Shown here: positions 1 through 63,596 of the stretch, in pieces
How positions within the stretch are numbered: the first letter of the stretch is position 1
How the letters are laid out: the number at the start of each line of letters is the position of its first letter
Origin: Acidobacteriota bacterium
Lineage (GTDB): Bacteria; Acidobacteriota; Blastocatellia; HR10
Assembly: GCA_030550025.1 (NCBI GenBank)
Contig: JAUQQC010000014.1
Location: 1 to 63,596, forward strand
Direction: 5' to 3'
DNA: 63,596 nucleotides
Program-made: the position numbers and the translations under genes
Notes under the pieces: generated by a model
Seen by the model: only the letters and a program-made list of their open reading frames with translations
Databases searched by the model: none
What the model was told of the DNA's origin: nothing

Positions 1-1
1 G

Positions 2-1549
2 CTGGAGATCTTCAAATCGCTCTTCACCTCGATCGCTGAAGAGATGGGCGTCACGCTGCGGCGCACGGCCTTTTCGCCGAACATCAAAGAGCGGCGCGAC
101 TACTCTTGCGCCATCTTCGATGGCGAGGGACGTTTGGTCGCCCAAGGGGATCATATGCCGGTCCACCTCGGTTCGATGCCGATGTCGGTGAGAAAAGCCA
201 TCGAGGCCGTCACGCTCGAACCCGGCGATGTGGTCGCGCTCAACGATCCGTATGAGGGCGGGACGCATCTGCCCGATGTGACGCTCGTTTCGGCCGTCTA
301 CATCCAGGGGCGACCGTTCTTCTACATCGCCAATCGCGCGCACCATGCGGACATCGGCGGCATGTCCGCCGGCTCCATGCCGCTTTCGACCGAGATCTTC
401 CAGGAGGGCTTACGCATCCCGCCGATCAAGCTCTACGAGCGCGGACAGCTCAATGTCTCGGTCATGCGCCTGATCCTGGCCAACGTGCGGACGCCGGTCG
501 AACGCGAGGGCGACCTCACGGCGCAACTGGCGGCCAATCGCACGGGGGAGAGGCGACTGCGCGAGATGGTGGCGAAATACGGCATGGAGGAGGTCGCCTT
601 CTACATGCGCGAGCTCCATGCCTACGCCGAACGGATGGTGCGCGCGCGCCTGGCGGCGATCCCCGACGGCGACTATGCGGCCGAGGACTACCTGGATGAC
701 GACGGGATCACCGATGCACCCGTGCCGATTCGCGTCACCATTCGCATTCGCGGGGACTCGGCCACGGTGGATTTCACCGGTTCGGCCCCGCAAACGCGGG
801 GGAACGTCAACGCCGTCTATGCCATCACGCTTTCGGCGGTGTACTATGTCTTCCGCGCGATCACCGGTGGGGACATCCCTGCGAATGCTGGCGTCTTAGC
901 GCCCATCACGGTCATCGCCCCGGAGGGGACGGTCGTGAATGCCGTCTTTCCCGCCCCGGTCGCCGCGGGCAATGTCGAGACCTCACAACGGTTGGTGGAC
1001 GTGCTGCTGAAAGCCTTGGCACCGGCTTTGCCCGAGGTCATCCCGGCTGCCAGCAGCGGCACGATGAACAACCTCACGCTCGGGGGGATTGATCCGCGCA
1101 CGGGCACTCCGTTCGCCTACTATGAGACGATCGCCGGAGGAATGGGGGCGAGCCCGCAAGGCGACGGGGACAACGGCGTACACACGCATATGACGAATTC
1201 GCTCAATACCCCCATCGAAGCGCTCGAATACGCGTTGCCCGTGCGCGTCCGTCGCTATAGCTTGCGCGTGGGCTCTGGAGGACGCGGTCGTCACCGCGGT
1301 GGGGACGGGATCATTCGCGAGATCGAATTCCTCACCGACGCGGACGTGGCCATCCTCTCCGAACGGCGACGATTCGCTCCCTACGGACTGCACGGCGGAG
1401 AGCCCGGGCAACCGGGCGAGAACCTACTGATCTCCGACGGCGTCGAACGCCGACTGCCCGGAAAAGTGAACCTCCGCGTGAAGAAAGGGGACGTGATCTC
1501 CATCCGAACCCCTGGCGGAGGTGGATGGGGATCTCCCTCGGAACCGTGA
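2..1549 (+). CDS. Hydantoinase B/oxoprolinase family protein, 5'-truncated by window edge
   Basis: The reading frame is open from base 2, and the residues before the first Met (LEIFKSLFTSIAEE) match the usual N-terminus of the HyuB family, so the real start lies outside the window. Family hallmarks are visible: the EMGVTLRRTAFSPNIKERRD block, a metal-site-like NDPYEGGTHLPDV segment, and the glycine-rich end RTPGGGGWG. Proteins of this family are the B subunit of ATP-dependent N-methylhydantoinase, acetophenone carboxylase or 5-oxoprolinase-like enzymes and normally pair with an A subunit, presumably just upstream of the window. The exact substrate cannot be told. It converges with the nuclease gene 12 bp downstream. 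Confidence 0.9.
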   Translation: MEIFKSLFTSIAEEMGVTLRRTAFSPNIKERRDYSCAIFDGEGRLVAQGDHMPVHLGSMPMSVRKAIEAVTLEPGDVVALNDPYEGGTHLPDVTLVSAVYIQGRPFFYIANRAHHADIGGMSAGSMPLSTEIFQEGLRIPPIKLYERGQLNVSVMRLILANVRTPVEREGDLTAQLAANRTGERRLREMVAKYGMEEVAFYMRELHAYAERMVRARLAAIPDGDYAAEDYLDDDGITDAPVPIRVTIRIRGDSATVDFTGSAPQTRGNVNAVYAITLSAVYYVFRAITGGDIPANAGVLAPITVIAPEGTVVNAVFPAPVAAGNVETSQRLVDVLLKALAPALPEVIPAASSGTMNNLTLGGIDPRTGTPFAYYETIAGGMGASPQGDGDNGVHTHMTNSLNTPIEALEYALPVRVRRYSLRVGSGGRGRHRGGDGIIREIEFLTDADVAILSERRRFAPYGLHGGEPGQPGENLLISDGVERRLPGKVNLRVKKGDVISIRTPGGGGWGSPSEP

Positions 1550-1561
1550 GCGCGTCGGAAG

Positions 1562-2479
1562 CTAAGGTAGAGACGGTTCGTCGCGGCTCTCCACCCATGC
1601 CGTGTACCAGAGACTGGCGAGCATGTGAGCCGCAACCGCCAATCGTTCGGCGGCGAAGCGTCGAGCCTCCGCGTGCGTCGAGCCCGGAGCGAAGCCTCCC
1701 ACGCGATCCAGCTCATAGAGCCGCTCCAGGAGGGCATGCGATTCCCGCAGATAGCGCATCGTCTCTTCAAAGAGCGGACCGAGCCGACGCGGCCGCGCAA
1801 GCAGCGGTCGCACATCGGATTCTCGGACGGCCTCGTTCACAAAGTCGTTCTCGAATCGGAGATGGATCCCCCGCTCGGTCGTATAGCCGCGTGGGTTGGG
1901 CGCGAAGGTCGTGTTCCAGCCGTCATAATGGACCGTCGTATGCAGTGGCTGCGCACCATCGGCGACGAAGTGAGCGAGCACGCCGGCGATGAAGAGGATA
2001 TTCTGCTCGATCTGACGACGCTCGGCCCGCTCGGGCGCCGTGCGTCGCGGCGCTCGCCGCCAGAGGCGGAATTGCCCGCGCAAGAGTTCCGTCAGCTCGA
2101 CGATGCGATAGGGCAGAAAGCCGATGCTCGCCGGCGTCACGTCACTGCGAATGCCCCCCCGCTCGACGAGCCGTTGCAGGAATTGATACCGATCCGGAAG
2201 AAACGATCCTTCGGGCACGCGCTCGAGATTGATGAAGTGCTCGGGAGCGTTCGCGGCGTTGAGCGTCGGCTCCATCGGCGATCGCCATCGGTCGGGATCG
2301 TAGCCGAGATATTCCAGCTCCCACACGGCGCGCCGAAAAAAGAGCGGCATATCGTGGGGCAGCGATCGCACAGCCAAACGCGTGACCATGCGATGGCCCT
2401 TCTCCCCCCATCCCCAAGTGCAGGGTGCGATCAGGAGCACCAGTGCCACCGCGCCGAAGGCCATTCGTTTGTCCCTCAT
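1562..2479 (-). CDS. Secreted S1/P1-type zinc-dependent nuclease-like protein
   Basis: A 305-residue protein with a signal peptide (positively charged MRDKR, hydrophobic AVALVLLIAP). Cleavage after Gly23 would leave Trp24 as the N-terminus with His29 five residues later, which reproduces the Trp1/His6 zinc ligands of nuclease P1. Further ligands match: an Asp in YLGYDPDRW, His in EHFINLE, His and Asp in HFVADGAQPLH, and a late His in GIHLRFEND. The family cleaves single-stranded DNA or RNA, or acts as a phospholipase C relative, outside the cytoplasm. The start codon overlaps the antiporter stop as ATGA, so translation is probably coupled. It is the last gene of the minus-strand cluster. Confidence 0.82.
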   Translation of the reverse strand: MRDKRMAFGAVALVLLIAPCTWGWGEKGHRMVTRLAVRSLPHDMPLFFRRAVWELEYLGYDPDRWRSPMEPTLNAANAPEHFINLERVPEGSFLPDRYQFLQRLVERGGIRSDVTPASIGFLPYRIVELTELLRGQFRLWRRAPRRTAPERAERRQIEQNILFIAGVLAHFVADGAQPLHTTVHYDGWNTTFAPNPRGYTTERGIHLRFENDFVNEAVRESDVRPLLARPRRLGPLFEETMRYLRESHALLERLYELDRVGGFAPGSTHAEARRFAAERLAVAAHMLASLWYTAWVESRDEPSLP

Positions 2480-3750
2480 CCGTCCCTCCCCTCATGAGGA
2501 TTCGCCAGAAGCGGGTCTTCGCCGCCTTCCGCCGGAAAGAAATAGGCATAGGGCCGCCACAGGATGCGCTTCTCCAGTAGGAACGTCAGAAGCGCCGTCC
2601 CTACGATGCTCAATAGGATCACGGCGTAAACGATATCTTGAATGATGGCCCCGCGTTCGATTCCCGCCTGCAGTGGGAGTGACGCGAGCACCGCCGCCGC
2701 CAATCCCTTCGGGATCATGACCGCCGCGAGCGCGCCGTCCAGTCCCGGCACACTCTTCCCCAAGGCGCCCCACACCACGGGAACGCGCACGAGAAAGAGC
2801 ACAGCCATGATCCCCACCCCGATCGCGAAGGGCCCGATGTCCGTCAAGCGGATGGACAATCCGATGTAGACGAAGAAGAACGTCTTCAAGAGGAAGACGA
2901 TCTCCGAGAAGAAGGCTTCCTCCGATTGAGTGAGCCGAACCGCTCGCCCGCGCAAGAGACCTCGCAACGCCGAGGGCGAGAAGTTCTGAACGTTCCCCAG
3001 CACGACCCCAAACGCCAGTGCGGCGATCGCCCCGCTATAGCCCAACAGCTCGGCGATGCTGAAGATGACGAAGACGAAAGCGGGGGTCAGAAACATGCTA
3101 TTCTCCAAGTGCCGCACGCGCTGCAAAGTGGCCGACCAAAAGAAAGCGGCGAGCGCCCCGATGACGGTCGCGACGAGGAACGAGGCGATGATCTGTCCCA
3201 GCATCAGCGTGGGCTTCACTTCGTGATAACGAGCAGCTTGAATGAGGGCGAGCGCGGTGACGATACAGAGCACGTCGCTGAACGTGGATTCCAGAAGGAG
3301 GATGGCACGCGTCTCCACACGCACCGGGAGTCGCCCGACCATCGGGATGACGATGGCCGATGAGGTGCCCCCGATGATGGCTCCCAACAGCAGCCCTTCG
3401 AGCAAAGACATCCGCACCCCAAGGACGACGATCGCCGCTGTGACGAGCATGGTCACGATGAAGTTCAAGACCGTGAGGCGAATCCCCGGCAGGAGCGATT
3501 CGCGAAGCGTCGCCAGATGCAGCCCCAACCCACTTTGAAAGAGAATGATGATGAGCGAGATCGTCGTGAAGACGGGACCGACTTTGCCGAGCGCTTCCGG
3601 CGTGATCAACTTCACGCCCGGACCGATGAGGAGGCCTAGGACGACAAGCGGCAACACATCCGGGATGCGCGTGCGCTCGAAGAGGGCGGCGAAGAGATGG
3701 GCCAAGAAGATGAGCAATCCGACGAAGCCGATAGCGAGCGCAGTTTCCAT
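2476..3750 (-). CDS. Cation:proton antiporter (Na+/H+ exchanger, CPA type)
   Basis: A 424-residue membrane protein with about 12 hydrophobic segments throughout. Recognisable family features are a GLLIGPG turn after the second segment, FQSGLGLHL, GGTSSAIVIPMVGR and the acidic ESTFSDVLCIV segment likely to carry the ion-binding Asp. It exchanges Na+ or K+ for protons across the inner membrane. A GAGGGGGAG ribosome binding site lies before the ATG at 3750. It follows serA by 21 bp and overlaps the nuclease gene by 4 bp. There is no C-terminal TrkA-N domain, unlike many KefB-type members. Confidence 0.87.
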   Translation of the reverse strand: METALAIGFVGLLIFLAHLFAALFERTRIPDVLPLVVLGLLIGPGVKLITPEALGKVGPVFTTISLIIILFQSGLGLHLATLRESLLPGIRLTVLNFIVTMLVTAAIVVLGVRMSLLEGLLLGAIIGGTSSAIVIPMVGRLPVRVETRAILLLESTFSDVLCIVTALALIQAARYHEVKPTLMLGQIIASFLVATVIGALAAFFWSATLQRVRHLENSMFLTPAFVFVIFSIAELLGYSGAIAALAFGVVLGNVQNFSPSALRGLLRGRAVRLTQSEEAFFSEIVFLLKTFFFVYIGLSIRLTDIGPFAIGVGIMAVLFLVRVPVVWGALGKSVPGLDGALAAVMIPKGLAAAVLASLPLQAGIERGAIIQDIVYAVILLSIVGTALLTFLLEKRILWRPYAYFFPAEGGEDPLLANPHEGRDG

Positions 3751-3771
3751 CTCCCCCTCTGGTCGAGCCGC

Positions 3772-5352
3772 TCAAGGCAGAAGGATGACGCGCACATCGC
3801 GGATGGCCGGAATGCGTCGAATCTCCGCTAACACATCGTCCGAGACGGGCGAATCCACAGTGAGCACGCCGATGGCCATGGCCTCCGCGCCGCGCGCCAA
3901 CGCGAAATTCCCAATATTCACGCGCGCTTCGCCCAGGATCGTCCCGATGCGCCCGATGACCCCCGGCACGTCTTCGTTGCGAACCAATACCATGTGAGGG
4001 GCCAACGGGATCTCCAAGCTCACGCCGTCAATGGAGACGAGCCGCAAATTCCCATGATGCAACACCGCTCCCTCGATCCAATCCACATGCCCCTGGGCAT
4101 CGCGCAATTGCACGCTGATGAGATTCGCATAGCTGCGCGCGCGGCTGCTTCGCGTCTCGATGACCTCGATGTCGCGCTCCTCGGCCTTCGTCCGCGCGTT
4201 GATGAGATTCACCTCCTCATCGAGCATCTGCCGCAGGACGCCGCAAAGGATGGCGTTCGAAATGGGATAGACGTTGACGTGATTCAGCTCGCCGTAATAC
4301 CGAATGCCGATCTCGCTCGGGCGCACGCGCGCAATCTGGGCGATGAAGGCGCCGAGTTTCTCCCCCAGTTCGAGGAAAGGCGCCAGCCGCTGCCGCTCTT
4401 CGGGCGGCAGCGCGGGGAAATTCACGGCGTTTCGAATGACGCCCGATTGCAAGTACTCCTTCACTTGAAGAGCGATCTCCAGGCCGACCTGCTCCTGCGC
4501 TTCGACCGTCGAAGCCCCGACATGAGGGGTCGCCAGCACGCGCGGATGCTCGAGGAGCCGACGATTTCGCGGAGGCTCCTCGGCGAAGACATCCAGGCCC
4601 GCTCCCGCGATCCGTCCCGAATCAAGGCCTTCGAGCAGCGCCTCATCATCCACTAACTCGCCGCGCGCCGTATTGATGAGGATCACCCCAGGCTTCATCC
4701 GCGCGATAGCCTCCCGATCAATCATCCCTCGCGTTGCGCGCGTGAGCGAGGCGTGAAGCGAGATGATGTCGGAGGTCGCCAACAGCTCCCCGAGAGGAAC
4801 GAGCCGCACATCCAGGTCCTGCGCGATCCGCTCCGCCACGAAGGGATCGTGGGCGATCACCGTCATGCCGAAGGCCTTGGCGCGCTTGGCCACCTCCTGC
4901 CCAACCTTCCCGAGCCCAATCAGGCCGAGCGTCTTGCCCTTCAGTTCCCGCCCGAGGAACAGCCGTCGCTCCCACTCCCCGCGCTTCACCGACTCGTTGG
5001 CCGCCACAATATGTCGGACGAGGCAGAGGATCAATCCGAATGTATGTTCAGCGACGCTCACGCTGTTGCTCCCCGGCGTATTCATCACGAGGATGCCTTG
5101 AGCCGTCGCCGCCTCCAGGTCAATGTTGTCCACGCCGGCGCCCGCGCGCCCGATCACCCTCAAGCGCTTCGCCGCGCGAATCGCGCGCGCCGTCAGCCGC
5201 GTCTGACTCCGAACGATCACAGCATCGTAGTCCCCGATGATCGCCTCCATCTCCGCCGGCGTCAGCGCCGAACGCACGTCCACGTTCCATCCGGCGTCTT
5301 TCAAGACCTCGATCCCAGACGGAGCGATCGGCTCCGCGACGAGGATGTTCAT
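3772..5352 (-). CDS. serA: D-3-phosphoglycerate dehydrogenase, long ACT-domain form
   Basis: A 526-residue enzyme catalysing the first step of serine synthesis (3-phosphoglycerate to 3-phosphohydroxypyruvate with NAD+). Visible features are the NAD-binding GLGKVGQEVAKRA, the catalytic Arg in NTARGELVDDEA, Glu in DVFAEEPP and His in TPHVGAST, then a linker domain and a C-terminal ACT domain (VRNEDVPGVIGRIGTIL) that in homologues binds serine for feedback control. An upstream GTG in the same frame (5376) would add eight residues, but the ATG at 5352 has GGAGGA seven bases before it and gives the typical MNILVAEPIAPSGIE beginning. It lies 33 bp after the RNA methyltransferase. Confidence 0.95.
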   Translation of the reverse strand: MNILVAEPIAPSGIEVLKDAGWNVDVRSALTPAEMEAIIGDYDAVIVRSQTRLTARAIRAAKRLRVIGRAGAGVDNIDLEAATAQGILVMNTPGSNSVSVAEHTFGLILCLVRHIVAANESVKRGEWERRLFLGRELKGKTLGLIGLGKVGQEVAKRAKAFGMTVIAHDPFVAERIAQDLDVRLVPLGELLATSDIISLHASLTRATRGMIDREAIARMKPGVILINTARGELVDDEALLEGLDSGRIAGAGLDVFAEEPPRNRRLLEHPRVLATPHVGASTVEAQEQVGLEIALQVKEYLQSGVIRNAVNFPALPPEERQRLAPFLELGEKLGAFIAQIARVRPSEIGIRYYGELNHVNVYPISNAILCGVLRQMLDEEVNLINARTKAEERDIEVIETRSSRARSYANLISVQLRDAQGHVDWIEGAVLHHGNLRLVSIDGVSLEIPLAPHMVLVRNEDVPGVIGRIGTILGEARVNIGNFALARGAEAMAIGVLTVDSPVSDDVLAEIRRIPAIRDVRVILLP

Positions 5353-5385
5353 GCGCTCGTCCTCCGAGTTCGTCACTTCGAGTCA

Positions 5386-6564
5386 TTATGTTGCCAAGGC
5401 TCGCGAAGCGTCAAGACGGCGGAGCTTCACGATCGTCTCGACGTGAAACGTCTGCGGGAAGAGATCGAGCACCACGAGCGAAGAGATCGCATAGCCGCCA
5501 GCGAGCAAGAGTTTCAGATCGCGCGCCAGCGCCGCCGGATGGCACGAGACGTAGATAATCCGCTCGGGCGCCACGCGCAGGAGCGCGCGGATGAGCGTGC
5601 GCGAGAGCCCCGCTCGCGGAGGATCGAGCACGACGAGATCCACCGGTCCCAGCCGCCCCCCATTTCGCACGATCCAAGTCTCGGCGCGCTCGTGCTCAAA
5701 CCGACCATTCGTCACGCCATTCTCGCGCGCATTTCGGCGCGCGAACCACACGGCGCGCGGATTGCTCTCCACGCCGATGACCTCGGCGAAGCGTCGTCCA
5801 AGCGGCAGCGCGAAGAAACCCACGCCGCAGAAGAGATCAAGCGCCCGTTCCCCTTCCTCTCCTTCTGTGACCAGGCGCAGGAGGTCCACGAGCAGAAACC
5901 GATTCGCCTGAAAGAACGTGCGCGCGTCAAATGCATAAGTGAATGCGCCCACCGACCAAGAAACCGTCGTTCGCTCGCCCACAGGGTGAATGGCGACGCG
6001 CCCGTCCTCGCCGTGAGCGAGATCGAGCGCGCGTATGTCCGAGAAGCGCTCCGGCGCTTCGCGCCGCAGGCGTCTCAACGCATCATTTAACTCCGGGCTG
6101 AGCAACGGACATTCCGCGATCGAGCATACCTCATGCGACGCCGGCCGATAGTATCCCATCTCCACGCGCCCTTCTGAAACGCGCACCTTCAACTGCGCGC
6201 GAAGCCGATAGTGGAATTCCTCCGAAGCGACGAGGGGGAGCGCATCGGTCCAGGCGATGCCGCCAATACGCCTAAGCGACTCTCGAACGAACGCCACCTT
6301 GGCCCGCTGTTGCGCGGCGTACTGAAGGTGCTGGAGCTGACAACCGCCGCACGTCCCGTAATACGGGCAGGGCGGATCGCGCCGATCGGGCGAAGCCTCC
6401 AACACGCGCACAATCCGCGCCCGCGCGAAATCGGCATGCTCTTCGACGATCTCCACGAGCACGCGATCTCCCGGCGCGGCGTGCGGGATGAGGAGGATTC
6501 GTCCCTCATAGCGTGCCAATCCATCGCCGCCATAGATCACGCGCTCGACGGTGACCTCGATCAC
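5386..6564 (-). CDS. TrmA/RlmC/RlmD-family RNA (uracil-C5) methyltransferase
   Basis: A 392-residue SAM-dependent enzyme that likely methylates a uridine in 23S rRNA or tRNA. Order of parts: N-terminal TRAM domain (residues 1-60), iron-sulfur cysteines in CPYYGTCGGCQLQHL with a fourth Cys in AECPLLS, FFQANRF, the SAM-binding LDLFCGVGFF, the VVLDPPRAGL loop, and the catalytic Cys in YVSCHPAALARDL. It starts with GTG at 6564, supported by a GGGAGGGAGGC ribosome binding site. Which base is methylated cannot be told, because RlmD and TrmA-like members differ mainly in specificity. It lies 26 bp behind the ABC permease gene. Confidence 0.9.
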   Translation of the reverse strand: MIEVTVERVIYGGDGLARYEGRILLIPHAAPGDRVLVEIVEEHADFARARIVRVLEASPDRRDPPCPYYGTCGGCQLQHLQYAAQQRAKVAFVRESLRRIGGIAWTDALPLVASEEFHYRLRAQLKVRVSEGRVEMGYYRPASHEVCSIAECPLLSPELNDALRRLRREAPERFSDIRALDLAHGEDGRVAIHPVGERTTVSWSVGAFTYAFDARTFFQANRFLLVDLLRLVTEGEEGERALDLFCGVGFFALPLGRRFAEVIGVESNPRAVWFARRNARENGVTNGRFEHERAETWIVRNGGRLGPVDLVVLDPPRAGLSRTLIRALLRVAPERIIYVSCHPAALARDLKLLLAGGYAISSLVVLDLFPQTFHVETIVKLRRLDASRALAT

Positions 6565-6590
6565 GCCTCCCTCCCCAAGCGAGAAGGAGC

Positions 6591-7391
6591 CTAACTCTCA
6601 AGGCCTGGGCCAATGTCCTTTCGCTCGAAAACCCATACGGCCAGCGCGAGCATGACCGCCGCGTAATCGGCCAGGTGAAGGAAGAGCAATCCCACCGCAG
6701 GAGTGTCCAGCAGTTGCCCGCTCAGCATCCCGTATAGGAAATCGAGCCGATCCGTCGCTGGGAAGGGATAGCCTAAGAGCGCGCGCGTGCGTTCGGACAC
6801 CGTCCCCACCACCGGACGGAGGAGAGACGCCAGCAGCGCGGCGAACGAGTCTCCGTAGTAGACGATAAGAGCCAGCGCCGCAGCGACCCAGGCCGAGGTG
6901 AAGAGCGAGAAGAAGAAGGCCGTGCTGAGAAGCACGAGCGCGAGCAACACGCGTCCCAGCAGGATCCACGCATGCGTTCGGGTGACCTCCACCTCCAGGA
7001 CGTAAGCGAGTCCGAGGAACAGGAGCACGAAGATCCCCCATACGAGCATCAAGAAGAGCACACTTCCCCCATAGCTCCCCACGACGTAGGCCCATCGCGG
7101 GATCGGTTTGGAGAGCACGCTGAGGATCGTCCCCTCCCGCAGATCTGTGCGCACGAGCGTCGCTCCCAGAACGAGCGCCACGAAGTTCCCCAACCCTCCC
7201 GCCAGCAGAGCGAACAGCACCATCACGCCCTCGGATCGCACGGAAGATGATGTTCCCTCTTCGACGACGACAGTGAGCCCGACGCTCGTGAGCGCCAGGA
7301 TAAGGAGCGCGAGGAGGACAACGGCGAGGACCATCCTGCTCGCCATCGCGCGCCGCACGGTCAGCCGCGCTTGAACGAACAAACCGCTCAT
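6591..7391 (-). CDS. ABC-2 type transporter permease
   Basis: A 266-residue protein with about six membrane segments and a large loop between the first two, typical of ABC-2 permeases that sit beside a single ATPase. The motif LREGTILSVLSKPIPRWAYV matches the conserved segment just before the second helix of such permeases. Its ATG overlaps the ATPase stop codon as ATGA, so the two were made as a coupled pair. Because the neighbouring ATPase lacks its Walker A region here, this transporter may be inactive unless another ATPase serves it. The exported substrate is unknown. Confidence 0.85.
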   Translation of the reverse strand: MSGLFVQARLTVRRAMASRMVLAVVLLALLILALTSVGLTVVVEEGTSSSVRSEGVMVLFALLAGGLGNFVALVLGATLVRTDLREGTILSVLSKPIPRWAYVVGSYGGSVLFLMLVWGIFVLLFLGLAYVLEVEVTRTHAWILLGRVLLALVLLSTAFFFSLFTSAWVAAALALIVYYGDSFAALLASLLRPVVGTVSERTRALLGYPFPATDRLDFLYGMLSGQLLDTPAVGLLFLHLADYAAVMLALAVWVFERKDIGPGLES

Positions 7392-8191
7392 GCTTCCTCC
7401 GAAGACGAGGGCGCGAGGTAGCGGCCGGTGAGTTCGAGAAAGACCTCCTCCAATGTGCGCATGGTCGGAATATACGCCTTCAGTACCCCGCCACTGCTTC
7501 TCACGACCTCCACGATCCGTTGCGCGAGCAGTTCATCTGTGACGAATGTACGACATTCTCCTTCGACCAGCTCGACATTCGCCCCGAGGGCTCGCACCCG
7601 ATCCAGCATCATGCGCTCAATGGGAGCGAATCGAATCTCATACCCCCGATGCCCGCCGATCAACTCCTTCAGGGTCCCTTCTCGGACAATCCGTCCGCGA
7701 TCCAGAATGGCCACGCGATCGCAAATGGTTTCGACCTCCGAGAGGATATGCGAGCAGAGGAACACGGTGGCGCCCTCGGACTTGTACCGCAACAGCAGCT
7801 CGCGCACCATTCGGCGTCCGCGTGGATCGAGGCCGGAGGTCGGCTCGTCAAGGATGAGCAGCTTCGGGTCGTTCACGAGCGCCTGCGCCAATCCCAAGCA
7901 CTGGCGCATGCCGCGCGAGTACTTCCCAATCGGGAGAGTACGAGCCCGCCAGAGATCGAAATCTTTGAGGATCCGCTCGATCCGCGTCCGTCGCTCGGCG
8001 ACCGGAAGACGAAAGAAGCGCCCAAAAATGTCCAGGAGGATCGGGGCTGCGAATGCGGTGTAGAACGCATATCCTTCGGGCAGATACCCGATTCGCTGCC
8101 GCGCCTCACGAGCTCCGGCCGGATGACCGAGGACGAAAGCGCACCCCCTTGTCGGCCTGAGAAATCCCATCAAGAGATTGATCGTCGTCGT
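7388..8191 (-). pseudogene. ABC transporter ATPase lacking its N-terminal Walker A region
   Basis: The frame keeps the Q-loop region (RIGYLPEGYAFY), the signature YSRGMRQCLGLAQALV, Walker B LLILDEPTSGLDPRG and the H-loop LCSHILSEVE, then a C-terminal domain. It begins only at the residues that follow the Walker A lysine: 8191 to 8168 reads TTTINLLM, which in intact relatives follows GPNGAGK. About 35-45 N-terminal residues are missing and the preceding codon is Glu, not Lys. An ATG at 8170 overlaps the stop of the TlpA-like gene (TGATG), so a truncated protein could be made, but it could not bind ATP normally. It is coupled to the permease gene by ATGA. Confidence 0.8.
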
Positions 8192-8709
8192 CTCTTGTAG
8201 CCGATCTCCCGCTTGACGATGCGCCCCTTCGGATCCACGACGTACAGCGTGGGCAACGCACGAACCTGATACCGCTCCGCGACCTCCCCCTTGGCATCGA
8301 GGAGCACGGGGAACGGCAGCCGCATCCGCTCAACGTGGGCGCGGACCGGCGCCAAATCTTCCCGAACGTTCACGCAGAGGATCACGAGCTCAGGAAACCG
8401 CCCTTGATTTTTCTCCCACCACGAACGGAGATCGGTATACTGGGTCCGACACGGCCCACACCACGTCGCCCAGAAATCGAGGACGACGATCTTCCCACGC
8501 ATCTCTTCGAGCGCGACGCGCGCGCCGTCAAGATCGGGGAGGGTGAACGTCGGAGCGGGATCCCCTTCCGAAAGCCCCTCAGGGATTCGTTTTCCGAATT
8601 CAGAGACCTTGATACGATATTGCAGAAGAGCGGAGGCAGCCAGGAAGAGCCCGAACAGAAAGTAAACGACGTGTCGTCGCCGAATGCCGGCACGGAGCGA
8701 TCCCAGCAT
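8170..8709 (-). CDS. TlpA-like membrane-anchored thioredoxin, C-terminus truncated
   Basis: The N-terminal membrane anchor (VVYFLFGLFLAASALL) is followed by an AhpC/TSA-Redoxin-type thioredoxin domain with the active site WATWCGPCR and a cis-Pro in ALPTLYVVD. Such proteins reduce or exchange disulfides in the periplasm. The normal fold continues for roughly 15-25 residues after GRIVKREIGY, but here it ends in KRRRRSIS. These last residues are coded by the ABC ATPase sequence read in another frame, so the end was lost in the same deletion that removed Walker A. An alternative TTG start lies at 8724. The gene follows the amidohydrolase by about 36 bp. Confidence 0.8.
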   Translation of the reverse strand: MLGSLRAGIRRRHVVYFLFGLFLAASALLQYRIKVSEFGKRIPEGLSEGDPAPTFTLPDLDGARVALEEMRGKIVVLDFWATWCGPCRTQYTDLRSWWEKNQGRFPELVILCVNVREDLAPVRAHVERMRLPFPVLLDAKGEVAERYQVRALPTLYVVDPKGRIVKREIGYKRRRRSIS

Positions 8710-8745
8710 AGCTCCTGCTTCCAACGTCCGCCGTGGGCCAGCGCT

Positions 8746-10095
8746 TCACTGCGCCGTCGGACGATAGCGCGCGGCGATGCGCTCGAGCCGTTCCTGAATC
8801 TCTTCCTCCGGGATCCACCGCCCACGCACCATGACGCCCGCCAGATGCTTCAGGTTCTCCACGTTCGAGAGCGGGTTCCCCTTGACCAGAATTAGGTCCG
8901 CGCGCGCGCCGACCTCGATCGTCCCGAAGCGATCCTTATGCCGGAAATATTCCCCCACATTGCGCGTCGCCGTCTGCAGGATCTCATATGGCGTCAGCCC
9001 GCACTCGAGCAGCACGGGGATTTCGCGATGGATGGAGAAGCCAGGAACGCTGAATTGCTGTGGGGCATCGGTCCCGAAGAGAATGCGCACCCCACCTCGA
9101 TGCAGCGCCCGCAGGATCTCCTTTCGATTCGCGGCGATTCGCTCAGCCCGCTCCCGCTTATAATTCGGGTCCTCTAATCGCGCGCGATGCGCTCGGGTCC
9201 AATTCTCGACCATCTGCGGCGGCATGTAGCGCAGCTCAGGATAAGCGAGTAGTGTCTGCAGGTCACGCGCGCCGATCAACACCTCCCACAGGGCCATCGT
9301 CGGGACGACCCACGCGCCCGCCTCGCGCGTGCGCCGGACGATGTCCTCCAACTTGGCCCGATCAAGCGGTCCCTTCTCCCCCTCCAGGTACTCGATGTAG
9401 CCATCCAGATGATCAATCGTCTCCTGCCCCATCTCTAGCGCGTGCACGATACCGACAGCTGCCGGGACGTGTCCGACCCACCGCATGCCCACTTCGCGAG
9501 CCGTCCGGGCCATGGCGTCATACTCCTCGCGCGTGAGGCCGGGATGGATTTTCAAGAGATCCCATCCCTGCTGCTTCTGCTCACGGACTCGCGCGACGGC
9601 TTCCTCTGGAGAATTGATCGAAGCGTCGCTGAAACTCGGTCCAGCCAGATAGAGCGTCGGCGAGAGGAGCTCTCCCCGATTCGCCCGCTCGCGCAGTTCC
9701 AACTGTCCGGGCGCTCCGAGCATCCCACGCACCGTCGTGATGCCGTTGGAGAGATAGAGGAACAGGACGGCTTCGAGATACTCCGGTGGCGCTTGCGGCG
9801 GAGGGATGTGCCCGTGCATCTCCCCTAGGCCAGGCAGCAGATAATACCCGCGCCCTTCGATCCGCACAGCTCTTTCAGGAATTCTCACCCGCGCGCTCGG
9901 ACCGATCTCGACGATACGATCTCCACGAACGATGACCGTCTGGTCCTCCAGAATGCGCTCGGACGTCATCGGGATGACGTTCACGTGGACGAAGGCGATG
10001 TCCGTCGCACCCGATGATTGTTTGTCCATCGCGCCGAGAGCGGATGCGATCAAAAGACTTCCGGCAAGAACGATGACCTTCATGCAAATCCTCAT
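8746..10095 (-). CDS. Secreted amidohydrolase-family metal-dependent hydrolase
   Basis: A 449-residue protein with a signal peptide (MRICMKVIVLAGSLLIASALG). Metal-site features of the amidohydrolase superfamily are visible: HGH in GLGEMHGHIPP, a Lys in LLKIHPG, His in WVGHVPAA and TIDHLDGY, and Asp in FGTDAPQQ. It closes with the composite beta-domain segment GTIEVGARADLILVKGNPL. The closest annotated relatives are imidazolonepropionase-like or Xaa-Pro dipeptidase-like amidohydrolases of Acidobacteriota, with unknown substrates. The ATG at 10095 is chosen because GGGGAGGAG precedes it and a promoter lies about 35 bp upstream. A longer frame to 10134 would overlap that promoter. Confidence 0.85.
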   Translation of the reverse strand: MRICMKVIVLAGSLLIASALGAMDKQSSGATDIAFVHVNVIPMTSERILEDQTVIVRGDRIVEIGPSARVRIPERAVRIEGRGYYLLPGLGEMHGHIPPPQAPPEYLEAVLFLYLSNGITTVRGMLGAPGQLELRERANRGELLSPTLYLAGPSFSDASINSPEEAVARVREQKQQGWDLLKIHPGLTREEYDAMARTAREVGMRWVGHVPAAVGIVHALEMGQETIDHLDGYIEYLEGEKGPLDRAKLEDIVRRTREAGAWVVPTMALWEVLIGARDLQTLLAYPELRYMPPQMVENWTRAHRARLEDPNYKRERAERIAANRKEILRALHRGGVRILFGTDAPQQFSVPGFSIHREIPVLLECGLTPYEILQTATRNVGEYFRHKDRFGTIEVGARADLILVKGNPLSNVENLKHLAGVMVRGRWIPEEEIQERLERIAARYRPTAQ

Positions 10096-10129
10096 CGCTC
10101 TCCTCCCCTTGCGAATGTACCGCGCGAGG

Positions 10130-10158
10130 ATCATAGCACGATTCCCTCCGGGTGGGAA
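10130..10158 (-). promoter_or_regulatory. Promoter for the amidohydrolase gene
   Basis: On the minus strand a TTCCCA -35-like box (10158-10153) is followed after 17 bases by TATGAT (10135-10130), with TGC directly before it as an extended -10. The start of transcription would be near 10123, about 28 bases before the ATG at 10095. Confidence 0.5.
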
Positions 10159-10222
10159 TCTGCTCCGCGAGATTTCCGATCAGCTCCCGGCAATCGCTGA
10201 AACGGCGCCGCGCGAGCGCGCC

Positions 10223-12022
10223 TCATGAGCCGGATGAGCGACGCGCGAACCACAGGCCGCGAGCACGACCGGCATTCAAAACGAAGCCCGTGATACGTCC
10301 TTGAGCGTCCCGACGGAATTGATAATGTAGGCCGGTGAGACTCAGAAAATCATCCTCGCGAAGATGCTGCAGCGGAGAAGCGGGAATCCCTCGCGCGTGC
10401 ACGATCAATCCCTCACCCTGGCGCGCGATCACATAGACGGCATCTAGCTCCTCGCTCTCATACGTCCCCGCGTACTCCAGAAGCCGCTCAGGCGGGAGCG
10501 TCACCGGAGATAGCTCCTCGTAAACTTCGGGCGGTCGGTTCGGTCGGAGGAGTTGGAACCGCACAAGAGGTCCTCTCTCGGACCTTTCGACGCGCCCTCC
10601 TTCGAATACCAGCTCTGCCGAAAAGGGCGCTCCGGTAAGTTGGAAGCGATCCTTCGCGATCGGCTTCAGTTCCAGATTCGAGCCGAAGGCCTCCAAAGAG
10701 AACGTCGAGCCGCGTTGGAGGAGACGCACGAGAGCGCCCGTCTTCAGATTTCGATAGATCCCCACCCGAGCCGCCAACTCTGGTTCGGAGAGATGCGCGC
10801 GCTCCGTCGAAGGTGCGGGTTCGGGAAAGACCGAAGCCAGATAGAGATCCGCGACCCGGCGCGCGAGTACCGTGGGGTTGATCGCGCTCAGGTTGCACAG
10901 GCAGATCACCGAGAAGCGCTGTTCGGGGAAGCGAAGGAATTCGGCGCGGTATCCCGCCCAAGAGCCTCCATGATGGATCATCGTCAAGCCGCGATATGTG
11001 TCGCGGACCAATCCCCCGGCATAGCGCAGCATCTCGCCGTTTGCGAGCCGGCCGGGCGTCAACAGGCGCTGGATCAATTCGGGCCCGCCGACCTGCGGCT
11101 CATAAAAATTCGCATCCCAACGCGCCAGGTCCTCAATCGTCGTCATCAGCGCCCCGTCCCCCGTCTGCTCAAACTGAGACATGTGGATGCGAAATCCTCC
11201 TCCCGGTGCCGGAGCATAACCGGTCGCGCGTCGGGGAACGATCCGCGTGTGATCGTCATGAAAGTGCGTGCTTCTCATCCCAAGCGGGCGGAAGATGTGC
11301 TCCTCGGCGAACTCGCGAAGCGATTTGCCGCTCGCGCGTTTGACAATGATCGAGAGCAAGAAGTAACCGGAATTGCTGTAGAGGTACTCCTCCCCAGGAG
11401 TGAAGTTGAGCCCTTTCTGCCGCGCGATCAATCGAAGAGCGTCCTCCTCGGTCGTGACCCCATCGAAGGGAATGCCGGCTAAGGCCATGAGTGTGAGATA
11501 GTCCCGCAACCCGCCCGTATGATGGAGTAGATGACGGATGGTGATCGGACGATCGTACTCGGGGATCTCCGGCACGAACCGTCGGATGTCGTCGTCGAGC
11601 GAGAGCTTCCCTTGTTGCTCCAGCAACAGGATGCTCGCCGCCGTGAACTGCTTCGAGGTCGAGCCGATATCGAAGACCGTCTGCGGCGTGATCGGGATCG
11701 CGTGTTCAAGATTGGCCATACCATAGCCGCGCGCGTAGATGAGTCGTCCATCCCGGATGACCCCTAGGGCGCACCCGGGCGAATCCGGCCGATCCCAAGC
11801 GGCGAACAACTGATCCACGCGCGCCTGAAGCGCCTGCGCGTCCGCCAAGGCTTGAAGGGAAGCACTGGATGTGATCGGCATGCTCACTTGCCGCTTACCC
11901 TCCACACGGGAAAGCTCGCCAGGCCATCCCCCAAGAAGCCACCCCATTCCGATCATCACCATGATCCCTACGCCCCGCCCCCTTCTTCCAAGACCGCTTC
12001 GCCCTGCCTTAGCACTTCCCAT
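10223..12022 (-). CDS. Secreted serine hydrolase, beta-lactamase class C/AmpH-like fold
   Basis: A signal-anchor region (VMIGMGWLLGGW) is followed by a penicillin-binding-protein-like domain: the catalytic Ser-x-x-Lys in IGSTSKQFTA, Tyr-x-Asn in YLYSNSGYFLL, and the third motif as HHGGSWAGY. A C-terminal region of about 200 residues, rich in beta strands, resembles the lipocalin-like tails of this family. Relatives are esterases, D-aminopeptidases or carboxypeptidases. The frame is open to 12139, but a promoter sits at 12110-12139, so translation must start lower. The ATG at 12022 has GGGAGA eight bases before it and gives 599 residues. ATG 12055 is possible. Confidence 0.85.
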   Translation of the reverse strand: MGSAKAGRSGLGRRGRGVGIMVMIGMGWLLGGWPGELSRVEGKRQVSMPITSSASLQALADAQALQARVDQLFAAWDRPDSPGCALGVIRDGRLIYARGYGMANLEHAIPITPQTVFDIGSTSKQFTAASILLLEQQGKLSLDDDIRRFVPEIPEYDRPITIRHLLHHTGGLRDYLTLMALAGIPFDGVTTEEDALRLIARQKGLNFTPGEEYLYSNSGYFLLSIIVKRASGKSLREFAEEHIFRPLGMRSTHFHDDHTRIVPRRATGYAPAPGGGFRIHMSQFEQTGDGALMTTIEDLARWDANFYEPQVGGPELIQRLLTPGRLANGEMLRYAGGLVRDTYRGLTMIHHGGSWAGYRAEFLRFPEQRFSVICLCNLSAINPTVLARRVADLYLASVFPEPAPSTERAHLSEPELAARVGIYRNLKTGALVRLLQRGSTFSLEAFGSNLELKPIAKDRFQLTGAPFSAELVFEGGRVERSERGPLVRFQLLRPNRPPEVYEELSPVTLPPERLLEYAGTYESEELDAVYVIARQGEGLIVHARGIPASPLQHLREDDFLSLTGLHYQFRRDAQGRITGFVLNAGRARGLWFARRSSGS

Positions 12023-12109
12023 ACGCCCATTCTCCCGATGTCCCACCCCTGACATGACGATCACGGCGCCATAAGACCGCGCTTTTAAATTCGCGCGAAA
12101 TGCACGGGC

Positions 12110-12139
12110 ATTATAAGCGCAAAGGTGTGTCCGAACCAA
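12110..12139 (-). promoter_or_regulatory. Promoter for the serine hydrolase gene
   Basis: On the minus strand TTGGTT (12139-12134), an 18-base spacer and a perfect TATAAT (12115-12110) form a sigma-70-like promoter. Transcription would start near 12103. It lies inside the longest open frame and so argues against that frame's first start codon. Confidence 0.6.
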
Positions 12140-12597
12140 GGTCCGTGCCTTCGCAGACGCGAAGCCGCGTGGCGGTTGCTACGATCCGCCCCTTTGTTTC
12201 CCCTGTGGTCGAAGAATGGAATCCGAGCGACAGTCAGCATACCGGATTGTGCGGGAGAATCTGTGCCAGTACGAATGCGCAAGCGAGATCGCTCGTCCCA
12301 ATGGGGCCCAAGAGCAAAGGGGGCGCGAGCGTGAAGCGCGAACACCCGCAAATCCCTACCTGTTCAGCCCTCATTGGAGGATGCAGCACGCTATGCGCGA
12401 TTGCCGAGGGGAGTCTGCCGCGAGCCCGGAAAGGCTAGCGGAGTGAACGCGGCAGCCAAAGGGATGACGGAAACCCACTCTCGGGCTGTCGCCAAGAAGG
12501 ATTTCGATGGCCTGGTCAACGGGAGCACCATCAGCGTCAGTGCGCCCGCTCGTGAAGACCACCGTTCCGGAGGAGATGCTGGGGAGCCACAGCGAAA
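12140..12597. other. Gene-free stretch between the serine hydrolase promoter and the TonB receptor terminator
   Basis: About 460 bp. Short open frames exist on both strands, but none has a convincing ribosome binding site plus a protein-like composition, and none resembles a known family. Apart from the promoter and hairpin at its ends I see no structured element. Confidence 0.5.
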
Positions 12598-12634
12598 CGG
12601 ATGGCGCGGAGCGCCTCCACCTCCGCGCCATCCG
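12598..12634 (-). terminator. Strong hairpin directly after the TonB receptor stop
   Basis: A 14-bp perfect stem (12598-12611 with 12621-12634, GATGGCGCGGAG arm) and a 9-base loop start six bases after the stop codon at 12640. On the minus strand it is followed by only a short GTTTCGC, so it is either a weak intrinsic terminator or an mRNA-stabilising hairpin. Confidence 0.6.
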
Positions 12635-12639
12635 CCGCG

Positions 12640-15600
12640 TCAGAACTCGATCCGAAGGCCGAACTGAATCGCTCGCGGTCCGGCAAATTGCGAGCTGAGC
12701 ACGCCGAAAGTCGCCGGATTCAGAAGGCTCAGGCTCGGATCATTGAACTCCACGTGATTGAAGGCATTGATCAGATCGAGCACGAAGACCGTTCGCACGC
12801 TCTCTGTAAGGGCCGTCTTCTTCCCGATCGAGAGATCCACATTCCACCGAGGCAAGCCGCGCAGCACGCCCCGCCCGTGACGCGTATCCTGACTGATCAG
12901 AATGTGGCGGAAGTTCTTGAAAACAGCCTCGGGATCGGCGAAGAGGTTGAGTCCCGAACCACGACGAGCCGGATCTCCGGTCGTGCCGACGCCTCCTGAA
13001 CCCTTCACCCCTCGATGCACGGAGTTCCCGAAGTTCGGCTTGCGGATCGGGATCGCCCCCGCCGTGATCGAGAGGTTATTCGGACTAGCTCCCCAGACTT
13101 GAGGATGCTGTCCCACCGTCAGTGGTAATCCACTGCTCGCCGTGAAAATGCCGGACGTATACCACCCGCCGATCAGTTTGTTCAGCGCCGTCCCCGAGGA
13201 GAAGCGGCCCCGACCGAACGGCAAGTCGTAGTACCAATAGGCGTTGAGCACGTGCCTCCGATCCCAGGAGGAAGGACCATAGTCAATGTTGAAATCGAAA
13301 GCGCTCGAGAGAACCGAACTCTGTTCCTGATTCAGCCCGAACTGATCCAGACTCTGCGAGAGCGTGTAGTTCAGCGCGAACGTCAAGCCATGAGAGAGGC
13401 GCTTAGTCAGGCTGATGAAGCCGGCATGATAGTTGGAGAGCGTTCCGCTCATTCGCTGCCGGTGCATGAGCGCTTGAATGTTCGTGATCGGCCCTCCCGG
13501 ACGATTGAGGTTGATCCAGGTGAAGAGCTCGTTCAACCGCCCCTGCTGGAAGGCCACGGTGCGCGCGGTAGCCGCCCGGACAGTCCCCCCCGGCCCCATT
13601 TGGTTCTCAAACCACGGTTGCGGCGTCACGTCGCTCGGCTTCACCCCAGCTCGCAACTGCTGGGCGATGGCATCGAAGGCTTGGGCGAACGTCTGCCCCG
13701 ATGCCGGATCCTTCATGAAGTACGGGACCGAATTGATGTTGATATAGTTCTGGAGATCGCGCGCCAAGCGGCCCACGTATCCGACCTCCATGAGGAATTG
13801 GCCGGGCAGTTCGCGCTGGAGCGTCAAATCAATCCCGTGCGATTTTCCCGGAACGAGTTTCGGGTCCACGGCCGAGACCATCGTCTCGCCAAAGGGAGGA
13901 CTCGGAATCACCGGCCATGCCAGTCGCGTTGGGAAGGGCAACGGCACCGTCGCCCCATCAACGCCAATTCGGAAAGCGGTGGTGATATCGCTCGTTCCGG
14001 GGCAGGTCCCATCCGTTCGAGGACCGATGCACGTGATCGTCTGCGACAAGCCGACCCCGCCCAGCATATTGATCATGACCAGAGGGACGCCATTGATGCG
14101 ATCATACGTGAGCGAATATCCGCCTCGAATGGCCGTCTTCCGATCGCCAAAGAGCTTCCCAAGGAGTCCCTCTTTGAAGGAGGGATTCCAGGCCACTGCA
14201 AAGCGAGGTCCGATGTTGTTCCAGTCTATGTCGTAGATGTACTTATGGCCGGAGCGTCCAATCGGCACCCACCCGAGCGTCACATCCCAGACTTCTCCGC
14301 GTTGAGCAGCCGCTCGACGCCGCTCGATGTACTCTCGGCCGATGATGGCCTTCCCGGTCGCGACATCAATCATCATCGTCTGCAAACCGTCCTTCTCCAC
14401 CGGCGGGATTTGCAATGAATAGGTGACCCCCAGCGAGAGCGTGAGCGTAGGCCGAATTCGCCACGTGTCATTCGCATAAAACTCCAAGGCGTGAGTCGTG
14501 ACGGTCGCCAACAGCGGAGTTCCCAGGGGGAATTGATTCAGATTGATGTCGCGGGTCACCATGACGCCCGCCTTATCTACAATACCGAGAGCCCCAGCCA
14601 GTAAGTCGTTCCAACGCCCAACGTCGCCCGAGCGCAGGCAATTGCGCGTCACACTCCCGCCGCAGGTCGGGGGGCGGCTGCTGGCGGGAATGCCAACAGC
14701 CGTTCGCGCATTCAGCTCGTAGACGAGCGAGGTGAGTGAACCGATGACTTTATCATCCCGCTCATGGACTGTATTCAGGAGTCGCCACGTCCCACCGAAC
14801 TGGAAGCTATGCTTCCCGGTCACCCAACTCAGGTTATCGGTGAACTGGAAGAGATGATCTCGCCAGTATCGACTGCGAGCTCGCTGCGTATCCACGTCCA
14901 CTCCCTGGTCCAAGATATCCAGCGCGATCATGAGCGCCCCCGTCGTTCCGGGGACCTGCGGGAAAGCCCGCACGCGCTTCAGGGCATACCAGTTTCGCTG
15001 GTACCCGAAGATGAACTCATTGATCAACGTGGGTCGAATCTGTCCGGTGAGTCGAGCCGTCACAAGCCGCGGCTCGACGGGAACAGAAGCGACCGTAATG
15101 GCCTGTCCGCGAGGGTTGCCCCGCACGAATCCGGCGATGTCGACTTGGGTCGTATCCCGAACGCTATGCGACGAGTAGCGGTACGTCCCATCGAAACGCC
15201 AGTTGCTGTTGAAGTGATGATCCAGACGAAGGAGCGCGAAGTCCATATTCAAAGACGCATCGGCCGGTGCCCGGAATCCGATGGTATTCAATCCATCTCC
15301 GGCACTTGGATCGTTCCCCTCAGGAAAACGGCTCCAGAATTCCCGAATGACGGGGCTCATGCCGATACCGCGCGGATCGAAGTCCCTGATATTGTAGCTC
15401 ACGATGTTGCCCTCGGCATCGGGGAAGCGCAGGATGCCCTGCTTGAGCGTCGCCGTGGGGACAAGGCGCAGGATGCTGTTGGTCTTGGGGAAACGCCGAC
15501 CTTCATAATGGGTGAAGAAGAACGTCTTGTCCTTCCGAATTGGCCCGCCGGTCGTGAATCCAAAGCGGTGATCTTTCAACTCCGGTCTCCGGATGCCCAA

Positions 15601-16467
15601 GCGATTGAATTCCCAGCGATTGGCATTGAGGTTATCGTTCTGATGGTACCAGTAGAGCGAGCCGTGAAACGCGTTGGTCCCGCGCTTGGTGACGAAGCTC
15701 ACTTGGCCGCCGGAGGAACGGCTGAATGTCGCATTGGGATTCGTGCTCGCGACGCGGAATTCCTCGATGCTCTCGGCCGGGACAGGGATCGCCGGCGTCG
15801 GTCCGACCCAGTCGATCGCCTCACTGTAATAGCTTCCGGTCCCTGCCGTCACATCCGTCGCGTCAACTCCATCTATCAGGAACGTGTTCTGATCGCTCCG
15901 AGCGCCAGCCATCTGCCCACCGCCGAGCACGCCGACGCCTCGGCTCGGTTGCACCAGAGGTTGAAGGGTCAAGAGCGCTCCCGCGCTCCGAGTGAGGGTC
16001 GGCAATCGAAGAAGCTGTTCACCGCCGATGACGGTCCCTACCGTTGAATCCAACGTCTGCAGTTCCACACCAGCCGCCGTCACTTCGACGACCTCCGCGA
16101 TCTCCCCGACTTCCAACGTGACGTTCACCTGATACGACTTCGCCACGTCCACCTTGAGCGAAGGGATGACGGCTTGGCGAAAGCCTTGGGCCGTGACCGT
16201 GATCTTATAAACGCCGGGCAAGACCGAAGTGAAGAGGTATTGCCCAGCCTCATTGGTCGTCTGCTTACGCACCTGATTGGTGGTCGTATCGAGCAGCTCC
16301 ACCGACGCTCCAGGCACGACGGCGCCCGTCGGATCAGTCACCATTCCCGAGATCGTCGCCGTCGCCGCCGTTTGCGTCGCGCTGCTTGGCGCTACAGCTG
16401 TCAGCATCATCACAAGGAGCAGAACCACGCCCCAGACAAGACCTCTCCAATGTTCCTGTCGGCTCAT
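12640..16467 (-). CDS. Oar-like TonB-dependent outer-membrane receptor
   Basis: A 1275-residue protein with a signal peptide (VVLLLVMMLTAVAPSSA). An N-terminal carboxypeptidase-regulatory-like beta-sandwich follows (about residues 35-120, ISGMVTDPTGAVVPGASVEL), then a plug domain (about 125-250, with QNTFLIDGVDATD), then a long beta-barrel ending in an aromatic residue (FGLRIEF), as outer-membrane barrels do. These Oar/SusC-like receptors are strongly expanded in Acidobacteriota and import large substrates or bind cell-surface material. No SusD-like partner is present. TAAGGAGGAGCCT precedes the ATG. A promoter lies about 100 bases upstream and a hairpin follows the stop, so it is probably a single-gene transcript. 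Confidence 0.93.
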   Translation of the reverse strand: MSRQEHWRGLVWGVVLLLVMMLTAVAPSSATQTAATATISGMVTDPTGAVVPGASVELLDTTTNQVRKQTTNEAGQYLFTSVLPGVYKITVTAQGFRQAVIPSLKVDVAKSYQVNVTLEVGEIAEVVEVTAAGVELQTLDSTVGTVIGGEQLLRLPTLTRSAGALLTLQPLVQPSRGVGVLGGGQMAGARSDQNTFLIDGVDATDVTAGTGSYYSEAIDWVGPTPAIPVPAESIEEFRVASTNPNATFSRSSGGQVSFVTKRGTNAFHGSLYWYHQNDNLNANRWEFNRLGIRRPELKDHRFGFTTGGPIRKDKTFFFTHYEGRRFPKTNSILRLVPTATLKQGILRFPDAEGNIVSYNIRDFDPRGIGMSPVIREFWSRFPEGNDPSAGDGLNTIGFRAPADASLNMDFALLRLDHHFNSNWRFDGTYRYSSHSVRDTTQVDIAGFVRGNPRGQAITVASVPVEPRLVTARLTGQIRPTLINEFIFGYQRNWYALKRVRAFPQVPGTTGALMIALDILDQGVDVDTQRARSRYWRDHLFQFTDNLSWVTGKHSFQFGGTWRLLNTVHERDDKVIGSLTSLVYELNARTAVGIPASSRPPTCGGSVTRNCLRSGDVGRWNDLLAGALGIVDKAGVMVTRDINLNQFPLGTPLLATVTTHALEFYANDTWRIRPTLTLSLGVTYSLQIPPVEKDGLQTMMIDVATGKAIIGREYIERRRAAAQRGEVWDVTLGWVPIGRSGHKYIYDIDWNNIGPRFAVAWNPSFKEGLLGKLFGDRKTAIRGGYSLTYDRINGVPLVMINMLGGVGLSQTITCIGPRTDGTCPGTSDITTAFRIGVDGATVPLPFPTRLAWPVIPSPPFGETMVSAVDPKLVPGKSHGIDLTLQRELPGQFLMEVGYVGRLARDLQNYININSVPYFMKDPASGQTFAQAFDAIAQQLRAGVKPSDVTPQPWFENQMGPGGTVRAATARTVAFQQGRLNELFTWINLNRPGGPITNIQALMHRQRMSGTLSNYHAGFISLTKRLSHGLTFALNYTLSQSLDQFGLNQEQSSVLSSAFDFNIDYGPSSWDRRHVLNAYWYYDLPFGRGRFSSGTALNKLIGGWYTSGIFTASSGLPLTVGQHPQVWGASPNNLSITAGAIPIRKPNFGNSVHRGVKGSGGVGTTGDPARRGSGLNLFADPEAVFKNFRHILISQDTRHGRGVLRGLPRWNVDLSIGKKTALTESVRTVFVLDLINAFNHVEFNDPSLSLLNPATFGVLSSQFAGPRAIQFGLRIEF

Positions 16468-16575
16468 AGGCTCCTCCTTAGTTTGGACTTAGCAGCCCAT
16501 GCCAAAGGATTGTGGGCGACCCCACTCATCCTCGCCATTTTACCCCCTCAGTTCAGGCCCTTGAGACGGCGCTTT

Positions 16576-16604
16576 CTTTAGCACATTTTGACTGTAAATG
16601 TCAA
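16576..16604 (-). promoter_or_regulatory. Promoter with overlapping palindrome for the TonB receptor
   Basis: The minus strand carries a perfect TTGACA (16604-16599), an 18-base spacer and TAAAGA preceded by TGC (extended -10). The -35 box is half of a dyad, TTGAC-7-GTCAA at 16588-16604, which could be a regulator site. Confidence 0.45.
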
Positions 16605-16895
16605 GACCTGGACATAGGATCAGCGGCGCATCCCGGCCGAAGAAGACGCCGCTTCCCCCAGCCGCAGCAAGATCATGCCGATCTGCTCTCGAGCTTCGCC
16701 CCCCTCCAACCGCATCCGCCGAGCGAAGCGCGCGATCTCACCCTGATTCCAGCACCACCCAATTCTTCATCGCTAATTTTCATCGGCTCGCTCCTTTCCT
16801 TCACGCGATCAGAGGTCCCTCCGCCACACGCAAACTGCTGCTTCCAAAGTCCCTTCTGTTTCACCTGGGGAGTTTCTGCGAGCTACACGTAACTC
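16605..16895. other. Gene-free part of the divergent region
   Basis: About 290 bp between the TonB receptor promoter and the RND pump promoter, AT-richer than the flanking genes. A short frame on the minus strand ending at 16620 has coding-like third positions but no usable start, so no gene is called. Confidence 0.4.
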
Positions 16896-16924
16896 TTGCA
16901 TGAACTGGGGCGTATTCCTATGAT
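16896..16924 (+). promoter_or_regulatory. Promoter for the RND efflux operon
   Basis: TTGCAT (16896-16901), a 17-base spacer and TATGAT (16919-16924). Transcription would start near 16931, leaving an 80-base leader before the adaptor gene at 17014. An ATG at 16924 lies inside the -10 box and cannot be the start. Confidence 0.55.
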
Positions 16925-17013
16925 TGAAGAACAACTCGGAGGACGGGAGAGGAGAACGTTCAGTGCAGGTGAGGGGGAGCCGATCGAGTTATTCATCAAA
17001 AGGCATTCGGACG

Positions 17014-18225
17014 ATGCGGGAACGCTTTATTGTCCTGGTGGCCTTCGTAGGAGCGCTCGTCCTCCTAGGTGGATGTCGGGGCCAATCCCAGGTCTCGAGC
17101 GCGCAGAACCCGGCCGGAGGAGATGTGGCTTCGCCGAAGCGGGTGCAGACGACGCGCGTCGTCGCCCAGCCTCTTGAGGATACGATGATGGTCGTGGGGA
17201 CGCTGACCGCCTACGATCAAGCGACACTGAAGGTGAAAGTGCCGGGGCGACTACAAACGATCACGGTGGATTTGGGTAGCGTCGTACACCGGGGGCAGTT
17301 GATCGCGCAGATTGAACCTCGTGACTACGAATTGCGTGTGGAGCAGGCCGAAGCGGCATTGGCGCAAGCGCGTGCCCGCCTGGGATTGCCTCCGGAAGGG
17401 ACGGACGATCGCCTTGATCCCGAGCAGACATCGCTTGTCCGTCAAGCGCGCGCAGTTTTAGAGGAAGCGCGGGTCAATTACGAGCGCTCGGCCCGGCTTC
17501 TGGAAGAAGGCATCATCCCGCGCTCACGTTTCGATGCAGACGAAGCCGCGTATAAAGTCGCGCTCAGCCGCTATCAGGATGCCCTCGAAGAGGTGCGCAA
17601 TCGTCAAGCCCTGCTCGCCCAGCGGCGCTCGGAGCTAGCGCTCGCGCGGCAGCAACTGGCCGATACGGCCATCTATGCGCCTTTCGATGGCGTCGTGCAG
17701 GAACGGCACACGAGCGTCGGCGAGTTCCTCGCCGTCGGCTCCCCGGTGGTGACGATCGTGCGAATGGATCCGTTACGGCTGCGCGCTGAGGTTCCGGAGC
17801 GCGAAGCTCACCGAGTGCGCCTCGGACAACGCGTGCGTGTGATGGTCGAAGGCGATCCCGCGATCTACGCCGGTCGGATCGTGCGCCTCAGTCCGACGAT
17901 CGCCCCGCAAAACCGCATGCTCGTCGTCGAGGCCGAAGTGCGCAATCCCGGACGGCTTCGTCCGGGCGCGTTCGCGCGCGTGGAGATCATCGCTGGGGAG
18001 GGACGTCCGGCACCTGTTGTGCCGCCCCGTGCGATCGTGAGCTTCGCCGGACTGGAGAAGGTCTTCGTCGTGCAAGAGGGGAAGGCCGTTGAGAAGCGGG
18101 TGACGACCGGCCGTCGCACGGGGGAATGGGTGGAGATCCTCTCCGGGCTTGAACCGGGAGAGGAGGTCGTCCTCGATCCGGGCAATCTCCAACCGGGACA
18201 ATCGGTCCATCCCGTGCGCGAGTGA
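17014..18225 (+). CDS. RND efflux periplasmic adaptor lipoprotein (membrane fusion protein)
   Basis: A 403-residue protein with a lipoprotein signal ending in LLGGC. The order is a barrel-sandwich half (about residues 50-100, VPGRLQTITVDLGSVVHRG), a long coiled-coil hairpin (about 110-220, rich in Ala/Arg/Glu), the second lipoyl half (YAPFDGVVQERHTSVGEF), a beta-barrel and a membrane-proximal domain. It links the inner-membrane pump to an outer-membrane channel. The ATG at 17014 begins the signal peptide. The pump gene starts 37 bp after its stop. No TolC-like gene is next to the pair, so the channel must come from elsewhere. Confidence 0.92.
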   Translation: MRERFIVLVAFVGALVLLGGCRGQSQVSSAQNPAGGDVASPKRVQTTRVVAQPLEDTMMVVGTLTAYDQATLKVKVPGRLQTITVDLGSVVHRGQLIAQIEPRDYELRVEQAEAALAQARARLGLPPEGTDDRLDPEQTSLVRQARAVLEEARVNYERSARLLEEGIIPRSRFDADEAAYKVALSRYQDALEEVRNRQALLAQRRSELALARQQLADTAIYAPFDGVVQERHTSVGEFLAVGSPVVTIVRMDPLRLRAEVPEREAHRVRLGQRVRVMVEGDPAIYAGRIVRLSPTIAPQNRMLVVEAEVRNPGRLRPGAFARVEIIAGEGRPAPVVPPRAIVSFAGLEKVFVVQEGKAVEKRVTTGRRTGEWVEILSGLEPGEEVVLDPGNLQPGQSVHPVRE

Positions 18226-18262
18226 TCCTCAGGCGCTCGCAGCGACAGAAGGAGAAGGACTC

Positions 18263-21200
18263 ATGCAGAAATTCGCGGAGATTTGCCTTCGACGCCCCGT
18301 CTTCGCTACGAACATCATCCTCGCTCTGGTCGTCGTCGGTGCGGCGAGCTATTTTCGCCTGGGCGTGGATCGATTTCCGTCGGTGGATCTGCCGACGGTG
18401 AGCGTGCGCACGGTTCTGCCGGGGGCTTCGCCGGAAGAGGTCGAGACGCAAGTCTCGCAGCGTATCGAAGAAGCCGTCAACACGATCGAGGGCATCTATG
18501 AACTGCGTTCCATCTCCGGCCCTGGCACTTCGATCGTCATCGTCACCTTCAATCTGGAGCGCGACATTGACGCGGCGGCTCAGGACGTTCGCGATCGCGT
18601 GGCGACGGTGCTGCGGGATCTGCCGCGTGAGGCCGAACCGCCCATCATCTCCAAGTTCAACAACGATCTCTCGCCGGTGATGACGATCGCCCTCTCGGCC
18701 GATCGGCCGCTGCGGGAGCTGACCGAATTAGCCGACAAGATCGTGAAGCGGCAACTGGAGCGCTCCGAAGGCGTTGGCGAAGTGCGCGTGGTTGGTGGCT
18801 TGGAGCGGGCCATCAATATCTGGATTGATGCTCACCGGCTGGCGGCCTATCAGATTCCGATCACGGCCGTGCGCGAAGCCATCGTGCGTCAGAATGCCGA
18901 CATCCCGGGGGGCAACGTGACGGCCGGGCCGCAGGAGCAGACGCTCCGCACGATGGGGCGAATCACGGATCCGAAGCAGTTCGATGACCTGGTCGTCGCG
19001 ACCATCAACGGGATGCCCATCCGCGTGCGCGATATCGGTTGGGCGGAAGATGGGACGAAAGAACAACGCTCGTTCGCCCGATTGAACGGCCTCCCGACGG
19101 TGACGCTCGAAATCCGACGCCAGTCCGGCGCCAATACGGTCAAGGTCATCGAGGGGGTCAAAGCCCGACTCGCGCGCGTCCAGGCGCAACTGCCTCCCGA
19201 CGTGCGAATGGAGATCATCCGCGATCAATCGCGCTACATTTACGCAGCGCTTCATGAGATCAACATGCATCTGCTGGCCGGCAGCCTGCTCGCCTGCTTG
19301 GTCGTCCTCCTCTTCATGCGGAGCTGGCGCTCGATGCTGATTGCGGGCGTGGCGATTCCGACCTCCGTCATCTCGACCTTCGGTATGATGCGCGCCCTGG
19401 ATTTCACGCTCAACAGCGTGACGATGCTGGCGCTCGTGCTCATGGTCGGGATCGTCATTGACGATGCCATCGTCGTGCTGGAGAACATCTTCCGCTTCGT
19501 CGAGGAGAAGAAGATGCGCCCCTTGGAAGCGGCGCGCGCAGCGACGGCCGAGATTGGCCTCGCCGTCACGGCCACAACGCTCAGCCTCGCCGTCATCTTC
19601 ATTCCCGTCTCATTCATGTCCTCGATCTCGGGGCGCTTCCTCTATCAATTCGGCATCACGGCGGCGGTGGCCGTGATGGTGAGCCTGCTGGTCTCCTTCA
19701 CGCTGACGCCGATGTTGAGCGCGCGCCTGCTGCGCGCCGAGGATGCTTCCGGGAATACCGGCATCGCGAGATCACGAACCGGCTTCTACGCGTGGTTGGA
19801 ACGAGGATACCTGGCGAGCCTCGCCTTCGCCATGCGCCATCGGTGGCTCGTTGCCGGAGCGGCCGTGCTCGTGATGCTCTCTGCCATCCCGCTCTATCAA
19901 ATCCTCCGACAGGAATATATCCCCAGCGATGTTGATGAAGCGGAGTTTGAGGTCAATGTGACCGCTCCTGAGGGAACGAGCATCGCCGCCATGGACGAGA
20001 TCATGCGGGCCATTGAATCCGAACTGCGCGCGACGCGAGGCGTGCGCCTCATCCTCGCTTCGGCTGGAGGCGGATTCCTCGGCAATGTCAACCAAGGGAG
20101 CATCTACGTCCGCATCGCTCCTCACGAAGAGCGGCGATTCTCCCTGGCCCGCCTCTGGCGAGAGACGCTCGAGGGGCGTCCGCTCGAAGCATTTCGGGGC
20201 AATTATACCCAGCGCGACGTCATGCAAGAAGTACGCCGCCGCCTGCGCAAGTATCGCGATCTTCGGATCTCGGTGCGCAACGCTCCCTCGTTCAACATCG
20301 GTGGGGGGAACTTCGATATCGACTTCGTCATTCGCGGTCCGGATCTCGAGCAGCTCGCCGCCTATGCCGAACGCTTGCGGCAACGGGCTGACGCCCTGGG
20401 CATCGTGGATGCCGACACAACGTTGAAACTGGACAAACCGGAGTTGCGCGTCGAAATTGACCGGGATCGCGCCGCCGCGCTAGGCGTCTCCACCGAAGAC
20501 ATCGCGACGGCCCTACGCATCATGGTCGGCGGAGACGAGAAGGTCTCGCGGTTCCTTGACCCCGCGCTCAACGAAGACTACTACGTCCAACTCCGATTGA
20601 CCGAGGGTGACCGAAACGATCCGGAGACGATTTCGCGCCTGTACGTGCCGAGCCGCACTGGAGGATTGGTGCGGCTGGATAACGTGGTGCGGTTGGTGCC
20701 GGCGCGTATTGCCTCGCGGATCGATCGCTTGGATCGGCAACGGCAGGTCAGCTTGCGCGCGCAGGTCGCGCCGGGTTATGGCCTGGCCGATCGTCTCCAA
20801 GCACTACGCGCGGCGGCAGCCGAGCTGAACATGCCTCCCGCCTATATGGTCAGCATCGCCGGACGCGGTCGAGAACTGGAGCGCACCTTCCGGGAATTCC
20901 TCTGGGCGTTCTTGCTCTCGGTCATCTTCATGTACATGATCCTGGCCTCGCAATTCGAGAGCTGGGTCCATCCGTTCACGATCTTGCTCTCACTGCCACT
21001 GTCGGCACCGTTCGCCCTGCTCTCGCTCTGGGCGACGGGGAACACGCTCAACCTCTATTCGGCGCTGGGCTTCCTCGTGCTCTTCGGCGTGGTCAAGAAG
21101 AACGCCATCCTGCAAATTGACCACACGAATCAGCTCCGCGCGCAGGGGATGGATCGGCTCTCGGCGATCCTCCAGGCAAATCGCGACCGGCTGCGCCCCA

Positions 21201-21553
21201 TCTTGATGACGACGCTCACGCTCGTGGCCGGAATGATCCCGATGGCTATTGGGACGGGGCCGGGAGCGGAGGAGCGACGTGCTGTCGCCGTCGTCGTCAT
21301 TGGAGGGCAATCGCTCTGTTTGTTCTTGACGCTGCTGGTTACTCCAGTGGCGTACTCGATCTTCGACGACATCGGAGCGATGGCGTTCTGGCGGACGCTC
21401 ACCGAACGCGCGCGCTGGCTGCTCGAACCGGTGAGACGACCGCTCGGCACCCTCTTCGAATGGCGTCAGGTCACCTCTCGCTCGAGCGCCACCGCCTCCC
21501 TGTTCAAGCGCGAAGAGCATGAAGTTGAAATCAGCCCGAAGAGCGGCGATTAA
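18263..21553 (+). CDS. RND-family efflux pump inner-membrane transporter (AcrB/MexF-like)
   Basis: A 1096-residue proton-driven exporter. It has the usual duplicated layout of a first membrane helix, a large periplasmic loop, six helices, then the same again. The proton-relay aspartates are visible as D400 and D401 in VGIVIDDAIVVLE. The second half has FLVLFGVVKKNAILQIDH and a segment with the IGTGPGAEERRAVAVVVIGG pattern. An AAGGAGAAGGA ribosome binding site fixes the ATG at 18263 rather than the longer frame that overlaps the adaptor gene. The length is slightly above the typical 1040 residues because of a hydrophilic C-terminal tail. The substrate (drug, solvent or other) cannot be read from sequence. 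Confidence 0.94.
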   Translation: MQKFAEICLRRPVFATNIILALVVVGAASYFRLGVDRFPSVDLPTVSVRTVLPGASPEEVETQVSQRIEEAVNTIEGIYELRSISGPGTSIVIVTFNLERDIDAAAQDVRDRVATVLRDLPREAEPPIISKFNNDLSPVMTIALSADRPLRELTELADKIVKRQLERSEGVGEVRVVGGLERAINIWIDAHRLAAYQIPITAVREAIVRQNADIPGGNVTAGPQEQTLRTMGRITDPKQFDDLVVATINGMPIRVRDIGWAEDGTKEQRSFARLNGLPTVTLEIRRQSGANTVKVIEGVKARLARVQAQLPPDVRMEIIRDQSRYIYAALHEINMHLLAGSLLACLVVLLFMRSWRSMLIAGVAIPTSVISTFGMMRALDFTLNSVTMLALVLMVGIVIDDAIVVLENIFRFVEEKKMRPLEAARAATAEIGLAVTATTLSLAVIFIPVSFMSSISGRFLYQFGITAAVAVMVSLLVSFTLTPMLSARLLRAEDASGNTGIARSRTGFYAWLERGYLASLAFAMRHRWLVAGAAVLVMLSAIPLYQILRQEYIPSDVDEAEFEVNVTAPEGTSIAAMDEIMRAIESELRATRGVRLILASAGGGFLGNVNQGSIYVRIAPHEERRFSLARLWRETLEGRPLEAFRGNYTQRDVMQEVRRRLRKYRDLRISVRNAPSFNIGGGNFDIDFVIRGPDLEQLAAYAERLRQRADALGIVDADTTLKLDKPELRVEIDRDRAAALGVSTEDIATALRIMVGGDEKVSRFLDPALNEDYYVQLRLTEGDRNDPETISRLYVPSRTGGLVRLDNVVRLVPARIASRIDRLDRQRQVSLRAQVAPGYGLADRLQALRAAAAELNMPPAYMVSIAGRGRELERTFREFLWAFLLSVIFMYMILASQFESWVHPFTILLSLPLSAPFALLSLWATGNTLNLYSALGFLVLFGVVKKNAILQIDHTNQLRAQGMDRLSAILQANRDRLRPILMTTLTLVAGMIPMAIGTGPGAEERRAVAVVVIGGQSLCLFLTLLVTPVAYSIFDDIGAMAFWRTLTERARWLLEPVRRPLGTLFEWRQVTSRSSATASLFKREEHEVEISPKSGD

Positions 21554-21625
21554 ATATGGCGCGTGGGCGTCACGGCTCGAGCGGCGCTTGCTCTCTCGCC
21601 CTCGCTTCTCGCGAGAAGAGGAGGG

Positions 21626-21656
21626 GTCCCGTCCCCGGTCGCTCCCCGGCCGGGAC
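21626..21656 (+). terminator. Possible stem-loop after the RND pump gene
   Basis: GTCCCG at 21626-21631 pairs with CGGGAC at 21651-21656 with GC-rich sequence between. No T-run follows, so termination is uncertain. Confidence 0.25.
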
Positions 21657-21765
21657 TCCGAAGCCGAACGCGCCGCGTTGCGCTCTCATCGAGCGATCGT
21701 TTCTGTTCCTCGCTCCGAAGACGTGAGCGGGCGAACCGCAAGAACAAACTAAGGAGGGAAACGTC

Positions 21766-24700
21766 ATGAAGCGCAAGATACGCCTCATCGGAAGAAGCCT
21801 TTCGTTTCTCCTCGCTGGTCTGCTCATCGTTGTCCCCTCAGCTTTTCCCCAAACGAAGGGGAAGGCGCGGCCCGCGCCGACCGCTCAGAAACTCGATGAG
21901 GGATACACGGCAAAGATCCGCGAGTATACGACCGAGCCATTTTTCCTGACCGAATTGGTGGATCATTTGCCAGCCTCCGATACGGTGCCCACTCCGGAGA
22001 AAGTGCTCGGCTATGTCATCGGCACGCCGAACAAGTTGACGTACACGAAGGACATCTACCGCTACATGCGCGAGCTGGAGAAAGCGACGCCGCGTGTGCG
22101 GGTCTTCACAATGGGATATTCGGAGGAAGGGCGAGAGATGATCCTGGTCGTCATCTCCGACGAAGCGAACATGCGGCAGCTTGAGCGCTACAAAGAGATC
22201 ACAGCTCGACTCGCCGATCCGCGCACGCTCACCGATGAGGAGGCTCGACGCCTGATCGCCGAAGGACTCCCCATGTACTGGGCGACCGGAGCGATCCATT
22301 CGCCGGAGACCGGCTCGCCCGAAATGCTCATGGAGTTGGCCTATCGGCTGGCTGTCGAAGAGACGCCCTTCATCCAGGAGATCCGAAAGAACCTGATCGT
22401 GCTCATCACGCCGGTCGTCGAGGTGGATGGGCGTGACCGCCAGGTTGATCTCTACAACTATCGCAAGGCCAATCCCAACAAGCCGGTGCCGAATTTGATC
22501 TATTGGGGCAAGTACGTCGCTCACGACAACAATCGCGATATGATGTCGCTCTCGCTGGCGCTCAGCCGACATATGATGCGAACTTTCCTCGAATGGCACC
22601 CGCAAGTCCTGCACGATCTACACGAATCGGTCCCCTTCCTCTACACCTCGACGGGAACGGGCCCATATAACGCCTGGGTCGATCCGATCTTGATCAACGA
22701 GTGGCATCTGTTGGCTTACCACGAGATCGAGGAGATGACCAAGCGGGGCGTGCCCGGGGTATGGACGCATGGGTTCTACGACGGATGGGCGCCCAACTAC
22801 ATGTTCTATGTCGCCAACGGGCATAACGCGATCGGGCGATTCTATGAGACCTTCGGCGGGCGCGGGGCGGACACGAGCGAGCGTACCGTCCCGGCCGCGC
22901 AGACGACGCGCACGTGGTATCGGCCGAATCCTCCGCTGCCGCGCGTCCGTTGGTCGCTGCGCAACAACATCAATCTGCAGCAGAGCGCCCTGCTGTTCGC
23001 AATGAATTTCGTGGCGAGGAATAAGGAGCGGTTCCTGCACAACTTCTATCTCAAGAGCAAGCGCTCGGTGTTGAAGGCGACCACAGAGGGTCCGGCCGCG
23101 TGGGTCATCCCGGCCGACGACCCGCGCCCGGTCGAATGCGCGGAACTCGTCAATCTCCTTCGGCTCCAAGGCGTCGAAGTTCATACGGCGGATCGCGAGA
23201 TCGAGGTGACGGTGCGCGAGGGGCGAGAGGAGAAGAAGGTCACCTTCCCGTCCGGCAGCTACATCATCCGCATGGATCAACCCTACAGCCGCATGGCCGA
23301 CATGTTGCTCGACACGCAGTATTACAATCCGAACGATCCGCGCCCCTACGACGATACGGGATGGTCGCTCGGCGCGTTGAAGAACGTGAGGACCGTGCGC
23401 GTGACGGATCCGGCGATCTTGAAAGCGCCGATGACGCTTTTGACGGCCGATGTGAAGGTCCGAGGTCGGATCATCGGATCGGCGGCCACGGCCGGCTATC
23501 TGATCAATCACAACACGGACAACACGCTGGCGACGTTCCGCTTCCGTTTGAGAGAGGTTCGGATGCTCGCCGCGGAAGAGCCGTTTGAAGCGCTCGGTCG
23601 TTCGTTCAACGCCGGCTCGTTCATCATCCCGACGGAGGGGAATCCACCGGACTTGCGCGCGCGACTCGAGCAAGCAGCGGCGGATCTGGGTCTCACCGTA
23701 TACGCCGTCGAGGAATTGCCAAAAGTGCCCACCCACCCGATCGCTGTGCCGCGCATTGCGCTCGTGCATACGTGGACGAACACGCAAAACGAAGGTTGGT
23801 TCCGCTTGGCCTTCGATCGCTTGCAGATTCCCTACGACTATATCTCCGTGCACGTGCTGCGCGACACGCCGAACCTCCGCGACAAGTATGACGTGATCAT
23901 CCTGGGGCCGACCCCGGGCAGCGCGCAGGCGATCGTCAACGGCCTCCCCAAGCGCGGCGACCCGATCCCATGGAAGAAGAGCGAGCTGACGCCGAACATC
24001 GGGACGTCGCCCGATCAAACGGAAGACATTCGCGGAGGGATCGAGCTGGAGGGCATGGTCAATCTGAAGCGCTTCATCGAGCAAGGAGGACTTTTCGTCA
24101 CGATCGGAAGCAATGCGGCCATCCCCATTGACTACGGAGTGATCCAAGGCGTCTCCATCGTCCAAACGCGCGAGCTGCAAGCGCGCGGCGGAGTGTACCG
24201 CGCCATCTTCGCCGACAGGCGGAGTCCGATCGCTTACGGCTACGGCGACCAACTGGCCGTGTACTTCAATCAAGCGCCTGTGTTTCAAGTGAGCCTGACC
24301 GGTGGTTTGGGTGGCGGTGGCGCCTTCGGCGCGCAACAGCAGCAACCATCCCCTCGACCGAGCGGACGCGGCTCGCTCACCGATCCCGATATTCCACAAG
24401 GACGGCCGTATGCGCCACCCCCTCCCCCGCGCACGGGAGAGGAACCGGGCATTCCGGAGGAAGTGAGCGAGTTCGTGCGCGCATTCCTTCCGCCACCGGA
24501 GGCCCGGCCGCGCGTCGTCTTACGGTTCGCCGATGAGCCAAATCTGCTCATCTCCGGGATGCTCGCCGGAGGCCGCGAGCTGGCGAATCGTCCCGCCGTC
24601 ATTGATGTCCCTGTCGGCAAAGGGCACGTGCTCCTGTTCGCGAATAATCCGATGTGGCGACAGCAGACGCAAGGCAGTTTCTTCCTCCTCTTCAATGCCA

Positions 24701-24780
24701 TGCTCCACTACGATCACTTGCACGTCGGACGGCAGCCGGCGCGACTTGAAGCCACCGGCGACGAAGAAGACATGCCATGA
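21766..24780 (+). CDS. Large secreted M14-family metallopeptidase
   Basis: A 1004-residue protein with a signal peptide (LSFLLAGLLIVVPSAFPQ). The M14 carboxypeptidase zinc site is visible as His and Glu in GAIHSPETGSPEML and His in VLHDLHESVPF, and the substrate-binding Asn-Arg in DNNRDMMSL. The catalytic domain covers about residues 50-400. The remaining 600 residues contain a class-I glutamine-amidotransferase-like or accessory region and a Gly/Pro/Gln-rich linker near 855-900. Such long M14 proteins are common in Acidobacteriota and Bacteroidota, probably digesting peptides outside the cell. AAGGAGGGAAACGTC precedes the ATG. It heads a run of three secreted amide hydrolases. Confidence 0.9.
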   Translation: MKRKIRLIGRSLSFLLAGLLIVVPSAFPQTKGKARPAPTAQKLDEGYTAKIREYTTEPFFLTELVDHLPASDTVPTPEKVLGYVIGTPNKLTYTKDIYRYMRELEKATPRVRVFTMGYSEEGREMILVVISDEANMRQLERYKEITARLADPRTLTDEEARRLIAEGLPMYWATGAIHSPETGSPEMLMELAYRLAVEETPFIQEIRKNLIVLITPVVEVDGRDRQVDLYNYRKANPNKPVPNLIYWGKYVAHDNNRDMMSLSLALSRHMMRTFLEWHPQVLHDLHESVPFLYTSTGTGPYNAWVDPILINEWHLLAYHEIEEMTKRGVPGVWTHGFYDGWAPNYMFYVANGHNAIGRFYETFGGRGADTSERTVPAAQTTRTWYRPNPPLPRVRWSLRNNINLQQSALLFAMNFVARNKERFLHNFYLKSKRSVLKATTEGPAAWVIPADDPRPVECAELVNLLRLQGVEVHTADREIEVTVREGREEKKVTFPSGSYIIRMDQPYSRMADMLLDTQYYNPNDPRPYDDTGWSLGALKNVRTVRVTDPAILKAPMTLLTADVKVRGRIIGSAATAGYLINHNTDNTLATFRFRLREVRMLAAEEPFEALGRSFNAGSFIIPTEGNPPDLRARLEQAAADLGLTVYAVEELPKVPTHPIAVPRIALVHTWTNTQNEGWFRLAFDRLQIPYDYISVHVLRDTPNLRDKYDVIILGPTPGSAQAIVNGLPKRGDPIPWKKSELTPNIGTSPDQTEDIRGGIELEGMVNLKRFIEQGGLFVTIGSNAAIPIDYGVIQGVSIVQTRELQARGGVYRAIFADRRSPIAYGYGDQLAVYFNQAPVFQVSLTGGLGGGGAFGAQQQQPSPRPSGRGSLTDPDIPQGRPYAPPPPPRTGEEPGIPEEVSEFVRAFLPPPEARPRVVLRFADEPNLLISGMLAGGRELANRPAVIDVPVGKGHVLLFANNPMWRQQTQGSFFLLFNAMLHYDHLHVGRQPARLEATGDEEDMP

Positions 24781-24899
24781 GCGCCGGAGCGAGCCGCCGA
24801 GGGGGAGGAAGGAGTTCGATCTCCCAAGCGGCTCGCTCGCAGCGTGCGCAGGCCGATCCGAATCGCCGCGTGATCGTGCATCGCGGCGAGGCCTTCGGC

Positions 24900-24905
24900 T
24901 ATAAT
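24900..24905 (+). promoter_or_regulatory. -10 element for the gamma-glutamyltransferase operon
   Basis: A perfect TATAAT at 24900-24905, with a weak GTGCAT 18 bases upstream (24876-24881). Transcription would start near 24912, giving a leader of about 50 bases. An ATG at 24904 overlaps this box and is not the start. Confidence 0.5.
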
Positions 24906-24960
24906 GCCCCGCGTATGCAGAGGTGTGATTTTCGGCACCGAATCTCTCTGGAGGGGTGGG

Positions 24961-26661
24961 ATGAGGAAGAGGAGTCTTCTGCCGGTTCTGATGCTCGCGG
25001 TGACGCTGGAACCATCACCGACAAGCGCGTTCGTGGGACGGCCCGTTCGCGCACGACACGGCCTGGTGGCGTCCACGCATGAGGTCGCCTCGCGGGTGGG
25101 CGTGGAGATTCTGCAGCGCGGGGGGAACGCCGTGGATGCTGCCGTCGCCGTCGCGCTGGCGCTCGCCGTCGTCCATCCGGCGGCGGGGAATTTAGGCGGT
25201 GGCGGCTTCATGCTCATCCGCATGGCCGATGGACGCACGACCGTCATCGACTATCGGGAGATGGCGCCGGCTCGCGCGCACCGCGATCTGTATGTCGACG
25301 AGAAGGGCGCGCTCATCCCCGAAGCCTCGACCGTTGGTCATCGCGCCGTCGCCGTTCCCGGAACGGTCGCTGGTCTGGCGCTCGCTCTCGAAAAATACGG
25401 GACGATGTCTTGGGCCGACGTCTGTCGACCGGCCGAACGGCTCGCGCGCGAAGGTGTCGTGCTCACCCATTTCGAGGCCGAGAGCCTGAAGCGGGCCTCC
25501 CGGCTCCTCTCCCGCTTTCCTGAAAGTCGGCGCATTTTCCTTCGCGATGGGCGCTACTATGAAGAGGGTGAGGTCTTCCGCCAACCGGACCTGGCCGAGA
25601 CCTTCCGCCGCCTGATCGAACACGGCCCGCGAGAATTCTACGAGGGCGAGACGGCGCGCCGCATCGTCGCTGAGATGGACGCCGGAGGGGGATTGATCAC
25701 GCTCGATGATCTCAAGAACTATCGCGCCGTCGAACGCGAGCCCTTGCGCACGACTTATCGCGGATATGAGATCATCACCGTTCCCCCGCCCAGCTCCGGA
25801 GGCGTCGCCTTGATCGAGATGCTGCATATCCTCGAAGGCTTCGAGCTGCGCGCTCTAGGCCATAACTCCGCCGATTACGTGCATCTGCTCGTCGAGACGA
25901 TGCGCCGCGCCTTCGCCGATCGCGCGCGGTTTCTCGGCGATCCCGACTTCGCGCGCATCCCGGTGAGAGGGCTCACCTCGCGCCGATATGCGGAAGCGTT
26001 GCGCCGAACGATTGATCCGAAACGGGCGACACCGAGCGCCGCCCTCACCGGTGGTGACGCTTTCGCCTACGAATCCGAGCACACGACACACTTCACTGTC
26101 GTGGACGCGGCAGGCAACGTCGTCGCCAACACATATACGCTCAACGGCAGCTATGGCAGCGGCGTCACGGTGCGCGGCGCCGGATTTCTCCTGAACAACG
26201 AGATGGACGACTTCACGAGCAAGCCCGGCGCGCCGAACATGTTCGGCCTCCTTCAGAGCGAGGCCAATCAGATCGCTCCACGCAAGCGCCCGCTCTCGGC
26301 CATGACACCCACGATCGTGCTCAAAGATGGCAAGCCGTGGCTCGCTCTCGGTAGTCCAGGCGGCCCGACGATCATCAACACGGTCTTGCAAGTCCTCCTG
26401 AACGTCATCGACTTCCAGATGACCCTCCCACAGGCCATTGCGATGCCTCGCGTACACCATCAATGGATGCCGGATCAGATCGTCTACGAACCCTTCGGCC
26501 TCTCACAGGACACGATCGAGGCGCTTCGAGCGCGCGGGCACGCGTTCACGGAGAGACCGCGCTACATGGGCGATGTGCAGGCCATCATGATCGAGTCGGA
26601 AACGGGCGTGCGCGTGGGTGTCTCTGACCCGCGCATGGATGGGAAACCGGTGGGATATTGA
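24961..26661 (+). CDS. ggt: Gamma-glutamyltransferase precursor
   Basis: A 566-residue periplasmic or secreted N-terminal-nucleophile enzyme that cleaves or transfers the gamma-glutamyl group of glutathione and related peptides. The self-cleavage site and nucleophile are visible as Thr375 in SEHTTHFTVVD, which becomes the N-terminus of the small subunit. The glutamate-binding Arg lies in the early GREVAS-like region (THEVASRVGVEIL with GGNAVDAAVA), and the oxyanion Gly-Gly in GSPGGPTIINTV. A signal peptide (LLPVLMLAVTLEPSPTSAF) follows the ATG at 24961, which has GGAGGGG just upstream. The next gene, penicillin acylase, begins four bases after the stop, so the two are co-transcribed. Confidence 0.94.
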   Translation: MRKRSLLPVLMLAVTLEPSPTSAFVGRPVRARHGLVASTHEVASRVGVEILQRGGNAVDAAVAVALALAVVHPAAGNLGGGGFMLIRMADGRTTVIDYREMAPARAHRDLYVDEKGALIPEASTVGHRAVAVPGTVAGLALALEKYGTMSWADVCRPAERLAREGVVLTHFEAESLKRASRLLSRFPESRRIFLRDGRYYEEGEVFRQPDLAETFRRLIEHGPREFYEGETARRIVAEMDAGGGLITLDDLKNYRAVEREPLRTTYRGYEIITVPPPSSGGVALIEMLHILEGFELRALGHNSADYVHLLVETMRRAFADRARFLGDPDFARIPVRGLTSRRYAEALRRTIDPKRATPSAALTGGDAFAYESEHTTHFTVVDAAGNVVANTYTLNGSYGSGVTVRGAGFLLNNEMDDFTSKPGAPNMFGLLQSEANQIAPRKRPLSAMTPTIVLKDGKPWLALGSPGGPTIINTVLQVLLNVIDFQMTLPQAIAMPRVHHQWMPDQIVYEPFGLSQDTIEALRARGHAFTERPRYMGDVQAIMIESETGVRVGVSDPRMDGKPVGY

Positions 26662-26665
26662 CGCG

Positions 26666-28867
26666 ATGAGGCGTGCTCAATGGGTGCTCTGGACGCTCCT
26701 CGGGCTTCTCCTGCTTCCGCTTGGTGGCGACGGCGCGCCCTCGCAAAGTGCGAGACGGAGCATCTCGGCGCTCATCTCTCGGGATGACTTCGGCATCCCT
26801 CACGTCTTCGCTCCGGACTTGGAGACGGCGGCCTACGCCGTCGGCTATGCGCAGGCGGAAGATCGACTCGAAGAGCTGCTCAAGAACTATCGCCGGGCGA
26901 CGGGGACAATGGCCGAAGCCTTCGGCCCTGAATTCTTCCGCCACGATTACGAGCAGCGCCTTTGGCGACACGCTGAAGTGAGCCGCGCGAACTACCACCG
27001 CCTCAGTCCGAAGATGCGGGCCGTGATCGAAGCCTTCGTCGAAGGCGTGAAGGCGTACATGAGCGAGCATCCGGAGAAAGTCCCCGCCTGGGCACCGGAG
27101 ATCCAGCCTTGGCACGTCCTCGCCTTAGGACGCTTCATCCTCTTCGGATGGCCTGTCGGCGAGGCCCTGGCCGACTTGCGTCGCGTTGGGATCACGCCCG
27201 ATGCCCCATCTGGGCTCCCTGCTGAACTGCGAGATTTATGGGGGAAGTCGTCGAGCAGTTTCGAGCTCGCGGATCGCGGCTCGAACGCGATGCTCATCGC
27301 GCCATGGCGCACGGCGATGCGCGCCCCTATCGCCATCATTGATCCGCACCTCAGTTGGTATGGGGAATTCCGCTTCTACCAACTCCGCATGTACGCGGGC
27401 GAGCTGGCCGTCGCGGGCGTCGCCATCCTCGGTACCCCCCTTCCGGCGCTCGGGCACAGCGCCCACTGCTCTATCGCCATGACGACGGGGGGACCAGATA
27501 CAGCCGATGTGTATGAAGAGGAGGTCGATCCGGAGAATCCGCGTCGCTATCGCTACGAAGGGGAGTGGCGTCCGATGCGCGTGCGCACTGAGAAGATCGG
27601 CCTCCGGAGGGGCGATCGCGTGGAGTGGGTGACCGTCGAGATCGAAGAGACGCATCACGGACCGATCGTCGCCCGACGCGGTCGTAAAGCCTACGCGGTG
27701 GCGCTCCCCTATGCCGAAGAGGTGGAGCTGATGGAACAGATTTACGAGATGCTGACGGCGCGCGACATCGAGGAGATGAAGCGCGCCCTAGCACGCCTCC
27801 AACTCATGGCGCAGAACGTCCTGATCGGTTGCACCTCCGGCGATATCTACTACGTGCGCATCGGGCGCGTGCCGATCCGACCTGAGGGCGTGGATCCGAG
27901 TCGTCCCATTCCCGGACATACGGCGGCCACCGAATGGCGCGGAATTCATCCCTTATCCGATCTCGTGCAGGTGCTCAATCCCCCTTCGGGCTACATGCAT
28001 AATTGCAACGTGACGCCCTTCGCCATGATGCGGGACAGCCCACTTGTGCCGGAGCGTTACATCTCGTACATCTACAACGCGAGTCGTACGGCACCGCGCC
28101 ATCAGCGCGGCGAGCGCGTGACGGAGCTGTTGGAGGCGGCGACCCGCGTCACCGAGGAGCAAGCCATCGCCCTCGCCTTTGATACGGGCGTTTGGCACGC
28201 CGACTTATGGCAAGCGCGCCTGAAAGAGGCATGGGAGCGAGCGCCCGCGTCAGCGAAACCGGTCGACGCGGCCGTCGTCTATGAGCTGATCCAACGCTGG
28301 AACCGGCGCAGCGATCCCGAGTCCGAAGGCGCACTCGCTTTCTACGCTTTCAAGAAAGGGCTTGGTCCAGCGCTCGCACCTCGCGTTGATCCTCCGCCGA
28401 CGGTGACCGATGCCGAACTTCTGGAGGCGCTCACTCGCGCGGCGACCTGGCTCACCACGACCTTCGGATCGCTTCGCGTCCCCTACGGGCGATATTTCCG
28501 CGTCGGGCGTGAAGGGGGAGCGCGAACCTGGCCCGTTGGCGGCGGCTCCCTCAATCGCGAGCCGAACAATGTGGGGATGGCCACGCCTCGAGCCATCACG
28601 TTCGCTCCCGTCGGCGACTTCATGCTCGGGCGCGCCGGACAATCGGCGACGCACATCGTCATCTTGACGAAACCACCTCGCTCGTACTCGGTCGTCCCTT
28701 TGGGGCATAGCGACGATCCGAAGAGTCCGCATTGGGATGATCAAGCGGAGAAACTCTTCAGTCGAGGGCGCGCCGCGCCGACGTATTTCCTTCACCGCGA
28801 TGAGTTGCGCAGGCACATCACGGTACAAAAGGTGGTGAGGCGAATGGTGCGTGCCGGAAGACCGTGA
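26666..28867 (+). CDS. Penicillin acylase-family Ntn hydrolase, secreted precursor
   Basis: A 733-residue precursor with a signal peptide (WVLWTLLGLLLLPLGG). It matches the penicillin amidase layout of a small alpha chain, a spacer and a large beta chain. The catalytic serine that becomes the beta-chain N-terminus is Ser206 in DRGSNAMLIAP, followed by DPHLSW. Later motifs HGPIVARRG and GGGSLNREPNN fit the beta chain. Family members cleave amide bonds of acylated amino compounds, including beta-lactam side chains and acyl-homoserine lactones, so quorum-signal breakdown is possible but not shown. It is coupled to ggt and followed 13 bp later by the AAA ATPase. Confidence 0.9.
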   Translation: MRRAQWVLWTLLGLLLLPLGGDGAPSQSARRSISALISRDDFGIPHVFAPDLETAAYAVGYAQAEDRLEELLKNYRRATGTMAEAFGPEFFRHDYEQRLWRHAEVSRANYHRLSPKMRAVIEAFVEGVKAYMSEHPEKVPAWAPEIQPWHVLALGRFILFGWPVGEALADLRRVGITPDAPSGLPAELRDLWGKSSSSFELADRGSNAMLIAPWRTAMRAPIAIIDPHLSWYGEFRFYQLRMYAGELAVAGVAILGTPLPALGHSAHCSIAMTTGGPDTADVYEEEVDPENPRRYRYEGEWRPMRVRTEKIGLRRGDRVEWVTVEIEETHHGPIVARRGRKAYAVALPYAEEVELMEQIYEMLTARDIEEMKRALARLQLMAQNVLIGCTSGDIYYVRIGRVPIRPEGVDPSRPIPGHTAATEWRGIHPLSDLVQVLNPPSGYMHNCNVTPFAMMRDSPLVPERYISYIYNASRTAPRHQRGERVTELLEAATRVTEEQAIALAFDTGVWHADLWQARLKEAWERAPASAKPVDAAVVYELIQRWNRRSDPESEGALAFYAFKKGLGPALAPRVDPPPTVTDAELLEALTRAATWLTTTFGSLRVPYGRYFRVGREGGARTWPVGGGSLNREPNNVGMATPRAITFAPVGDFMLGRAGQSATHIVILTKPPRSYSVVPLGHSDDPKSPHWDDQAEKLFSRGRAAPTYFLHRDELRRHITVQKVVRRMVRAGRP

Positions 28868-28880
28868 GGAGGCGAAGAGG

Positions 28881-30164
28881 ATGCAGGAGCACCAGGCGCA
28901 GAAGCCTCTCGAGGCAATCCCCCCGCCCCCGCAGACGCTCGAGGAGACGGGGCTCGATCCCGACCTGCTCGTTCAGCTCATCGTGAAGACGCTTCACTCC
29001 GCAGGCGAGGCGACGGGATCGGAGATCGCCGGGGACCTTCGACTCCCCTACTTCGTGCTCGATCCGCTCTTCCAATTCCTCCGCGCGGAGAAGCTGATCG
29101 AGGTGCGCGGGGTGGAAGGTATCGAGAAGGGCGCCTATCGGTATGCGCTGACGAGCCTGGGACGCGAGCGCGCGCGCGAATTCCTCGACGTGAGCTTTTA
29201 CGTCGGGCCGGCTCCCGTCCCCCTGGCGCAGTACGCGGAGCGGGTGCGTCGCCAATCGGTCTATGACGTCCGCGTGGATCGCGAGACGCTGCGGGCTGTT
29301 CTCTCCGAAATCGTCGTGAGCGACGAAGTCATCGAGCAACTCGGCCCGGCCATCAATTCCGGCCATTCGATCTTCCTCTATGGCCCCTCGGGTAATGGAA
29401 AGACGCTCATCGCCGAAGCCATCGGAGCGGCGATCGCCACCAAGGGAGAGATCTTCATCCCGCACGCCATCGAGGTGAGCCATCAGATCATCAGGGTCTT
29501 CAATCCCGTGGATCACACTCCCGTCGCGGATCCCCCGGGCGCGTCGCATGATCGCCGATGGGTTCGCTGCCGCCGCCCCACGGTCTTCGTCGGAGGCGAG
29601 CTGACGCTGGAGATGCTTGATCTGCGCTTGAACCCCATCTCGAAATACTACGAGGCGCCGCCACAGGTGAAGGCCAACGGCGGCGTCTTCATCCTCGACG
29701 ATCTCGGCCGCCAGCTGGTGCGCCCGCGCGATCTTCTGAATCGGTGGATTGTGCCTCTGGAAAAGCGGGTGGACTATTTCACGCTCCACACGGGAGAGAA
29801 ATTCCCGCTTCCCTTCGATACGCTCGTCATCTTCGCGACGAACATCGAGCCTCGGGAGTTGGTGGACGATGCCTTCTTCCGCCGCATCCGATTCAAGATT
29901 CGCGTGGCGAATCCCACGCGCCCGATGTACGAGGAGATCTTCCGCCGCTATTGCGAGCGAAGAGGGCTCGCCTACGATCCCGCTGTCGTCGAGTTCCTCT
30001 ACCACGAGGTCTACGAGAGATACGGAATTGAGCCGCGCGGGTGTCATCCTCGCGATCTCATCGAGCACATCGTCGGTCGTGCGAAGTTTACCGAGAGCCC
30101 CGCCGTGCTCTCTGAAGAAGCGATCGCTCGCGCCTGCCGCAGCTACTTCATCCTCGAACCGTGA
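28881..30164 (+). CDS. AAA-family ATPase with N-terminal winged-helix-like region
   Basis: A 427-residue protein. Residues about 30-100 look like a winged helix (GSEIAGDLRLPYFVLDPLFQ with LIEVRG). The ATPase core has Walker A in LYGPSGNGKTLIAE, Walker B in GVFILDDLGRQ, sensor-1-like VIFATNIEPRELVDD and an arginine-finger candidate in AFFRRIRFKI. The C-terminal part is the helical lid. Similar proteins in Acidobacteriota and Cyanobacteria are annotated only as ATPases. The function is unknown, possibly a remodeller or regulator. GAGGAGG before the ATG at 28881 decides the start. It overlaps no neighbour and is the last gene of the ggt transcript. Confidence 0.82.
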   Translation: MQEHQAQKPLEAIPPPPQTLEETGLDPDLLVQLIVKTLHSAGEATGSEIAGDLRLPYFVLDPLFQFLRAEKLIEVRGVEGIEKGAYRYALTSLGRERAREFLDVSFYVGPAPVPLAQYAERVRRQSVYDVRVDRETLRAVLSEIVVSDEVIEQLGPAINSGHSIFLYGPSGNGKTLIAEAIGAAIATKGEIFIPHAIEVSHQIIRVFNPVDHTPVADPPGASHDRRWVRCRRPTVFVGGELTLEMLDLRLNPISKYYEAPPQVKANGGVFILDDLGRQLVRPRDLLNRWIVPLEKRVDYFTLHTGEKFPLPFDTLVIFATNIEPRELVDDAFFRRIRFKIRVANPTRPMYEEIFRRYCERRGLAYDPAVVEFLYHEVYERYGIEPRGCHPRDLIEHIVGRAKFTESPAVLSEEAIARACRSYFILEP

Positions 30165-30208
30165 TGGCCCGCGCGGGTGAGGGAGCGACTTTCGCGCCAG
30201 GGTGACGG

Positions 30209-30227
30209 CGCCTCCCCTTCGGAGGCG
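30209..30227. terminator. Small stem-loop between AAA ATPase and aconitase-like gene
   Basis: CGCCTCC at 30209-30215 pairs with GGAGGCG at 30221-30227 with a five-base loop. No T-run follows. It may be a weak terminator or part of the following promoter region. Confidence 0.3.
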
Positions 30228-30233
30228 GTTCCA

Positions 30234-30242
30234 TGCTATGAT
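30234..30242 (+). promoter_or_regulatory. Extended -10 promoter for the aconitase-like gene
   Basis: TGC followed by TATGAT (30237-30242), identical to the extended -10 of the amidohydrolase promoter at 10130-10138. No good -35 is seen. Transcription would start near 30249, about 29 bases before the ATG. Confidence 0.45.
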
Positions 30243-30277
30243 GAAAGGCCGAAGATGCTGGCGAGGAGCGAACGTCC

Positions 30278-32293
30278 ATGATTCGTCGCCTTCTCGATCG
30301 CCCGATCTCTCGGCGTCCGGCAACCGTGCGCTTCACGGGAAGGATCCTTTTCCTCACCGAAGATCCGGATCTCATCCGCCGACAATTGGCCGGGGAGGAC
30401 CTCGCGTGGACGCCGGAGATAAAGCTGCGAGATGACATCTCGACAGACGAGATCACGCCCGCCCACGTGTGCTTCTATTTCGACGAAACGCTCGGGGAAT
30501 TCCCCTACATCGGCCTGAAGGCCGGCGATCACTTCCCGATCGGCCGGGGCGACGTCAAACGCGGGGGGTTCGTCGCCTCGGTCTCAGGCAAACGGCGAGG
30601 CAAGGGAAGCAGTCGCGAACAAGCGCCGTTCGCGGAACTCTCGGCGGGCATCCGCGTCGTGATCGCGGAGAACATCGAACGCATCTACAAGCAAAATTGT
30701 CAAAATCTGGGCCTGCTGACGACGACGAATTTCGACCTCATCGAGAAGATTCGACGCGGGGAGGAGATCCCGCTCTCCGCCTTCACCGAGGGCGAGGACG
30801 AAATCACGCGGCAGATCGTGGAGTTCGGCGGCTTGTTTCCCTTCAACGTCGCCCGCCTTCAGGGCCAAGTCGTTATCCCTCCGATCACGACGGAGCCGCG
30901 CCCGATGACGCTCGCGGAGAAGATCCTGGCACGCCACATGGTCCTCGACCTACCGCGCGATCGCGTGGGCGTGCCGGCCGTGCGTCCGGGCGACGCCGGA
31001 TTCGTCCGCGCTGATCTGCGCTTCAGCCACGAGTACGTGACCCCGATGGCCGCCATCTTCTTCGAGCGTTACGTCGGCGAGGAGGAACGCGTCGCCGATC
31101 CGGATTCGATCCTCTTTTTCCGCGATCACCTGACGTTTCTGGACGAAGTCATGCCGCCGGAGCGACGCGCCATGGGGCTTTTGGACCTGGCCCTGCAGCT
31201 CAAGCTCAAGCAAGAGGAGTTCGCCCGCAAGCAAGGGATTCGCTATCACGGCGAGCTGAACGATCGGAAAGGATCGGAGGGGATCTGCCATAGCCTCGTC
31301 CTCGAGCGCTACGCGCTGCCGGGACAAGTTATCGTCGGCTCGGATTCACACACCCCGCATTCGGGAGCGATCGGCGCGCTCGCCTTTGGCGTGGGCACGA
31401 CCGATCTCTTCAACTCCTGGATCACGCGCGATGTGCGCGTGCGCGTGCCCGAATCGGTCAAGATCCTCATTCGAGGGCGCATGCCGGAGAACGTCACGGC
31501 GAAAGACCTCGTCCTAGCGATCCTTCGCCTCGACTACGTCAAGAGCGGCCGAGCGATTGGCAAGGTGATCGAGTATGACGGCGAGGCCGTCCGCGCGCTC
31601 GACATAGACGAGCGAGCCACGTTAACGAATATGGCGGCCGAGATCGGCGGCTTCACGGGGATCGTCGCCCCGGATGAGAAGACGGTGGATTTCCTGGTCG
31701 AACGACGTGGCCTGCCGCGCGCGGACGTGGAGCGAATGATCGAAGGCTTGCAGAGTGATCCGGACGCCGAGTACGCCCACGTCATCGAGTTGGACGCTTC
31801 GATGATTCGACCGATTGTCGCGCTGCCCGGCGATCCCGGCAACGGCATCGAGATCGCCGCCCTCGACCGCGAAGTGAAGATTCAGATCGCCTACGGGGGC
31901 TCCTGCACGGCGGGGAAGAAGACCGACATGGACATGTACGCGCGCGTGCTCGCTGAAGCTCTCGCCGATGGGCGACGCGTGCATCCTGACGTGCGCTTCT
32001 ACATTCAATTTGGTTCACAAGACGTTCGGCAATACTGCGCGGAACGAGGATATCTGGAGCTGTTTCGACGGGCCGGCGCGATCGTGATCGAGCCCAGTTG
32101 CGGGGCGTGCATCAACGCCGGTCCGGGAGCGACGACAAGCCGCGAGCAAGTGGCCATCAGCGCGCAGAACCGGAACTTCCCCGGTCGCAGCGGCCCCGGG
32201 CAGCTCTACCTCGCCAGCCCTCTCACGGTCGCCGCCTCGGCCATCGAGGGAAAGATCGTCGAATACCGTCCGCGTCGCCACTCGCCCCTATGA
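30278..32293 (+). CDS. Aconitase/isopropylmalate isomerase-family enzyme with the swivel domain first
   Basis: A 671-residue iron-sulfur hydro-lyase. Residues about 40-210 are the small swivel (LeuD-like) domain, with KLRDDISTDEITPAH and GKGSSREQAPFAE. Residues 240-671 are the large (LeuC-like) domain with SDSHTPHSGAIGALAFGVGT, the cluster ligands in GGSCTAGKK and EPSCGACINAGPG, and SAQNRNFPGRSG. The order is the reverse of aconitase A and resembles the core of AcnB, but the AcnB HEAT-like N-terminal domain is absent. The substrate could be citrate, isopropylmalate, homocitrate or methylcitrate. GAGGAG precedes the ATG by ten bases. Acetyl-CoA synthetase follows with its own promoter. Confidence 0.88.
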   Translation: MIRRLLDRPISRRPATVRFTGRILFLTEDPDLIRRQLAGEDLAWTPEIKLRDDISTDEITPAHVCFYFDETLGEFPYIGLKAGDHFPIGRGDVKRGGFVASVSGKRRGKGSSREQAPFAELSAGIRVVIAENIERIYKQNCQNLGLLTTTNFDLIEKIRRGEEIPLSAFTEGEDEITRQIVEFGGLFPFNVARLQGQVVIPPITTEPRPMTLAEKILARHMVLDLPRDRVGVPAVRPGDAGFVRADLRFSHEYVTPMAAIFFERYVGEEERVADPDSILFFRDHLTFLDEVMPPERRAMGLLDLALQLKLKQEEFARKQGIRYHGELNDRKGSEGICHSLVLERYALPGQVIVGSDSHTPHSGAIGALAFGVGTTDLFNSWITRDVRVRVPESVKILIRGRMPENVTAKDLVLAILRLDYVKSGRAIGKVIEYDGEAVRALDIDERATLTNMAAEIGGFTGIVAPDEKTVDFLVERRGLPRADVERMIEGLQSDPDAEYAHVIELDASMIRPIVALPGDPGNGIEIAALDREVKIQIAYGGSCTAGKKTDMDMYARVLAEALADGRRVHPDVRFYIQFGSQDVRQYCAERGYLELFRRAGAIVIEPSCGACINAGPGATTSREQVAISAQNRNFPGRSGPGQLYLASPLTVAASAIEGKIVEYRPRRHSPL

Positions 32294-32342
32294 TCCCGAC
32301 CGGAGGCTTCTTGTGACGCTACGCGTTCTCCGAAAAGCCGAG

Positions 32343-32371
32343 TTGACTTTGGCTCACCGAATAGGCACAAT
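32343..32371 (+). promoter_or_regulatory. Promoter for acetyl-CoA synthetase
   Basis: TTGACT (32343-32348), a 17-base spacer and CACAAT (32366-32371). Transcription would start near 32379, about 64 bases before the ATG at 32443. Confidence 0.55.
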
Positions 32372-32442
32372 TTAGCCTCCAATGACAAGAGGGGCTTTCC
32401 GAAGAGAGCCTCTCGACCACCACGGCGAGGAGAGGCGCGATC

Positions 32443-34434
32443 ATGGATACGATGCGAACCGTGGATGCTCTGTTATCTCAAGGACGGGTCATTGAGCCTC
32501 CCGCCGCTTTTCGCGAACGGGCGTTGATTCGGGATGAACGCCTCTACGAGGAGGCGGCGCACGATCCCGAAGCCTTTTGGGGGCGCGTGGCTGAAGAATT
32601 CGTCCATTGGTTCCGCCCTTGGGAGCGCGTGCTTCAGGGGACGCCGCCGCAGCCAGGGACATCTCCGCCCTGGTTCCGATGGTTCGTCGGCGGTCGGCTC
32701 AACGTCTGCTATAACTGCGTGGATCGGCATGCGCAAACGTGGCGGCGCACGAAAGCGGCAATCATCTGGGAGGGGGAGCCGGGCGAGGAACGCGTGTTGA
32801 CCTACCAGGACTTGCATCGCGAAGTGCAGAAGTTCGCCAACGTCCTCAAAGCGCTCGGCGTGCGTCGCGGCGATCGCGTGACGATCTATCTGCCGATGAT
32901 CCCTGAGCTGCCCATCGCTATGCTCGCCTGCGCGCGCATCGGCGCGATTCACAGCGTCGTCTTCGGCGGCTTCTCGGCAGAGGCGTTGCGCGACCGGATC
33001 AATGATTCCGGCAGTCGCGTGCTCATCACGGCCGAAGGAGGGTGGCGGCGCGGTCAGATCGTTCCGCTCAAGCGAAACGCCGACGAAGCGCTCACCGAAT
33101 GCCCGAGTGTGGAGCACGTCGTCGTCGTACATCGCGGCGTCGTGGATGCGACGCACGTCCCCATGCAGGAGGGGCGCGACCACTGGTGGCATCGGTTGAT
33201 GGAACATGCACCGCAGCAGTGCCCATGCGAGGAGATGGACAGCGAAGACCCACTCTACATCCTCTACACGAGCGGGACGACGGGGAAGCCGAAAGGCCAG
33301 CTCCACGTCCAGGGGGGGTATCTCGTCAGCGTCGCCGCTACGCAGAAGTGGATCTTCGATCTGCGCGATGAAGACATCTATTGGTGCACGGCTGACATCG
33401 GGTGGGTGACGGGCCATAGCTACATCGTCTACGGTCCGCTCTGCAACGGAGCGACGACGGTCATGTACGAAGGCGCGCCGGATTATCCCGATCGGGATCG
33501 GTGGTGGGCGCTCATCGAAAAATACCGCATCAGTATCCTCTACACGGCGCCGACGGCCATCCGCTCGTTCATGAAATGGGGGGAGGAATATCCGCGACGG
33601 CACGACCTCTCGTCGCTGCGCCTGCTGGGGACAGTGGGGGAGCCGATCAATCCCGAAGCGTGGCTCTGGTATTGGGAACACATTGGCGGTCGGCGCTGTC
33701 CCGTCGTGGATACTTGGTGGCAGACGGAGACCGGATGTATTTTGATCTCGCCGCTTCCGGGAGTGACGCCGCTCAAGCCGGGATCGGCCACGCGGCCCCT
33801 GCCCGGCATCTTCGCCGATGTCGTAGATGAGGAGGGGCGATCTTGCCCGCCAGAGGTCCCGGGATATTTGGTTCTGACGCGCCCCTGGCCCGCGCTCTCG
33901 CGCACGATCTGGGGAGACCCGGAGCGCTACGTGCAGGTCTACTGGTCGCGTTTCCCCGGAGCTTACTTCACCGGAGATGCTGCCGTCAAAGACGAGGACG
34001 GATATTTCTGGCTGCTCGGCCGCGTGGATGACGTCATCAACGTGGCCGGACATCGGCTGAGCACCATGGAATTGGAGAGCGTGCTGGTCGAGCATCCGGC
34101 CGTCGCCGAAGCCGCCGTCATCGGGAGAACGGACGATGTCAAAGGTCAGGTTCCTGTCGCCTTCGTCACGATTCGTGAGGGCATCCCGACGACGGCCGAA
34201 CTCGGCGAGGAATTGAAGGGCTATGTCGTCACCCGCATCGGCGCGCTGGCGCGTCCGGCTGCTGTCTTCTTCACGGCCGAGCTGCCGAAGACGCGTTCGG
34301 GAAAGATCATGCGACGGCTCTTGCGAGACATCGCCGAGGGACGCGTCCTGGGCGATACGACGACGCTCGCCGATCCCACGGTCGTACAACGCTTGAAGGA
34401 GATGTACGAGGAGCGATACGGCGAAGGGAGTTAG
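32443..34434 (+). CDS. acs: Acetyl-CoA synthetase (acetate-CoA ligase, AMP-forming)
   Basis: A 663-residue enzyme that activates acetate to acetyl-CoA through acetyl-AMP. Visible motifs are the P-loop [21 protein letters not shown] with the Trp that limits the pocket to acetate-sized acids, the hinge/ATP region [31 protein letters not shown], and the C-terminal acylation-site segment [11 protein letters not shown], whose Lys is acetylated in homologues to switch the enzyme off. The length fits the family. GAGGAGAGG precedes the ATG. It probably feeds the acetyl-CoA pool used by the neighbouring central-metabolism genes. A stem-loop follows the stop codon. Confidence 0.94.
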
Positions 34435-34453
34435 CCACCCCATGAGCCCGCCT

Positions 34454-34479
34454 GAGGGAGGTCTCTCGGGGCCTCCCTC
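34454..34479 (+). terminator. Stem-loop after acetyl-CoA synthetase
   Basis: GAGGGAGG (34454-34461) and CCTCCCTC (34472-34479) form a perfect 8-bp stem with a 10-base loop, 20 bases after the acs stop. There is no T-run, so it is a weak or factor-dependent terminator. Confidence 0.45.
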
Positions 34480-34513
34480 GATGTCTCCCACATCCATCCG
34501 AGCGCTCAACGAG

Positions 34514-34543
34514 TTGGTGAAAGCACAAGGTTTCGCGTACACT
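34514..34543 (+). promoter_or_regulatory. Promoter placing transcription start almost on the antiporter ATG
   Basis: TTGGTG (34514-34519), an 18-base spacer and TACACT (34538-34543). The usual start of transcription would be near 34550 and the antiporter ATG is at 34553, so the mRNA may have almost no leader. Confidence 0.4.
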
Positions 34544-34552
34544 TCTCCCCCT

Positions 34553-35899
34553 ATGAGGAGAACGTTCGCCATCCTCCTTCTTCTTTTACTCATCCCGCCG
34601 ATCTTCGGTCAGGAGGCTGCACCGAGCGCAGAGCATTCGCAAACGGTCGCGCGTGTGCTCCTCGCGTTGATCCTGATTCTACTGGGGGCGAAGCTCGGCG
34701 GCGAGATCTTCGAGCGCTTCCATCAACCGGCCGTGCTCGGGGAGCTGGTCGTGGGCATGCTCCTCGGGAATCTCTCGCTCCTTGGCTTCCACGGGCTCGA
34801 CTTCCTGAAGAACGAGGAGATCCTAGCGCTTCTTGCGGAATTGGGGGTGATCCTTTTGCTCTTTGAGGTCGGATTAGAATCCGACATCGCGGAGATGAAG
34901 GCCGTGGGGCTCTCGGCGTTTTCGGTGGCGGCGGCCGGGGTGATCGCGCCCTTTCTCCTCGGATGGGGCGTCTCGTCCTGGCTGTTGCCGAAAGCGCATC
35001 GGCTCGCGCACATTTATGTGGGCGCCGTGCTCTGCGCGACGAGCGTAGGGATCACGGCCCGCGTGCTTCGAGACCTGGGGAAGCTGGCGACGCCGGAAGC
35101 ACGTATCATCCTCGGTGCGGCTGTGATCGACGACGTCTTGGGCTTGCTCGTGCTCGCTACCGTGAGTGGGCTGATCCGCGCGGCCAATCGGGGGACGGCG
35201 ACGGTGCCCATCGAGAGCCTCGTGGGGATCATCGCCAAGTCCGGCGGATTCCTCTTCGGCGCGATCTGGATCGGCCAGCGCCTCTCTCCGAAGCTCTTCC
35301 ATCTGGCCTCGAAGCTTCGCGTGCACGGCATGCTGTTGGTGACGAGCCTCTCGTTTTGCTTCCTCATGGCGTACATCGCCCACGCCATCGGCCTGGCGAC
35401 GATCGTCGGGGCGTTCGCGGCCGGCCTATTACTCGATCAGGTGCATTATCGCGATTTCCTCGATCGGGGAGAGCACCGGTTGGAAGAGGCATTGCGCCCG
35501 CTCACGACGATCTTGGTCCCCGTCTTCTTCGTGTTGATGGGAATTCGCGTGGATCTCTCGAGCTTCGGACGGACGGATGTCCTTGGCTTCGCGGTGCTGG
35601 TGACGCTGGCGGCGATCCTCGGCAAGCAGATCTGCGGATTGGTCGTGTGGGAGCGCGGGGTGAATCGGATGGCCATCGGGCTCGGCATGATTCCCCGCGG
35701 CGAAGTCGGGCTGATCGTCGCCAGCATTGGCATGACGCTGACCGTGCGGGGTGAGCGGATCGTGACCCCGCCAATCTTCTCGGCCATCGTCATCATGGTG
35801 ATGGCGACGACGCTGTTGACGCCACCCCTGTTGAAGTGGGCGCTCACGCGCACAGCCGCCGTCGCGCGTGCCCCCTCAAAATCGGCTGCGAGAGGGTGA
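34553..35899 (+). CDS. Cation:proton antiporter, KefB/CPA2 type, with signal-like N-terminus
   Basis: A 448-residue membrane protein. A hydrophobic first segment (MRRTFAILLLLLLIPPIFGQ) reads like a cleavable signal peptide, followed by about 12 helices with the CPA2 hallmarks QPAVLGELVVGMLLG, LLFEVGLESDI, ATSVGITARVL, and GAAVIDDVLGLLVLA with the Asp pair expected to bind the ion, and MIPRGEVGLIVA near the end. It exchanges K+ or Na+ for H+. There is no C-terminal TrkA-N domain. A longer frame from 34442 would run through a stem-loop and a promoter, so the ATG at 34553 is chosen. It has no Shine-Dalgarno sequence. Confidence 0.88.
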   Translation: MRRTFAILLLLLLIPPIFGQEAAPSAEHSQTVARVLLALILILLGAKLGGEIFERFHQPAVLGELVVGMLLGNLSLLGFHGLDFLKNEEILALLAELGVILLLFEVGLESDIAEMKAVGLSAFSVAAAGVIAPFLLGWGVSSWLLPKAHRLAHIYVGAVLCATSVGITARVLRDLGKLATPEARIILGAAVIDDVLGLLVLATVSGLIRAANRGTATVPIESLVGIIAKSGGFLFGAIWIGQRLSPKLFHLASKLRVHGMLLVTSLSFCFLMAYIAHAIGLATIVGAFAAGLLLDQVHYRDFLDRGEHRLEEALRPLTTILVPVFFVLMGIRVDLSSFGRTDVLGFAVLVTLAAILGKQICGLVVWERGVNRMAIGLGMIPRGEVGLIVASIGMTLTVRGERIVTPPIFSAIVIMVMATTLLTPPLLKWALTRTAAVARAPSKSAARG

Positions 35900-35905
35900 G
35901 CGCGC

Positions 35906-35934
35906 TTGAAGGAGAGGGCTGCCCCTGCTAAAAT
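35906..35934 (+). promoter_or_regulatory. Promoter for the FmdB-like gene
   Basis: TTGAAG (35906-35911), a 17-base spacer and TAAAAT (35929-35934), preceded by TGC as an extended -10. Transcription would start near 35941. Confidence 0.6.
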
Positions 35935-35983
35935 CTTGGCTTGAGCGATTCCAGCGACACCCACTGGAGGAGGTGGAGCGAGG

Positions 35984-36229
35984 ATGCCGATTTACGAGTA
36001 CGTTTGCGAGAAATGCGGTGCGCATCTGGAGGTTCTGCAGAAGATGACCGACAAGCCGCTCACCCGTTGCAAGAGCTGCGGTGGGCGTTTGGAGAGGATC
36101 ATTTCGCAAAGCAGCTTCATCCTGAAGGGATCGGGATGGTACGTGACCGATTACGCGCGGAAGGAGCGCCGCGAGAAAGAACGCAAGTCCTCTGAAGGAA
36201 ATGGGAAGGCCTCGAAGTCCGAGGAGTAG
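35984..36229 (+). CDS. FmdB-family zinc-ribbon protein
   Basis: An 81-residue protein beginning [16 protein letters not shown], the classic start of the FmdB/CxxC_CXXC_SSSS family, with the second knuckle CKSCGGRLE forming a four-cysteine zinc site. The C-terminal third is a charged Lys/Glu/Ser tail. The family is widespread and often annotated as a regulator, but its role is not established. GGAGGAGGTGG lies before the ATG and the gene has its own promoter. It is followed by an intergenic hairpin and the VWA gene. Confidence 0.92.
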
Positions 36230-36304
36230 CACGATGAATGGGCGTCCGACGCTCGCCGATCTCACCCCCCCGTGCTTGAGGAACAGCGCACGGGTAGCGT
36301 TCAC

Positions 36305-36320
36305 TCCCCGCAAGGGGAGG
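36305..36320 (+). terminator. Short GNRA-type stem-loop before the VWA gene
   Basis: CTCCCC, a GCAA loop and GGGGAG form a 6-bp hairpin at 36305-36320, 17 bases upstream of the VWA start. It may end the FmdB transcript or affect translation of the VWA gene. Confidence 0.25.
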
Positions 36321-36337
36321 AATCGTGAGGTAACACG

Positions 36338-37303
36338 ATGTGGGGCGTTTGCGCTGAGGTTCGACGCGCGCACGGCGGCCTGAAAGGCGGCATGAGTCGG
36401 CTGCTGGTCGGCGGGAGTGCGCTTCTGCTCATGTTGGAGCCGGCCTGGGGATGCCCACAGGCCGGACGGCGCGAGACGATGGAGCGAATGGGCGCCTCGG
36501 TCATCCTCAACGTGATCGTGGAGCCCAAGGGCGAACAGAAGGAGATTCAGCTCACGCGCGAGAAGCTCGAACTGTACGATGCCGGGATCGAGCAGCAGAT
36601 CGAAGCCGTGCAGCCGGATTATTCGGCGGCGCGCATCGCGCTGCTTCTGGATGTGAGCGATTCGCTGCGTGCGGAGCTGGGGCACCTGATTCAGAGCGTG
36701 AGAGCGTTCGCGGCGAACCTCTACGAAGGCGATCAGATGATGCTCATCGCCTATGGCGAGGAGCCCGAAGTGCTCGAAGAATTCACCGGAGATCGGGGAA
36801 AGCTCGAACAAGCGGGATTGCGATTGAAGCGTACCGGTTCGACCAAGGTGCGCCTCTGGGATGCCTTGCAAGCGACGCTCGATGATGCCCTGCGCCTGCA
36901 AGTGGGATACTCCAAGCGCGTCATCGTGCTCGTCTCCGATGGTTTCGACCGAGAGAGCCAGATGCGTCCCGAGGTCGTGCTGGCCAATCTCGCGCGCGAG
37001 AATATCCTCGTCTATGTCCTGCAAGCCGAAGACCGAACGCGTGGGGCGACGCGCCGACGGACGCTCAAACCCGAAGAAGCCGTCGCGCGGCTTGTGCAGG
37101 GAACCGGCGGCAAGGCCTATCCGCTCAAAGATGCGGAGCGCGCCGCTCGAGAGATCCTAGAGGAGTTGAGCGAGCGATGGTACCAAGTGATCTACAAACC
37201 GCAAGGCGTGAATCCGCTCAATCGGCGCCGCATCCTTCTTCTGGCGAACGATCCGACGCTCACCCTGAGGACGAAAGCCGAGCATCCCGGGGAGAAGAAC
37301 TGA
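36338..37303 (+). CDS. Secreted VWFA-related domain protein
   Basis: A 321-residue protein. After a signal peptide (LLVGGSALLLMLEPAWG) comes a von Willebrand factor A-like domain with the metal-ion site DVSDS (DxSxS) in IALLLDVSDSLRAEL and the later acidic VLVSDGFDRES. The first 50 mature residues (SVILNVIVEPKGEQKEIQLT) are typical of the Acidobacteriota VWFA-related family. It probably acts in the periplasm or at the surface as a binding protein. The ATG at 36338 has GAGGT seven bases upstream. ATG 36392 would give a shorter signal peptide. The MreB-like gene follows within 100 bp. Confidence 0.84.
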   Translation: MWGVCAEVRRAHGGLKGGMSRLLVGGSALLLMLEPAWGCPQAGRRETMERMGASVILNVIVEPKGEQKEIQLTREKLELYDAGIEQQIEAVQPDYSAARIALLLDVSDSLRAELGHLIQSVRAFAANLYEGDQMMLIAYGEEPEVLEEFTGDRGKLEQAGLRLKRTGSTKVRLWDALQATLDDALRLQVGYSKRVIVLVSDGFDRESQMRPEVVLANLARENILVYVLQAEDRTRGATRRRTLKPEEAVARLVQGTGGKAYPLKDAERAAREILEELSERWYQVIYKPQGVNPLNRRRILLLANDPTLTLRTKAEHPGEKN

Positions 37304-37401
37304 GGCCCTCGAAAGTCGCGCACATGATGTCCCCTTTGGCTGATGAGGGCGCAGCGTACGTTCCCCCTTCCGTGAGGGAGCCTCCGAGTTGGAGGGAACG
37401 C

Positions 37402-38556
37402 ATGGGGGGAGTCATTTGGCGCCGCGTGCGACGGTGGTTCCTTCATGAGCTGGCCGTGGATTTGGGCACCGCCAATACGTTGATCTACGGTCGAGGGCGC
37501 GGCCTGTTGGTGTGCGAACCCTCGATCGTCGCCCTGAACAAATACACGGGAGCACTGGTGGCCGTCGGACGCGAGGCGTTGGCGATGCTGGGGCGCGAGC
37601 CTCGCGATGTCGTCGTGCGGTATCCGATGCGCGATGGCACGGTGGCCGACGAACGCCTCGCGGCTTTGATGCTTGGCGCCTTCCTGGAGCGCGCCGGCGC
37701 GCATGGTTTCGGACAACGGGTTCACATCCTAGTTGGGGTGCCAAGCTCTGCGACTGATGTCGAGCGAATGGCTCTCCGAGAGATCGCCCATCGAGCGGGC
37801 GCTGATCGCGTTCACCTCGTTGAGGAAGGGTTGGCCGTCGCTCTGGGCCTCGAACTCCCGCAGCGGAATGGGTGCGCCCATATGATCGTGGACATCGGCG
37901 GTGGGACGACGGGGGTGAACATCGTCTCGGCTTACGGCCTGATCGTCGCGCGCGCGCTCGGCGTGGCCGGAAACGAGATGACCGATGCGATCCTGGAATA
38001 CCTCCGGCAGGAGCGCGGCCTCCTTGTCGGCCGGCAGGTGGCCGAGGAGGTGAAGTTGGAGCTGGCCTCGGCTCTCCCCTTTGTCGTCGCGGGACGGAAG
38101 CGCGTGCGGGGGAAATCGACCCTCACGGGCGAGCTGGAGGAGGTTGAAGTGACGGCTGAGGAAGTCGCGCGCGCTATCGAGCGCCCGATTCGGATCATCG
38201 TCAACGCCGTGCGCGCGGTCATCGAAATGGCGCCGCCCGATGTCGCAGCCGATATTCACCAATTCGGGATCGTTCTGACCGGTGGCGGCTCGCTCGTTCG
38301 CCATCTCGATGAGCGCCTGCGCGAAGAGCTGAGCCTTCCCGTGGTTCGCGCGGAGCGCCCCTTGGAGGTCGTGATCCTGGGCATGGCGAGACTCCTCGAA
38401 CGCCCGGAGTTGCGCGAGCGATTCCGTGCCGATTCCCCTTCGCCCGCGTGGGCAGAGGCGACCCTCTCGGAAGACGCACATCCCCACTCGGGAATGTCGA
38501 TCTCCGCGTGGACGCAGGAACGTCCGCGCCGTCGGCATGCGATGCGGGGAGGATGA
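37402..38556 (+). CDS. mreB: MreB-like actin-family protein with a C-terminal extension
   Basis: A 384-residue actin-fold protein. The phosphate-1 motif is LAVDLGTANTLIYGRG, the connecting region has PSSATDVERMALREIAHRAGA, phosphate-2 is VDIGGGTTGVNIVSAYG, and the adenosine motif is LTGGGSLVRHLDERL. MreB forms membrane-bound filaments guiding cell-wall growth. Before the core there is a basic stretch (WRRVRRWFLH) that could be the membrane-binding amphipathic helix. After it there is a tail of about 45 polar residues not usual for MreB. GGAGGGAACGC fixes the start at 37402. No mreC or mreD is next to it, so it may be a paralogue. Confidence 0.87.
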   Translation: MGGVIWRRVRRWFLHELAVDLGTANTLIYGRGRGLLVCEPSIVALNKYTGALVAVGREALAMLGREPRDVVVRYPMRDGTVADERLAALMLGAFLERAGAHGFGQRVHILVGVPSSATDVERMALREIAHRAGADRVHLVEEGLAVALGLELPQRNGCAHMIVDIGGGTTGVNIVSAYGLIVARALGVAGNEMTDAILEYLRQERGLLVGRQVAEEVKLELASALPFVVAGRKRVRGKSTLTGELEEVEVTAEEVARAIERPIRIIVNAVRAVIEMAPPDVAADIHQFGIVLTGGGSLVRHLDERLREELSLPVVRAERPLEVVILGMARLLERPELRERFRADSPSPAWAEATLSEDAHPHSGMSISAWTQERPRRRHAMRGG

Positions 38557-38559
38557 CCA

Positions 38560-39306
38560 TCATCCCCCCAACTGCCGCGTCAAGACCTCCCGAACGAGCG
38601 CCAACCCCACGCGGACGAGCACGCCGAACCCCCATACCGGGAGCACGACGGCCATCGCCGCCGAGCGAGAGCACTGACAGAGCGCGCCGACCCCACCGAT
38701 GAGGATCACCACATACCACGCCTCGAAGACGTTCACCTGCTCGGCGAGCGCCGCAAGCGCTGGATCAGATGGGCGAACAAAAGTATCCAAGCCGATCGCC
38801 GGACGGAGCACGATCGCGCCCGTGAGAAGGTAACGGAGCCAAAGCAGGAGATTACGTAAGACTTCCTCAAGCAAGAGGGCGAGATTCGCGTAGACGACGA
38901 GCACGAAGAACCTCTTCACCGGAGCCAGACGCGCACCTTCTCCTTCGGCGCGAGCCGCCGGACGAAGCACGAGCAGTCCCATGCCAAAGAGGAGCGCCGC
39001 CGTGAACGCCCACTTGAGCAGCAGCGCGAGCGGAGAGAGGAGAATTTGAATCGGGCGCATGATCCGCGCCGTCCGCTCCAACTGCATCAGCATATCCGGG
39101 CTCAGCCCGACAGGCGCCATCTGCGGGACCGCGCGCAGAAAGAGCGGGAGGGCGAGGAAGTCCATCACCATGAGCGCGCCGATGATCGCCAAAGCCGGAA
39201 GACGCCAGCTCGCGCGCTCATCTTCGATAGCGGAAGCCAGATCGCGCGGCGCCCAGAGCGCTTGAGCGAAAAGCCGCAGGGATGACCATGCCGCTGGTTC
39301 GCTCAC
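38560..39306 (-). CDS. YIP1-like multi-spanning membrane protein
   Basis: A 248-residue protein with an N-terminal soluble stretch (FAQALWAPRDLASAIEDE) followed by about five hydrophobic segments, the layout of the bacterial YIP1/Yip1-domain family. The function is unknown. It starts with GTG at 39306 after GGGGGTCGAGC. It is the last gene of a tight run with the thioredoxin-like, MscS and thymidine kinase genes, and is separated from the first by 12 bp. It converges with mreB, with only three bases between the two stop codons. Confidence 0.7.
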   Translation of the reverse strand: MSEPAAWSSLRLFAQALWAPRDLASAIEDERASWRLPALAIIGALMVMDFLALPLFLRAVPQMAPVGLSPDMLMQLERTARIMRPIQILLSPLALLLKWAFTAALLFGMGLLVLRPAARAEGEGARLAPVKRFFVLVVYANLALLLEEVLRNLLLWLRYLLTGAIVLRPAIGLDTFVRPSDPALAALAEQVNVFEAWYVVILIGGVGALCQCSRSAAMAVVLPVWGFGVLVRVGLALVREVLTRQLGG

Positions 39307-39318
39307 GCTCGACCCCCT

Positions 39319-39849
39319 TCATTGCACGAACTCACGAACGCGCGCAAGCGTATCTTCCTGGCTCCGCTCCCCAGCGCGCCGATCGTGGATCGTTCCCTGC
39401 TCGGTGATGAGGAACACAAGGGGGACGGCCATGAGCCAGTCCCGATACGGCTCGGCGAATACTGGGTCCACGCTCACGGCGATTGTCAAGCGGCGGAAGA
39501 CCTGCGTGCGTTGCCAGGAGTAGGTTTGCTCCTCCGAACCCAAAGAGATGGCCACGCAGTCGAGTTTCTCTGTGGAGACTTCCGCGCACACGCGCTCCAG
39601 CCGCGCCAGCTCGCTCTCGCACTGTGGGCAGTCGGGCCGAAAGAGGACGAGGAGCATCTTCCTGCCTGAGGGCACGCGCTGCAATTCAAACGACCGATTG
39701 AGCGCGCGCACGGTGATCGAAGGGAAGGTATGGCCTCGACCGAGAGCGCGCTCCCGCTCGAGCGAATGGCGCAGGAAGACCAGAAGCGTCATCAAAAGTC
39801 CGAAGGCCGTCCCGATGGCGAGCAGCGCCAGGAGCCGTCGTGTGCTCAT
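39319..39849 (-). CDS. Thioredoxin-like (Redoxin/AhpC-TSA fold) membrane-anchored protein
   Basis: A 176-residue protein with one N-terminal membrane helix (LLALLAIGTAFGLLMTLLVF) and a periplasmic thioredoxin-like domain. The redox pair is CPQC in FRPDCPQCESEL, and the expected cis-proline is in MAVPLVFLI. The CPQC active site rather than CGPC suggests a specialised redox partner. The ATG overlaps the MscS stop codon (ATGA), so it is translationally coupled to the channel gene. The target is unknown. Confidence 0.82.
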   Translation of the reverse strand: MSTRRLLALLAIGTAFGLLMTLLVFLRHSLERERALGRGHTFPSITVRALNRSFELQRVPSGRKMLLVLFRPDCPQCESELARLERVCAEVSTEKLDCVAISLGSEEQTYSWQRTQVFRRLTIAVSVDPVFAEPYRDWLMAVPLVFLITEQGTIHDRRAGERSQEDTLARVREFVQ

Positions 39850-40472
39850 TCCTGCACGATCTCCTCAAAAGGTGGCTCGTCGCTCGCTGCCGGTGCTGCC
39901 TCGACCGGCGCGCGTTCGCGCGGCGCCTGAGCCGCGAGCGCGCGACTTCGGTTGCTCACCGTCTGAATCGCCCCATAGGGGACCAAATGCATCGTACCGT
40001 CCTCATCGCGCAACTTCACCATGCGCATCCCCATCTCGATCACCTCGCCGGTGACCCCCGCGATGGTGACGCGATCGCCAATGGTGAACGCATCCTCGAT
40101 GAGCAGAGCGATCCCCGTGAAGAAATCGCGAACCAGGTTCTGTGCGCCGAAGGTCACGGCGAGGCCAGCGATCGCCCCCCCCGTGATCAACGATCCGGTC
40201 GAGACGCCCAATCGTCCAAGGATGATGAGGAGCGCCGCGACCACAATGACATACTTGATCAAACTCTGCAGCATCATCAGGAGCGTGCGCGCGCGCCGTT
40301 CGGCCGCTTCGCTGGCGAGCCTCACCGGTCGCAGCGCGCGCGCCAGGATCCTCCGACTGAACAGCAGGACCAGTCGCGCCAGGACCAGGATTAGAGCGAT
40401 CTCCAGGAGCTTGGCGATCACCCGGAGCCACAACTCGATCGAAAGGATCCGCTCCCACGGAAGCTCGATCAC
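39846..40472 (-). CDS. MscS-family mechanosensitive channel, short form
   Basis: A 208-residue protein with about three membrane helices and the MscS pore and beta-domain signature: [45 protein letters not shown] and VEIGMR-like [16 protein letters not shown]. It opens on membrane tension to release solutes. The C-terminal cage domain is short and replaced by an Ala/Pro/Glu tail, as in minimal MscS members. GTG at 40472 is chosen because GGAGGGGAGC precedes it and it overlaps the thymidine kinase stop by four bases (GTGA). The frame is open to an earlier start at 40523, which overlaps tdk more. Confidence 0.88.
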
Positions 40473-41062
40473 GCTCCCCTCCTCGATTCCGCTTCGACGG
40501 GGGCGACGCCCGGGACGAAGCATTTTCGACAGCGCGGCTCGTAGACCCCCGCCGCGCCGACGAGCACGCGTTCATCGCTCGGGACCAGCCGCTGCGAATA
40601 GTTCGCCGGATTGCCACACCGGACGCAGATGGCGAGCGTCTTAGTCACGTACTCGGCGATGGCCATCAGTTGTGGCATCGGCTCGAACGGCTGCCCGCGG
40701 TAGTCCTGATCCAGTCCGGCGACGATCACCCGCTTGCCGCGATTGGCCAACTCGTTACACACGTCCACGAGATCGAAGTCGAAGAATTGCCCTTCATCAA
40801 TGCCGACGACCTCCGTATCCTCATGCACGCGTTCGAGGATCTCGCGCGCGGAGCTGACGACCTCGGCCTCCAATCGCCACTGACTATGCGAAACGATCTC
40901 ATTCTCGCTGTAGCGCGCGTCCACGCGCGGTTTGAAGACCTGGACCTTCTGTCGCGCGATCTGCGCCCGGCGCAATCGGCGGATCAGCTCCTCGCTCTTC
41001 CCGCTGAACATCCCCCCGCTGATCACTTCGATCCATCCCACATCGCCTCGGACGATGTTCAT
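40469..41062 (-). CDS. tdk: Thymidine kinase
   Basis: A 197-residue salvage enzyme phosphorylating thymidine to dTMP. The P-loop is [15 protein letters not shown], the Walker B-like DEGQFFD carries the catalytic Glu, and the lasso loop with its zinc ribbon uses CVRCGNPA and a later CRKC. GGAGGA lies about ten bases before the ATG at 41062. A longer frame would add 11 residues. It is the first of four overlapping or closely spaced genes (tdk, MscS, thioredoxin-like, YIP1-like). Confidence 0.94.
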
Positions 41063-41113
41063 CTCTTCTTTTCCTCCGGCGAGAAATTCTACCACATCGC
41101 GGGCGCACCGCTC

Positions 41114-42805
41114 TCACGGTCGTGCGCCCGACCGCTCATAGACGATCCGTCCCCCCACGATGGTGAGGTCCACCTCCGTCCGCAAAATCTCCACGGGGGG
41201 AATCGTCAGGATGTCCCGGGAGAGGACGATGAGGTCGGCCAATTTCCCAGGTTCCAGCGAGCCCTTGAGCTGCTCCTCGAACGCCGCATAGGCGGCGTCG
41301 AGCGTGAACGAACGCAAGGCCTCCTCGCGCGTCATTCGCTGATCGGGATACCAACCGCCCGGAGGATTCCCCTGTTCATCCTGTCGCGTGATCGCCGCAT
41401 AGAATCCAAGCAGCGGATTCACCGGCTCGACCGGAGCATCCGATCCGTTAGCGATCCGCGCGCCGCTGTCGAGAAGCTTCCGCCAGACGTAGGCGCCTTC
41501 GCGCGCTCGCGCTTCACCGAGGCGAGCAGGCACCCACGGCATGTCCGAGGTCGCATGGATCGCTTGCATCGAGGCGATCACCCCAAGCCGCGCGAATCGG
41601 GGGATGTCCGTCTCATCCAAAATCTGCGCATGCTCGATCCGAAACCGATGATCCTTTGCGTTCGGGAACTCGCGGAGGGCGCGCTCGTAGGCGTTGAGGA
41701 CAATGCGATTGGCCCGATCGCCGATGGCATGCGTGTTGACTTGAAATCCGGCAGCAAGTGCTTGCCGGGCGATTCGATAAATCTCCTCCTCGGAGAGGAG
41801 GAGCAACCCCATGTGTCCGGGCTCGTCCGCATATGGTTCCAGAAGCGCCGCACCGCGCGACCCGAGGGCTCCATCGGCGACGAGCTTGATCGCGCGAATC
41901 GTGAGATGGTGCTCGCCGAGGCCGATCTCCGGTCCGCGCGACAAGTACTCGCGCAGCAACGCTTCGTCCCGCCCGCTGATCATGACATAGAGCCGCAGCG
42001 TCAGCTTCCCCTCCCGCAGCAACTCCTGGTACAGCTCGATCGCTTCGCGGCTCGCTCCGGCATCGTGAAAGCTCGTGATCCCGGAGCGCAGGCATTCCTC
42101 AATGGCCAACAGGAGCGCTCGCTTGTTCTCCTCACGGCGCCGCGGCGGAATATGGCGCGCCACGAGATCCATCGCGCGATCAATGAGCACGCCCGTCGGA
42201 CGTCCCTGCGCATCGCGAATCACGCGCCCGCCCGGCGGATCGACGGTCTCGCGCGTGATCCCCGCCAGCTCCAACGCGCGCTGATTCACCCACGCGGCAT
42301 GTCCATCTACACGCGTCAGGTATACGGGATTGTGCGGCGCGACGCGATCCAAAACCGCATGCGTGGGGAACTCCCGAGTTGGCCATTCGTTCTGATCCCA
42401 CCCGCGACCGATGATCCATTCCCCAGGCCGCACCTCGCTCACCTTTCGCGCGACACGCTCGGCCACATCCTCCGCACTTCTGGTCCCGCGAAGGTCGAGG
42501 ATGAGCCGACTCTGCCCAAGCCCCAGCAGATGTCCATGCGATTCGATGAAGCCCGGAACGACGAGCCGCCCGTTCAACTCGACGACGCGCGTCCCTGGAC
42601 CGATCAACGCCTCGATCTCGCGAGCGCTTCCGACCCGAGCGATCCGAGAGCCAAGGATCGCGATCGCTTCCGCCTGCGGCTGATTCGGATTCATCGTCAC
42701 GATCTTCCCCCCACGCAGGACGAGATCCGCCTTCTCCTGGGCGCGCCCCGTCGCGCTCGCGAGCGCGAGGACAAGCAGTATGCTCCATCGCTTTCTTCCC
42801 GCCAT
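41114..42805 (-). CDS. Secreted YtcJ-like amidohydrolase
   Basis: A 563-residue metal-dependent hydrolase with a signal peptide (WSILLVLALASATGRAQ). The amidohydrolase motifs are HGH in FIESHGHLLGLG, a Lys-region DGALGSRGA, His in VNTHAIGDRANR and RIEHAQILD, and Asp in NGSDAPVEPVNPL. It ends with the composite domain GSLEPGKLADLIVLSRD. YtcJ-like enzymes include the N-substituted formamide deformylase group, but the true substrate is unknown. GAAGGAGGGAAGTGAC precedes the ATG. It lies 98 bp after the Leu-dehydrogenase-type gene and 51 bp before tdk and may lead that operon. Confidence 0.88.
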   Translation of the reverse strand: MAGRKRWSILLVLALASATGRAQEKADLVLRGGKIVTMNPNQPQAEAIAILGSRIARVGSAREIEALIGPGTRVVELNGRLVVPGFIESHGHLLGLGQSRLILDLRGTRSAEDVAERVARKVSEVRPGEWIIGRGWDQNEWPTREFPTHAVLDRVAPHNPVYLTRVDGHAAWVNQRALELAGITRETVDPPGGRVIRDAQGRPTGVLIDRAMDLVARHIPPRRREENKRALLLAIEECLRSGITSFHDAGASREAIELYQELLREGKLTLRLYVMISGRDEALLREYLSRGPEIGLGEHHLTIRAIKLVADGALGSRGAALLEPYADEPGHMGLLLLSEEEIYRIARQALAAGFQVNTHAIGDRANRIVLNAYERALREFPNAKDHRFRIEHAQILDETDIPRFARLGVIASMQAIHATSDMPWVPARLGEARAREGAYVWRKLLDSGARIANGSDAPVEPVNPLLGFYAAITRQDEQGNPPGGWYPDQRMTREEALRSFTLDAAYAAFEEQLKGSLEPGKLADLIVLSRDILTIPPVEILRTEVDLTIVGGRIVYERSGARP

Positions 42806-42903
42806 GTCACTTCCCTCCTTCGAGCATGTTCCGCGCGATCCCTTTCACGTCTTGGCGAAGCAGCGAGATGCCCCGATCGCGTTCCCGAACGAGATCTCGC
42901 ACA

Positions 42904-43992
42904 TCACGCGCAGCAACCCGAAGCGCCCTTCGCCTCTCCCCAGAAGAGATCGCGATAAGTCTTCGCGGTTTTCAAACGACTCTCAGCCAGACGATCGGCG
43001 ACCAGATTCGTCGGAAGGCCCTCGCGTTCGGCCATCGCCAGGATCTCCCGCACGCGCCCGTAGATCTTCCTCACCTCGGCCTCGTTCTCCCGCTGCCCCC
43101 GCAAAGAGAGATTCGCCCCGTGAATGAGGGCACCGGCGTTGACCACGTAATCGGGCGCATACAGGATGCCCCGCTCCAGGAGCCTCCACCCGAGTGCCTC
43201 CTCAGCGAGCACATTGTTGGCCGAACCGGCGACGATACGCGCGCGCAAGTGCGCGATCGTTCGTTCGGTGAGGACCCCACCCAAAGCACAAGGACAGAAG
43301 ACGTCGGCCGGCGCATCGTAGATCTCTTCGGGGGGAACAATCTGAGCGCCGAATGCCCGCTCGGCCGCGCGCGCGCGCCGCTCATCCACATCGGCGACGA
43401 TCAAGCGCGCGCCGGCCTCATGAAGACGCCGCGCGATCGCCCAACCGACGCTCCCCACCCCCTGCACGGCGATCGTGAGCCCGACGAAGGGATTCCCGGA
43501 TGCCGCGTGCGTTCCGGCCTGATGCTCCAAACACGCGCGCATCCCTTCGATCACGCCAAGCGCCGCGTACTCGTCGGACTCCGCGCCCTCGCATCCGATG
43601 TAGCGCGTCTCCTCGCGCAGGAGGCGCACATCTTCCTCCGTCAACCCGAGATCGCGTCCCGTTTGGAATCGCCCCCGCAAGCTCTCGATGAACCGCCCGA
43701 GCGTGCGCATGGCCAGAGCGCGATCCCATCCCGCATGCTCGATCACTACGGCCTTCCCCCCTCCGCACGGGAGATCCGCAATCGCCGCCTTATAGCTCAT
43801 CGCGCGAGCCAACCGAAGAGCATCCTCCAGCGCTTCGAGGTCGTCCGCATATTGGCGAACGCGAATCCCCCCGAGGGCCGGCCCCCGCGTCGTATCATGG
43901 ATGACGATGAACCCTCGCAAGCCCGACGCATTGTTGTTGAGGGCAATCACTTGCTCGAAATCGTGCCTCCGCATCGCCTCCAAGAGCGTCAT
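42904..43992 (-). CDS. Leu/Phe/Val dehydrogenase-family amino acid dehydrogenase
   Basis: A 362-residue enzyme of the Glu/Leu/Phe/Val dehydrogenase family, which deaminates branched-chain or aromatic amino acids with NAD+. The substrate domain has GPALGGIRV and the catalytic Lys in LPCGGGKAVVIEH (GGGKGV in leucine dehydrogenase). The dinucleotide fold has VQGVGSVGWAIARRL and CALGGVLTERTI, and the end has APDYVVNAGALIHG. A longer frame exists to 44304 but overlaps the GT39 gene. The ATG at 43992 overlaps that gene's stop as ATGA, with an AGGGGG ribosome binding site. The exact amino acid preference cannot be read. Confidence 0.9.
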   Translation of the reverse strand: MTLLEAMRRHDFEQVIALNNNASGLRGFIVIHDTTRGPALGGIRVRQYADDLEALEDALRLARAMSYKAAIADLPCGGGKAVVIEHAGWDRALAMRTLGRFIESLRGRFQTGRDLGLTEEDVRLLREETRYIGCEGAESDEYAALGVIEGMRACLEHQAGTHAASGNPFVGLTIAVQGVGSVGWAIARRLHEAGARLIVADVDERRARAAERAFGAQIVPPEEIYDAPADVFCPCALGGVLTERTIAHLRARIVAGSANNVLAEEALGWRLLERGILYAPDYVVNAGALIHGANLSLRGQRENEAEVRKIYGRVREILAMAEREGLPTNLVADRLAESRLKTAKTYRDLFWGEAKGASGCCA

Positions 43993-45728
43993 ACGCGCCC
44001 CCTTTCTGAAGCCCGGCGCTCCCTGCGCTCGCCCGTGGGCTCGGACGACTCCCGATGCCGAAGCAGAAGAAGCCGAACGCGTGGATCGGAGAACGGAAAC
44101 CTGCGGTCGGAGACCACCACCCATCCATCGCGCTCCACCTCGAGCGCTCCCATGCTGGAGAACAAAGGCGACCGATAGTCGAGCACGATCCACACGCGAG
44201 CACCCCGCGCCTGCCGCAGTCGATCGCGAAGCGACAAAAGAGGAAGATCGCCCAGAGGCAGTACGCGTGGGATCGGTGTCCCGCGCAACTCGTATCGCAA
44301 ACACCGATCCATGTATCCGGGATCAACCAAGATCGACTCCCCTTCCCGCCACTCCTGCCGCAACACCGCGGCCACGGGCCGATAGTCGCTGTCAAAGGCG
44401 GGTGCACGATAATGCGCCTTCAGACCGAGGAGCATCGACACGCTCAACAACCCGACCGCAACCCCGCGCTTCCACGCGGCGCGAAGGCTCGTGGCCCCCG
44501 CCGCGAGCAACAAAAAGTAATACGGCGTGATCGGCATGAGATAGCGCCCGAAGTCCATGTATTGCCGAATGACGAAAAGCACACCGCAGATCAATCCCAC
44601 GGGGATGAAAAAGAGCACCTGCAACAACCCGGCTCCTGCCTCCGCTCGCATCCCTTTCCAGAGAAGGAAGACCCCGAGTCCGATGGCGAGCGGATAGAGC
44701 GAGAGATTCTCCAAAGCCCGTAAGAGCATCTCCGCATTCCACCGGTACTCGACGAGGTTCTTCATGGCATAGAAAACTCCCTGGGGATACACGAACGAAC
44801 CGACCACCATCTTCCCACTAAAGAGGAAGAACTCTCCAACCAACATGAGGCCATCCAGCGGCGGACGCCATCCCTGTCGAGGACGCGAAAAGATTTGATA
44901 GATGAACGTCGTCAACCACGGCGTATACAGCAAAATGAGCCCGAGCTGCCAGAGTCCCCACCGTCGCACGAAATACCAGGGAGACTGAGGAAGCTCACCC
45001 CGACGAGCCCGGCGCACGAGCAAGCCCAGGAAATGCAAGTTCACCGCCGCGAGCACAAGCGCCCCGAAGACGTGCGTGTAGAGCGCGAGTGCGCCCGAGA
45101 GCATGTAGCCAAGCGCCCCTCGGAGATCCACGCGCGCCACTCCCCTCTCGCGAGACCACGCCGAGGCATCGAGGCCGCGAAGGACTTCCGTCGCCCCCGG
45201 CTCTTGCACATTTACAAGCAAGCCTTCCCGGCGAAGGAACCGAATGTAAGCGAGAACAGCCCCCAATGTGAGGACGCTCACCAGCGCGTACATCCGCGCT
45301 TCCTGAGCGTAGAAGACTTGATGCGGGGAGAGCGCTAACAAAAATGCCGCCAGAAGCGCCGCCTGATGAGAGAGAATCTGCCGCCCCAGCCAATATGCTC
45401 CCGCAACAAGCCCGACGCTTGCGAGAAGCGAAGGGGTACGCAAGGCGGACACGCTCTCGCCGAAAAACGTCGTCCAGAGCTTCAAAACGAGATGCAAAAA
45501 CGGCGGATGGATGTTGCTCCGCCCTTCTTCGAGGATGAACCGGATCGGCTGCTGCGAGACATACCAAGACCACGCTTCGTCAAACCACAGGTTCCGCGTC
45601 CCAAGATGATGCCAGCGGAGAATAAGGGCGAGCAGAACAACGAACCAGAATCCCACTGCCGAGAGATTGAGCCGCCTCCGATGAGGCGTTTTTTGCCCAG
45701 CGCGCGCCAGAACGGTTTGCCTCGTCAT
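43989..45728 (-). CDS. ArnT/PMT-like GT39-family membrane glycosyltransferase
   Basis: A 579-residue protein with about 12 membrane helices. The first external loop carries the catalytic Asp-Glu in RNLWFDEAWSW and the later NIHPPFLH and FYAQEARMYAL typical of lipid-phosphate-sugar-dependent glycosyltransferases of the GT39/GT83 group. It would move a sugar from a polyprenyl carrier to a protein or lipid on the outer face of the inner membrane. The ATG at 45728 is chosen because a promoter (45756-45785) lies within the longer frame. The promoter is formed by a repeat element. It overlaps the dehydrogenase gene by four bases. Confidence 0.85.
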   Translation of the reverse strand: MTRQTVLARAGQKTPHRRRLNLSAVGFWFVVLLALILRWHHLGTRNLWFDEAWSWYVSQQPIRFILEEGRSNIHPPFLHLVLKLWTTFFGESVSALRTPSLLASVGLVAGAYWLGRQILSHQAALLAAFLLALSPHQVFYAQEARMYALVSVLTLGAVLAYIRFLRREGLLVNVQEPGATEVLRGLDASAWSRERGVARVDLRGALGYMLSGALALYTHVFGALVLAAVNLHFLGLLVRRARRGELPQSPWYFVRRWGLWQLGLILLYTPWLTTFIYQIFSRPRQGWRPPLDGLMLVGEFFLFSGKMVVGSFVYPQGVFYAMKNLVEYRWNAEMLLRALENLSLYPLAIGLGVFLLWKGMRAEAGAGLLQVLFFIPVGLICGVLFVIRQYMDFGRYLMPITPYYFLLLAAGATSLRAAWKRGVAVGLLSVSMLLGLKAHYRAPAFDSDYRPVAAVLRQEWREGESILVDPGYMDRCLRYELRGTPIPRVLPLGDLPLLSLRDRLRQARGARVWIVLDYRSPLFSSMGALEVERDGWVVVSDRRFPFSDPRVRLLLLRHRESSEPTGERRERRASERGRV

Positions 45729-45746
45729 TGTCCACCCACGGATATT

Positions 45747-45824
45747 CACCTCCGCATTATGCGAATCTCCCTGGCCACTTTTCAAGGTGGAAGGAGGGGG
45801 CGAAGATCTTTCGATCTTCCTACC
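45747..45824 (+). repeat. Imperfect repeat, copy A
   Basis: The core GCATTATGCG with GGCCAC about 14 bases later and a GATCTTTCGATCTTCC tail matches copies B (45975-46071) and C (48073-48155) in the same orientation. The similarity is partial, with conserved blocks separated by variable bases. The pattern resembles ends of an IS21-like element, but no transposase is present. The family assignment is inference. Confidence 0.5.
45756..45785 (-). promoter_or_regulatory. Promoter inside repeat A reading toward the GT39 gene
   Basis: On the minus strand TTGAAA (45785-45780), an 18-base spacer and CATAAT (45761-45756). Transcription would start near 45749, 21 bases before the GT39 ATG. The CATAAT box is part of the conserved repeat core. 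Confidence 0.5.
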
Positions 45825-45974
45825 AATTTATGTCTGTCCGCGCGCAACTCCCAGGAAGGCACGATCCCCTACATTCATTCCTCATTCCGAGCGAGACGAG
45901 AAAAGGCAACGGAAGTGGAGCTCTATGAGAGAGAATTCAGGTCGGACGAGATCCTGAAGGGGATACATCGGATT

Positions 45975-46071
45975 AATCTTCGACATTATGCGGACGTCCA
46001 TGGCCGGCCACCTTTTAAGTTTTGGAAGGACGCGACGGCGATCTGCCGGCCTTCCCATCTTTCGATTCGCG
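45975..46071 (+). repeat. Imperfect repeat, copy B
   Basis: Shares CATTATGCGGACGT with copy C, GGCCAC shortly after, and the tail CTTCCCATC..TCGATTC. It has a few extra bases between blocks. It lies about 60 bp upstream of the Cys-rich peptide promoter. Confidence 0.5.
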
Positions 46072-46093
46072 TTGATCCCCTCTAGTTTGGGGG

Positions 46094-46127
46094 CATAAGA
46101 TTTGCTTATGCAAGTATTTTTTTTTTC
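46094..46127 (+). terminator. Rho-independent terminator directly upstream of the Cys-rich peptide promoter
   Basis: GCATAAG (46094-46100), a five-base loop and CTTATGC (46106-46112) form a perfect 7-bp stem, followed by AAGTA and ten T residues (46118-46127). It would stop read-through into the peptide gene. The perfect dyad might also serve as a regulator site, as the promoter starts four bases later. Confidence 0.65.
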
Positions 46128-46130
46128 ATT

Positions 46131-46158
46131 TGACATTCCGAGCGGGTTTCATAGACTA
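46131..46158 (+). promoter_or_regulatory. Strong sigma-70-like promoter for the Cys-rich peptide gene
   Basis: A perfect TTGACA (46131-46136), a 16-base spacer and TAGACT (46153-46158). Transcription would start near 46165, only about 18 bases before the ATG. Confidence 0.65.
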
Positions 46159-46182
46159 GTGAGGTGAAGGAGGTGAAGAAGG

Positions 46183-46578
46183 ATGAAAGGATTCCAGTGC
46201 ATCGTGATGCTACTGTCCTTGGTCCCTTTATGGGGATTCCAGTCTCCCGCGAGAGACCCATTAGGACTTGGTGCCTGGACTCCAACGTTCACGGGCACGC
46301 CGTGGTACGAAGGCAGGAACCTGAGCACGCAGAATCCTTCCCAAAGAAACGTCTCGGTAGGCGCTTGCACTCTCGTAGGAGTTCATGGACCCATCTGGCG
46401 TTGTGATGGAAGGCGCATAGAAGAGCACTGGTGTACGGCATGTCTTGAGTACCTGCCTACCTGTGTAGGCTGGTGCCTCTTTTGGTGCGAATGTAAATGG
46501 ACTGCGGGATGGTACTGTGAAAATTCTACAAACCCTGTCTGGTGCCCTTATGGTGAGCATTGCTCCTTAATCGAATAA
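46183..46578 (+). CDS. Small secreted Cys/Trp-rich protein of unknown function
   Basis: A 131-residue protein not recognised as a known family. A signal peptide covers about residues 1-20 (basic start, then IVMLLSLVPLWGF). Residues 60-131 are packed with 11 cysteines (62, 74, 84, 87, 94, 98, 102, 104, 112, 121, 127) and many tryptophans, including CVGWCLFWCECKW, suggesting a disulfide-knotted exported domain. Residues 21-60 form a Pro/Thr/Asn-rich linker. AAGGAGGTGA precedes the ATG and a strong promoter lies just upstream. A propeller gene follows 68 bp later with an equally strong ribosome binding site. The layout recalls the NVEALA peptide plus propeller pairs of Bacteroidota, but the sequence is not obviously homologous. 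Codon use is more AT-rich than in neighbours, which suggests transfer. Confidence 0.75.
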   Translation: MKGFQCIVMLLSLVPLWGFQSPARDPLGLGAWTPTFTGTPWYEGRNLSTQNPSQRNVSVGACTLVGVHGPIWRCDGRRIEEHWCTACLEYLPTCVGWCLFWCECKWTAGWYCENSTNPVWCPYGEHCSLIE

Positions 46579-46646
46579 CAGGGGTGGTTGGGGGAATCAC
46601 TCGGCTCACGGTACTTGCCAAACAGATGAAAAGGAGGTTTTGAGCA

Positions 46647-47771
46647 ATGACTAAATGGATCATCGGATCGCTCTTGGCCATACTTTCCGCACTGAGCGTT
46701 AACTTGGTCGTGGCTTGGATCTCAGCGGAGCCTAGCCCGAAGGAACCCATCCGTAACTCCGGGGTGCCGGCTCGGGTGCTGGAGCCAATCTTCAGCGCTG
46801 ACTTCGCTCAACGCATCGAGTTAAAGAAACTGAATAAGCCTGTAACCATAGCCAGCGTGGCCGCTGATCAGCATGGTAACGTGTACCTACTCTCATGGGA
46901 TTATTCTGCTCCTAAGGGGATGGGGTGTAGTATCCAAAAGCTCGCTGCCGATGGGACTTTCCTGGACACCATACGCCTGACGCATGAGATATGGGAACCA
47001 CCAGTGGAGGCGTCCGCTCTGGCTGTCGGGAAGGATGGGACGCTCTACGTGGCCGTTGAATGGCCGATCCGGCGAGGAGGATTAATTGCAGTGGATGACA
47101 ACGGGAATCTAGTCTCCAAATTGGTGTTCCGGGATTTCATTCCCCACAAATTGGCCGTAGACGACCACGGTCAAGTGTGGGTATTAGGGGAGGAGATTGA
47201 TCCCATAAAAGCCGCTTTGGAGCGCAGCTACATTCCCGTTAATCCCGTAGAAGGCGAGCAACTTCGAGTTTATAGCCCTGACCTCAAGCATTCGGTCATC
47301 CTTGTGCGGGGTGAAAAAGAGGGCATACTTCCTTCCACGCTTAAGAGCACGGGAGATGAGATCGTCTACTACGCGAGTGGGACGAACGCGATTCGGGTGT
47401 TTCGCCAAGGACAACTCGTGCGAAAATTGACGCTCCCGGCGTTGACCCCTCTTACGCCCCCGGAGGAGGTGCTGCGCGGTGGATTTAAGACGCTGAGGTT
47501 CATAACAGGAGTTTACAAAATTGGCGATCGCTTTCTCGTGGCGGGATTTTACAATTACAAGCCAACGGCCAGGAGTGGTGGCGTGCTGACCGGGATATCG
47601 CGGAATTTCATCGCCCTCGTGAGCCAGGATGGTGAGGCCGCTTCGCCGGAATTTGAGCCGCCTGACAATGTCTCACTCGCGAATTACTCAGACGGGCATT
47701 TCATTGCATTCTCAGGTTCGAGAACCAGAGGGACGTTCCTCATCATGAAGTTAAAGCCGGCGATTCGATGA
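46647..47771 (+). CDS. Secreted six-bladed beta-propeller-like protein
   Basis: A 374-residue protein with an N-terminal membrane or signal segment (WIIGSLLAILSALSVNLVVAW). Repeated blade-like segments follow: ADQHGNVYLLSWDY (about residue 72), VGKDGTLYVAVEW (about 130), VDDHGQVWVLGEE (about 172), then more degenerate blades to the end. These are NHL/6-bladed propeller type, which act as binding scaffolds. No catalytic motif is visible. AAAAGGAGGTTTTGAGCA precedes the ATG. It is almost certainly co-transcribed with the Cys-rich protein gene. A decayed paralogue of its C-terminal part lies at 48265-48380. The gene is less GC-rich than the surroundings. Confidence 0.78.
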   Translation: MTKWIIGSLLAILSALSVNLVVAWISAEPSPKEPIRNSGVPARVLEPIFSADFAQRIELKKLNKPVTIASVAADQHGNVYLLSWDYSAPKGMGCSIQKLAADGTFLDTIRLTHEIWEPPVEASALAVGKDGTLYVAVEWPIRRGGLIAVDDNGNLVSKLVFRDFIPHKLAVDDHGQVWVLGEEIDPIKAALERSYIPVNPVEGEQLRVYSPDLKHSVILVRGEKEGILPSTLKSTGDEIVYYASGTNAIRVFRQGQLVRKLTLPALTPLTPPEEVLRGGFKTLRFITGVYKIGDRFLVAGFYNYKPTARSGGVLTGISRNFIALVSQDGEAASPEFEPPDNVSLANYSDGHFIAFSGSRTRGTFLIMKLKPAIR

Positions 47772-47889
47772 AGATCTTGAGGTCGTACTCGTTTAAAGAA
47801 GATCGCCCTGGGCGGCCGGCAAGCGAGCCCGGCTGGCAGGAGTCAAGAGTCGCTGATAGCAGGGGAGTTAAGGCGAAGCCCTCCATGCC

Positions 47890-47952
47890 CCGGAGCCGTT
47901 GATGGAGTGGGCACCGTCTATGTAGCGGATCTTCTGAACAGCCGGGTAGGGG
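47890..47952 (+). pseudogene. Fragment of an NHL propeller blade
   Basis: One frame reads AVDGVGTVYVADLLNSRV, a nearly ideal NHL blade, but it has no start, no continuing blades and soon loses propeller character. It probably belongs to the same decayed gene as the relic at 48265-48380. Confidence 0.55.
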
Positions 47953-48072
47953 CGAGCAAAAGGATGAACCACGCTCCCTCTGCCGAAAGATCGAGCCCAT
48001 TCCCATTGAGGTCTTCCTCGCGCAACACGTATCAGAACACTTCGCGTCGTCTCGCCTACCACCCGATGATCC

Positions 48073-48155
48073 TCACCTTCGCATTATGCGGACGTTCCCG
48101 GCCACTTTGAAAAATACGGTCGAGATCCGTTGACTTTCCCATCGCTCGATTCCCG
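48073..48155 (+). repeat. Imperfect repeat, copy C
   Basis: Contains CTTCGCATTATGCGGACGTT, then GGCCACTTT, and a tail CTTTCCCATC..TCGATTC shared with copy B. It lies between the two parts of the decayed propeller gene, as if an element had inserted there. Confidence 0.5.
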
Positions 48156-48264
48156 CTTGCCCCCGTGCGGTCCGACGACTATGAAGGATCGCGAGTACAG
48201 CTAATGATCCGCGTGGATTTCATCAACTCCGAAAGAAGGATGATTCATCGCCTTCGGGGGGGCG

Positions 48265-48380
48265 GGTGGTGAGGCGCCCCCTGAATTCAAACCGTCCGGG
48301 AATGTCGCAATCCGCACTTCCCGGCGTTCTCAAGATCCGAGACAAAGGGGATGTCGTCGTGAAGTTGAGGCCGACGATTC
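48265..48380 (+). pseudogene. Decayed copy of the C-terminal part of the beta-propeller gene
   Basis: Three successive segments in three different frames match the end of the intact propeller protein. GGEAPPEFKPSGNVAI corresponds to DGEAASPEFEPPDNVSL, HFPAFSRSETKG to HFIAFSGSRTRG, and VVVKLRPTIR to LIMKLKPAIR. The first segment is followed by a deletion of about 20 bases. Frameshifts between the segments show it is no longer coding. It indicates that the locus once held two propeller genes. Confidence 0.7.
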
Positions 48381-48389
48381 GATCGAATC

Positions 48390-48545
48390 GAATTTCGCAC
48401 CGAGAGCGGGAACGCTCGCTTCGCCCGCCGTCAGCGATTCTCATTGGCCCGGGAGGTCAGCCGTATGATCAGGGAGGCGCTCACCCGGTCGCACCGGGCA
48501 CCACCGCGCCCATAAGGGAGATTTAGGGCCGGCTAAAAACTTTCA
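48390..48545. other. Gene-free stretch before the cimA leader
   Basis: No supported gene. It joins the decayed propeller region to the leader promoter. A small GAGCG-GGAA-CGCTC hairpin is present near 48405. Confidence 0.35.
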
Positions 48546-48547
48546 AT

Positions 48548-48575
48548 TTGCATTCGCGTGCGTTTCGGATAAACT
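48548..48575 (+). promoter_or_regulatory. Probable promoter of the cimA leader
   Basis: TTGCAT (48548-48553), a 16-base spacer and TAAACT (48570-48575). TTGCAT is also the -35 of the RND operon promoter. Transcription would begin near 48582, about 30 bases before the leader-peptide ATG and 250 before cimA. Confidence 0.35.
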
Positions 48576-48612
48576 TCCAAGCGGACGCCTTATGGGAAGA
48601 CCGATCGGGACA

Positions 48613-48729
48613 ATGAAGATGTGGCGAACGAGCCGAGCGAAGGCTCTCGGCGCTGGAGGTCCCGATCGCGCGCTCACCCTCGCCATTATTATTCGCTCCA
48701 TTATACTGCCCGGGTCGGGCAGCGGGTGA
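48613..48729 (+). CDS. Leader peptide with clustered isoleucine codons (cimA attenuator)
   Basis: A 38-codon frame beginning MKMWRTSRAKALG and reaching LTLAIIIRSIILPGSGSG before a TGA at 48727. Five of seven consecutive codons from 48685 to 48705 are Ile (ATT ATT ATT CGC TCC ATT ATA), flanked by Leu codons. It lies between a likely promoter and a perfect terminator upstream of citramalate synthase, which starts isoleucine synthesis from pyruvate. Stalling at the Ile codons when charged tRNA-Ile is scarce would control read-through. The ribosome binding site is weak (CGGGAC). An in-frame ATG two codons later is an alternative start. It is too short for standard gene calling. Confidence 0.72.
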   Translation: MKMWRTSRAKALGAGGPDRALTLAIIIRSIILPGSGSG

Positions 48730-48744
48730 TGGCTCAGCCATCAC
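48706..48744 (+). promoter_or_regulatory. Two hairpins of the attenuator leader
   Basis: CTGCCCG-GGT-CGGGCAG (48706-48722) starts at the last codon of the Ile cluster. GTGATGGCT-C-AGCCATCAC (48726-48744) follows and overlaps the leader stop. Bases 48727-48735 (TGATGGCTC) could instead pair with 48756-48764 in the terminator arm with two G-U pairs, giving a possible antiterminator. Confidence 0.5.
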
Positions 48745-48753
48745 GGAAGGTGC

Positions 48754-48799
48754 AAGGGCCATTATCCGCTGCTCACGGATAATGGCCCTTTCGATTTTT
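48754..48799 (+). terminator. Attenuator terminator before cimA
   Basis: A perfect 15-bp stem (48754-48768 with 48776-48790, arm AAGGGCCATTATCCG), a seven-base loop, then TCGA and five T residues (48795-48799). It lies 33 bases before the cimA start and 24 bases after the leader stop. Confidence 0.85.
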
Positions 48800-48831
48800 C
48801 GGAGCACTTTGGGAAAGGAGGTCGGAAGGGC

Positions 48832-50463
48832 ATGAGGAAGATCGAGATTTACGACACAACGTTACGCGATGGGACACAAGGAGAGGATGTCTGTTTCTCA
48901 GTCGAAGACAAGATGATGATCGCGCGCAAGCTCGATGAGCTAGGGATCGATTATATCGAGGGGGGGTGGCCGGGATCGAATCCGCGTGATGCCGCGTTCT
49001 TCAAGCGCGCGCGCCACTTGCGCTTGCATCGGGCGCGGCTTGTGGCCTTCGGCAGCACCTGTCATCCCCGGCATCACGCGGAGGAGGACCCGAACCTTCG
49101 CGCTCTCTTGGAAGCGGAGACGCCGACGGTCACCATCTTCGGGAAGAGCTGGGATCGGCACATCGTGAACGCGCTCAACACGACGCTCGAGCGGAACCTG
49201 GAACTGATCCGTGACTCCATCGCCTATTTGAAGGCAGCCGGGCGTGAGGTCATCTTCGACGCTGAGCATTTCTTCGACGGCTTTCGAGCGAATCCGGAGT
49301 ACGCGCTGGCCACGCTCGTGACGGCCCAGCAAGCTGGTGCCGATGTGATCGTCCTTTGCGACACGAATGGTGGCACGCTCACCCATCACCTGATCGAGAT
49401 GATCGAGGCCGTGCGTCCTCACCTTCATGTGCGGTTGGGGATCCATACGCATAACGACTCAGATCTAGCCGTAGCCAACGCCATTGCGGCCGTCGAACAT
49501 GGGATCACGCACGTGCAGGGGACGATCAACGGCTATGGCGAACGTTGCGGGAATGCGAACCTGTGCTCGATCATCCCCATTCTGGAGCTGAAGATGGGGT
49601 ATCGGACGATCGGGCCGGAGCGGCTCGTGCGACTGACGTCGGTCTCGCACTTCGTGAGCGAGCTGGCGAATCTCCCCCTGCGCTCCAATCAGCCATTCGT
49701 GGGGAGGAGCGCCTTCGCGCACAAGGCGGGCGTGCATGTGAGCGCCGTGCTCAAGGATACCTCGACTTATGAGCACATTCCTCCGGAGGCCGTGGGGAAT
49801 GCGCGTCGGGTCTTAGTCTCCGATCTCTCGGGCAAGAGCAATCTCCTCTATAAGGCGGCAGAGATGGGGATTGACCTCGGCACTGACGACGATCGGCTCC
49901 GAACGCTCCTTGGTCGCTTGAAGCTGCTCGAATATGAGGGGTATCAATTCGAGGGGGCGGAGGGATCGCTGCGATTGCTCTTGGAAGAGGCTGTGCACGG
50001 GGATTGTGCGTTCTTCCAGTTGGAGACGTTTCGCGTCGTGAGCGAGCGCACGGGCGATGGGCGGCTGCGCTCGGTCGCCACTGTGCGGGTGCGCGTTGGG
50101 GAGACGGTCGAAGAAGTGATCGCCCAGGGGAAGGGGCCGGTGCTCGCTCTGGATCGTGCGCTCCGCAAGGCGCTGCGCACGTTCTTCCCGAGCGTGAATG
50201 ACCTGCGACTCACCGATTACAAAGTCCGCGTGCTCGACGCCAGGCGGGGGACGGCAGCCAAAGTGCGCGTACTCGTCGAAACGAGCGATGGGGAGGAAGA
50301 ATGGCGCACGGTCGGCGTCTCCGAGAACATCTTGGAGGCGAGCTATCAAGCGCTCGTGGATGCGATCCGGTATAAGTTGCTCAAGGAATACGGGCGATCC
50401 CGCCAGCCTTCGCGCAACGACGTCGCTCCCGACTACGAGCGACAATACGGATGGGGGGTTTAG
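48832..50463 (+). CDS. cimA: (R)-citramalate synthase
   Basis: A 543-residue enzyme condensing pyruvate and acetyl-CoA to citramalate, the threonine-independent entry to isoleucine. The TIM-barrel motifs are IYDTTLRDGTQGE, EGGWPGSNP, FDAEHFFDG, CDTNGGTLTHH and the metal-binding LGIHTHNDSDLAVAN. The second half has GVHVSAVLKD and a C-terminal LeuA-type allosteric domain (about residues 390-520) that binds the end product in homologues. The length and EGGWPGSNP fit the long citramalate-synthase subgroup rather than 2-isopropylmalate synthase. AAAGGAGGTCGGAAGGGC precedes the ATG. Expression is probably set by the Ile-codon attenuator upstream. Confidence 0.92.
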   Translation: MRKIEIYDTTLRDGTQGEDVCFSVEDKMMIARKLDELGIDYIEGGWPGSNPRDAAFFKRARHLRLHRARLVAFGSTCHPRHHAEEDPNLRALLEAETPTVTIFGKSWDRHIVNALNTTLERNLELIRDSIAYLKAAGREVIFDAEHFFDGFRANPEYALATLVTAQQAGADVIVLCDTNGGTLTHHLIEMIEAVRPHLHVRLGIHTHNDSDLAVANAIAAVEHGITHVQGTINGYGERCGNANLCSIIPILELKMGYRTIGPERLVRLTSVSHFVSELANLPLRSNQPFVGRSAFAHKAGVHVSAVLKDTSTYEHIPPEAVGNARRVLVSDLSGKSNLLYKAAEMGIDLGTDDDRLRTLLGRLKLLEYEGYQFEGAEGSLRLLLEEAVHGDCAFFQLETFRVVSERTGDGRLRSVATVRVRVGETVEEVIAQGKGPVLALDRALRKALRTFFPSVNDLRLTDYKVRVLDARRGTAAKVRVLVETSDGEEEWRTVGVSENILEASYQALVDAIRYKLLKEYGRSRQPSRNDVAPDYERQYGWGV

Positions 50464-50531
50464 CGGATCGCGGACCAAAGGGCGTGGGAGGTGTCTCGCA
50501 CTTTGAGATGGTGACCATGAGGGGAGAAGTT

Positions 50532-51500
50532 ATGGTGCCGAAGGATTTGCTCATGAAGATGTTCTACTATCTCCGCCTGACGCGGGAGGCAGAATCTCGC
50601 ATCGAGCGGGTCTTGTACCGGCAGGGGAAAATCGTGGGTGGCGTCTACGTCGGTCGCGGGCAGGAGGCCATTGGTGTTGGCAGCGCCATTCAGCTCCGAC
50701 CAGATGACGTCGTCGCTCCCAGTCACCGGGATATGAGCGTCTTTCTCATCCGGGGGATTCCGCTCAAGCAAATCATGGCTCAGTACATGGGGCGGAAGAC
50801 GGGCGTGACCGGCGGCAAGGACGGGAACATGCACATGGGGGATATTCGACGGCACGTCATCGCCTTCCCCAGTCACATGGCGGATACGGTCCCGGTGGCT
50901 GCCGGTTGCGCTTTGGCGTTCAAGCGGCGAGGGGAGGATCGCGTGGCCGTGTGTTATTTCGGAGATGGAGCGACGAGCCGCGCCGATTGGCATGAGGGGT
51001 TGAACTTCGCGGCCGTCCAACGACTGCCAATCGTCTACATCTGCAACAACAATCAATATGCCTACTCGACGCCGCTTTGGCGACAGATGGCCGTGCCGAA
51101 CGTCGCCGATCGGGCCATCAACTACGGGATCCCGGGGGAGATCGTGGATGGCAACGATGTTTTGGCTGTCTATGAGGCGACGGCGCGCGCGGTGGAGCGC
51201 GCCCGGCGAGGCGAGGGGCCGACGCTCCTCGAATGCAAGACCTTTCGCATGACGGGACATTCGGCGCACGACGATGCCTTCTACGTCCCCAAGGAACTTT
51301 TCGAGGAATGGGCGAAGAAGGATCCGATCGCACGCTTGAGCGAGTATCTCACGGCACGCGGGATCGCGACGGAAGCGGAGCTTCGAGACGTGGAGGCGCG
51401 GGTCCTGCGCGAGGTGGATGAGGCGATCGCGTGGGCTGAGCAAAGCCCCTATCCCGATCCAGAGGAGTGCCTGGAGGGAGTGTACGCCCCTCCAGCATGA
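50532..51500 (+). CDS. Thiamine-diphosphate-dependent 2-oxoacid dehydrogenase E1 alpha subunit
   Basis: A 322-residue alpha subunit of a pyruvate or branched-chain 2-oxoacid dehydrogenase. The TPP-binding motif runs from CYFGDGATSRADWHEG to VYICNNNQYAYST. The active-site region has PSHRDMSVFL and GGKDGNMHMGD, and the phosphorylation-loop-like RMTGHSAHDDAFYV follows. The ATG at 50532 has GGGGAGAAG just upstream. A frame from 50451 overlaps cimA. No E1 beta, E2 or E3 gene is near, which is odd because alpha and beta are normally adjacent. It lies 68 bp after cimA and may be expressed from the same promoter. Confidence 0.9.
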   Translation: MVPKDLLMKMFYYLRLTREAESRIERVLYRQGKIVGGVYVGRGQEAIGVGSAIQLRPDDVVAPSHRDMSVFLIRGIPLKQIMAQYMGRKTGVTGGKDGNMHMGDIRRHVIAFPSHMADTVPVAAGCALAFKRRGEDRVAVCYFGDGATSRADWHEGLNFAAVQRLPIVYICNNNQYAYSTPLWRQMAVPNVADRAINYGIPGEIVDGNDVLAVYEATARAVERARRGEGPTLLECKTFRMTGHSAHDDAFYVPKELFEEWAKKDPIARLSEYLTARGIATEAELRDVEARVLREVDEAIAWAEQSPYPDPEECLEGVYAPPA

Positions 51501-51561
51501 CGATCTGGCGAATTCCACCTTCGGACGCCGTGCCAGGCCCGCGCCTGCTGTTGGTGTCTGG

Positions 51562-53199
51562 TCAGAAATACTTCTCCCCAAAACTCGGAGGCTGCTCGGC
51601 GATGCGGACGTTGACGCAGGCGGGCCGGCCGCACGCTCGCATGCGTCGGAGCGCGGGAGCGATCTCCTCAGGCCGTTCGATGAATTCCCCATATCCGCCG
51701 AGCGCTTCGACCACGCGGTCGTAGCGCGTGGGCTGCAGTCGCGTCGCCACGGCCCGCTCCTCCCCATAGAGCGCGATTTGCGGACGGCGAATTTGCCCCC
51801 AGGCCGCATCGTTGCCGACGACGGACATGATCGGCAGGTGAAAGCGCACGGCCGTATCGAACTCGAAGCCGTTGAAGCCGAAGGACCCATCGCCGAAGAG
51901 AACCAGGACGCGCTTATCCGGATGCGCCAGTTGCGCGGCGATGGCGAAAGGCACGCCGATCCCCAAACAGCCGAAGGGGCCCGGGTCCATCCACTGTCCC
52001 GGCCAGTGAACGGGGAGCACTTTCGCGGCCAGCGAGACGATATCCCCCCCATCTCCGATGACGATCGTCTCAGGGTCTACGAACTCAGCCAGCTCGCGAC
52101 ACAGACGGAGCGGATCGATCGGAACAGCATCGGAATGAAGGCGCGGCTCCCAAGCCCGCTGCTGCTCCAGTTCGGCCTCGCGCAGCCGATCCCGCCAGGC
52201 CGTGAAGCGCAGCGCGGGATATTCGGCGCGCACGGCCTCATCCATCAGCTCGAAGATCACGCGGAGATCGCCGACCAACCCTACGTCGGCCGAGCGATTC
52301 TGTCCGATGACTATGGGATCGAGATCCATCTGGATGAGCTTCGCATCCGCCGGCAGCTCGCGTCCGAAGTTGAGGCGAAAGTCCAAGGGGGTTCCGGCGA
52401 GGATGAGCACATCGGCCTGCCGCAGTGCCCGGCGTCGCGCGTGGACAAAGAGCTGAGGCGAATCAGGAGGCAGAGCCCCGCGTCCCATGCCGTTGGTAAA
52501 GGTCGGCAGATGGAGCCGCTCCACGAACCGCGCGAGCGCTTCGTGAGCTCGGGACCAACGCACGCCGCTGCCGGCGACGAGAACGGGTCGTTCGGCCTGT
52601 GCCAGTAGCGCGAGCGCCTGTCGAATGGCCTCGGGTCGAGGGCGAAGCTCCTGAGGCTCTCGCCCCAAGTGGGGAAACCGCACCGATTTCTCCGAGACCT
52701 GATTCATCAAAATGTCCACCGGGATTTCCACAAAGACCGGTCCAGGAATCCCCGCCATCGCGTGGCGCAGAGCGACGTCGATCATCTCCGGGATGCGATC
52801 GGTATGCAGCACCTGCCCCGCCCACTTCGTGATCGGGCGCATCACGCTGACATGATCCATCTCTTGCAACGAGCCCTGGCCGAGCTGAAAGGAAGGGGCT
52901 TGCCCCCCAATGACGAGGATCGGACTACCTGCCCGGAAGGCATTCGCCACACCAGTGACGCTATCGGTCACCCCAGGTCCGGTCGTCACGACGGCGACGC
53001 CCGGTTTCCCCGTGCAGCGCGCCCAGGCATCGGCCGCGTGCACGGCAGCTTGCTCATGTCGCAGATCAACGAGGCGAATCCCTTCCTCCACGCACCCGTC
53101 GTAGATCGGCAGGATGTGTCCCCCGCAGAGCGTGAAGACGACCTCGACGCCCGCCGCTTTCAACGTCTTGGCGACTAGTTGCCCCCCGTGAAGATCCAT
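51562..53199 (-). CDS. Thiamine-diphosphate enzyme of the acetolactate synthase/2-hydroxyacyl lyase type
   Basis: A 545-residue protein with the three-domain layout of the family. The N-terminal PYR domain has the catalytic Glu in LRHEQAAVHAADAWAR, the middle domain has VLVAGSGVRW, and the C-terminal PP domain has the TPP motif FGDGSFGFNGFEFDTAVR through GNDAAWGQI. True acetolactate synthase would need a small subunit (ilvN), which is absent. The PP region also resembles 2-hydroxyacyl-CoA lyase and oxalyl-CoA decarboxylase, so the reaction is left open. A GGGGGTGAGGGG ribosome binding site precedes the ATG. It converges with the E1 alpha gene and is divergent to the HTH gene. Confidence 0.85.
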   Translation of the reverse strand: MDLHGGQLVAKTLKAAGVEVVFTLCGGHILPIYDGCVEEGIRLVDLRHEQAAVHAADAWARCTGKPGVAVVTTGPGVTDSVTGVANAFRAGSPILVIGGQAPSFQLGQGSLQEMDHVSVMRPITKWAGQVLHTDRIPEMIDVALRHAMAGIPGPVFVEIPVDILMNQVSEKSVRFPHLGREPQELRPRPEAIRQALALLAQAERPVLVAGSGVRWSRAHEALARFVERLHLPTFTNGMGRGALPPDSPQLFVHARRRALRQADVLILAGTPLDFRLNFGRELPADAKLIQMDLDPIVIGQNRSADVGLVGDLRVIFELMDEAVRAEYPALRFTAWRDRLREAELEQQRAWEPRLHSDAVPIDPLRLCRELAEFVDPETIVIGDGGDIVSLAAKVLPVHWPGQWMDPGPFGCLGIGVPFAIAAQLAHPDKRVLVLFGDGSFGFNGFEFDTAVRFHLPIMSVVGNDAAWGQIRRPQIALYGEERAVATRLQPTRYDRVVEALGGYGEFIERPEEIAPALRRMRACGRPACVNVRIAEQPPSFGEKYF

Positions 53200-53237
53200 C
53201 CCCTCACCCCCTACCGAAGGATCTCCTTAGCTCCGTC

Positions 53238-53243
53238 ATTCTA
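53238..53243 (-). promoter_or_regulatory. -10 element for the TPP enzyme gene
   Basis: TAGAAT on the minus strand, with only a weak TTTGGG 17 bases upstream (53266-53261). Transcription would start near 53231, 32 bases before the ATG. Confidence 0.35.
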
Positions 53244-53344
53244 CTACGCCCTGCTCCCTTCCCAAAGGCTGCGCGACGACCTTCCCGGCGGAACAAGAGG
53301 GGACATCCGGTCAGCGGCGCGCGAAAATTCCGACCTTCGCCGTA

Positions 53345-53373
53345 TTGACCGAACGCGCGACTTGTCCTACGCT
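53345..53373 (+). promoter_or_regulatory. Promoter for the HTH/sensor kinase operon
   Basis: TTGACC (53345-53350), a 17-base spacer and TACGCT (53368-53373). Transcription would start near 53380, about 49 bases before the HTH gene. Confidence 0.4.
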
Positions 53374-53428
53374 CCTAGCGAAATCCGGCATAGCCGAAGT
53401 AGGCAGAGATTAAGCAGGAGAGGTCACA

Positions 53429-53686
53429 ATGGCGGTATCGAAAGTCGTCTTCACGCTCAAGGAGGTGGCGGAATATCTGAACGTGCATCCGGACACGGTT
53501 CGCCGCTACGTGAAACGGGGGGAGCTGCCGGCCTTCAAGATCGGCACGGACTGGCGATTCAACAAGGAATCCATTGACCAATGGCGAAAGGCGCAGGAGG
53601 AACGCTACCGTCGCGCGCTCCAAGTCAAACGGCGCTCCTCAAAGAGCGATTTTCAGAAACCAAAGAAGCGTTCGACGAACGCATAA
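53429..53686 (+). CDS. Excisionase-type helix-turn-helix DNA-binding protein
   Basis: An 85-residue protein that is almost entirely a MerR-like/HTH_17 domain. The sequence VFTLKEVAEYLNVHPDTVRR is the helix-turn-helix, and the wing segment ELPAFKIGTDWRFNKESIDQW follows. The C-terminal 25 residues are basic. The family includes excisionases of mobile elements and small chromosomal regulators. No integrase or phage gene is near, so a regulatory role is more likely. AGGAGAGGT precedes the ATG. The sensor kinase starts six bases after its stop, so the two are one operon. Confidence 0.87.
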   Translation: MAVSKVVFTLKEVAEYLNVHPDTVRRYVKRGELPAFKIGTDWRFNKESIDQWRKAQEERYRRALQVKRRSSKSDFQKPKKRSTNA

Positions 53687-53691
53687 GGGGG

Positions 53692-56600
53692 ATGATGGGC
53701 GATCGTCAACGAGCATACGCGAGCACAGGGCCTCTCGGGGGAGGCGTGGGGCGAATTTCCCTGAAGATGCGCCTGCGAGCGACGTGGAGCGGACGCCTCG
53801 TGCTCAGCCTCATCGGCCTTCTGATCCCGACCTCCTCGGCGATGGCCGAACGGTACTACTTTCGCCGCTACACGGCGACCGAAGGACTCTCGCAGGCCGC
53901 TGTGCAAGCACTTTATCAAGATCGAGCGGGATATCTTTGGATCGGGACGCAGGCGGGGCTGAACCGATATGATGGAGCGTCCTTCACCGTCTACGGTCCA
54001 GCCCAAGGGCTCGCGCAGGATTGGATCAACGCCATCGTCGAGGATGCGCACGGGCGCTTGTGGATCGCGACCTTAGGAGGCGTGTTCGTTTGGGATGGGC
54101 AGAAGTTCCGTTCCTATACGACGTCGGACGGACTGGCCGACAATCGCGTCATAGCATTGGCAGTGGATCGAGAGGGGGGGATTTGGTGCGGGACCCACCG
54201 AGGGATCAGCCGCTACGACGGTCAACGGTGGCGCACATACACGGTGGCGGATGGGCTTCCCGACCCGCGCGTCACCGTGCTCTTGGTAGACGCGCAGGGC
54301 CGGCTGTGGGTGGGGATGGAGGCGGGACTCGCCTATTGGACGGGATCGCGCTTCGTCGCCTTCGATTCAGACGGCCTACGCGGTCAGAGCGTCCGTGCGC
54401 TTGCTGAAGATCGAGCACATCGCCTGTGGGTGGGGACGAGCACGGGCGTGCGCGTGTACGAGAAAGGGCGCCTGAGGAAGTCCTATGCTACCCCTTCCCC
54501 GGTCGTCACACTTTGTGCCGATCGTTTCGGCATCGTATGGGCGGGGACGCCGCAGGGACTGATCAAGATCGAGGACGATCGCCTCAGGACGCTCACAGCA
54601 GCTCACGGACTTGCGTATTCCGATGTGCGCGCGCTCCTGGAAGACCGCGAGGGTATCCTCTGGATCGGCGTCTTGGGCGGGCTGTATAAGTTTCACAGCC
54701 GCGCGTTCACGATCTATCGCACGGAGGATGGCCTTGGCTCCAATGTCGTGCGTCCTATCGTGCGGGATCACCGAGGCTGGCTCTGGGTGGGGACCAGCGG
54801 AGGATTGAGCCGCTTCGATGGGAATCGATGGCGAAACTTCACGCGGCGGGATGGATTGACGGACGACTACGTCTTCGCCCTTTTGGAAGACCGCCGGGGA
54901 TGGTTGTGGATTGGGACGCGCGTGGGAATCACGCTCTTTGACGGTGCGCGCTTCCGGAAAGACCCGATACTCTCTCGCATTGGCCTCACGGTCGCCCTCG
55001 CTCAGGATCACGCGGGCGCGATCTGGATCGCGACCTTGTCCGGGGGCGTCTTCAAATGGGTAGGATCACGCCTGGAGTCGGTTCAGGTCGAAGGTCAGAC
55101 GTTCTCCAACGCGCGCATTCTCGTGGATCGGCGCGGATGGGTGTGGATCTCCGGGGATCGAGGGCTCTCGCGATGGGATGGCCGCAACTGGCGCACCTAT
55201 ACGACGCGCGAGGGATTGGCGAGCGATCAACCGTACTTTCTCTGCGAGGATGCGCGCGGGAACCTCTGGTTCGGATACCATTCCTCGCATGGGGTGACGC
55301 GCTTCGACGGAGAGACGTTTCGGCACTATACGACGCGCGATGGGTTGACCAATGATGCTGTGTATTCGCTCGGCGCGGATCGTCGGGGGAACATCTGGAT
55401 CGGCACAGCGCGCGGCGTCGATCGTTTCGACGGCGTGACATTCGTCAACTACGGCGTAGAGGAAGGATATGCGGACCCGGAATCGAATGCCGGGGGATTT
55501 TGGGAGGACGCCGACGGCACACTCTGGTTCGGGACGATGGGTGGCTTGAGCCGCTACGACCCCCGGTTCGATTTAACGCGCGGCGATCCGCCATCCCTTC
55601 TCTTCCAAGAGCTACGACTCGGCGCTCGATCCTTCCCCACGACGACGCGGGCGAGCCTCCACCGCCAAGAAGTCGATTATGCGGATAATAGCTTGATCGC
55701 GCGGATCGCAGTCCTGTCGTTTCTCAATGAACGCCAGGTGCAGATCGAATATCGGTTGAAGGGTCTCCAAGATGAATGGGCGCCCCTGGAAGGTCGGGAG
55801 TTGCGCGTCCCCAACCTGCCGCCAGGTTCTTACATCCTTCAGGTGCGCGCCCGAAAATACCAAGGAGCGTGGTCACCACCGCTTTCGTTCGCCTTCACGA
55901 TCCGCGCCCCGTTTTGGCAGAAGTGGTGGTTTTGGGGGATCGTGGGGATCGGGCTGACGGGCTTGCTCTACGGAGGCCATCGGTGGCGCACGGCGCGCAT
56001 TCGACGCCGAGCGGAAGAGCTGGAGCAGCAAGTCACCGAGCGCACGCGTCAGCTCGTGGAGAAAGCGGAAGAACTGGAGGCATTCGTCTACACGATCTCG
56101 CATGACTTGAAAGCTCCCGTCATCTCCCTGCAAGGGCTCGCGAGCCTGCTTCAGGCGGAGCTGGGAGGGAACCTCTCCCCGAACGCCGCCTTCTACCTAG
56201 AGCGAATCCAAGCCAACGCGGAGCAGATGCAGCGACTCATCGCCGAGCTACTGGAGCTGTCGCGCATCGGGAGGTTGCGGGAACCTCGCCGTTCGGTCCC
56301 TATGCGAGAACTCGTCGAGGAAGTGCTCGCCGAGCTGCACGGACAGATCGAACTCAAACAGGCGCGCATTCGCATCGCCGACACGCTCCCGACGGTCATC
56401 GGCGAGCGCATGCGCCTTCGCCAAGTCTGGGCGAACTTGATCTCCAACGCGCTGCGCTTCTCTCGCCCGGAGGTTCCTCCGGAGATCGAGATCGGCGCGC
56501 GCGAGGAACAAAAAGGCATCGTCGCCTTCTTCGTTCGTGACAACGGCATTGGCATTGCGCCTGAACACCAGGAGAAGGTCTTCGAGATCTTCTACCGCGT

Positions 56601-56832
56601 CGCGGGCAAATATCACGACGATGAGGGCACGGGTGTCGGACTGGCGATCGTGAAACGGATCGTCCAAGCCCACGGAGGGCGCGTTTGGGTCGAATCCGAA
56701 GGGCTCGGAAAGGGGAGCACGTTCTGGTTCACGCTTCCCGTCGTCCGGGAGTCACCGAACGCGATGGAGCCGGTTCCCTCTGTGGAAAGTCCGAGCGGAC
56801 CGACTTCTTCGGAGCGGAGGAGGAGCAGATGA
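53692..56832 (+). CDS. Two-component sensor kinase with 14 propeller motifs and Y_Y_Y domain
   Basis: A 1046-residue membrane sensor. After a signal or anchor segment (VLSLIGLLIPTSSAMA) come 14 motifs of the form LWIGTxxGLxRYDG (about residues 60-630), enough for two seven-bladed propellers. A Y_Y_Y beta-sandwich follows (VQIEYRLKGLQDEWAPL), then one membrane helix (WWFWGIVGIGLTGLLYG), a coiled coil and a histidine kinase: H-box YTISHDLKAPVI, N-box WANLISNALRF, G-boxes DNGIGIAPEH and GTGVGLAIVKR. This is the hybrid-two-component sensor layout used for polysaccharide sensing in Bacteroidota, but without a fused receiver. Its stop overlaps the response regulator start (ATGA). The start may also be ATG 53767. 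Confidence 0.88.
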   Translation: MMGDRQRAYASTGPLGGGVGRISLKMRLRATWSGRLVLSLIGLLIPTSSAMAERYYFRRYTATEGLSQAAVQALYQDRAGYLWIGTQAGLNRYDGASFTVYGPAQGLAQDWINAIVEDAHGRLWIATLGGVFVWDGQKFRSYTTSDGLADNRVIALAVDREGGIWCGTHRGISRYDGQRWRTYTVADGLPDPRVTVLLVDAQGRLWVGMEAGLAYWTGSRFVAFDSDGLRGQSVRALAEDRAHRLWVGTSTGVRVYEKGRLRKSYATPSPVVTLCADRFGIVWAGTPQGLIKIEDDRLRTLTAAHGLAYSDVRALLEDREGILWIGVLGGLYKFHSRAFTIYRTEDGLGSNVVRPIVRDHRGWLWVGTSGGLSRFDGNRWRNFTRRDGLTDDYVFALLEDRRGWLWIGTRVGITLFDGARFRKDPILSRIGLTVALAQDHAGAIWIATLSGGVFKWVGSRLESVQVEGQTFSNARILVDRRGWVWISGDRGLSRWDGRNWRTYTTREGLASDQPYFLCEDARGNLWFGYHSSHGVTRFDGETFRHYTTRDGLTNDAVYSLGADRRGNIWIGTARGVDRFDGVTFVNYGVEEGYADPESNAGGFWEDADGTLWFGTMGGLSRYDPRFDLTRGDPPSLLFQELRLGARSFPTTTRASLHRQEVDYADNSLIARIAVLSFLNERQVQIEYRLKGLQDEWAPLEGRELRVPNLPPGSYILQVRARKYQGAWSPPLSFAFTIRAPFWQKWWFWGIVGIGLTGLLYGGHRWRTARIRRRAEELEQQVTERTRQLVEKAEELEAFVYTISHDLKAPVISLQGLASLLQAELGGNLSPNAAFYLERIQANAEQMQRLIAELLELSRIGRLREPRRSVPMRELVEEVLAELHGQIELKQARIRIADTLPTVIGERMRLRQVWANLISNALRFSRPEVPPEIEIGAREEQKGIVAFFVRDNGIGIAPEHQEKVFEIFYRVAGKYHDDEGTGVGLAIVKRIVQAHGGRVWVESEGLGKGSTFWFTLPVVRESPNAMEPVPSVESPSGPTSSERRRSR

Positions 56833-57290
56833 GACCGATCGTGATCCTGCTTGTCGAGGATAATCCTGATCACATCTTGCTCATCAAGCGAGCGTTGGAG
56901 GTGAACAACGTCCTCAACGAGGTGCGGGTCGTCGAGGATGGGCAGGAAGCGCTCGATTATCTCTACCGCCAGGGGAAATACACCGATCCGGAATCGGCGC
57001 CCCGTCCGGGGCTCATCTTGCTCGACATCAAGTTGCCGAAAGTGGATGGGCTAGAAGTCCTGCGGAGGATCAAGAACGATCCCACCCTGAAAGTGATTCC
57101 CACCATCATGCTGACCAGTTCCGAACAAGAGGCCGATGTCCTGCGGAGTTACCTGAATGGCGCGAATTCCTACATCGTGAAGCCCATTCGGTTCGACGAT
57201 TTCGTCCAGAAGGTGCGAGAGCTGAAGCTCTACTGGATCCTGGTCAATACGCTCCCTCCAGAGTCCGCCTTTCTAGGGCCGACACCGTAG
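56829..57290 (+). CDS. Single-domain response regulator (Rcp1-like)
   Basis: A 153-residue CheY-like receiver without an output domain. The acidic pocket is ILLVEDNPDH, the phosphorylated Asp is in LILLDIKLPKVDGLEVL, the Thr/Ser is in IMLTSSEQEADV, and the conserved Lys is in YIVKPIRFDDF. The long insertion before the Asp (YLYRQGKYTDPESAP) is typical of Rcp1-type regulators that act in phosphorelays. The ATG overlaps the kinase stop, and GGAGGAGGAGCAG lies just upstream, so the pair is co-translated. Partners beyond the kinase are unknown. The hybrid kinase downstream could also exchange phosphate with it. Confidence 0.92.
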   Translation: MRPIVILLVEDNPDHILLIKRALEVNNVLNEVRVVEDGQEALDYLYRQGKYTDPESAPRPGLILLDIKLPKVDGLEVLRRIKNDPTLKVIPTIMLTSSEQEADVLRSYLNGANSYIVKPIRFDDFVQKVRELKLYWILVNTLPPESAFLGPTP

Positions 57291-57345
57291 GAAGGGAATC
57301 CGTCACTCCTTCAACGCAGTAAGGTGACGGGACGCAGGCTTAGCA

Positions 57346-57368
57346 GAGCTCGGAGGCCGGCCGAGCTC
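57346..57368 (+). terminator. Stem-loop between the response regulator and hybrid kinase genes
   Basis: GAGCTCGG (57346-57353) and CCGAGCTC (57361-57368) form a perfect 8-bp stem with a seven-base loop. No T-run follows, so it may only reduce read-through. Confidence 0.4.
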
Positions 57369-57415
57369 TCCGCGAAGCCTCCGCGGTGTACTTCCTGAAG
57401 GCAGAGGAGGTCGAA

Positions 57416-60400
57416 ATGCGGGAGGAGGAATCCAGGGATTTAAAAGAATGGCCCTTGACCACGGGAGCACCATCAGGATATCGCATCCTCTTAATCGAGG
57501 ATGATCCCGACCACCGGATGCTCGAAACGCGGGCCCTGAGGGAACGATTGGGCTCGGAGACCGTCATCGCAGCGGTGGCGACAGCCACCGAAGGCCTGAG
57601 CGCATTGGAACGCGAGACCTTCGACATCGTGCTGGCTGATTATCGAACGCCCGGGATGGACGGCCTGGAGCTTCTTCGCACGATACGAGCTCGAAAGTTG
57701 GATATGCCGGTGATTCTGATCACGGGACTTGGCAACGAACGCATCGCCGTAGAAGCCCTCAAGCAGGGAGCGACCGACTACGTGATCAAGGAGGCAGGAT
57801 ATTGGGAGTTACTCCCTTCTGTTGTCGAGCGAGCGATCCGGGCATCGTACGTGAAGCGTCGGATCGAGGAGGCTCAACGTCGTACGGCGGCTCTGCAGGA
57901 ACTGGTGCAGACGATGAGCCGCACGCTCGATTTGCAGGAACTGCTGCAGATCCTCGTTCGGAAATGCGCCGAAGTTTTTCGCGTGGAACGGGCCACGGTG
58001 TACGTGCCGGATCGGGACCTGGAGCGGATCCTCGATGTCGTGACGTATGATGCGAGCCTGGGACGCCCCGACCTGCTCCAATCGCTGAGAGGGAAACGGA
58101 TCACCGAACTCCCTATCCGATGGAAGCTGCAGGAGACCTTCGGCCCGCTGATCATCCCGGATGCGACGCAGAGCGACCTCATCCCTGCGGAGATCGTGGA
58201 ATCCCTTGGCCTCCGCTCCATCCTGGCCGTTCCCCTTTGCGTTCGAGAGAGACCGATCGCCGCGCTCTTCTTGAGCACGGCGCAGCCAAATTTCTTCACG
58301 GCGGAGGACGCGGCGTATGCTCAACTGATCGCCGAACATGCGGCTGTCGTGCTGGAGAACGCGCGCCTTTATCAAGAGGTTCGACAGCGACTCTTCGAGC
58401 TGAACGGACTCTATGAGATCGCGCGCCTCTTCGGTATGGTTCGGAACCCGCGCGAGGTTTACGGGGAACTGACGGAGCTGATCGCCCGTTTGATCGGCGC
58501 AACGCGATGCGTGATCGCCACCTATGATCCGACAACTCGAACGCTGCGTGCGGAGCTCCCCGGGTACCGCGTCGAAGACGTGCTGGCGGAAACTACCTCC
58601 TACGTCGTGAGCGAAGAATTGCAGGTCTTTTGGGACTTGCGGACGCGCGGCCCCTTCATCGCCAATCGCCTGGAAGAAATCCCCCGTCCCTTGCAGCCGC
58701 TCGCTTCGAAGTTCGGTGTCGAAAATCTCCTGGCCGTCGCCATGCTCGCCGAGGGGAGGACAATCGGCGTCATCTATGCTTTGGATAAGCCCGGTGGGTT
58801 CACGCCCGAAGACGCGCGCGTGCTCGGGATCTTCGCCAATCAAGCCGCCCAGGTCATCCAGAGCGCACGCCTTTATGAGGAGATCGCCCGCTCCGAAGAG
58901 AAGTATCGCAACTTCTTCGAGAACGCGATCGTGGGCATCTATCGGAGTACGCCTGAGGGACGCGTTTTGATGGCAAATCCCACGTTAGCGCGACTCCTGG
59001 AATACCCGAACGTGGAAGCGCTCTTGGCTGTCCCGGCTCATGAGATTTGGGCTCATCCGCAGGAGCGCGAGCTGTGGCGTCAGCACCTTGAGCAGCACGG
59101 AACCTTCGAACACGAATACCAAGTTCGGACCCGCACGGGGCGAAGACGCTGGGTGCACGACGTCGCGCGCGTCATCCGCGATGCCGAGGGACGCGTGCTC
59201 GGTTATGAGGGGGCTCTCCTGGACGTCACCGAATTGAAGCGGGTGGAGGCCGAGCGCGAAGCGATGCTAGAGATCACGCAAGGCGCCACGACGATCGTAG
59301 ACCTCGACGAGCTGTTCTCCATGGTTCATCAAGCCTTGAAGCGCGTGATCCCGGTGGAGAATCTCTTCATCGCGCTTTACGATGCGCAAACCGGATACTT
59401 TCATTTCCCCTACTTCGTTGACCAATATGATGCGCCGCCTCCTCCCCTGCGCTTGGAGAAGACGGCGACGGCTTACGTATTCCGGATCGGGCAACCGCAA
59501 CGGCTCACGCGGGAGCGCTGCCGCCAGTTGGTCGAACAAGGAGAACTGGAGATCGTGGGGACACCCGCAGCCTGTTGGATGGGCGTACCGCTGCGCACGC
59601 CGAGAGAGACGATCGGCGTGCTCGTCGTCCAACACTATGAGGACGAGCAGGCCTATACGGATCGTGACCTGGAGTTCTTGGCCTCCGTCGGGAATCACCT
59701 CGCCGTGATCATCGAGCGAAAGCGCGCGGAGGAAGCCGAGCGACGCGCGCGCGAACGCCTGGCGCGCATCTACGATCTGGTCACTCGGTTCCAGCGACAG
59801 GAGCTGTTCGATCACGCAGTCCGCACGCTCGCCCAACTCTTCGAAGTCGAGTATGCCCTGCTCGGCGTGGCGGAGGAGGGGGGCACGCGGGTGCGCGTAT
59901 TGGCCTTCTATAGCGAAGGGGAGCTTCGGAATAATTTCTCTTACGCGCTGCGCGGCACGCCATGCGAGGACGTCATGTCGCGGGCCGAGTGGTGCGCATA
60001 TCCACGCGGCGCTTGGGAACTATTCCCCGAGGACGAGATCCTGGCGACCCTTCGCATCGAATCCTATATCGGTGCGCCAATCCTTGGCAGCGACGGCGCC
60101 GTCCTCGGCATCATCAACGCCTTCGGGAAACGCCCGCGAGCGTTCACCGAAGCCGACGCGCACCTGCTGCACATCGTCGGCCAACGCATTGGGAGCGAGA
60201 TCGAACGGCTCCGTGAGGAGGAAGCCCGGCTGAAGTTACAAGAGCAACTTTACCAAGCGCAGAAAATGGAATCCATCGGGACGCTCGCCGGAGGCGTCGC
60301 TCACGATTTCAACAACATCCTCACGGGGATGATCGGATTTGCCGAACTGGCGCTCATAGAGCTAGGGCCGCGCCACGAGATCGCCGAATACCTGCGCCAC

Positions 60401-61390
60401 ATCCTCTCGCTCGGGGCACGCGCGCGCGATCTCGTGCGACAACTCTTGCTCTTCGGCCGCCCCTCTACGGGCGAGCAAGAGAAGTGCGATCTTCACAACT
60501 TTCTCAGCGAGTTCATCACCTTGCTCCGGCGCACGCTGCCGGAACACATCGAGATCGAGCTGGATCTGCCACAGGAAGCGCTTCTCATCGAAGCCAACCC
60601 ACCTCAGCTCCAACAGGTGCTCCTGAACATCGCTATCAACGCGCGAGACGCCATGCCGACCGGTGGACGCTTGCGTATCGAAGCGCGCGCCGTAGATGTC
60701 GAAGCCCCGGCTGTCCCCCATGTTCGACCAGGGCGCTTCGTACGGCTGACGCTCAGCGATACCGGTTCCGGCATCCCCCCGCACATCCTGCCCCACATCT
60801 TCGAGCCGTTCTTCACCACCAAGGAGGTCGGCAAGGGAACGGGTCTGGGACTGGCCGTCGCGTACGGGATCATCAAGGCGCACGGCGGATGGATTGACGT
60901 CGAGAGCGAGCTGGGGTGCGGGACTCGGTTCCATCTTTATCTCCCCGCTTCCGCCTCTCGACCTGTCTCCGGCGAGCCCTCGCTCGAAGAAGGGGAGCTT
61001 CCGGGTGGGCATGAGACCATCCTTTTGATCGAAGATGAGCCCGTCGTCCTCGAACTCGGACGACAGATGCTCCAATCACTCGGATATCACGTCCTCACCG
61101 CACGCGATGGCCAGGAAGGCGTCATCCTCTACACGGCCTGGCATTCGCAAATCGATCTCATCCTACTCGATGTCGTCATGCCGCGCATGAGTGGGCATGA
61201 GGCGTTCCATCAACTGCGCCGCATCAATCCGAAAGCGAAGATCCTGCTGATCACCGGTTATAGTCCGGAGCACGCCGCCGCCGAATTGCTTGCTCAAGGG
61301 GCTCTGGGCGTCGTGCAGAAGCCCTACGAGCGAAGGGAACTAGCCCGAGCCGTGCGCCAGGCGCTCGACGCAGAGTTCCCCTTGCCATGA
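57416..61390 (+). CDS. Multi-sensor hybrid histidine kinase (REC-GAF-GAF-PAS-GAF-GAF-HK-REC)
   Basis: A 1324-residue cytoplasmic kinase with no membrane helix. The order is a receiver (Asp in VLADYRTPGMDG), GAF near residues 160-320 and 335-490, PAS near 500-620 (FFENAIVGIYRSTPEGR), GAF near 630-780 and 790-950, histidine kinase (GGVAHDFNNILTGMIGF, INARDAMPTGGR, GTGLGLAVAYGI), and a C-terminal receiver (Asp in LILLDVVMPRMSG). The four GAF domains likely bind small ligands or redox signals. GGAGGT five bases before the ATG at 57416 fixes the start. It lies about 125 bp after the response regulator in the same direction, with a hairpin between. A bidirectional terminator follows. Confidence 0.9.
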   Translation: MREEESRDLKEWPLTTGAPSGYRILLIEDDPDHRMLETRALRERLGSETVIAAVATATEGLSALERETFDIVLADYRTPGMDGLELLRTIRARKLDMPVILITGLGNERIAVEALKQGATDYVIKEAGYWELLPSVVERAIRASYVKRRIEEAQRRTAALQELVQTMSRTLDLQELLQILVRKCAEVFRVERATVYVPDRDLERILDVVTYDASLGRPDLLQSLRGKRITELPIRWKLQETFGPLIIPDATQSDLIPAEIVESLGLRSILAVPLCVRERPIAALFLSTAQPNFFTAEDAAYAQLIAEHAAVVLENARLYQEVRQRLFELNGLYEIARLFGMVRNPREVYGELTELIARLIGATRCVIATYDPTTRTLRAELPGYRVEDVLAETTSYVVSEELQVFWDLRTRGPFIANRLEEIPRPLQPLASKFGVENLLAVAMLAEGRTIGVIYALDKPGGFTPEDARVLGIFANQAAQVIQSARLYEEIARSEEKYRNFFENAIVGIYRSTPEGRVLMANPTLARLLEYPNVEALLAVPAHEIWAHPQERELWRQHLEQHGTFEHEYQVRTRTGRRRWVHDVARVIRDAEGRVLGYEGALLDVTELKRVEAEREAMLEITQGATTIVDLDELFSMVHQALKRVIPVENLFIALYDAQTGYFHFPYFVDQYDAPPPPLRLEKTATAYVFRIGQPQRLTRERCRQLVEQGELEIVGTPAACWMGVPLRTPRETIGVLVVQHYEDEQAYTDRDLEFLASVGNHLAVIIERKRAEEAERRARERLARIYDLVTRFQRQELFDHAVRTLAQLFEVEYALLGVAEEGGTRVRVLAFYSEGELRNNFSYALRGTPCEDVMSRAEWCAYPRGAWELFPEDEILATLRIESYIGAPILGSDGAVLGIINAFGKRPRAFTEADAHLLHIVGQRIGSEIERLREEEARLKLQEQLYQAQKMESIGTLAGGVAHDFNNILTGMIGFAELALIELGPRHEIAEYLRHILSLGARARDLVRQLLLFGRPSTGEQEKCDLHNFLSEFITLLRRTLPEHIEIELDLPQEALLIEANPPQLQQVLLNIAINARDAMPTGGRLRIEARAVDVEAPAVPHVRPGRFVRLTLSDTGSGIPPHILPHIFEPFFTTKEVGKGTGLGLAVAYGIIKAHGGWIDVESELGCGTRFHLYLPASASRPVSGEPSLEEGELPGGHETILLIEDEPVVLELGRQMLQSLGYHVLTARDGQEGVILYTAWHSQIDLILLDVVMPRMSGHEAFHQLRRINPKAKILLITGYSPEHAAAELLAQGALGVVQKPYERRELARAVRQALDAEFPLP

Positions 61391-61423
61391 CGCGGGCACC
61401 TCGCGTCGCGCGAGGTGCCCGCG
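61391..61423. terminator. Bidirectional hairpin between convergent genes
   Basis: A perfect 15-bp stem (61391-61405 with 61409-61423, arm CGCGGGCACCTCGCG) and a three-base loop start directly after the hybrid kinase stop and end seven bases before the M28 peptidase stop. It can serve both strands. There is no long T-run on either side. Confidence 0.65.
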
Positions 61424-61430
61424 ATAGACG

Positions 61431-62996
61431 TCACTCTTGCGGCGGAATCTGAGGCCCAGACTGCGGTCGTGGCAACGGTTTGCGAGGCAGCTTCTCATCG
61501 CGCATGGCCGCGTGATAGACGAACGAAGCCATGATCACGGCCGCTTGCATCAGATCGCCCGGCAGGAGCCGATCGTAGACGTCCATATTCGTATGATGGG
61601 TGCGCGTGCTATAGTCGATGGGATCTTGGATGAATTGAAAGGCCGGGATTCCTACAGCATCGAAGGCGAGATGATCGGTGCCGCCTGTGCCGCGAATCGT
61701 CACCGTCGTCGCCCCCAGATCATGGAAAGGGCGCAGCCAAGCTTCGAAGATCGGTCGCACGGCGTCGTTGCCCTGTAGATAAACGCCACGGATTCGACCC
61801 GTCCCATTGTCCAGATTGAAATAGACGGAGATCTTCGCATGATCGGGCTTCAACTCCATCGTGCGCGGATTGCCAAAATACTTCTCCACATAAGCGCGCG
61901 AGCCCAGCAACCCTTGCTCTTCCCCCGTCCAGAGGGCGACGCGGATCGTGCGCCGCGGTTGGACGCCGATCGCTTTGAGAATCCGCACAGCTTCCATGAC
62001 GACGGCCGATCCGGCGGCGTTATCGGTCGCTCCCGTACCCGCATGCCAGGAGTCCAGATGCGCGCCCAGCATGACGATCTCATCCTTGAGCCGCGGATCG
62101 ACGCCTGGGATCTCCGCCAGCACGTTGTAGCCCTGCGTGTCCTCGTCATGGAATCGAGTCTTGACGGTGATCTCCAGTTTCACGGGGATCTTCTTCTCCA
62201 GCAGGCGCGCGATCCGCGCATAATGCTCGATGGCGACGACGAGCGAAGGCACGCTCGGCTCGGCATTCATTCGATAGGATCCGCCTCCGGTGACGAAGAT
62301 CGTTCCGTGCTCGCCGCGACTTGGCTCCAGCACAACGGCCACGCCTTCCTCACGGAGGAATCGCTGAATTTTTTCCTGTAGGGCGCGCTGAGCGCGCAGC
62401 TCCTCTCGTTGCGCTTCCATGGGAGGACGCGCGCCCGGCTCCGGAGCCTGTGCCAGACGTCTCAAATCCTCCTCACTATGCCGCCGCGCATCCGGCTCAA
62501 AGCGCGTGACCGCTTGACGCGGTGGCTGCAGCATGACGATAGCTCCCTTGAGCTTCCCTTTGTAGGCGGCGAAATCCTCTTCCGAGCGGAGCGCGACTAA
62601 CACCGGAGAGCCCACCACCGTTTCCTCAGTTCCCGGCGTCCACGCCTTCGGATAGGCGATGATCGGCATGTACACTGGCTCGAGCATCTCAATGGAGAAC
62701 CGCTCGACCGACCACCCGCGTCCGAAGGTCCCCCAGGGTTCCAGCCGAGCATTCGCGAGCCCCCACTCCCTGAACTTCTGACGCGCCCATTCGCTCGCGG
62801 CCTTCAAATTCGGAGAGCCCGTCAACCGCGGCCCATACACGTCCGTCAGGTAACTCGCGATTTCCATAACCTTGGAATTCCCGAACCCCTCCTGCTTGAT
62901 CCGCGCGATCGCTTGCAAGTCTACCGGCTCTTCGGCTCGAACCAATGGAGGGATGACCAACAGCAAAAGGAGAAACGCAGCAACATGACGTCTCAT
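61431..62996 (-). CDS. Secreted M28-family zinc aminopeptidase/carboxypeptidase
   Basis: A 521-residue protein with a signal peptide (FLLLLLVIPPLVRA). The two-zinc M28 site is visible as His and bridging Asp in GAHLDSWHAGTGATDNAAG, the catalytic Glu pair in TGEEQGLLGSRAY, Asp in FNLDNGTGRI and the last His in RTHHTNMDVYD. A PA-like insert occupies about residues 140-310. It removes amino acids from peptides outside the cytoplasm. AAGGGAGGAAAGCAT precedes the ATG at 62996. A longer frame to 63131 crosses the promoter and is rejected. Confidence 0.92.
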   Translation of the reverse strand: MRRHVAAFLLLLLVIPPLVRAEEPVDLQAIARIKQEGFGNSKVMEIASYLTDVYGPRLTGSPNLKAASEWARQKFREWGLANARLEPWGTFGRGWSVERFSIEMLEPVYMPIIAYPKAWTPGTEETVVGSPVLVALRSEEDFAAYKGKLKGAIVMLQPPRQAVTRFEPDARRHSEEDLRRLAQAPEPGARPPMEAQREELRAQRALQEKIQRFLREEGVAVVLEPSRGEHGTIFVTGGGSYRMNAEPSVPSLVVAIEHYARIARLLEKKIPVKLEITVKTRFHDEDTQGYNVLAEIPGVDPRLKDEIVMLGAHLDSWHAGTGATDNAAGSAVVMEAVRILKAIGVQPRRTIRVALWTGEEQGLLGSRAYVEKYFGNPRTMELKPDHAKISVYFNLDNGTGRIRGVYLQGNDAVRPIFEAWLRPFHDLGATTVTIRGTGGTDHLAFDAVGIPAFQFIQDPIDYSTRTHHTNMDVYDRLLPGDLMQAAVIMASFVYHAAMRDEKLPRKPLPRPQSGPQIPPQE

Positions 62997-63041
62997 ATGC
63001 TTTCCTCCCTTCGTCGTAGCGTCACCTCCTGCAGCCAGGCA

Positions 63042-63070
63042 GAAATACACAAACCCACGGGAAAAAGCAA
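63042..63070 (-). promoter_or_regulatory. Promoter for the M28 peptidase gene
   Basis: On the minus strand TTGCTT (63070-63065), a 17-base spacer and TATTTC (63047-63042). Transcription would start near 63035, about 39 bases before the ATG. Confidence 0.4.
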
Positions 63071-63121
63071 GGGGTGACCGACACTCACGAACGTTCTGGG
63101 GAATCTGACGCTGTCGCGCGC

Positions 63122-63596
63122 TCAGGAGCAAGGAGCGAGAACTCCGCGGGGTGGAACTCGCTCGCCTCGCCCCGTCAGCAAACCGATCCCATGTTCCTGA
63201 ACAGCGGCGACCGTATGCTGATCAATCCGCAAGCCAAAGACGTAGACCAAATAGGGACCTGGCACTCCAGCCGTTCGAAGCCGTTTCTGCCATCCCGCAG
63301 ACTTCATGCGCTGCGCCCAATCGCGCACGACGCGACGACTCAACCGCGTCTTGACCTCAACGATCACCCAGATCGCCTCGCCCGCTGGATCCTGAACGGG
63401 GACGACAATGTCGATCTCCCCATCCAAGAAGAGCGTAGACGGCTCATCCAGAAGACGATACCCCTTCTCCTCCAGCACCATGAGGAGCACACTTTCGGCT
63501 TCTTCTTCAATCGTCGCCCCTAGCGCTCTCTGAAACTGTCCCATCTCCTTAATGGCCACTTCTACACGCTCCATCCGCTCCTCCGTCCGCCGCTGC
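63122..63596 (-). CDS. Coiled-coil plus PD-(D/E)XK nuclease-like protein (DUF3782-like), 5'-truncated by window edge
   Basis: The frame is open to the window end. The residues before the first Met read QRRTEER, the heptad repeat typical of the long coiled coil in DUF3782-like proteins, so the start lies outside. The C-terminal domain has the nuclease-fold pattern: an early Glu in EEEAESVLL, Asp in GEIDIVVPV, and Glu-x-Lys in WVIVEVKTR. The end (GVPGPYLVYVFGLRIDQHTV) is the family's last strand and helix. Such proteins are common in Cyanobacteria and thermophiles; their function is unknown and nuclease activity is unproven. Confidence 0.8.
   Translation of the reverse strand, partial: QRRTEERMERVEVAIKEMGQFQRALGATIEEEAESVLLMVLEEKGYRLLDEPSTLFLDGEIDIVVPVQDPAGEAIWVIVEVKTRLSRRVVRDWAQRMKSAGWQKRLRTAGVPGPYLVYVFGLRIDQHTVAAVQEHGIGLLTGRGERVPPRGVLAPCS

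Follow-up and report, generated by a model that had tools for sequence, protein, structure and literature searches.

Layout of the locus

The window (the whole 63,596-nucleotide stretch of DNA that was analyzed) carries a gene for a small secreted protein rich in cysteine and tryptophan followed, after 68 bases, by a beta-propeller gene, both at the place given in the initial annotation (Table 1). Genes were called as open frames, with hydropathy as the criterion for signal peptides. The strong Shine-Dalgarno sites ascribed to both genes, AAGGAGGT and AAGGAGGTT, could be read from the sequence. The small protein has a short hydrophobic start, a variable linker and a C-terminal domain dense in Cys and Trp (approximately residues 62–131); of its 12 cysteines one lies inside the signal-like segment, leaving the 11 counted earlier. 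Its cysteine pattern had been described as outside recognized families, in agreement with which no Pfam match was obtained at E-values up to 10. A PDB sequence search returned no relative of this protein or of the propeller. When modeled with AlphaFold2 from an alignment of three sequences, the small protein reached a pLDDT of 34.5, too low for a usable model. The propeller, which has a hydrophobic N-terminal segment by hydropathy, was modeled with a pLDDT of 71.3 and a pTM of 0.74. Foldseek searches with this model gave 462 PDB matches at E-values up to 0.001, with NHL domains on top and modest TM-scores (0.45–0.59), and the predicted structure is that of an NHL-type beta-propeller. A PADLOC scan gave no match to known defence systems, and the sole match in a PHROGs scan was a generic propeller hit.

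Table 1 Coordinates of the cysteine-rich protein–propeller pair and associated features in the window.
Feature	Position	Strand	Length	Basis
Hairpin and T-run, 5' of promoter	46093..46111	+		Pattern scan; conserved in HRbin10
Sigma-70-like promoter, TTGACA-16-TAGACT	46130..46157	+		Pattern scan; conservation in HRbin10
Shine-Dalgarno of Cys-rich gene, AAGGAGGT	46167..46174	+		Read from sequence
Cys/Trp-rich secreted protein gene	46183..46578	+	131 aa	Orthologues in HRbin08 and HRbin10
Shine-Dalgarno of propeller gene, AAGGAGGTT	46631..46639	+		Read from sequence
NHL-like beta-propeller gene (secreted or membrane-anchored)	46647..47771	+	374 aa	AlphaFold2 and Foldseek
Decayed copy, 5' end of neighbouring glycosyltransferase gene (original 45623–45781)	47947..48108	.		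Direct repeats, blastn
Decayed copy, propeller C-terminal end (original 47607–47769)	48244..48383	+		Direct repeats, tblastn

A promoter and an insulating terminator had also been claimed for the pair. Both patterns are present and conserved in the relative HRbin10, where TTGACA and the −10 region of the promoter and the GCATAA..TTATGC..AGTATTTTTT string of the hairpin and T-run are kept; as bare patterns, however, they occur near chance (promoters, 4 observed vs 1.8 expected; terminators, 2 observed vs 3.5 expected), and no evident plus-strand gene reads into the putative terminator. The AT-richer composition of the pair was confirmed, as GC content is 0.50–0.56 over positions 45750–48250 and 0.60–0.67 in most of the flanks, with the DNA of the pair 6–10 points below most of them. 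Downstream, the decayed copy of the glycosyltransferase start retains 75–78% identity as direct repeats (70.6% by blastn) and that of the propeller end 78–83%, the latter also being matched by the HRbin08 propeller (tblastn, E 0.041). A 22-base element, CATTATGCG..GGCC, occurs in three intergenic copies around the pair (45755–45776, 45984–46005 and 48082–48103), which are either duplication remnants or a repeated regulatory element. Separately, positions 48754–48790 contain a perfect inverted repeat of 15 bp and, after it, a T-rich stretch, just upstream of a cimA-like gene (48832); the sequence preceding cimA is conserved in both HRbin08 and HRbin10.

The island in related genomes

A single-query scan of contigs gave no match; an alignment-based scan led to one Blastocatellia MAG and two bins from hot springs, HRbin08 and HRbin10, all of them relatives that agree with the Acidobacteriota host proposed initially. 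Whole-genome searches located the Cys-rich and propeller genes next to each other in HRbin08 and HRbin10, which are congeners. Both carry a longer island at the same site, between a GT39-type glycosyltransferase and cimA (the names GT39, cimA, PDZ and TPP are our own presumptive reading of the neighbour proteins), which includes ABC transporter genes along with genes for a small PDZ protein and a second secreted protein with 14 cysteines. In HRbin10 the island further encodes two ABC-2 permeases, a redoxin-propeller accompanied by a 10-Cys peptide, and a propeller accompanied by an 18-Cys protein. Two other congeners have no island, and GT39 and cimA are directly adjacent there. The island in the window is a reduced version, followed by the decayed duplicate of the GT39 start and propeller end. 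The earlier statement that no dedicated exporter adjoins the pair is accurate within the window but does not extend to the HRbin08 and HRbin10 islands, given their ABC transporter genes.

Across the three species (window, HRbin08 and HRbin10), the Cys/Trp-rich proteins share 41–61% identity, and the 10 core cysteines of the mature domain are invariant, Cys62 being the variable eleventh, as are Trp72, 83, 101, 106 and 120 of the C-terminal domain. The dN/dS ratio was 0.26–0.32 for the Cys/Trp-rich gene and 0.21–0.36 for the propeller gene. Since both frames are conserved at these ratios, both genes are, judged by such comparisons, real and under purifying selection rather than chance frames. 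Synonymous divergence (dS) between HRbin08 and HRbin10 was lowest in cimA and the TPP enzyme (0.19 in both), followed by GT39 (0.25) and by the PDZ gene and ABC ATPase (0.27–0.30); it rose to 0.47 in the 14-Cys gene, 0.62 in the propeller and 1.67 in the Cys gene. Sliding DNA identity was correspondingly 93–97% in the flank, ~75% in the propeller and 51–57% in the Cys gene. Within its locus the pair evidently diverges fastest, and the Cys gene more so than the propeller. Such elevated dS values are better accounted for by replacement of alleles or by duplicates lost differentially than by positive selection alone, and dN/dS values of 0.2–0.36 show constraint, not positive selection.

In searches of genomes, the phylum and viral contigs, the family of the window Cys protein was restricted to this genus. 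Among 396 genomes of the phylum the window alone was positive, and viral contigs gave no match. The two best weak matches in the phylum set had no Cys-rich frame on inspection, and the other two contained internal stops.

Recurrence and diversity of the pairing

The check proposed in the initial annotation was whether small Cys-rich genes repeatedly stand beside propellers in other genomes, and they clearly do. Among 20 full-length propellers, from a sample of few genomes that are mostly draft bins, the Cys-rich companion was open in 14 (with an unclear signal in one, G008 C49), broken in four and absent in two (G414 and G344), against 0/139 unrelated long frames with a Cys-rich secreted neighbour. 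Under a fixed rule (same strand, 60–250 aa, at least 7 Cys, a signal-like start, close by), a qualifying neighbour was present at 8/13 propellers vs 2/141 other long frames, both of these background positives being themselves propeller-linked; the rule was drawn up after the first examples were known, so the contrast with the background matters more than the exact fraction. While a propeller profile recovered relatives within the order, a wider profile reached propellers in a different family of the class and in a genome elsewhere in the phylum (another class), each with a Cys-rich frame beside it. The window's own genome has a second pair (G000:C22), one of the two background positives, in which a 10-Cys protein lies just upstream of a 326-aa propeller; pairs of this type also occur in HRbin08, and their companions are broken in HRbin10 and in another genus. 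A literature search on propellers with cysteine-rich proteins in Acidobacteria, on NVEALA, and on the names HRbin08 and HRbin10 returned nothing.

About eight dissimilar Cys patterns can be distinguished among the companions, and profile comparison of two companion families detected no similarity. None of the companions scanned against Pfam and NCBIfam passed any model's cut-off. Most clades of the propeller tree contain one companion type, with some joins involving long branches. In HRbin10, a companion domain is fused to a C-terminal calcium-binding-like domain (LDRNGNG..ELFGN) with a weak match to a MopE metal motif, and in the genome G272 a similar calcium-binding-like protein is encoded as a separate third gene.

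Four companions were broken beside open propellers (HR10 C14, TGA; G005 C94, TAG; HR08 C113, TGA; HR10 C22, deletion), and the reverse, a broken propeller with an intact companion, was not seen among the pairs examined; with four cases in draft genomes, this asymmetric decay is suggestive only. Single in-frame stops (TGA, TAG and TGA) were observed in the otherwise open companions of three genomes, at L066, L106 and L060, where the propellers are intact, and nonsense mutation is the simple reading. Selenocysteine was considered at these stops and rejected, as one is TAG and as the stops replace non-Cys positions where a relative aligns. A third propeller in the window's own genome (contig C23, L111:4856–5563) is internally shortened to 181 aa and preceded by a 45-aa signal-like remnant, this pair eroding on both sides.

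Comparison with known systems and possible function

In Bacteroidota, NVEALA peptides are encoded beside genes for 6-bladed (BF3164/TolB-like) propellers, and a resemblance to these had been noted initially. It stands as an analogy of layout, both pairs combining a small exported Cys-containing protein with an adjoining exported propeller of the 6-bladed type, but is not accompanied by any profile match: the NVEALA profile (PF14055) had no match in the window protein and exceeded its cut-off in 0/158 genomes of the class, and the window propeller matched neither PF15869 (BF3164/TolB-like) nor PF17170 (DUF5128). The window protein further differs in having a Sec-type signal in place of the NVEALA leader and in belonging to a different phylum. 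Another system with a comparable arrangement, and a precedent for a propeller-like immunity protein, is that of the Pseudomonas effector Tse1, a type VI-delivered enzyme, and its periplasmic immunity protein Tsi1, a partial beta-propeller (PMC3391265). There, adjacent bicistronic genes are found, a periplasmic propeller-like protein binds its partner, and disulfides occur in both (PMC3391265). The two systems differ in that Tsi1 is only a partial propeller and that the small protein of the window has no known enzymatic domain.

Taken together, a two-gene system with an unrecognized Cys pattern is supported. Its genes are adjacent, co-oriented and co-conserved, and the pairs are accessory, locally diversifying and cognate, as would be expected of effectors and their immunity proteins. 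Because the pairs have these properties and the partner outlasts the small protein, effector plus immunity is the best fit, and of the roles listed in the initial annotation a toxin or antimicrobial with a binding partner probably fits best. We therefore favour, at a probability of about 0.38, an operon-like module of two cell-envelope proteins in which a diversifying effector would be matched by a cognate binding, probably immunity, propeller; the sequence features suggest a putative undescribed recognition system, for example a bacteriocin and its immunity protein. In such a system, Sec would move both proteins into the periplasm, where the small Cys-rich protein would fold with about five disulfides and be bound by its own propeller. 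The Cys-rich protein would then most likely be a disulfide-stabilized antibacterial or kin-recognition effector, and the propeller a cognate immunity or holding protein that protects the producer. Like other effector–immunity loci, this one would be accessory, duplicated and allele-replaced, with immunity outlasting the effector. A broader and more tentative proposal is a modular effector–immunity or self-recognition class, patchily distributed in Acidobacteriota, in which unrelated disulfide-rich proteins would be swapped beside a common neutralizing propeller scaffold. Counting against the effector reading, a Sec signal by itself takes the Cys-rich protein no further than the periplasm in a cell with two membranes, and the window shows no route for its release. 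High dS is also no proof of conflict, since replaced alleles or differentially lost duplicates can produce it.

Ranking close behind is a structural or adhesive pair, a possible though doubtful reading in which the Cys-rich protein would be a disulfide-hardened surface or matrix component in a bacterium of hot springs, the propeller a periplasmic or surface scaffold, and divergence an escape from phages or predators. The calcium-binding-like domain fused to the companion in HRbin10, or encoded as a third gene in G272, fits such a role, as do the PDZ protein and redoxin-propeller nearby in HRbin10; a scaffold would, on the other hand, less readily explain accessory genes restricted to a lineage, propellers that outlive their companion, or a single companion type in each propeller clade. 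A secreted or periplasmic signal sensed by a propeller receptor would suit the cognate pairing and the local diversification, but signalling is improbable, as a regulator, kinase and transcription factor are all absent from the conserved unit and the AlphaFold2 model of the propeller shows no cytoplasmic domain and a single N-terminal helix at most.

Methylamine dehydrogenase consists of a tryptophan-quinone light chain and a propeller heavy chain, and its MauA/MauB pair resembles the one described here in joining a small secreted Cys/Trp-rich protein to a secreted propeller. This likeness of anatomy and the five invariant Trp of the window family would suit a small catalytic subunit with a propeller subunit, as in that enzyme or quinohemoprotein amine dehydrogenase. 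Such a role is nonetheless very unlikely: PF02975 (MauA light chain) had no match in the window protein and none over cut-off in 12 genomes, the MauB heavy-chain family had no match in the window scan, neither protein has a PDB relative by sequence, no maturation genes were recognized in the island, and Trp is missing from the mature part of other companions, such as the 7-Cys one. Least credible of all is that the genes share no function and became neighbours by accident or as passengers on a mobile island: the island is indeed accessory and is being eroded, but the pairing is found again in about eight dissimilar forms, in separate places and in another class of the phylum, at 18/20 propellers vs 0/139 background frames.

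Few soil and hot-spring bacteria are less accessible than Acidobacteriota, and to our knowledge few antagonism or recognition systems of this kind are known in the phylum. If the propellers bind their own partners, Acidobacteriota would hold natural disulfide-rich mini-proteins with matched binders, several from thermophiles, as well as a shared scaffold whose binding specificity has diversified. Two small genes would also make a simple testable unit for bacterial antagonism or recognition.

Additional genes of the islands and related loci

The HRbin10 redoxin-propeller (L034:1172–3529) combines a Redoxin/TlpA-like domain with a DUF5128 propeller, matches PF17170, and has a 158-aa continuation in another frame (a possible frameshift). 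The 10-Cys peptide beside it (94 aa) matched TIGR04117, a family of radical SAM targets, below threshold, and a search for it across the class returned the self-match alone. HRbin08 encodes, beside ABC transporter genes, a 266-aa secreted protein (L032:13587–14387) with a hydrophobic Cys-rich C-terminus (CGFECIDC...CADCIDCLF); it had no match in Pfam, NCBIfam, PHROGs or PADLOC, and we take it to be reminiscent of halocin C8-type bacteriocins. In two distant genomes (L034:7257–8531 and L131:5403–6119), a Cys-rich protein and a C-terminal calcium-binding-like domain (LDRNGDG..ELFGN) occur beside propellers, the domain being joined to the Cys-rich companion part in one genome and the two being separate genes in the other.

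What the first reader, a model, noticed from the sequence alone, without database searches (positions are those of the whole stretch)
48548..48831. Isoleucine-codon attenuator in front of citramalate synthase
A 38-codon leader with five Ile codons in seven (48685-48705) ends beside two small hairpins and a perfect 15-bp terminator with a T-run, 33 bases before cimA. The amino acid counted by the leader is the end product of the pathway cimA starts, a strong functional match. Ribosome-mediated attenuation is classic for ilv and leu operons of Proteobacteria. For cimA in this phylum I know of no described case.
Basis: partly seen in the sequence, partly recalled or inferred. Interest (0 to 1): 0.75.

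Follow-up and report, generated by a model that had tools for sequence, protein, structure and literature searches.

The report
Isoleucine-sensing attenuator before cimA
A short isoleucine-rich peptide gene just before the first gene of isoleucine synthesis very likely lets the cell switch that gene on only when isoleucine is scarce, and the same RNA switch with other amino acids swapped in is found before many amino-acid genes across the bacterial phylum Acidobacteriota.

Summary
The window has a 45-codon leader ORF with five Ile codons in seven (48685-48705), a perfect 15-bp terminator, and cimA 33 nt after the T-run. Ile codons, antiterminator and terminator are kept in all six genomes examined of the family and, more diverged, in nine cimA leaders of another Acidobacteriota family, with covariation. 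A covariance model of these leaders then found the same scaffold elsewhere in the phylum before ilvB, ilvN, ilvD, ilvA, lysC/thrA, hom, pheA and gltB. The control codons change to fit: Ile/Val/Leu for branched-chain operons, Thr for hom/lysC, Phe for one pheA. Apparent misfits (Val leaders before pheA) proved to be pheA-ilvB/ilvD clusters. No Rfam family matches, and I found no paper describing leader-peptide attenuation in Acidobacteriota, though a 2010 comparative study could not be read. By mechanism it is classical ribosome-mediated attenuation. New are the target cimA, the phylum, and a shared scaffold with exchangeable control codons. No transcript data were available.

The parts
48548..48575 (+). 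Likely promoter: TTGCAT (48548-48553), 16 nt, TAAACT (48570-48575); start of transcription near 48582 inferred
   Evidence: Block around 48540-48575 is conserved in all six family members (TTTCAATTTGC invariant). The consensus scan did not list it, so it is weak by consensus.
48592..48729 (+). Leader peptide ORF, 45 codons, MGRPIGTMKMWRTSRAKALGAGGPDRALTLAIIIRSIILPGSGSG, stop TGA 48727-48729 (alternative start 48613, 38 codons)
   Evidence: ATG and frame aligned in five species of the genus; Shine-Dalgarno weak
48685..48705 (+). Control codons: Ile Ile Ile Arg Ser Ile Ile (ATT ATT ATT CGC TCC ATT ATA)
   Evidence: Direct reading; Ile runs kept in frame in five relatives of the family and nine loci of family f34
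48706..48722 (+). Hairpin A (1:2): CTGCCC - GGGTC - GGGCAG; its 3' arm is the start of region 2
   Evidence: Fold
48717..48733 (+). Region 2, antiterminator 5' arm GGGCAGCGGGTGATGGC; contains the leader stop codon
   Evidence: 17-bp duplex with region 3, 0 of 1000 shuffles as strong; covariation
48726..48744 (+). Hairpin B: GTGATGGC - TCA - GCCATCAC; competes with the antiterminator
   Evidence: Fold; present in five of six family members, not in the wider set
48758..48774 (+). Region 3, antiterminator 3' arm GCCATTATCCGCTGCTC, overlapping terminator 5' arm and loop
48754..48799 (+). Intrinsic terminator: 15-bp stem 48754-48768 / 48776-48790 and T-rich tail to 48799
   Evidence: covariation in 15 and 46 sequences
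48816..48821 (+). Ribosome binding site AGGAGG of cimA, outside the hairpins
   Evidence: Direct reading
48832..50463 (+). cimA, citramalate synthase, 543 aa
   Evidence: TIGR00977, E 3e-226

Best explanation
This is a ribosome-mediated transcription attenuator that senses charged isoleucyl-tRNA. RNA polymerase starts near 48582 and a ribosome follows it on the leader ORF. With little charged Ile-tRNA the ribosome stalls at the Ile run; region 2 (48717-48733) stays free, pairs with region 3 as it emerges, the terminator cannot form and cimA is transcribed. With enough Ile-tRNA the ribosome reaches the stop codon, which lies inside region 2, and covers it; region 3 pairs with region 4, the terminator forms, and transcription ends before cimA. 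Shown here: the parts, their conservation, control codons that fit the pathway across many operons, and covariation of terminator and antiterminator. Inferred: the promoter, ribosome stalling, termination in vivo and the direction of the response. The element belongs to a scaffold used before many amino-acid operons in Acidobacteriota.
For: Five of seven Ile codons and one strong terminator, both unique in the window. Antiterminator -38.5 kcal/mol, shuffles -19.2 +/- 2.9, 0 of 1000; same in all six family members. Ile codons kept in frame in six genomes of the family and nine cimA leaders of family f34. Terminator covariation: 5 of 11 pairs with changes on both sides, 100% paired. Antiterminator covariation on 46 leaders: 47 double-changed cells against 20.9 in shuffles, 0 of 500; three pairs outside the terminator stem 31 against 13.6, 0 of 500. 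A model from cimA leaders only (R1) found the scaffold before ilvB, ilvN, ilvD, ilvA, lysC/thrA, hom, pheA, and leaders of Thr operons are rich in Thr (25% against 6%), those of branched-chain operons in Ile/Leu/Val (45% against 17%), also in loci not used for model R2. Nascent RNA to 48776: antiterminator probability 0.93-1.00 with a ribosome on the Ile codons, 0.00 with one at the stop codon.
Against: No transcript or reporter data. In the finished leader at equilibrium the terminator wins whatever the ribosome does, so the choice has to be kinetic. For nascent RNA with no ribosome the model also favours the antiterminator, so shut-off without translation would depend on hairpins A and B forming first. 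Leader Shine-Dalgarno and promoter are weak by consensus. Hairpin A is weakened in G002. The U-tract is interrupted (TCGATTTTTC).
Confidence: 0.93

Rival explanations
1. A T-box or another riboswitch senses Ile-tRNA or a metabolite directly; the Ile codons are incidental.
For: T-boxes commonly control branched-chain genes in Firmicutes (established knowledge). The leader is long (about 170 nt before the terminator) and folds well.
Against: No Rfam match in the window or in 38 related loci. Conservation follows codons and the 2:3:4 pairing; the rest of the leader diverges. Control codons change with the pathway.
Confidence: 0.02
2. The hairpin is a plain terminator of an upstream transcript or a constitutive brake, and the small ORF is not translated.
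For: Strong terminator; weak Shine-Dalgarno for the leader. The nearest upstream gene (46647-47771) reads the same way.
Against: Does not explain the in-frame Ile runs, the conserved antiterminator with its own covariation, or codon-pathway agreement in 53 other leaders.
Confidence: 0.03
3. A trans-acting protein or RNA recognises the conserved scaffold and decides between terminator and antiterminator, with the leader peptide as an auxiliary.
For: Core identity between leaders is about 0.67 across families and operons, perhaps more than the pairing rule alone needs.
Against: Codons that match each pathway point to the ribosome as sensor; the stop codon sits where a finishing ribosome must cover region 2.
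Confidence: 0.02

Closest known systems
Classical leader-peptide attenuators of Proteobacteria (trp, his, thr, pheA, ilvGMEDA, ilvB, leu operons)
   Same: Leader ORF with control codons of the end product, alternative antiterminator and terminator, direction of control (established knowledge; general form summarised in PMC10272879). Thr+Ile codons before aspartokinase resemble the thr leader of E. coli.
   Different: Other phylum; cimA as target; one common scaffold sequence shared by Ile, Val, Thr, Phe and Leu elements; leader stop codon inside the antiterminator 5' arm in nearly all inspected members.
ilvB uORF attenuators of Actinobacteria (ilvB-II motif of Corynebacterium; ilvB leaders of Mycobacterium and Streptomyces)
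   Same: Leader rich in Ile/Leu/Val codons, terminator and antiterminator before a branched-chain gene; reporter evidence in Corynebacterium (PMC10272879; PMC1262725).
   Different: Different sequence and gene; confined there to ilvB and once per genome; no shared scaffold with Thr or Phe operons described.
Ile-rich leaders before cimA in Desulfobacterota (seen here)
   Same: Ile-rich leader and strong terminator directly before cimA in seven loci.
   Different: Another terminator sequence (ATCCGTTATCAGG type). R2 hits inspected in that phylum lack the layout. Antiterminator clear in two of the four tested.

Membership tests
Ribosome-mediated (classical) transcription attenuator | Short leader ORF before the structural gene | tested here: met
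   45 codons, frame and ATG conserved in five species
Ribosome-mediated (classical) transcription attenuator | Control codons for the end product of the regulated pathway | tested here: met
   5 Ile in 7 codons, conserved in relatives; codon-pathway agreement in other operons
Ribosome-mediated (classical) transcription attenuator | Intrinsic terminator between leader and gene | tested here: met
   15-bp stem with T-run; covariation
Ribosome-mediated (classical) transcription attenuator | Mutually exclusive antiterminator placed so that ribosome position decides | tested here: met
   17-bp 2:3 helix with stop codon inside; covariation; ribosome-masking folds
Ribosome-mediated (classical) transcription attenuator | Promoter upstream of the leader | tested here: inconclusive
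   Conserved block with weak consensus
Ribosome-mediated (classical) transcription attenuator | Termination that depends on leader translation and on the amino acid | not testable with these tools
   Needs RNA or reporter experiments
T-box riboswitch or any Rfam amino-acid leader family | Match to the covariance model at gathering score | tested here: not met
   No match in the window or 38 related loci; permissive search of 48500-48860 gave only chance hits

The most novel reading that the evidence does not exclude
Acidobacteriota use one common attenuator scaffold (region 2 GCGGATGATGGC with the leader stop codon in it, region 3 GGCCATCATCCGC, region 4 its complement) before many amino-acid operons, and only the control codons are exchanged: Ile for cimA, Ile/Val for ilvB, ilvN and ilvD, Thr for lysC and hom, Phe for pheA, Leu for some small genes. 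Leader-peptide attenuation would then be a widespread mode of amino-acid control in this phylum, by a cassette that spread between operons or whose sequence is held by an extra constraint.
Probability: 0.85. Interest if true: 0.72.

Novelty: new member of a known kind. Interest (0 to 1): 0.62.

Why it matters
[quoted passage not shown] The scaffold found here gives dozens of such elements a concrete, testable function, and a covariance model with which to annotate them. It places cimA, the entry to the citramalate route, under control by the pathway's end product, and offers a case of exchangeable control codons on a shared RNA scaffold, useful for asking how attenuators arise and spread.

Tried and rejected
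Rfam searches for a known riboswitch or leader: nothing. A fixed DNA pattern across the phylum failed because my gap range was wrong and says nothing. R2 hits in Desulfobacterota, used as a control, were inspected (L349-L352, L354-L356): none has a convincing leader plus amino-acid gene. One of 247 of those genomes passes E 1e-8, against 44 of 396 Acidobacteriota by my count (which include genomes that supplied training sequences). Rejected as chance or terminator-only: L265/L372, L303, L306, L309, L377, L378, L382, L385, L387, L388, L390, L392, L393. L090 (planctomycete) looked doubtful and was not used. Val-rich leaders before pheA looked like a contradiction until ilvB or ilvD was read downstream of pheA. 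Whether f1 and f34 cimA leaders are related by descent or gene transfer was not tested with a tree. Core identity between leaders is about 0.67 whether operon or family is the same or not, apart from pairs with both the same, so how the scaffold spread is unresolved.

Full report
WHAT IS THERE. The leader ORF ends ...CTC GCC ATT ATT ATT CGC TCC ATT ATA CTG CCC GGG TCG GGC AGC GGG TGA (48679-48729), followed by a perfect 15-bp hairpin with a T-run (48754-48799) and by cimA at 48832. The five Ile codons in seven are the only such run in six frames of the window, and the terminator is its only strong one. The leader uses ATT and ATA only, cimA mostly ATC. The start codon is better placed at 48592 (45 codons), because that ATG is aligned in all five species of the genus.

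Bases 48717-48733 (GGGCAGCGGGUGAUGGC) pair in 17 consecutive pairs, G-U allowed, with 48758-48774 (GCCAUUAUCCGCUGCUC), that is, with the 5' arm and loop of the terminator. The extended duplex has -38.5 kcal/mol against -25.5 for the terminator hairpin; 1000 shuffles of the upstream part give -19.2 +/- 2.9 and none is as strong, and the same holds in each of the six family members. The leader stop codon (48727-48729) lies inside the first arm, so a ribosome that finishes the leader covers it, while a ribosome held at the Ile codons leaves most or all of it free. For RNA made up to 48776 the antiterminator has probability 0.93-1.00 with a ribosome on the Ile codons and 0.00 with one on the stop codon. 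For the finished leader at equilibrium the terminator wins in all states, so the choice must be made during transcription, as in the classical systems; this is inference.

CONSERVATION AT cimA. Four other species of the genus and one of another genus (cimA 76-94% identical) have the same element. The Ile codons stay in frame: VIIIQPASGSG, AIIIRLIILPASGSG (twice), AITIRLIILPASGSG, TIIIGGLIILPGSGSG. The middle of the leader diverges. In a scan of cimA upstream regions a second Acidobacteriota family (f34) showed the same layout in eight loci, and a ninth was found by eye. These leaders are shorter, e.g. MFAQIGIIIIAISSPPPGG, MAQRTITHIGIAIIIITGVSPGG, MNHPDRTAVTGIAIISITGGTPGG, with stop TAG or TAA, again inside the antiterminator arm. 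The f34 antiterminators are shorter than in f1 and individually less significant. In the joint alignment of 15 leaders all terminator cells pair and 5 of 11 pairs have changes on both sides. The phylum assignment rests on L021, a named Acidobacteria MAG, lying at the same place as G136, which the tool calls same phylum as the window's genome.

BEYOND cimA. A covariance model built only from these cimA leaders (R1) was run on 396 genomes of the phylum. Besides cimA it found full-length matches before other genes, which I identified with Pfam: acetolactate synthase large (ilvB) and small subunit (ilvN), dihydroxyacid dehydratase (ilvD), a PALP enzyme taken as threonine dehydratase (ilvA), aspartokinase, homoserine dehydrogenase, prephenate dehydratase, glutamate synthase. 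A second model (R2, 46 leaders) gave further loci not used to build it. In 39 leaders of branched-chain operons Ile+Leu+Val make up 45% of the last 22 codons, in 14 leaders of Thr operons 17%; Thr makes up 25% against 6%; label permutation p = 2e-5, the floor of the test. The loci not used for R2 show the same contrast, 48% against 20% and 24% against 5%. Examples: ilvB VIIIIAIISIIVRT, ilvD RPVVVVVSRVGVVITPTASG, aspartokinase TMETMTTTTTTIGVDGRCG, homoserine dehydrogenase MKTTATPGTPMTGRTGSG, chorismate mutase-prephenate dehydratase STFAFGFFKARGRLPGE. Four pheA genes with Val-rich leaders looked like exceptions; downstream of them lies ilvB or ilvD (read by eye from translations). The permutation treats loci as independent although some are close relatives (ilvN of f34), so p is optimistic; the contrast is nevertheless large in unrelated families.

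ANTITERMINATOR COVARIATION. On 46 leaders the 2:3 helix is paired in 81.5% of cells, with 47 double-changed cells against 20.9 in shuffles (0 of 500). Three pairs that lie outside the terminator stem have 31 against 13.6 (0 of 500). Slid controls are far lower. On the 15 cimA leaders alone the antiterminator counts are not decisive, apart from one A-U to G-C switch between the families outside the terminator stem. The wide alignment was drawn partly from model hits, but both models contained only the terminator as structure, so the antiterminator was not imposed. Relatedness can inflate shuffle tests; the slid control keeps relatedness.

EXTENT. With R2 60 of 396 Acidobacteriota genomes have a match at E 1e-4, 44 at 1e-8 by my count, in about fifteen families; some of these genomes supplied training sequences. 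In 247 Desulfobacterota genomes one passes 1e-8, and the hits I inspected are not attenuators. In the own genome only cimA has a clear copy. In G007, of the same order, cimA (C19:614-2164) follows what reads as the end of glutamate synthase, and an Ile leader on the same scaffold (C19:7165-7273...ATISVIVGITIGLITIRGSG) stands at the head of that cluster; that they form one operon is inference. Desulfobacterota have Ile-rich leaders and terminators before some cimA genes too (seven seen), on another scaffold.

NOVELTY. No Rfam family matches. Searches of the open-access library found no paper joining cimA, or Acidobacteria, with leader-peptide attenuation of amino-acid genes; [quoted passage not shown] One relevant comparative paper (Lopatovskaya et al. 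2010) is not held, so an earlier prediction there cannot be excluded. By mechanism this is classical attenuation, hence new member of a known kind, although the shared scaffold with exchangeable codons is unusual. Close relatives by function with experimental support are the ilvB uORFs of Corynebacterium.

LIMITS. No expression data, no mapped start or end, weak Shine-Dalgarno for the leader, promoter by conservation only. Gene calls in relatives are my ORF choices confirmed by Pfam domains; ilvA and lysC/thrA are assigned from domain plus context.

Noticed in passing
L268, L300, L310, L374 (family f30): Leu-rich leaders on the same scaffold stand before an uncharacterised small protein (73-99 aa, e.g. 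starting MEASSSHARVWKDGRLQ) without Pfam match, which seems to face the end of ilvC on the other strand.
   Followed up: partly
L305, L337, L363: LysR-type regulator genes preceded by Val/Ile/Leu-rich leaders on the same scaffold: a transcription factor apparently under attenuation.
   Followed up: partly
L260, L312, L321: Glutamate synthase (gltB) genes, one behind a cupin-like gene, preceded by Ile/Thr leaders on the scaffold.
   Followed up: partly
L314, L322 (G006, G008): Leu-rich leaders (LTPLLGLLLGIILLVLARGSG; LPVTPLLLGLIISLRLWRGSG) on the scaffold before small genes resembling the cupin-like gene ahead of gltB in G007; what follows was not read.
   Followed up: no
L035, L036, L078, L094, L215, L225, L226: Desulfobacterota cimA genes with Ile/Leu-rich leaders and strong terminators on a different scaffold (ATCCGTTATCAGG type).
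   Followed up: partly
window 48602-48669: A long stem (GATCGGGAC with GTCCCGATC) lies inside the leader ORF, upstream of the Ile codons; kept in some relatives, weaker in others. Role unknown.
   Followed up: no
window 50529-53199: Next to cimA lie a 2-oxoacid dehydrogenase E1-alpha-like gene (50529-51500, +) and an acetolactate-synthase-like TPP enzyme (51562-53199, -; 583.7 bits, just below the NCBIfam cut-off 587), both possibly branched-chain related.
   Followed up: no
L008 (G005) 1251-1500: In the other genus about 250 nt lie between the T-run and cimA instead of about 35, so cimA there may have an added promoter or leader.
   Followed up: no
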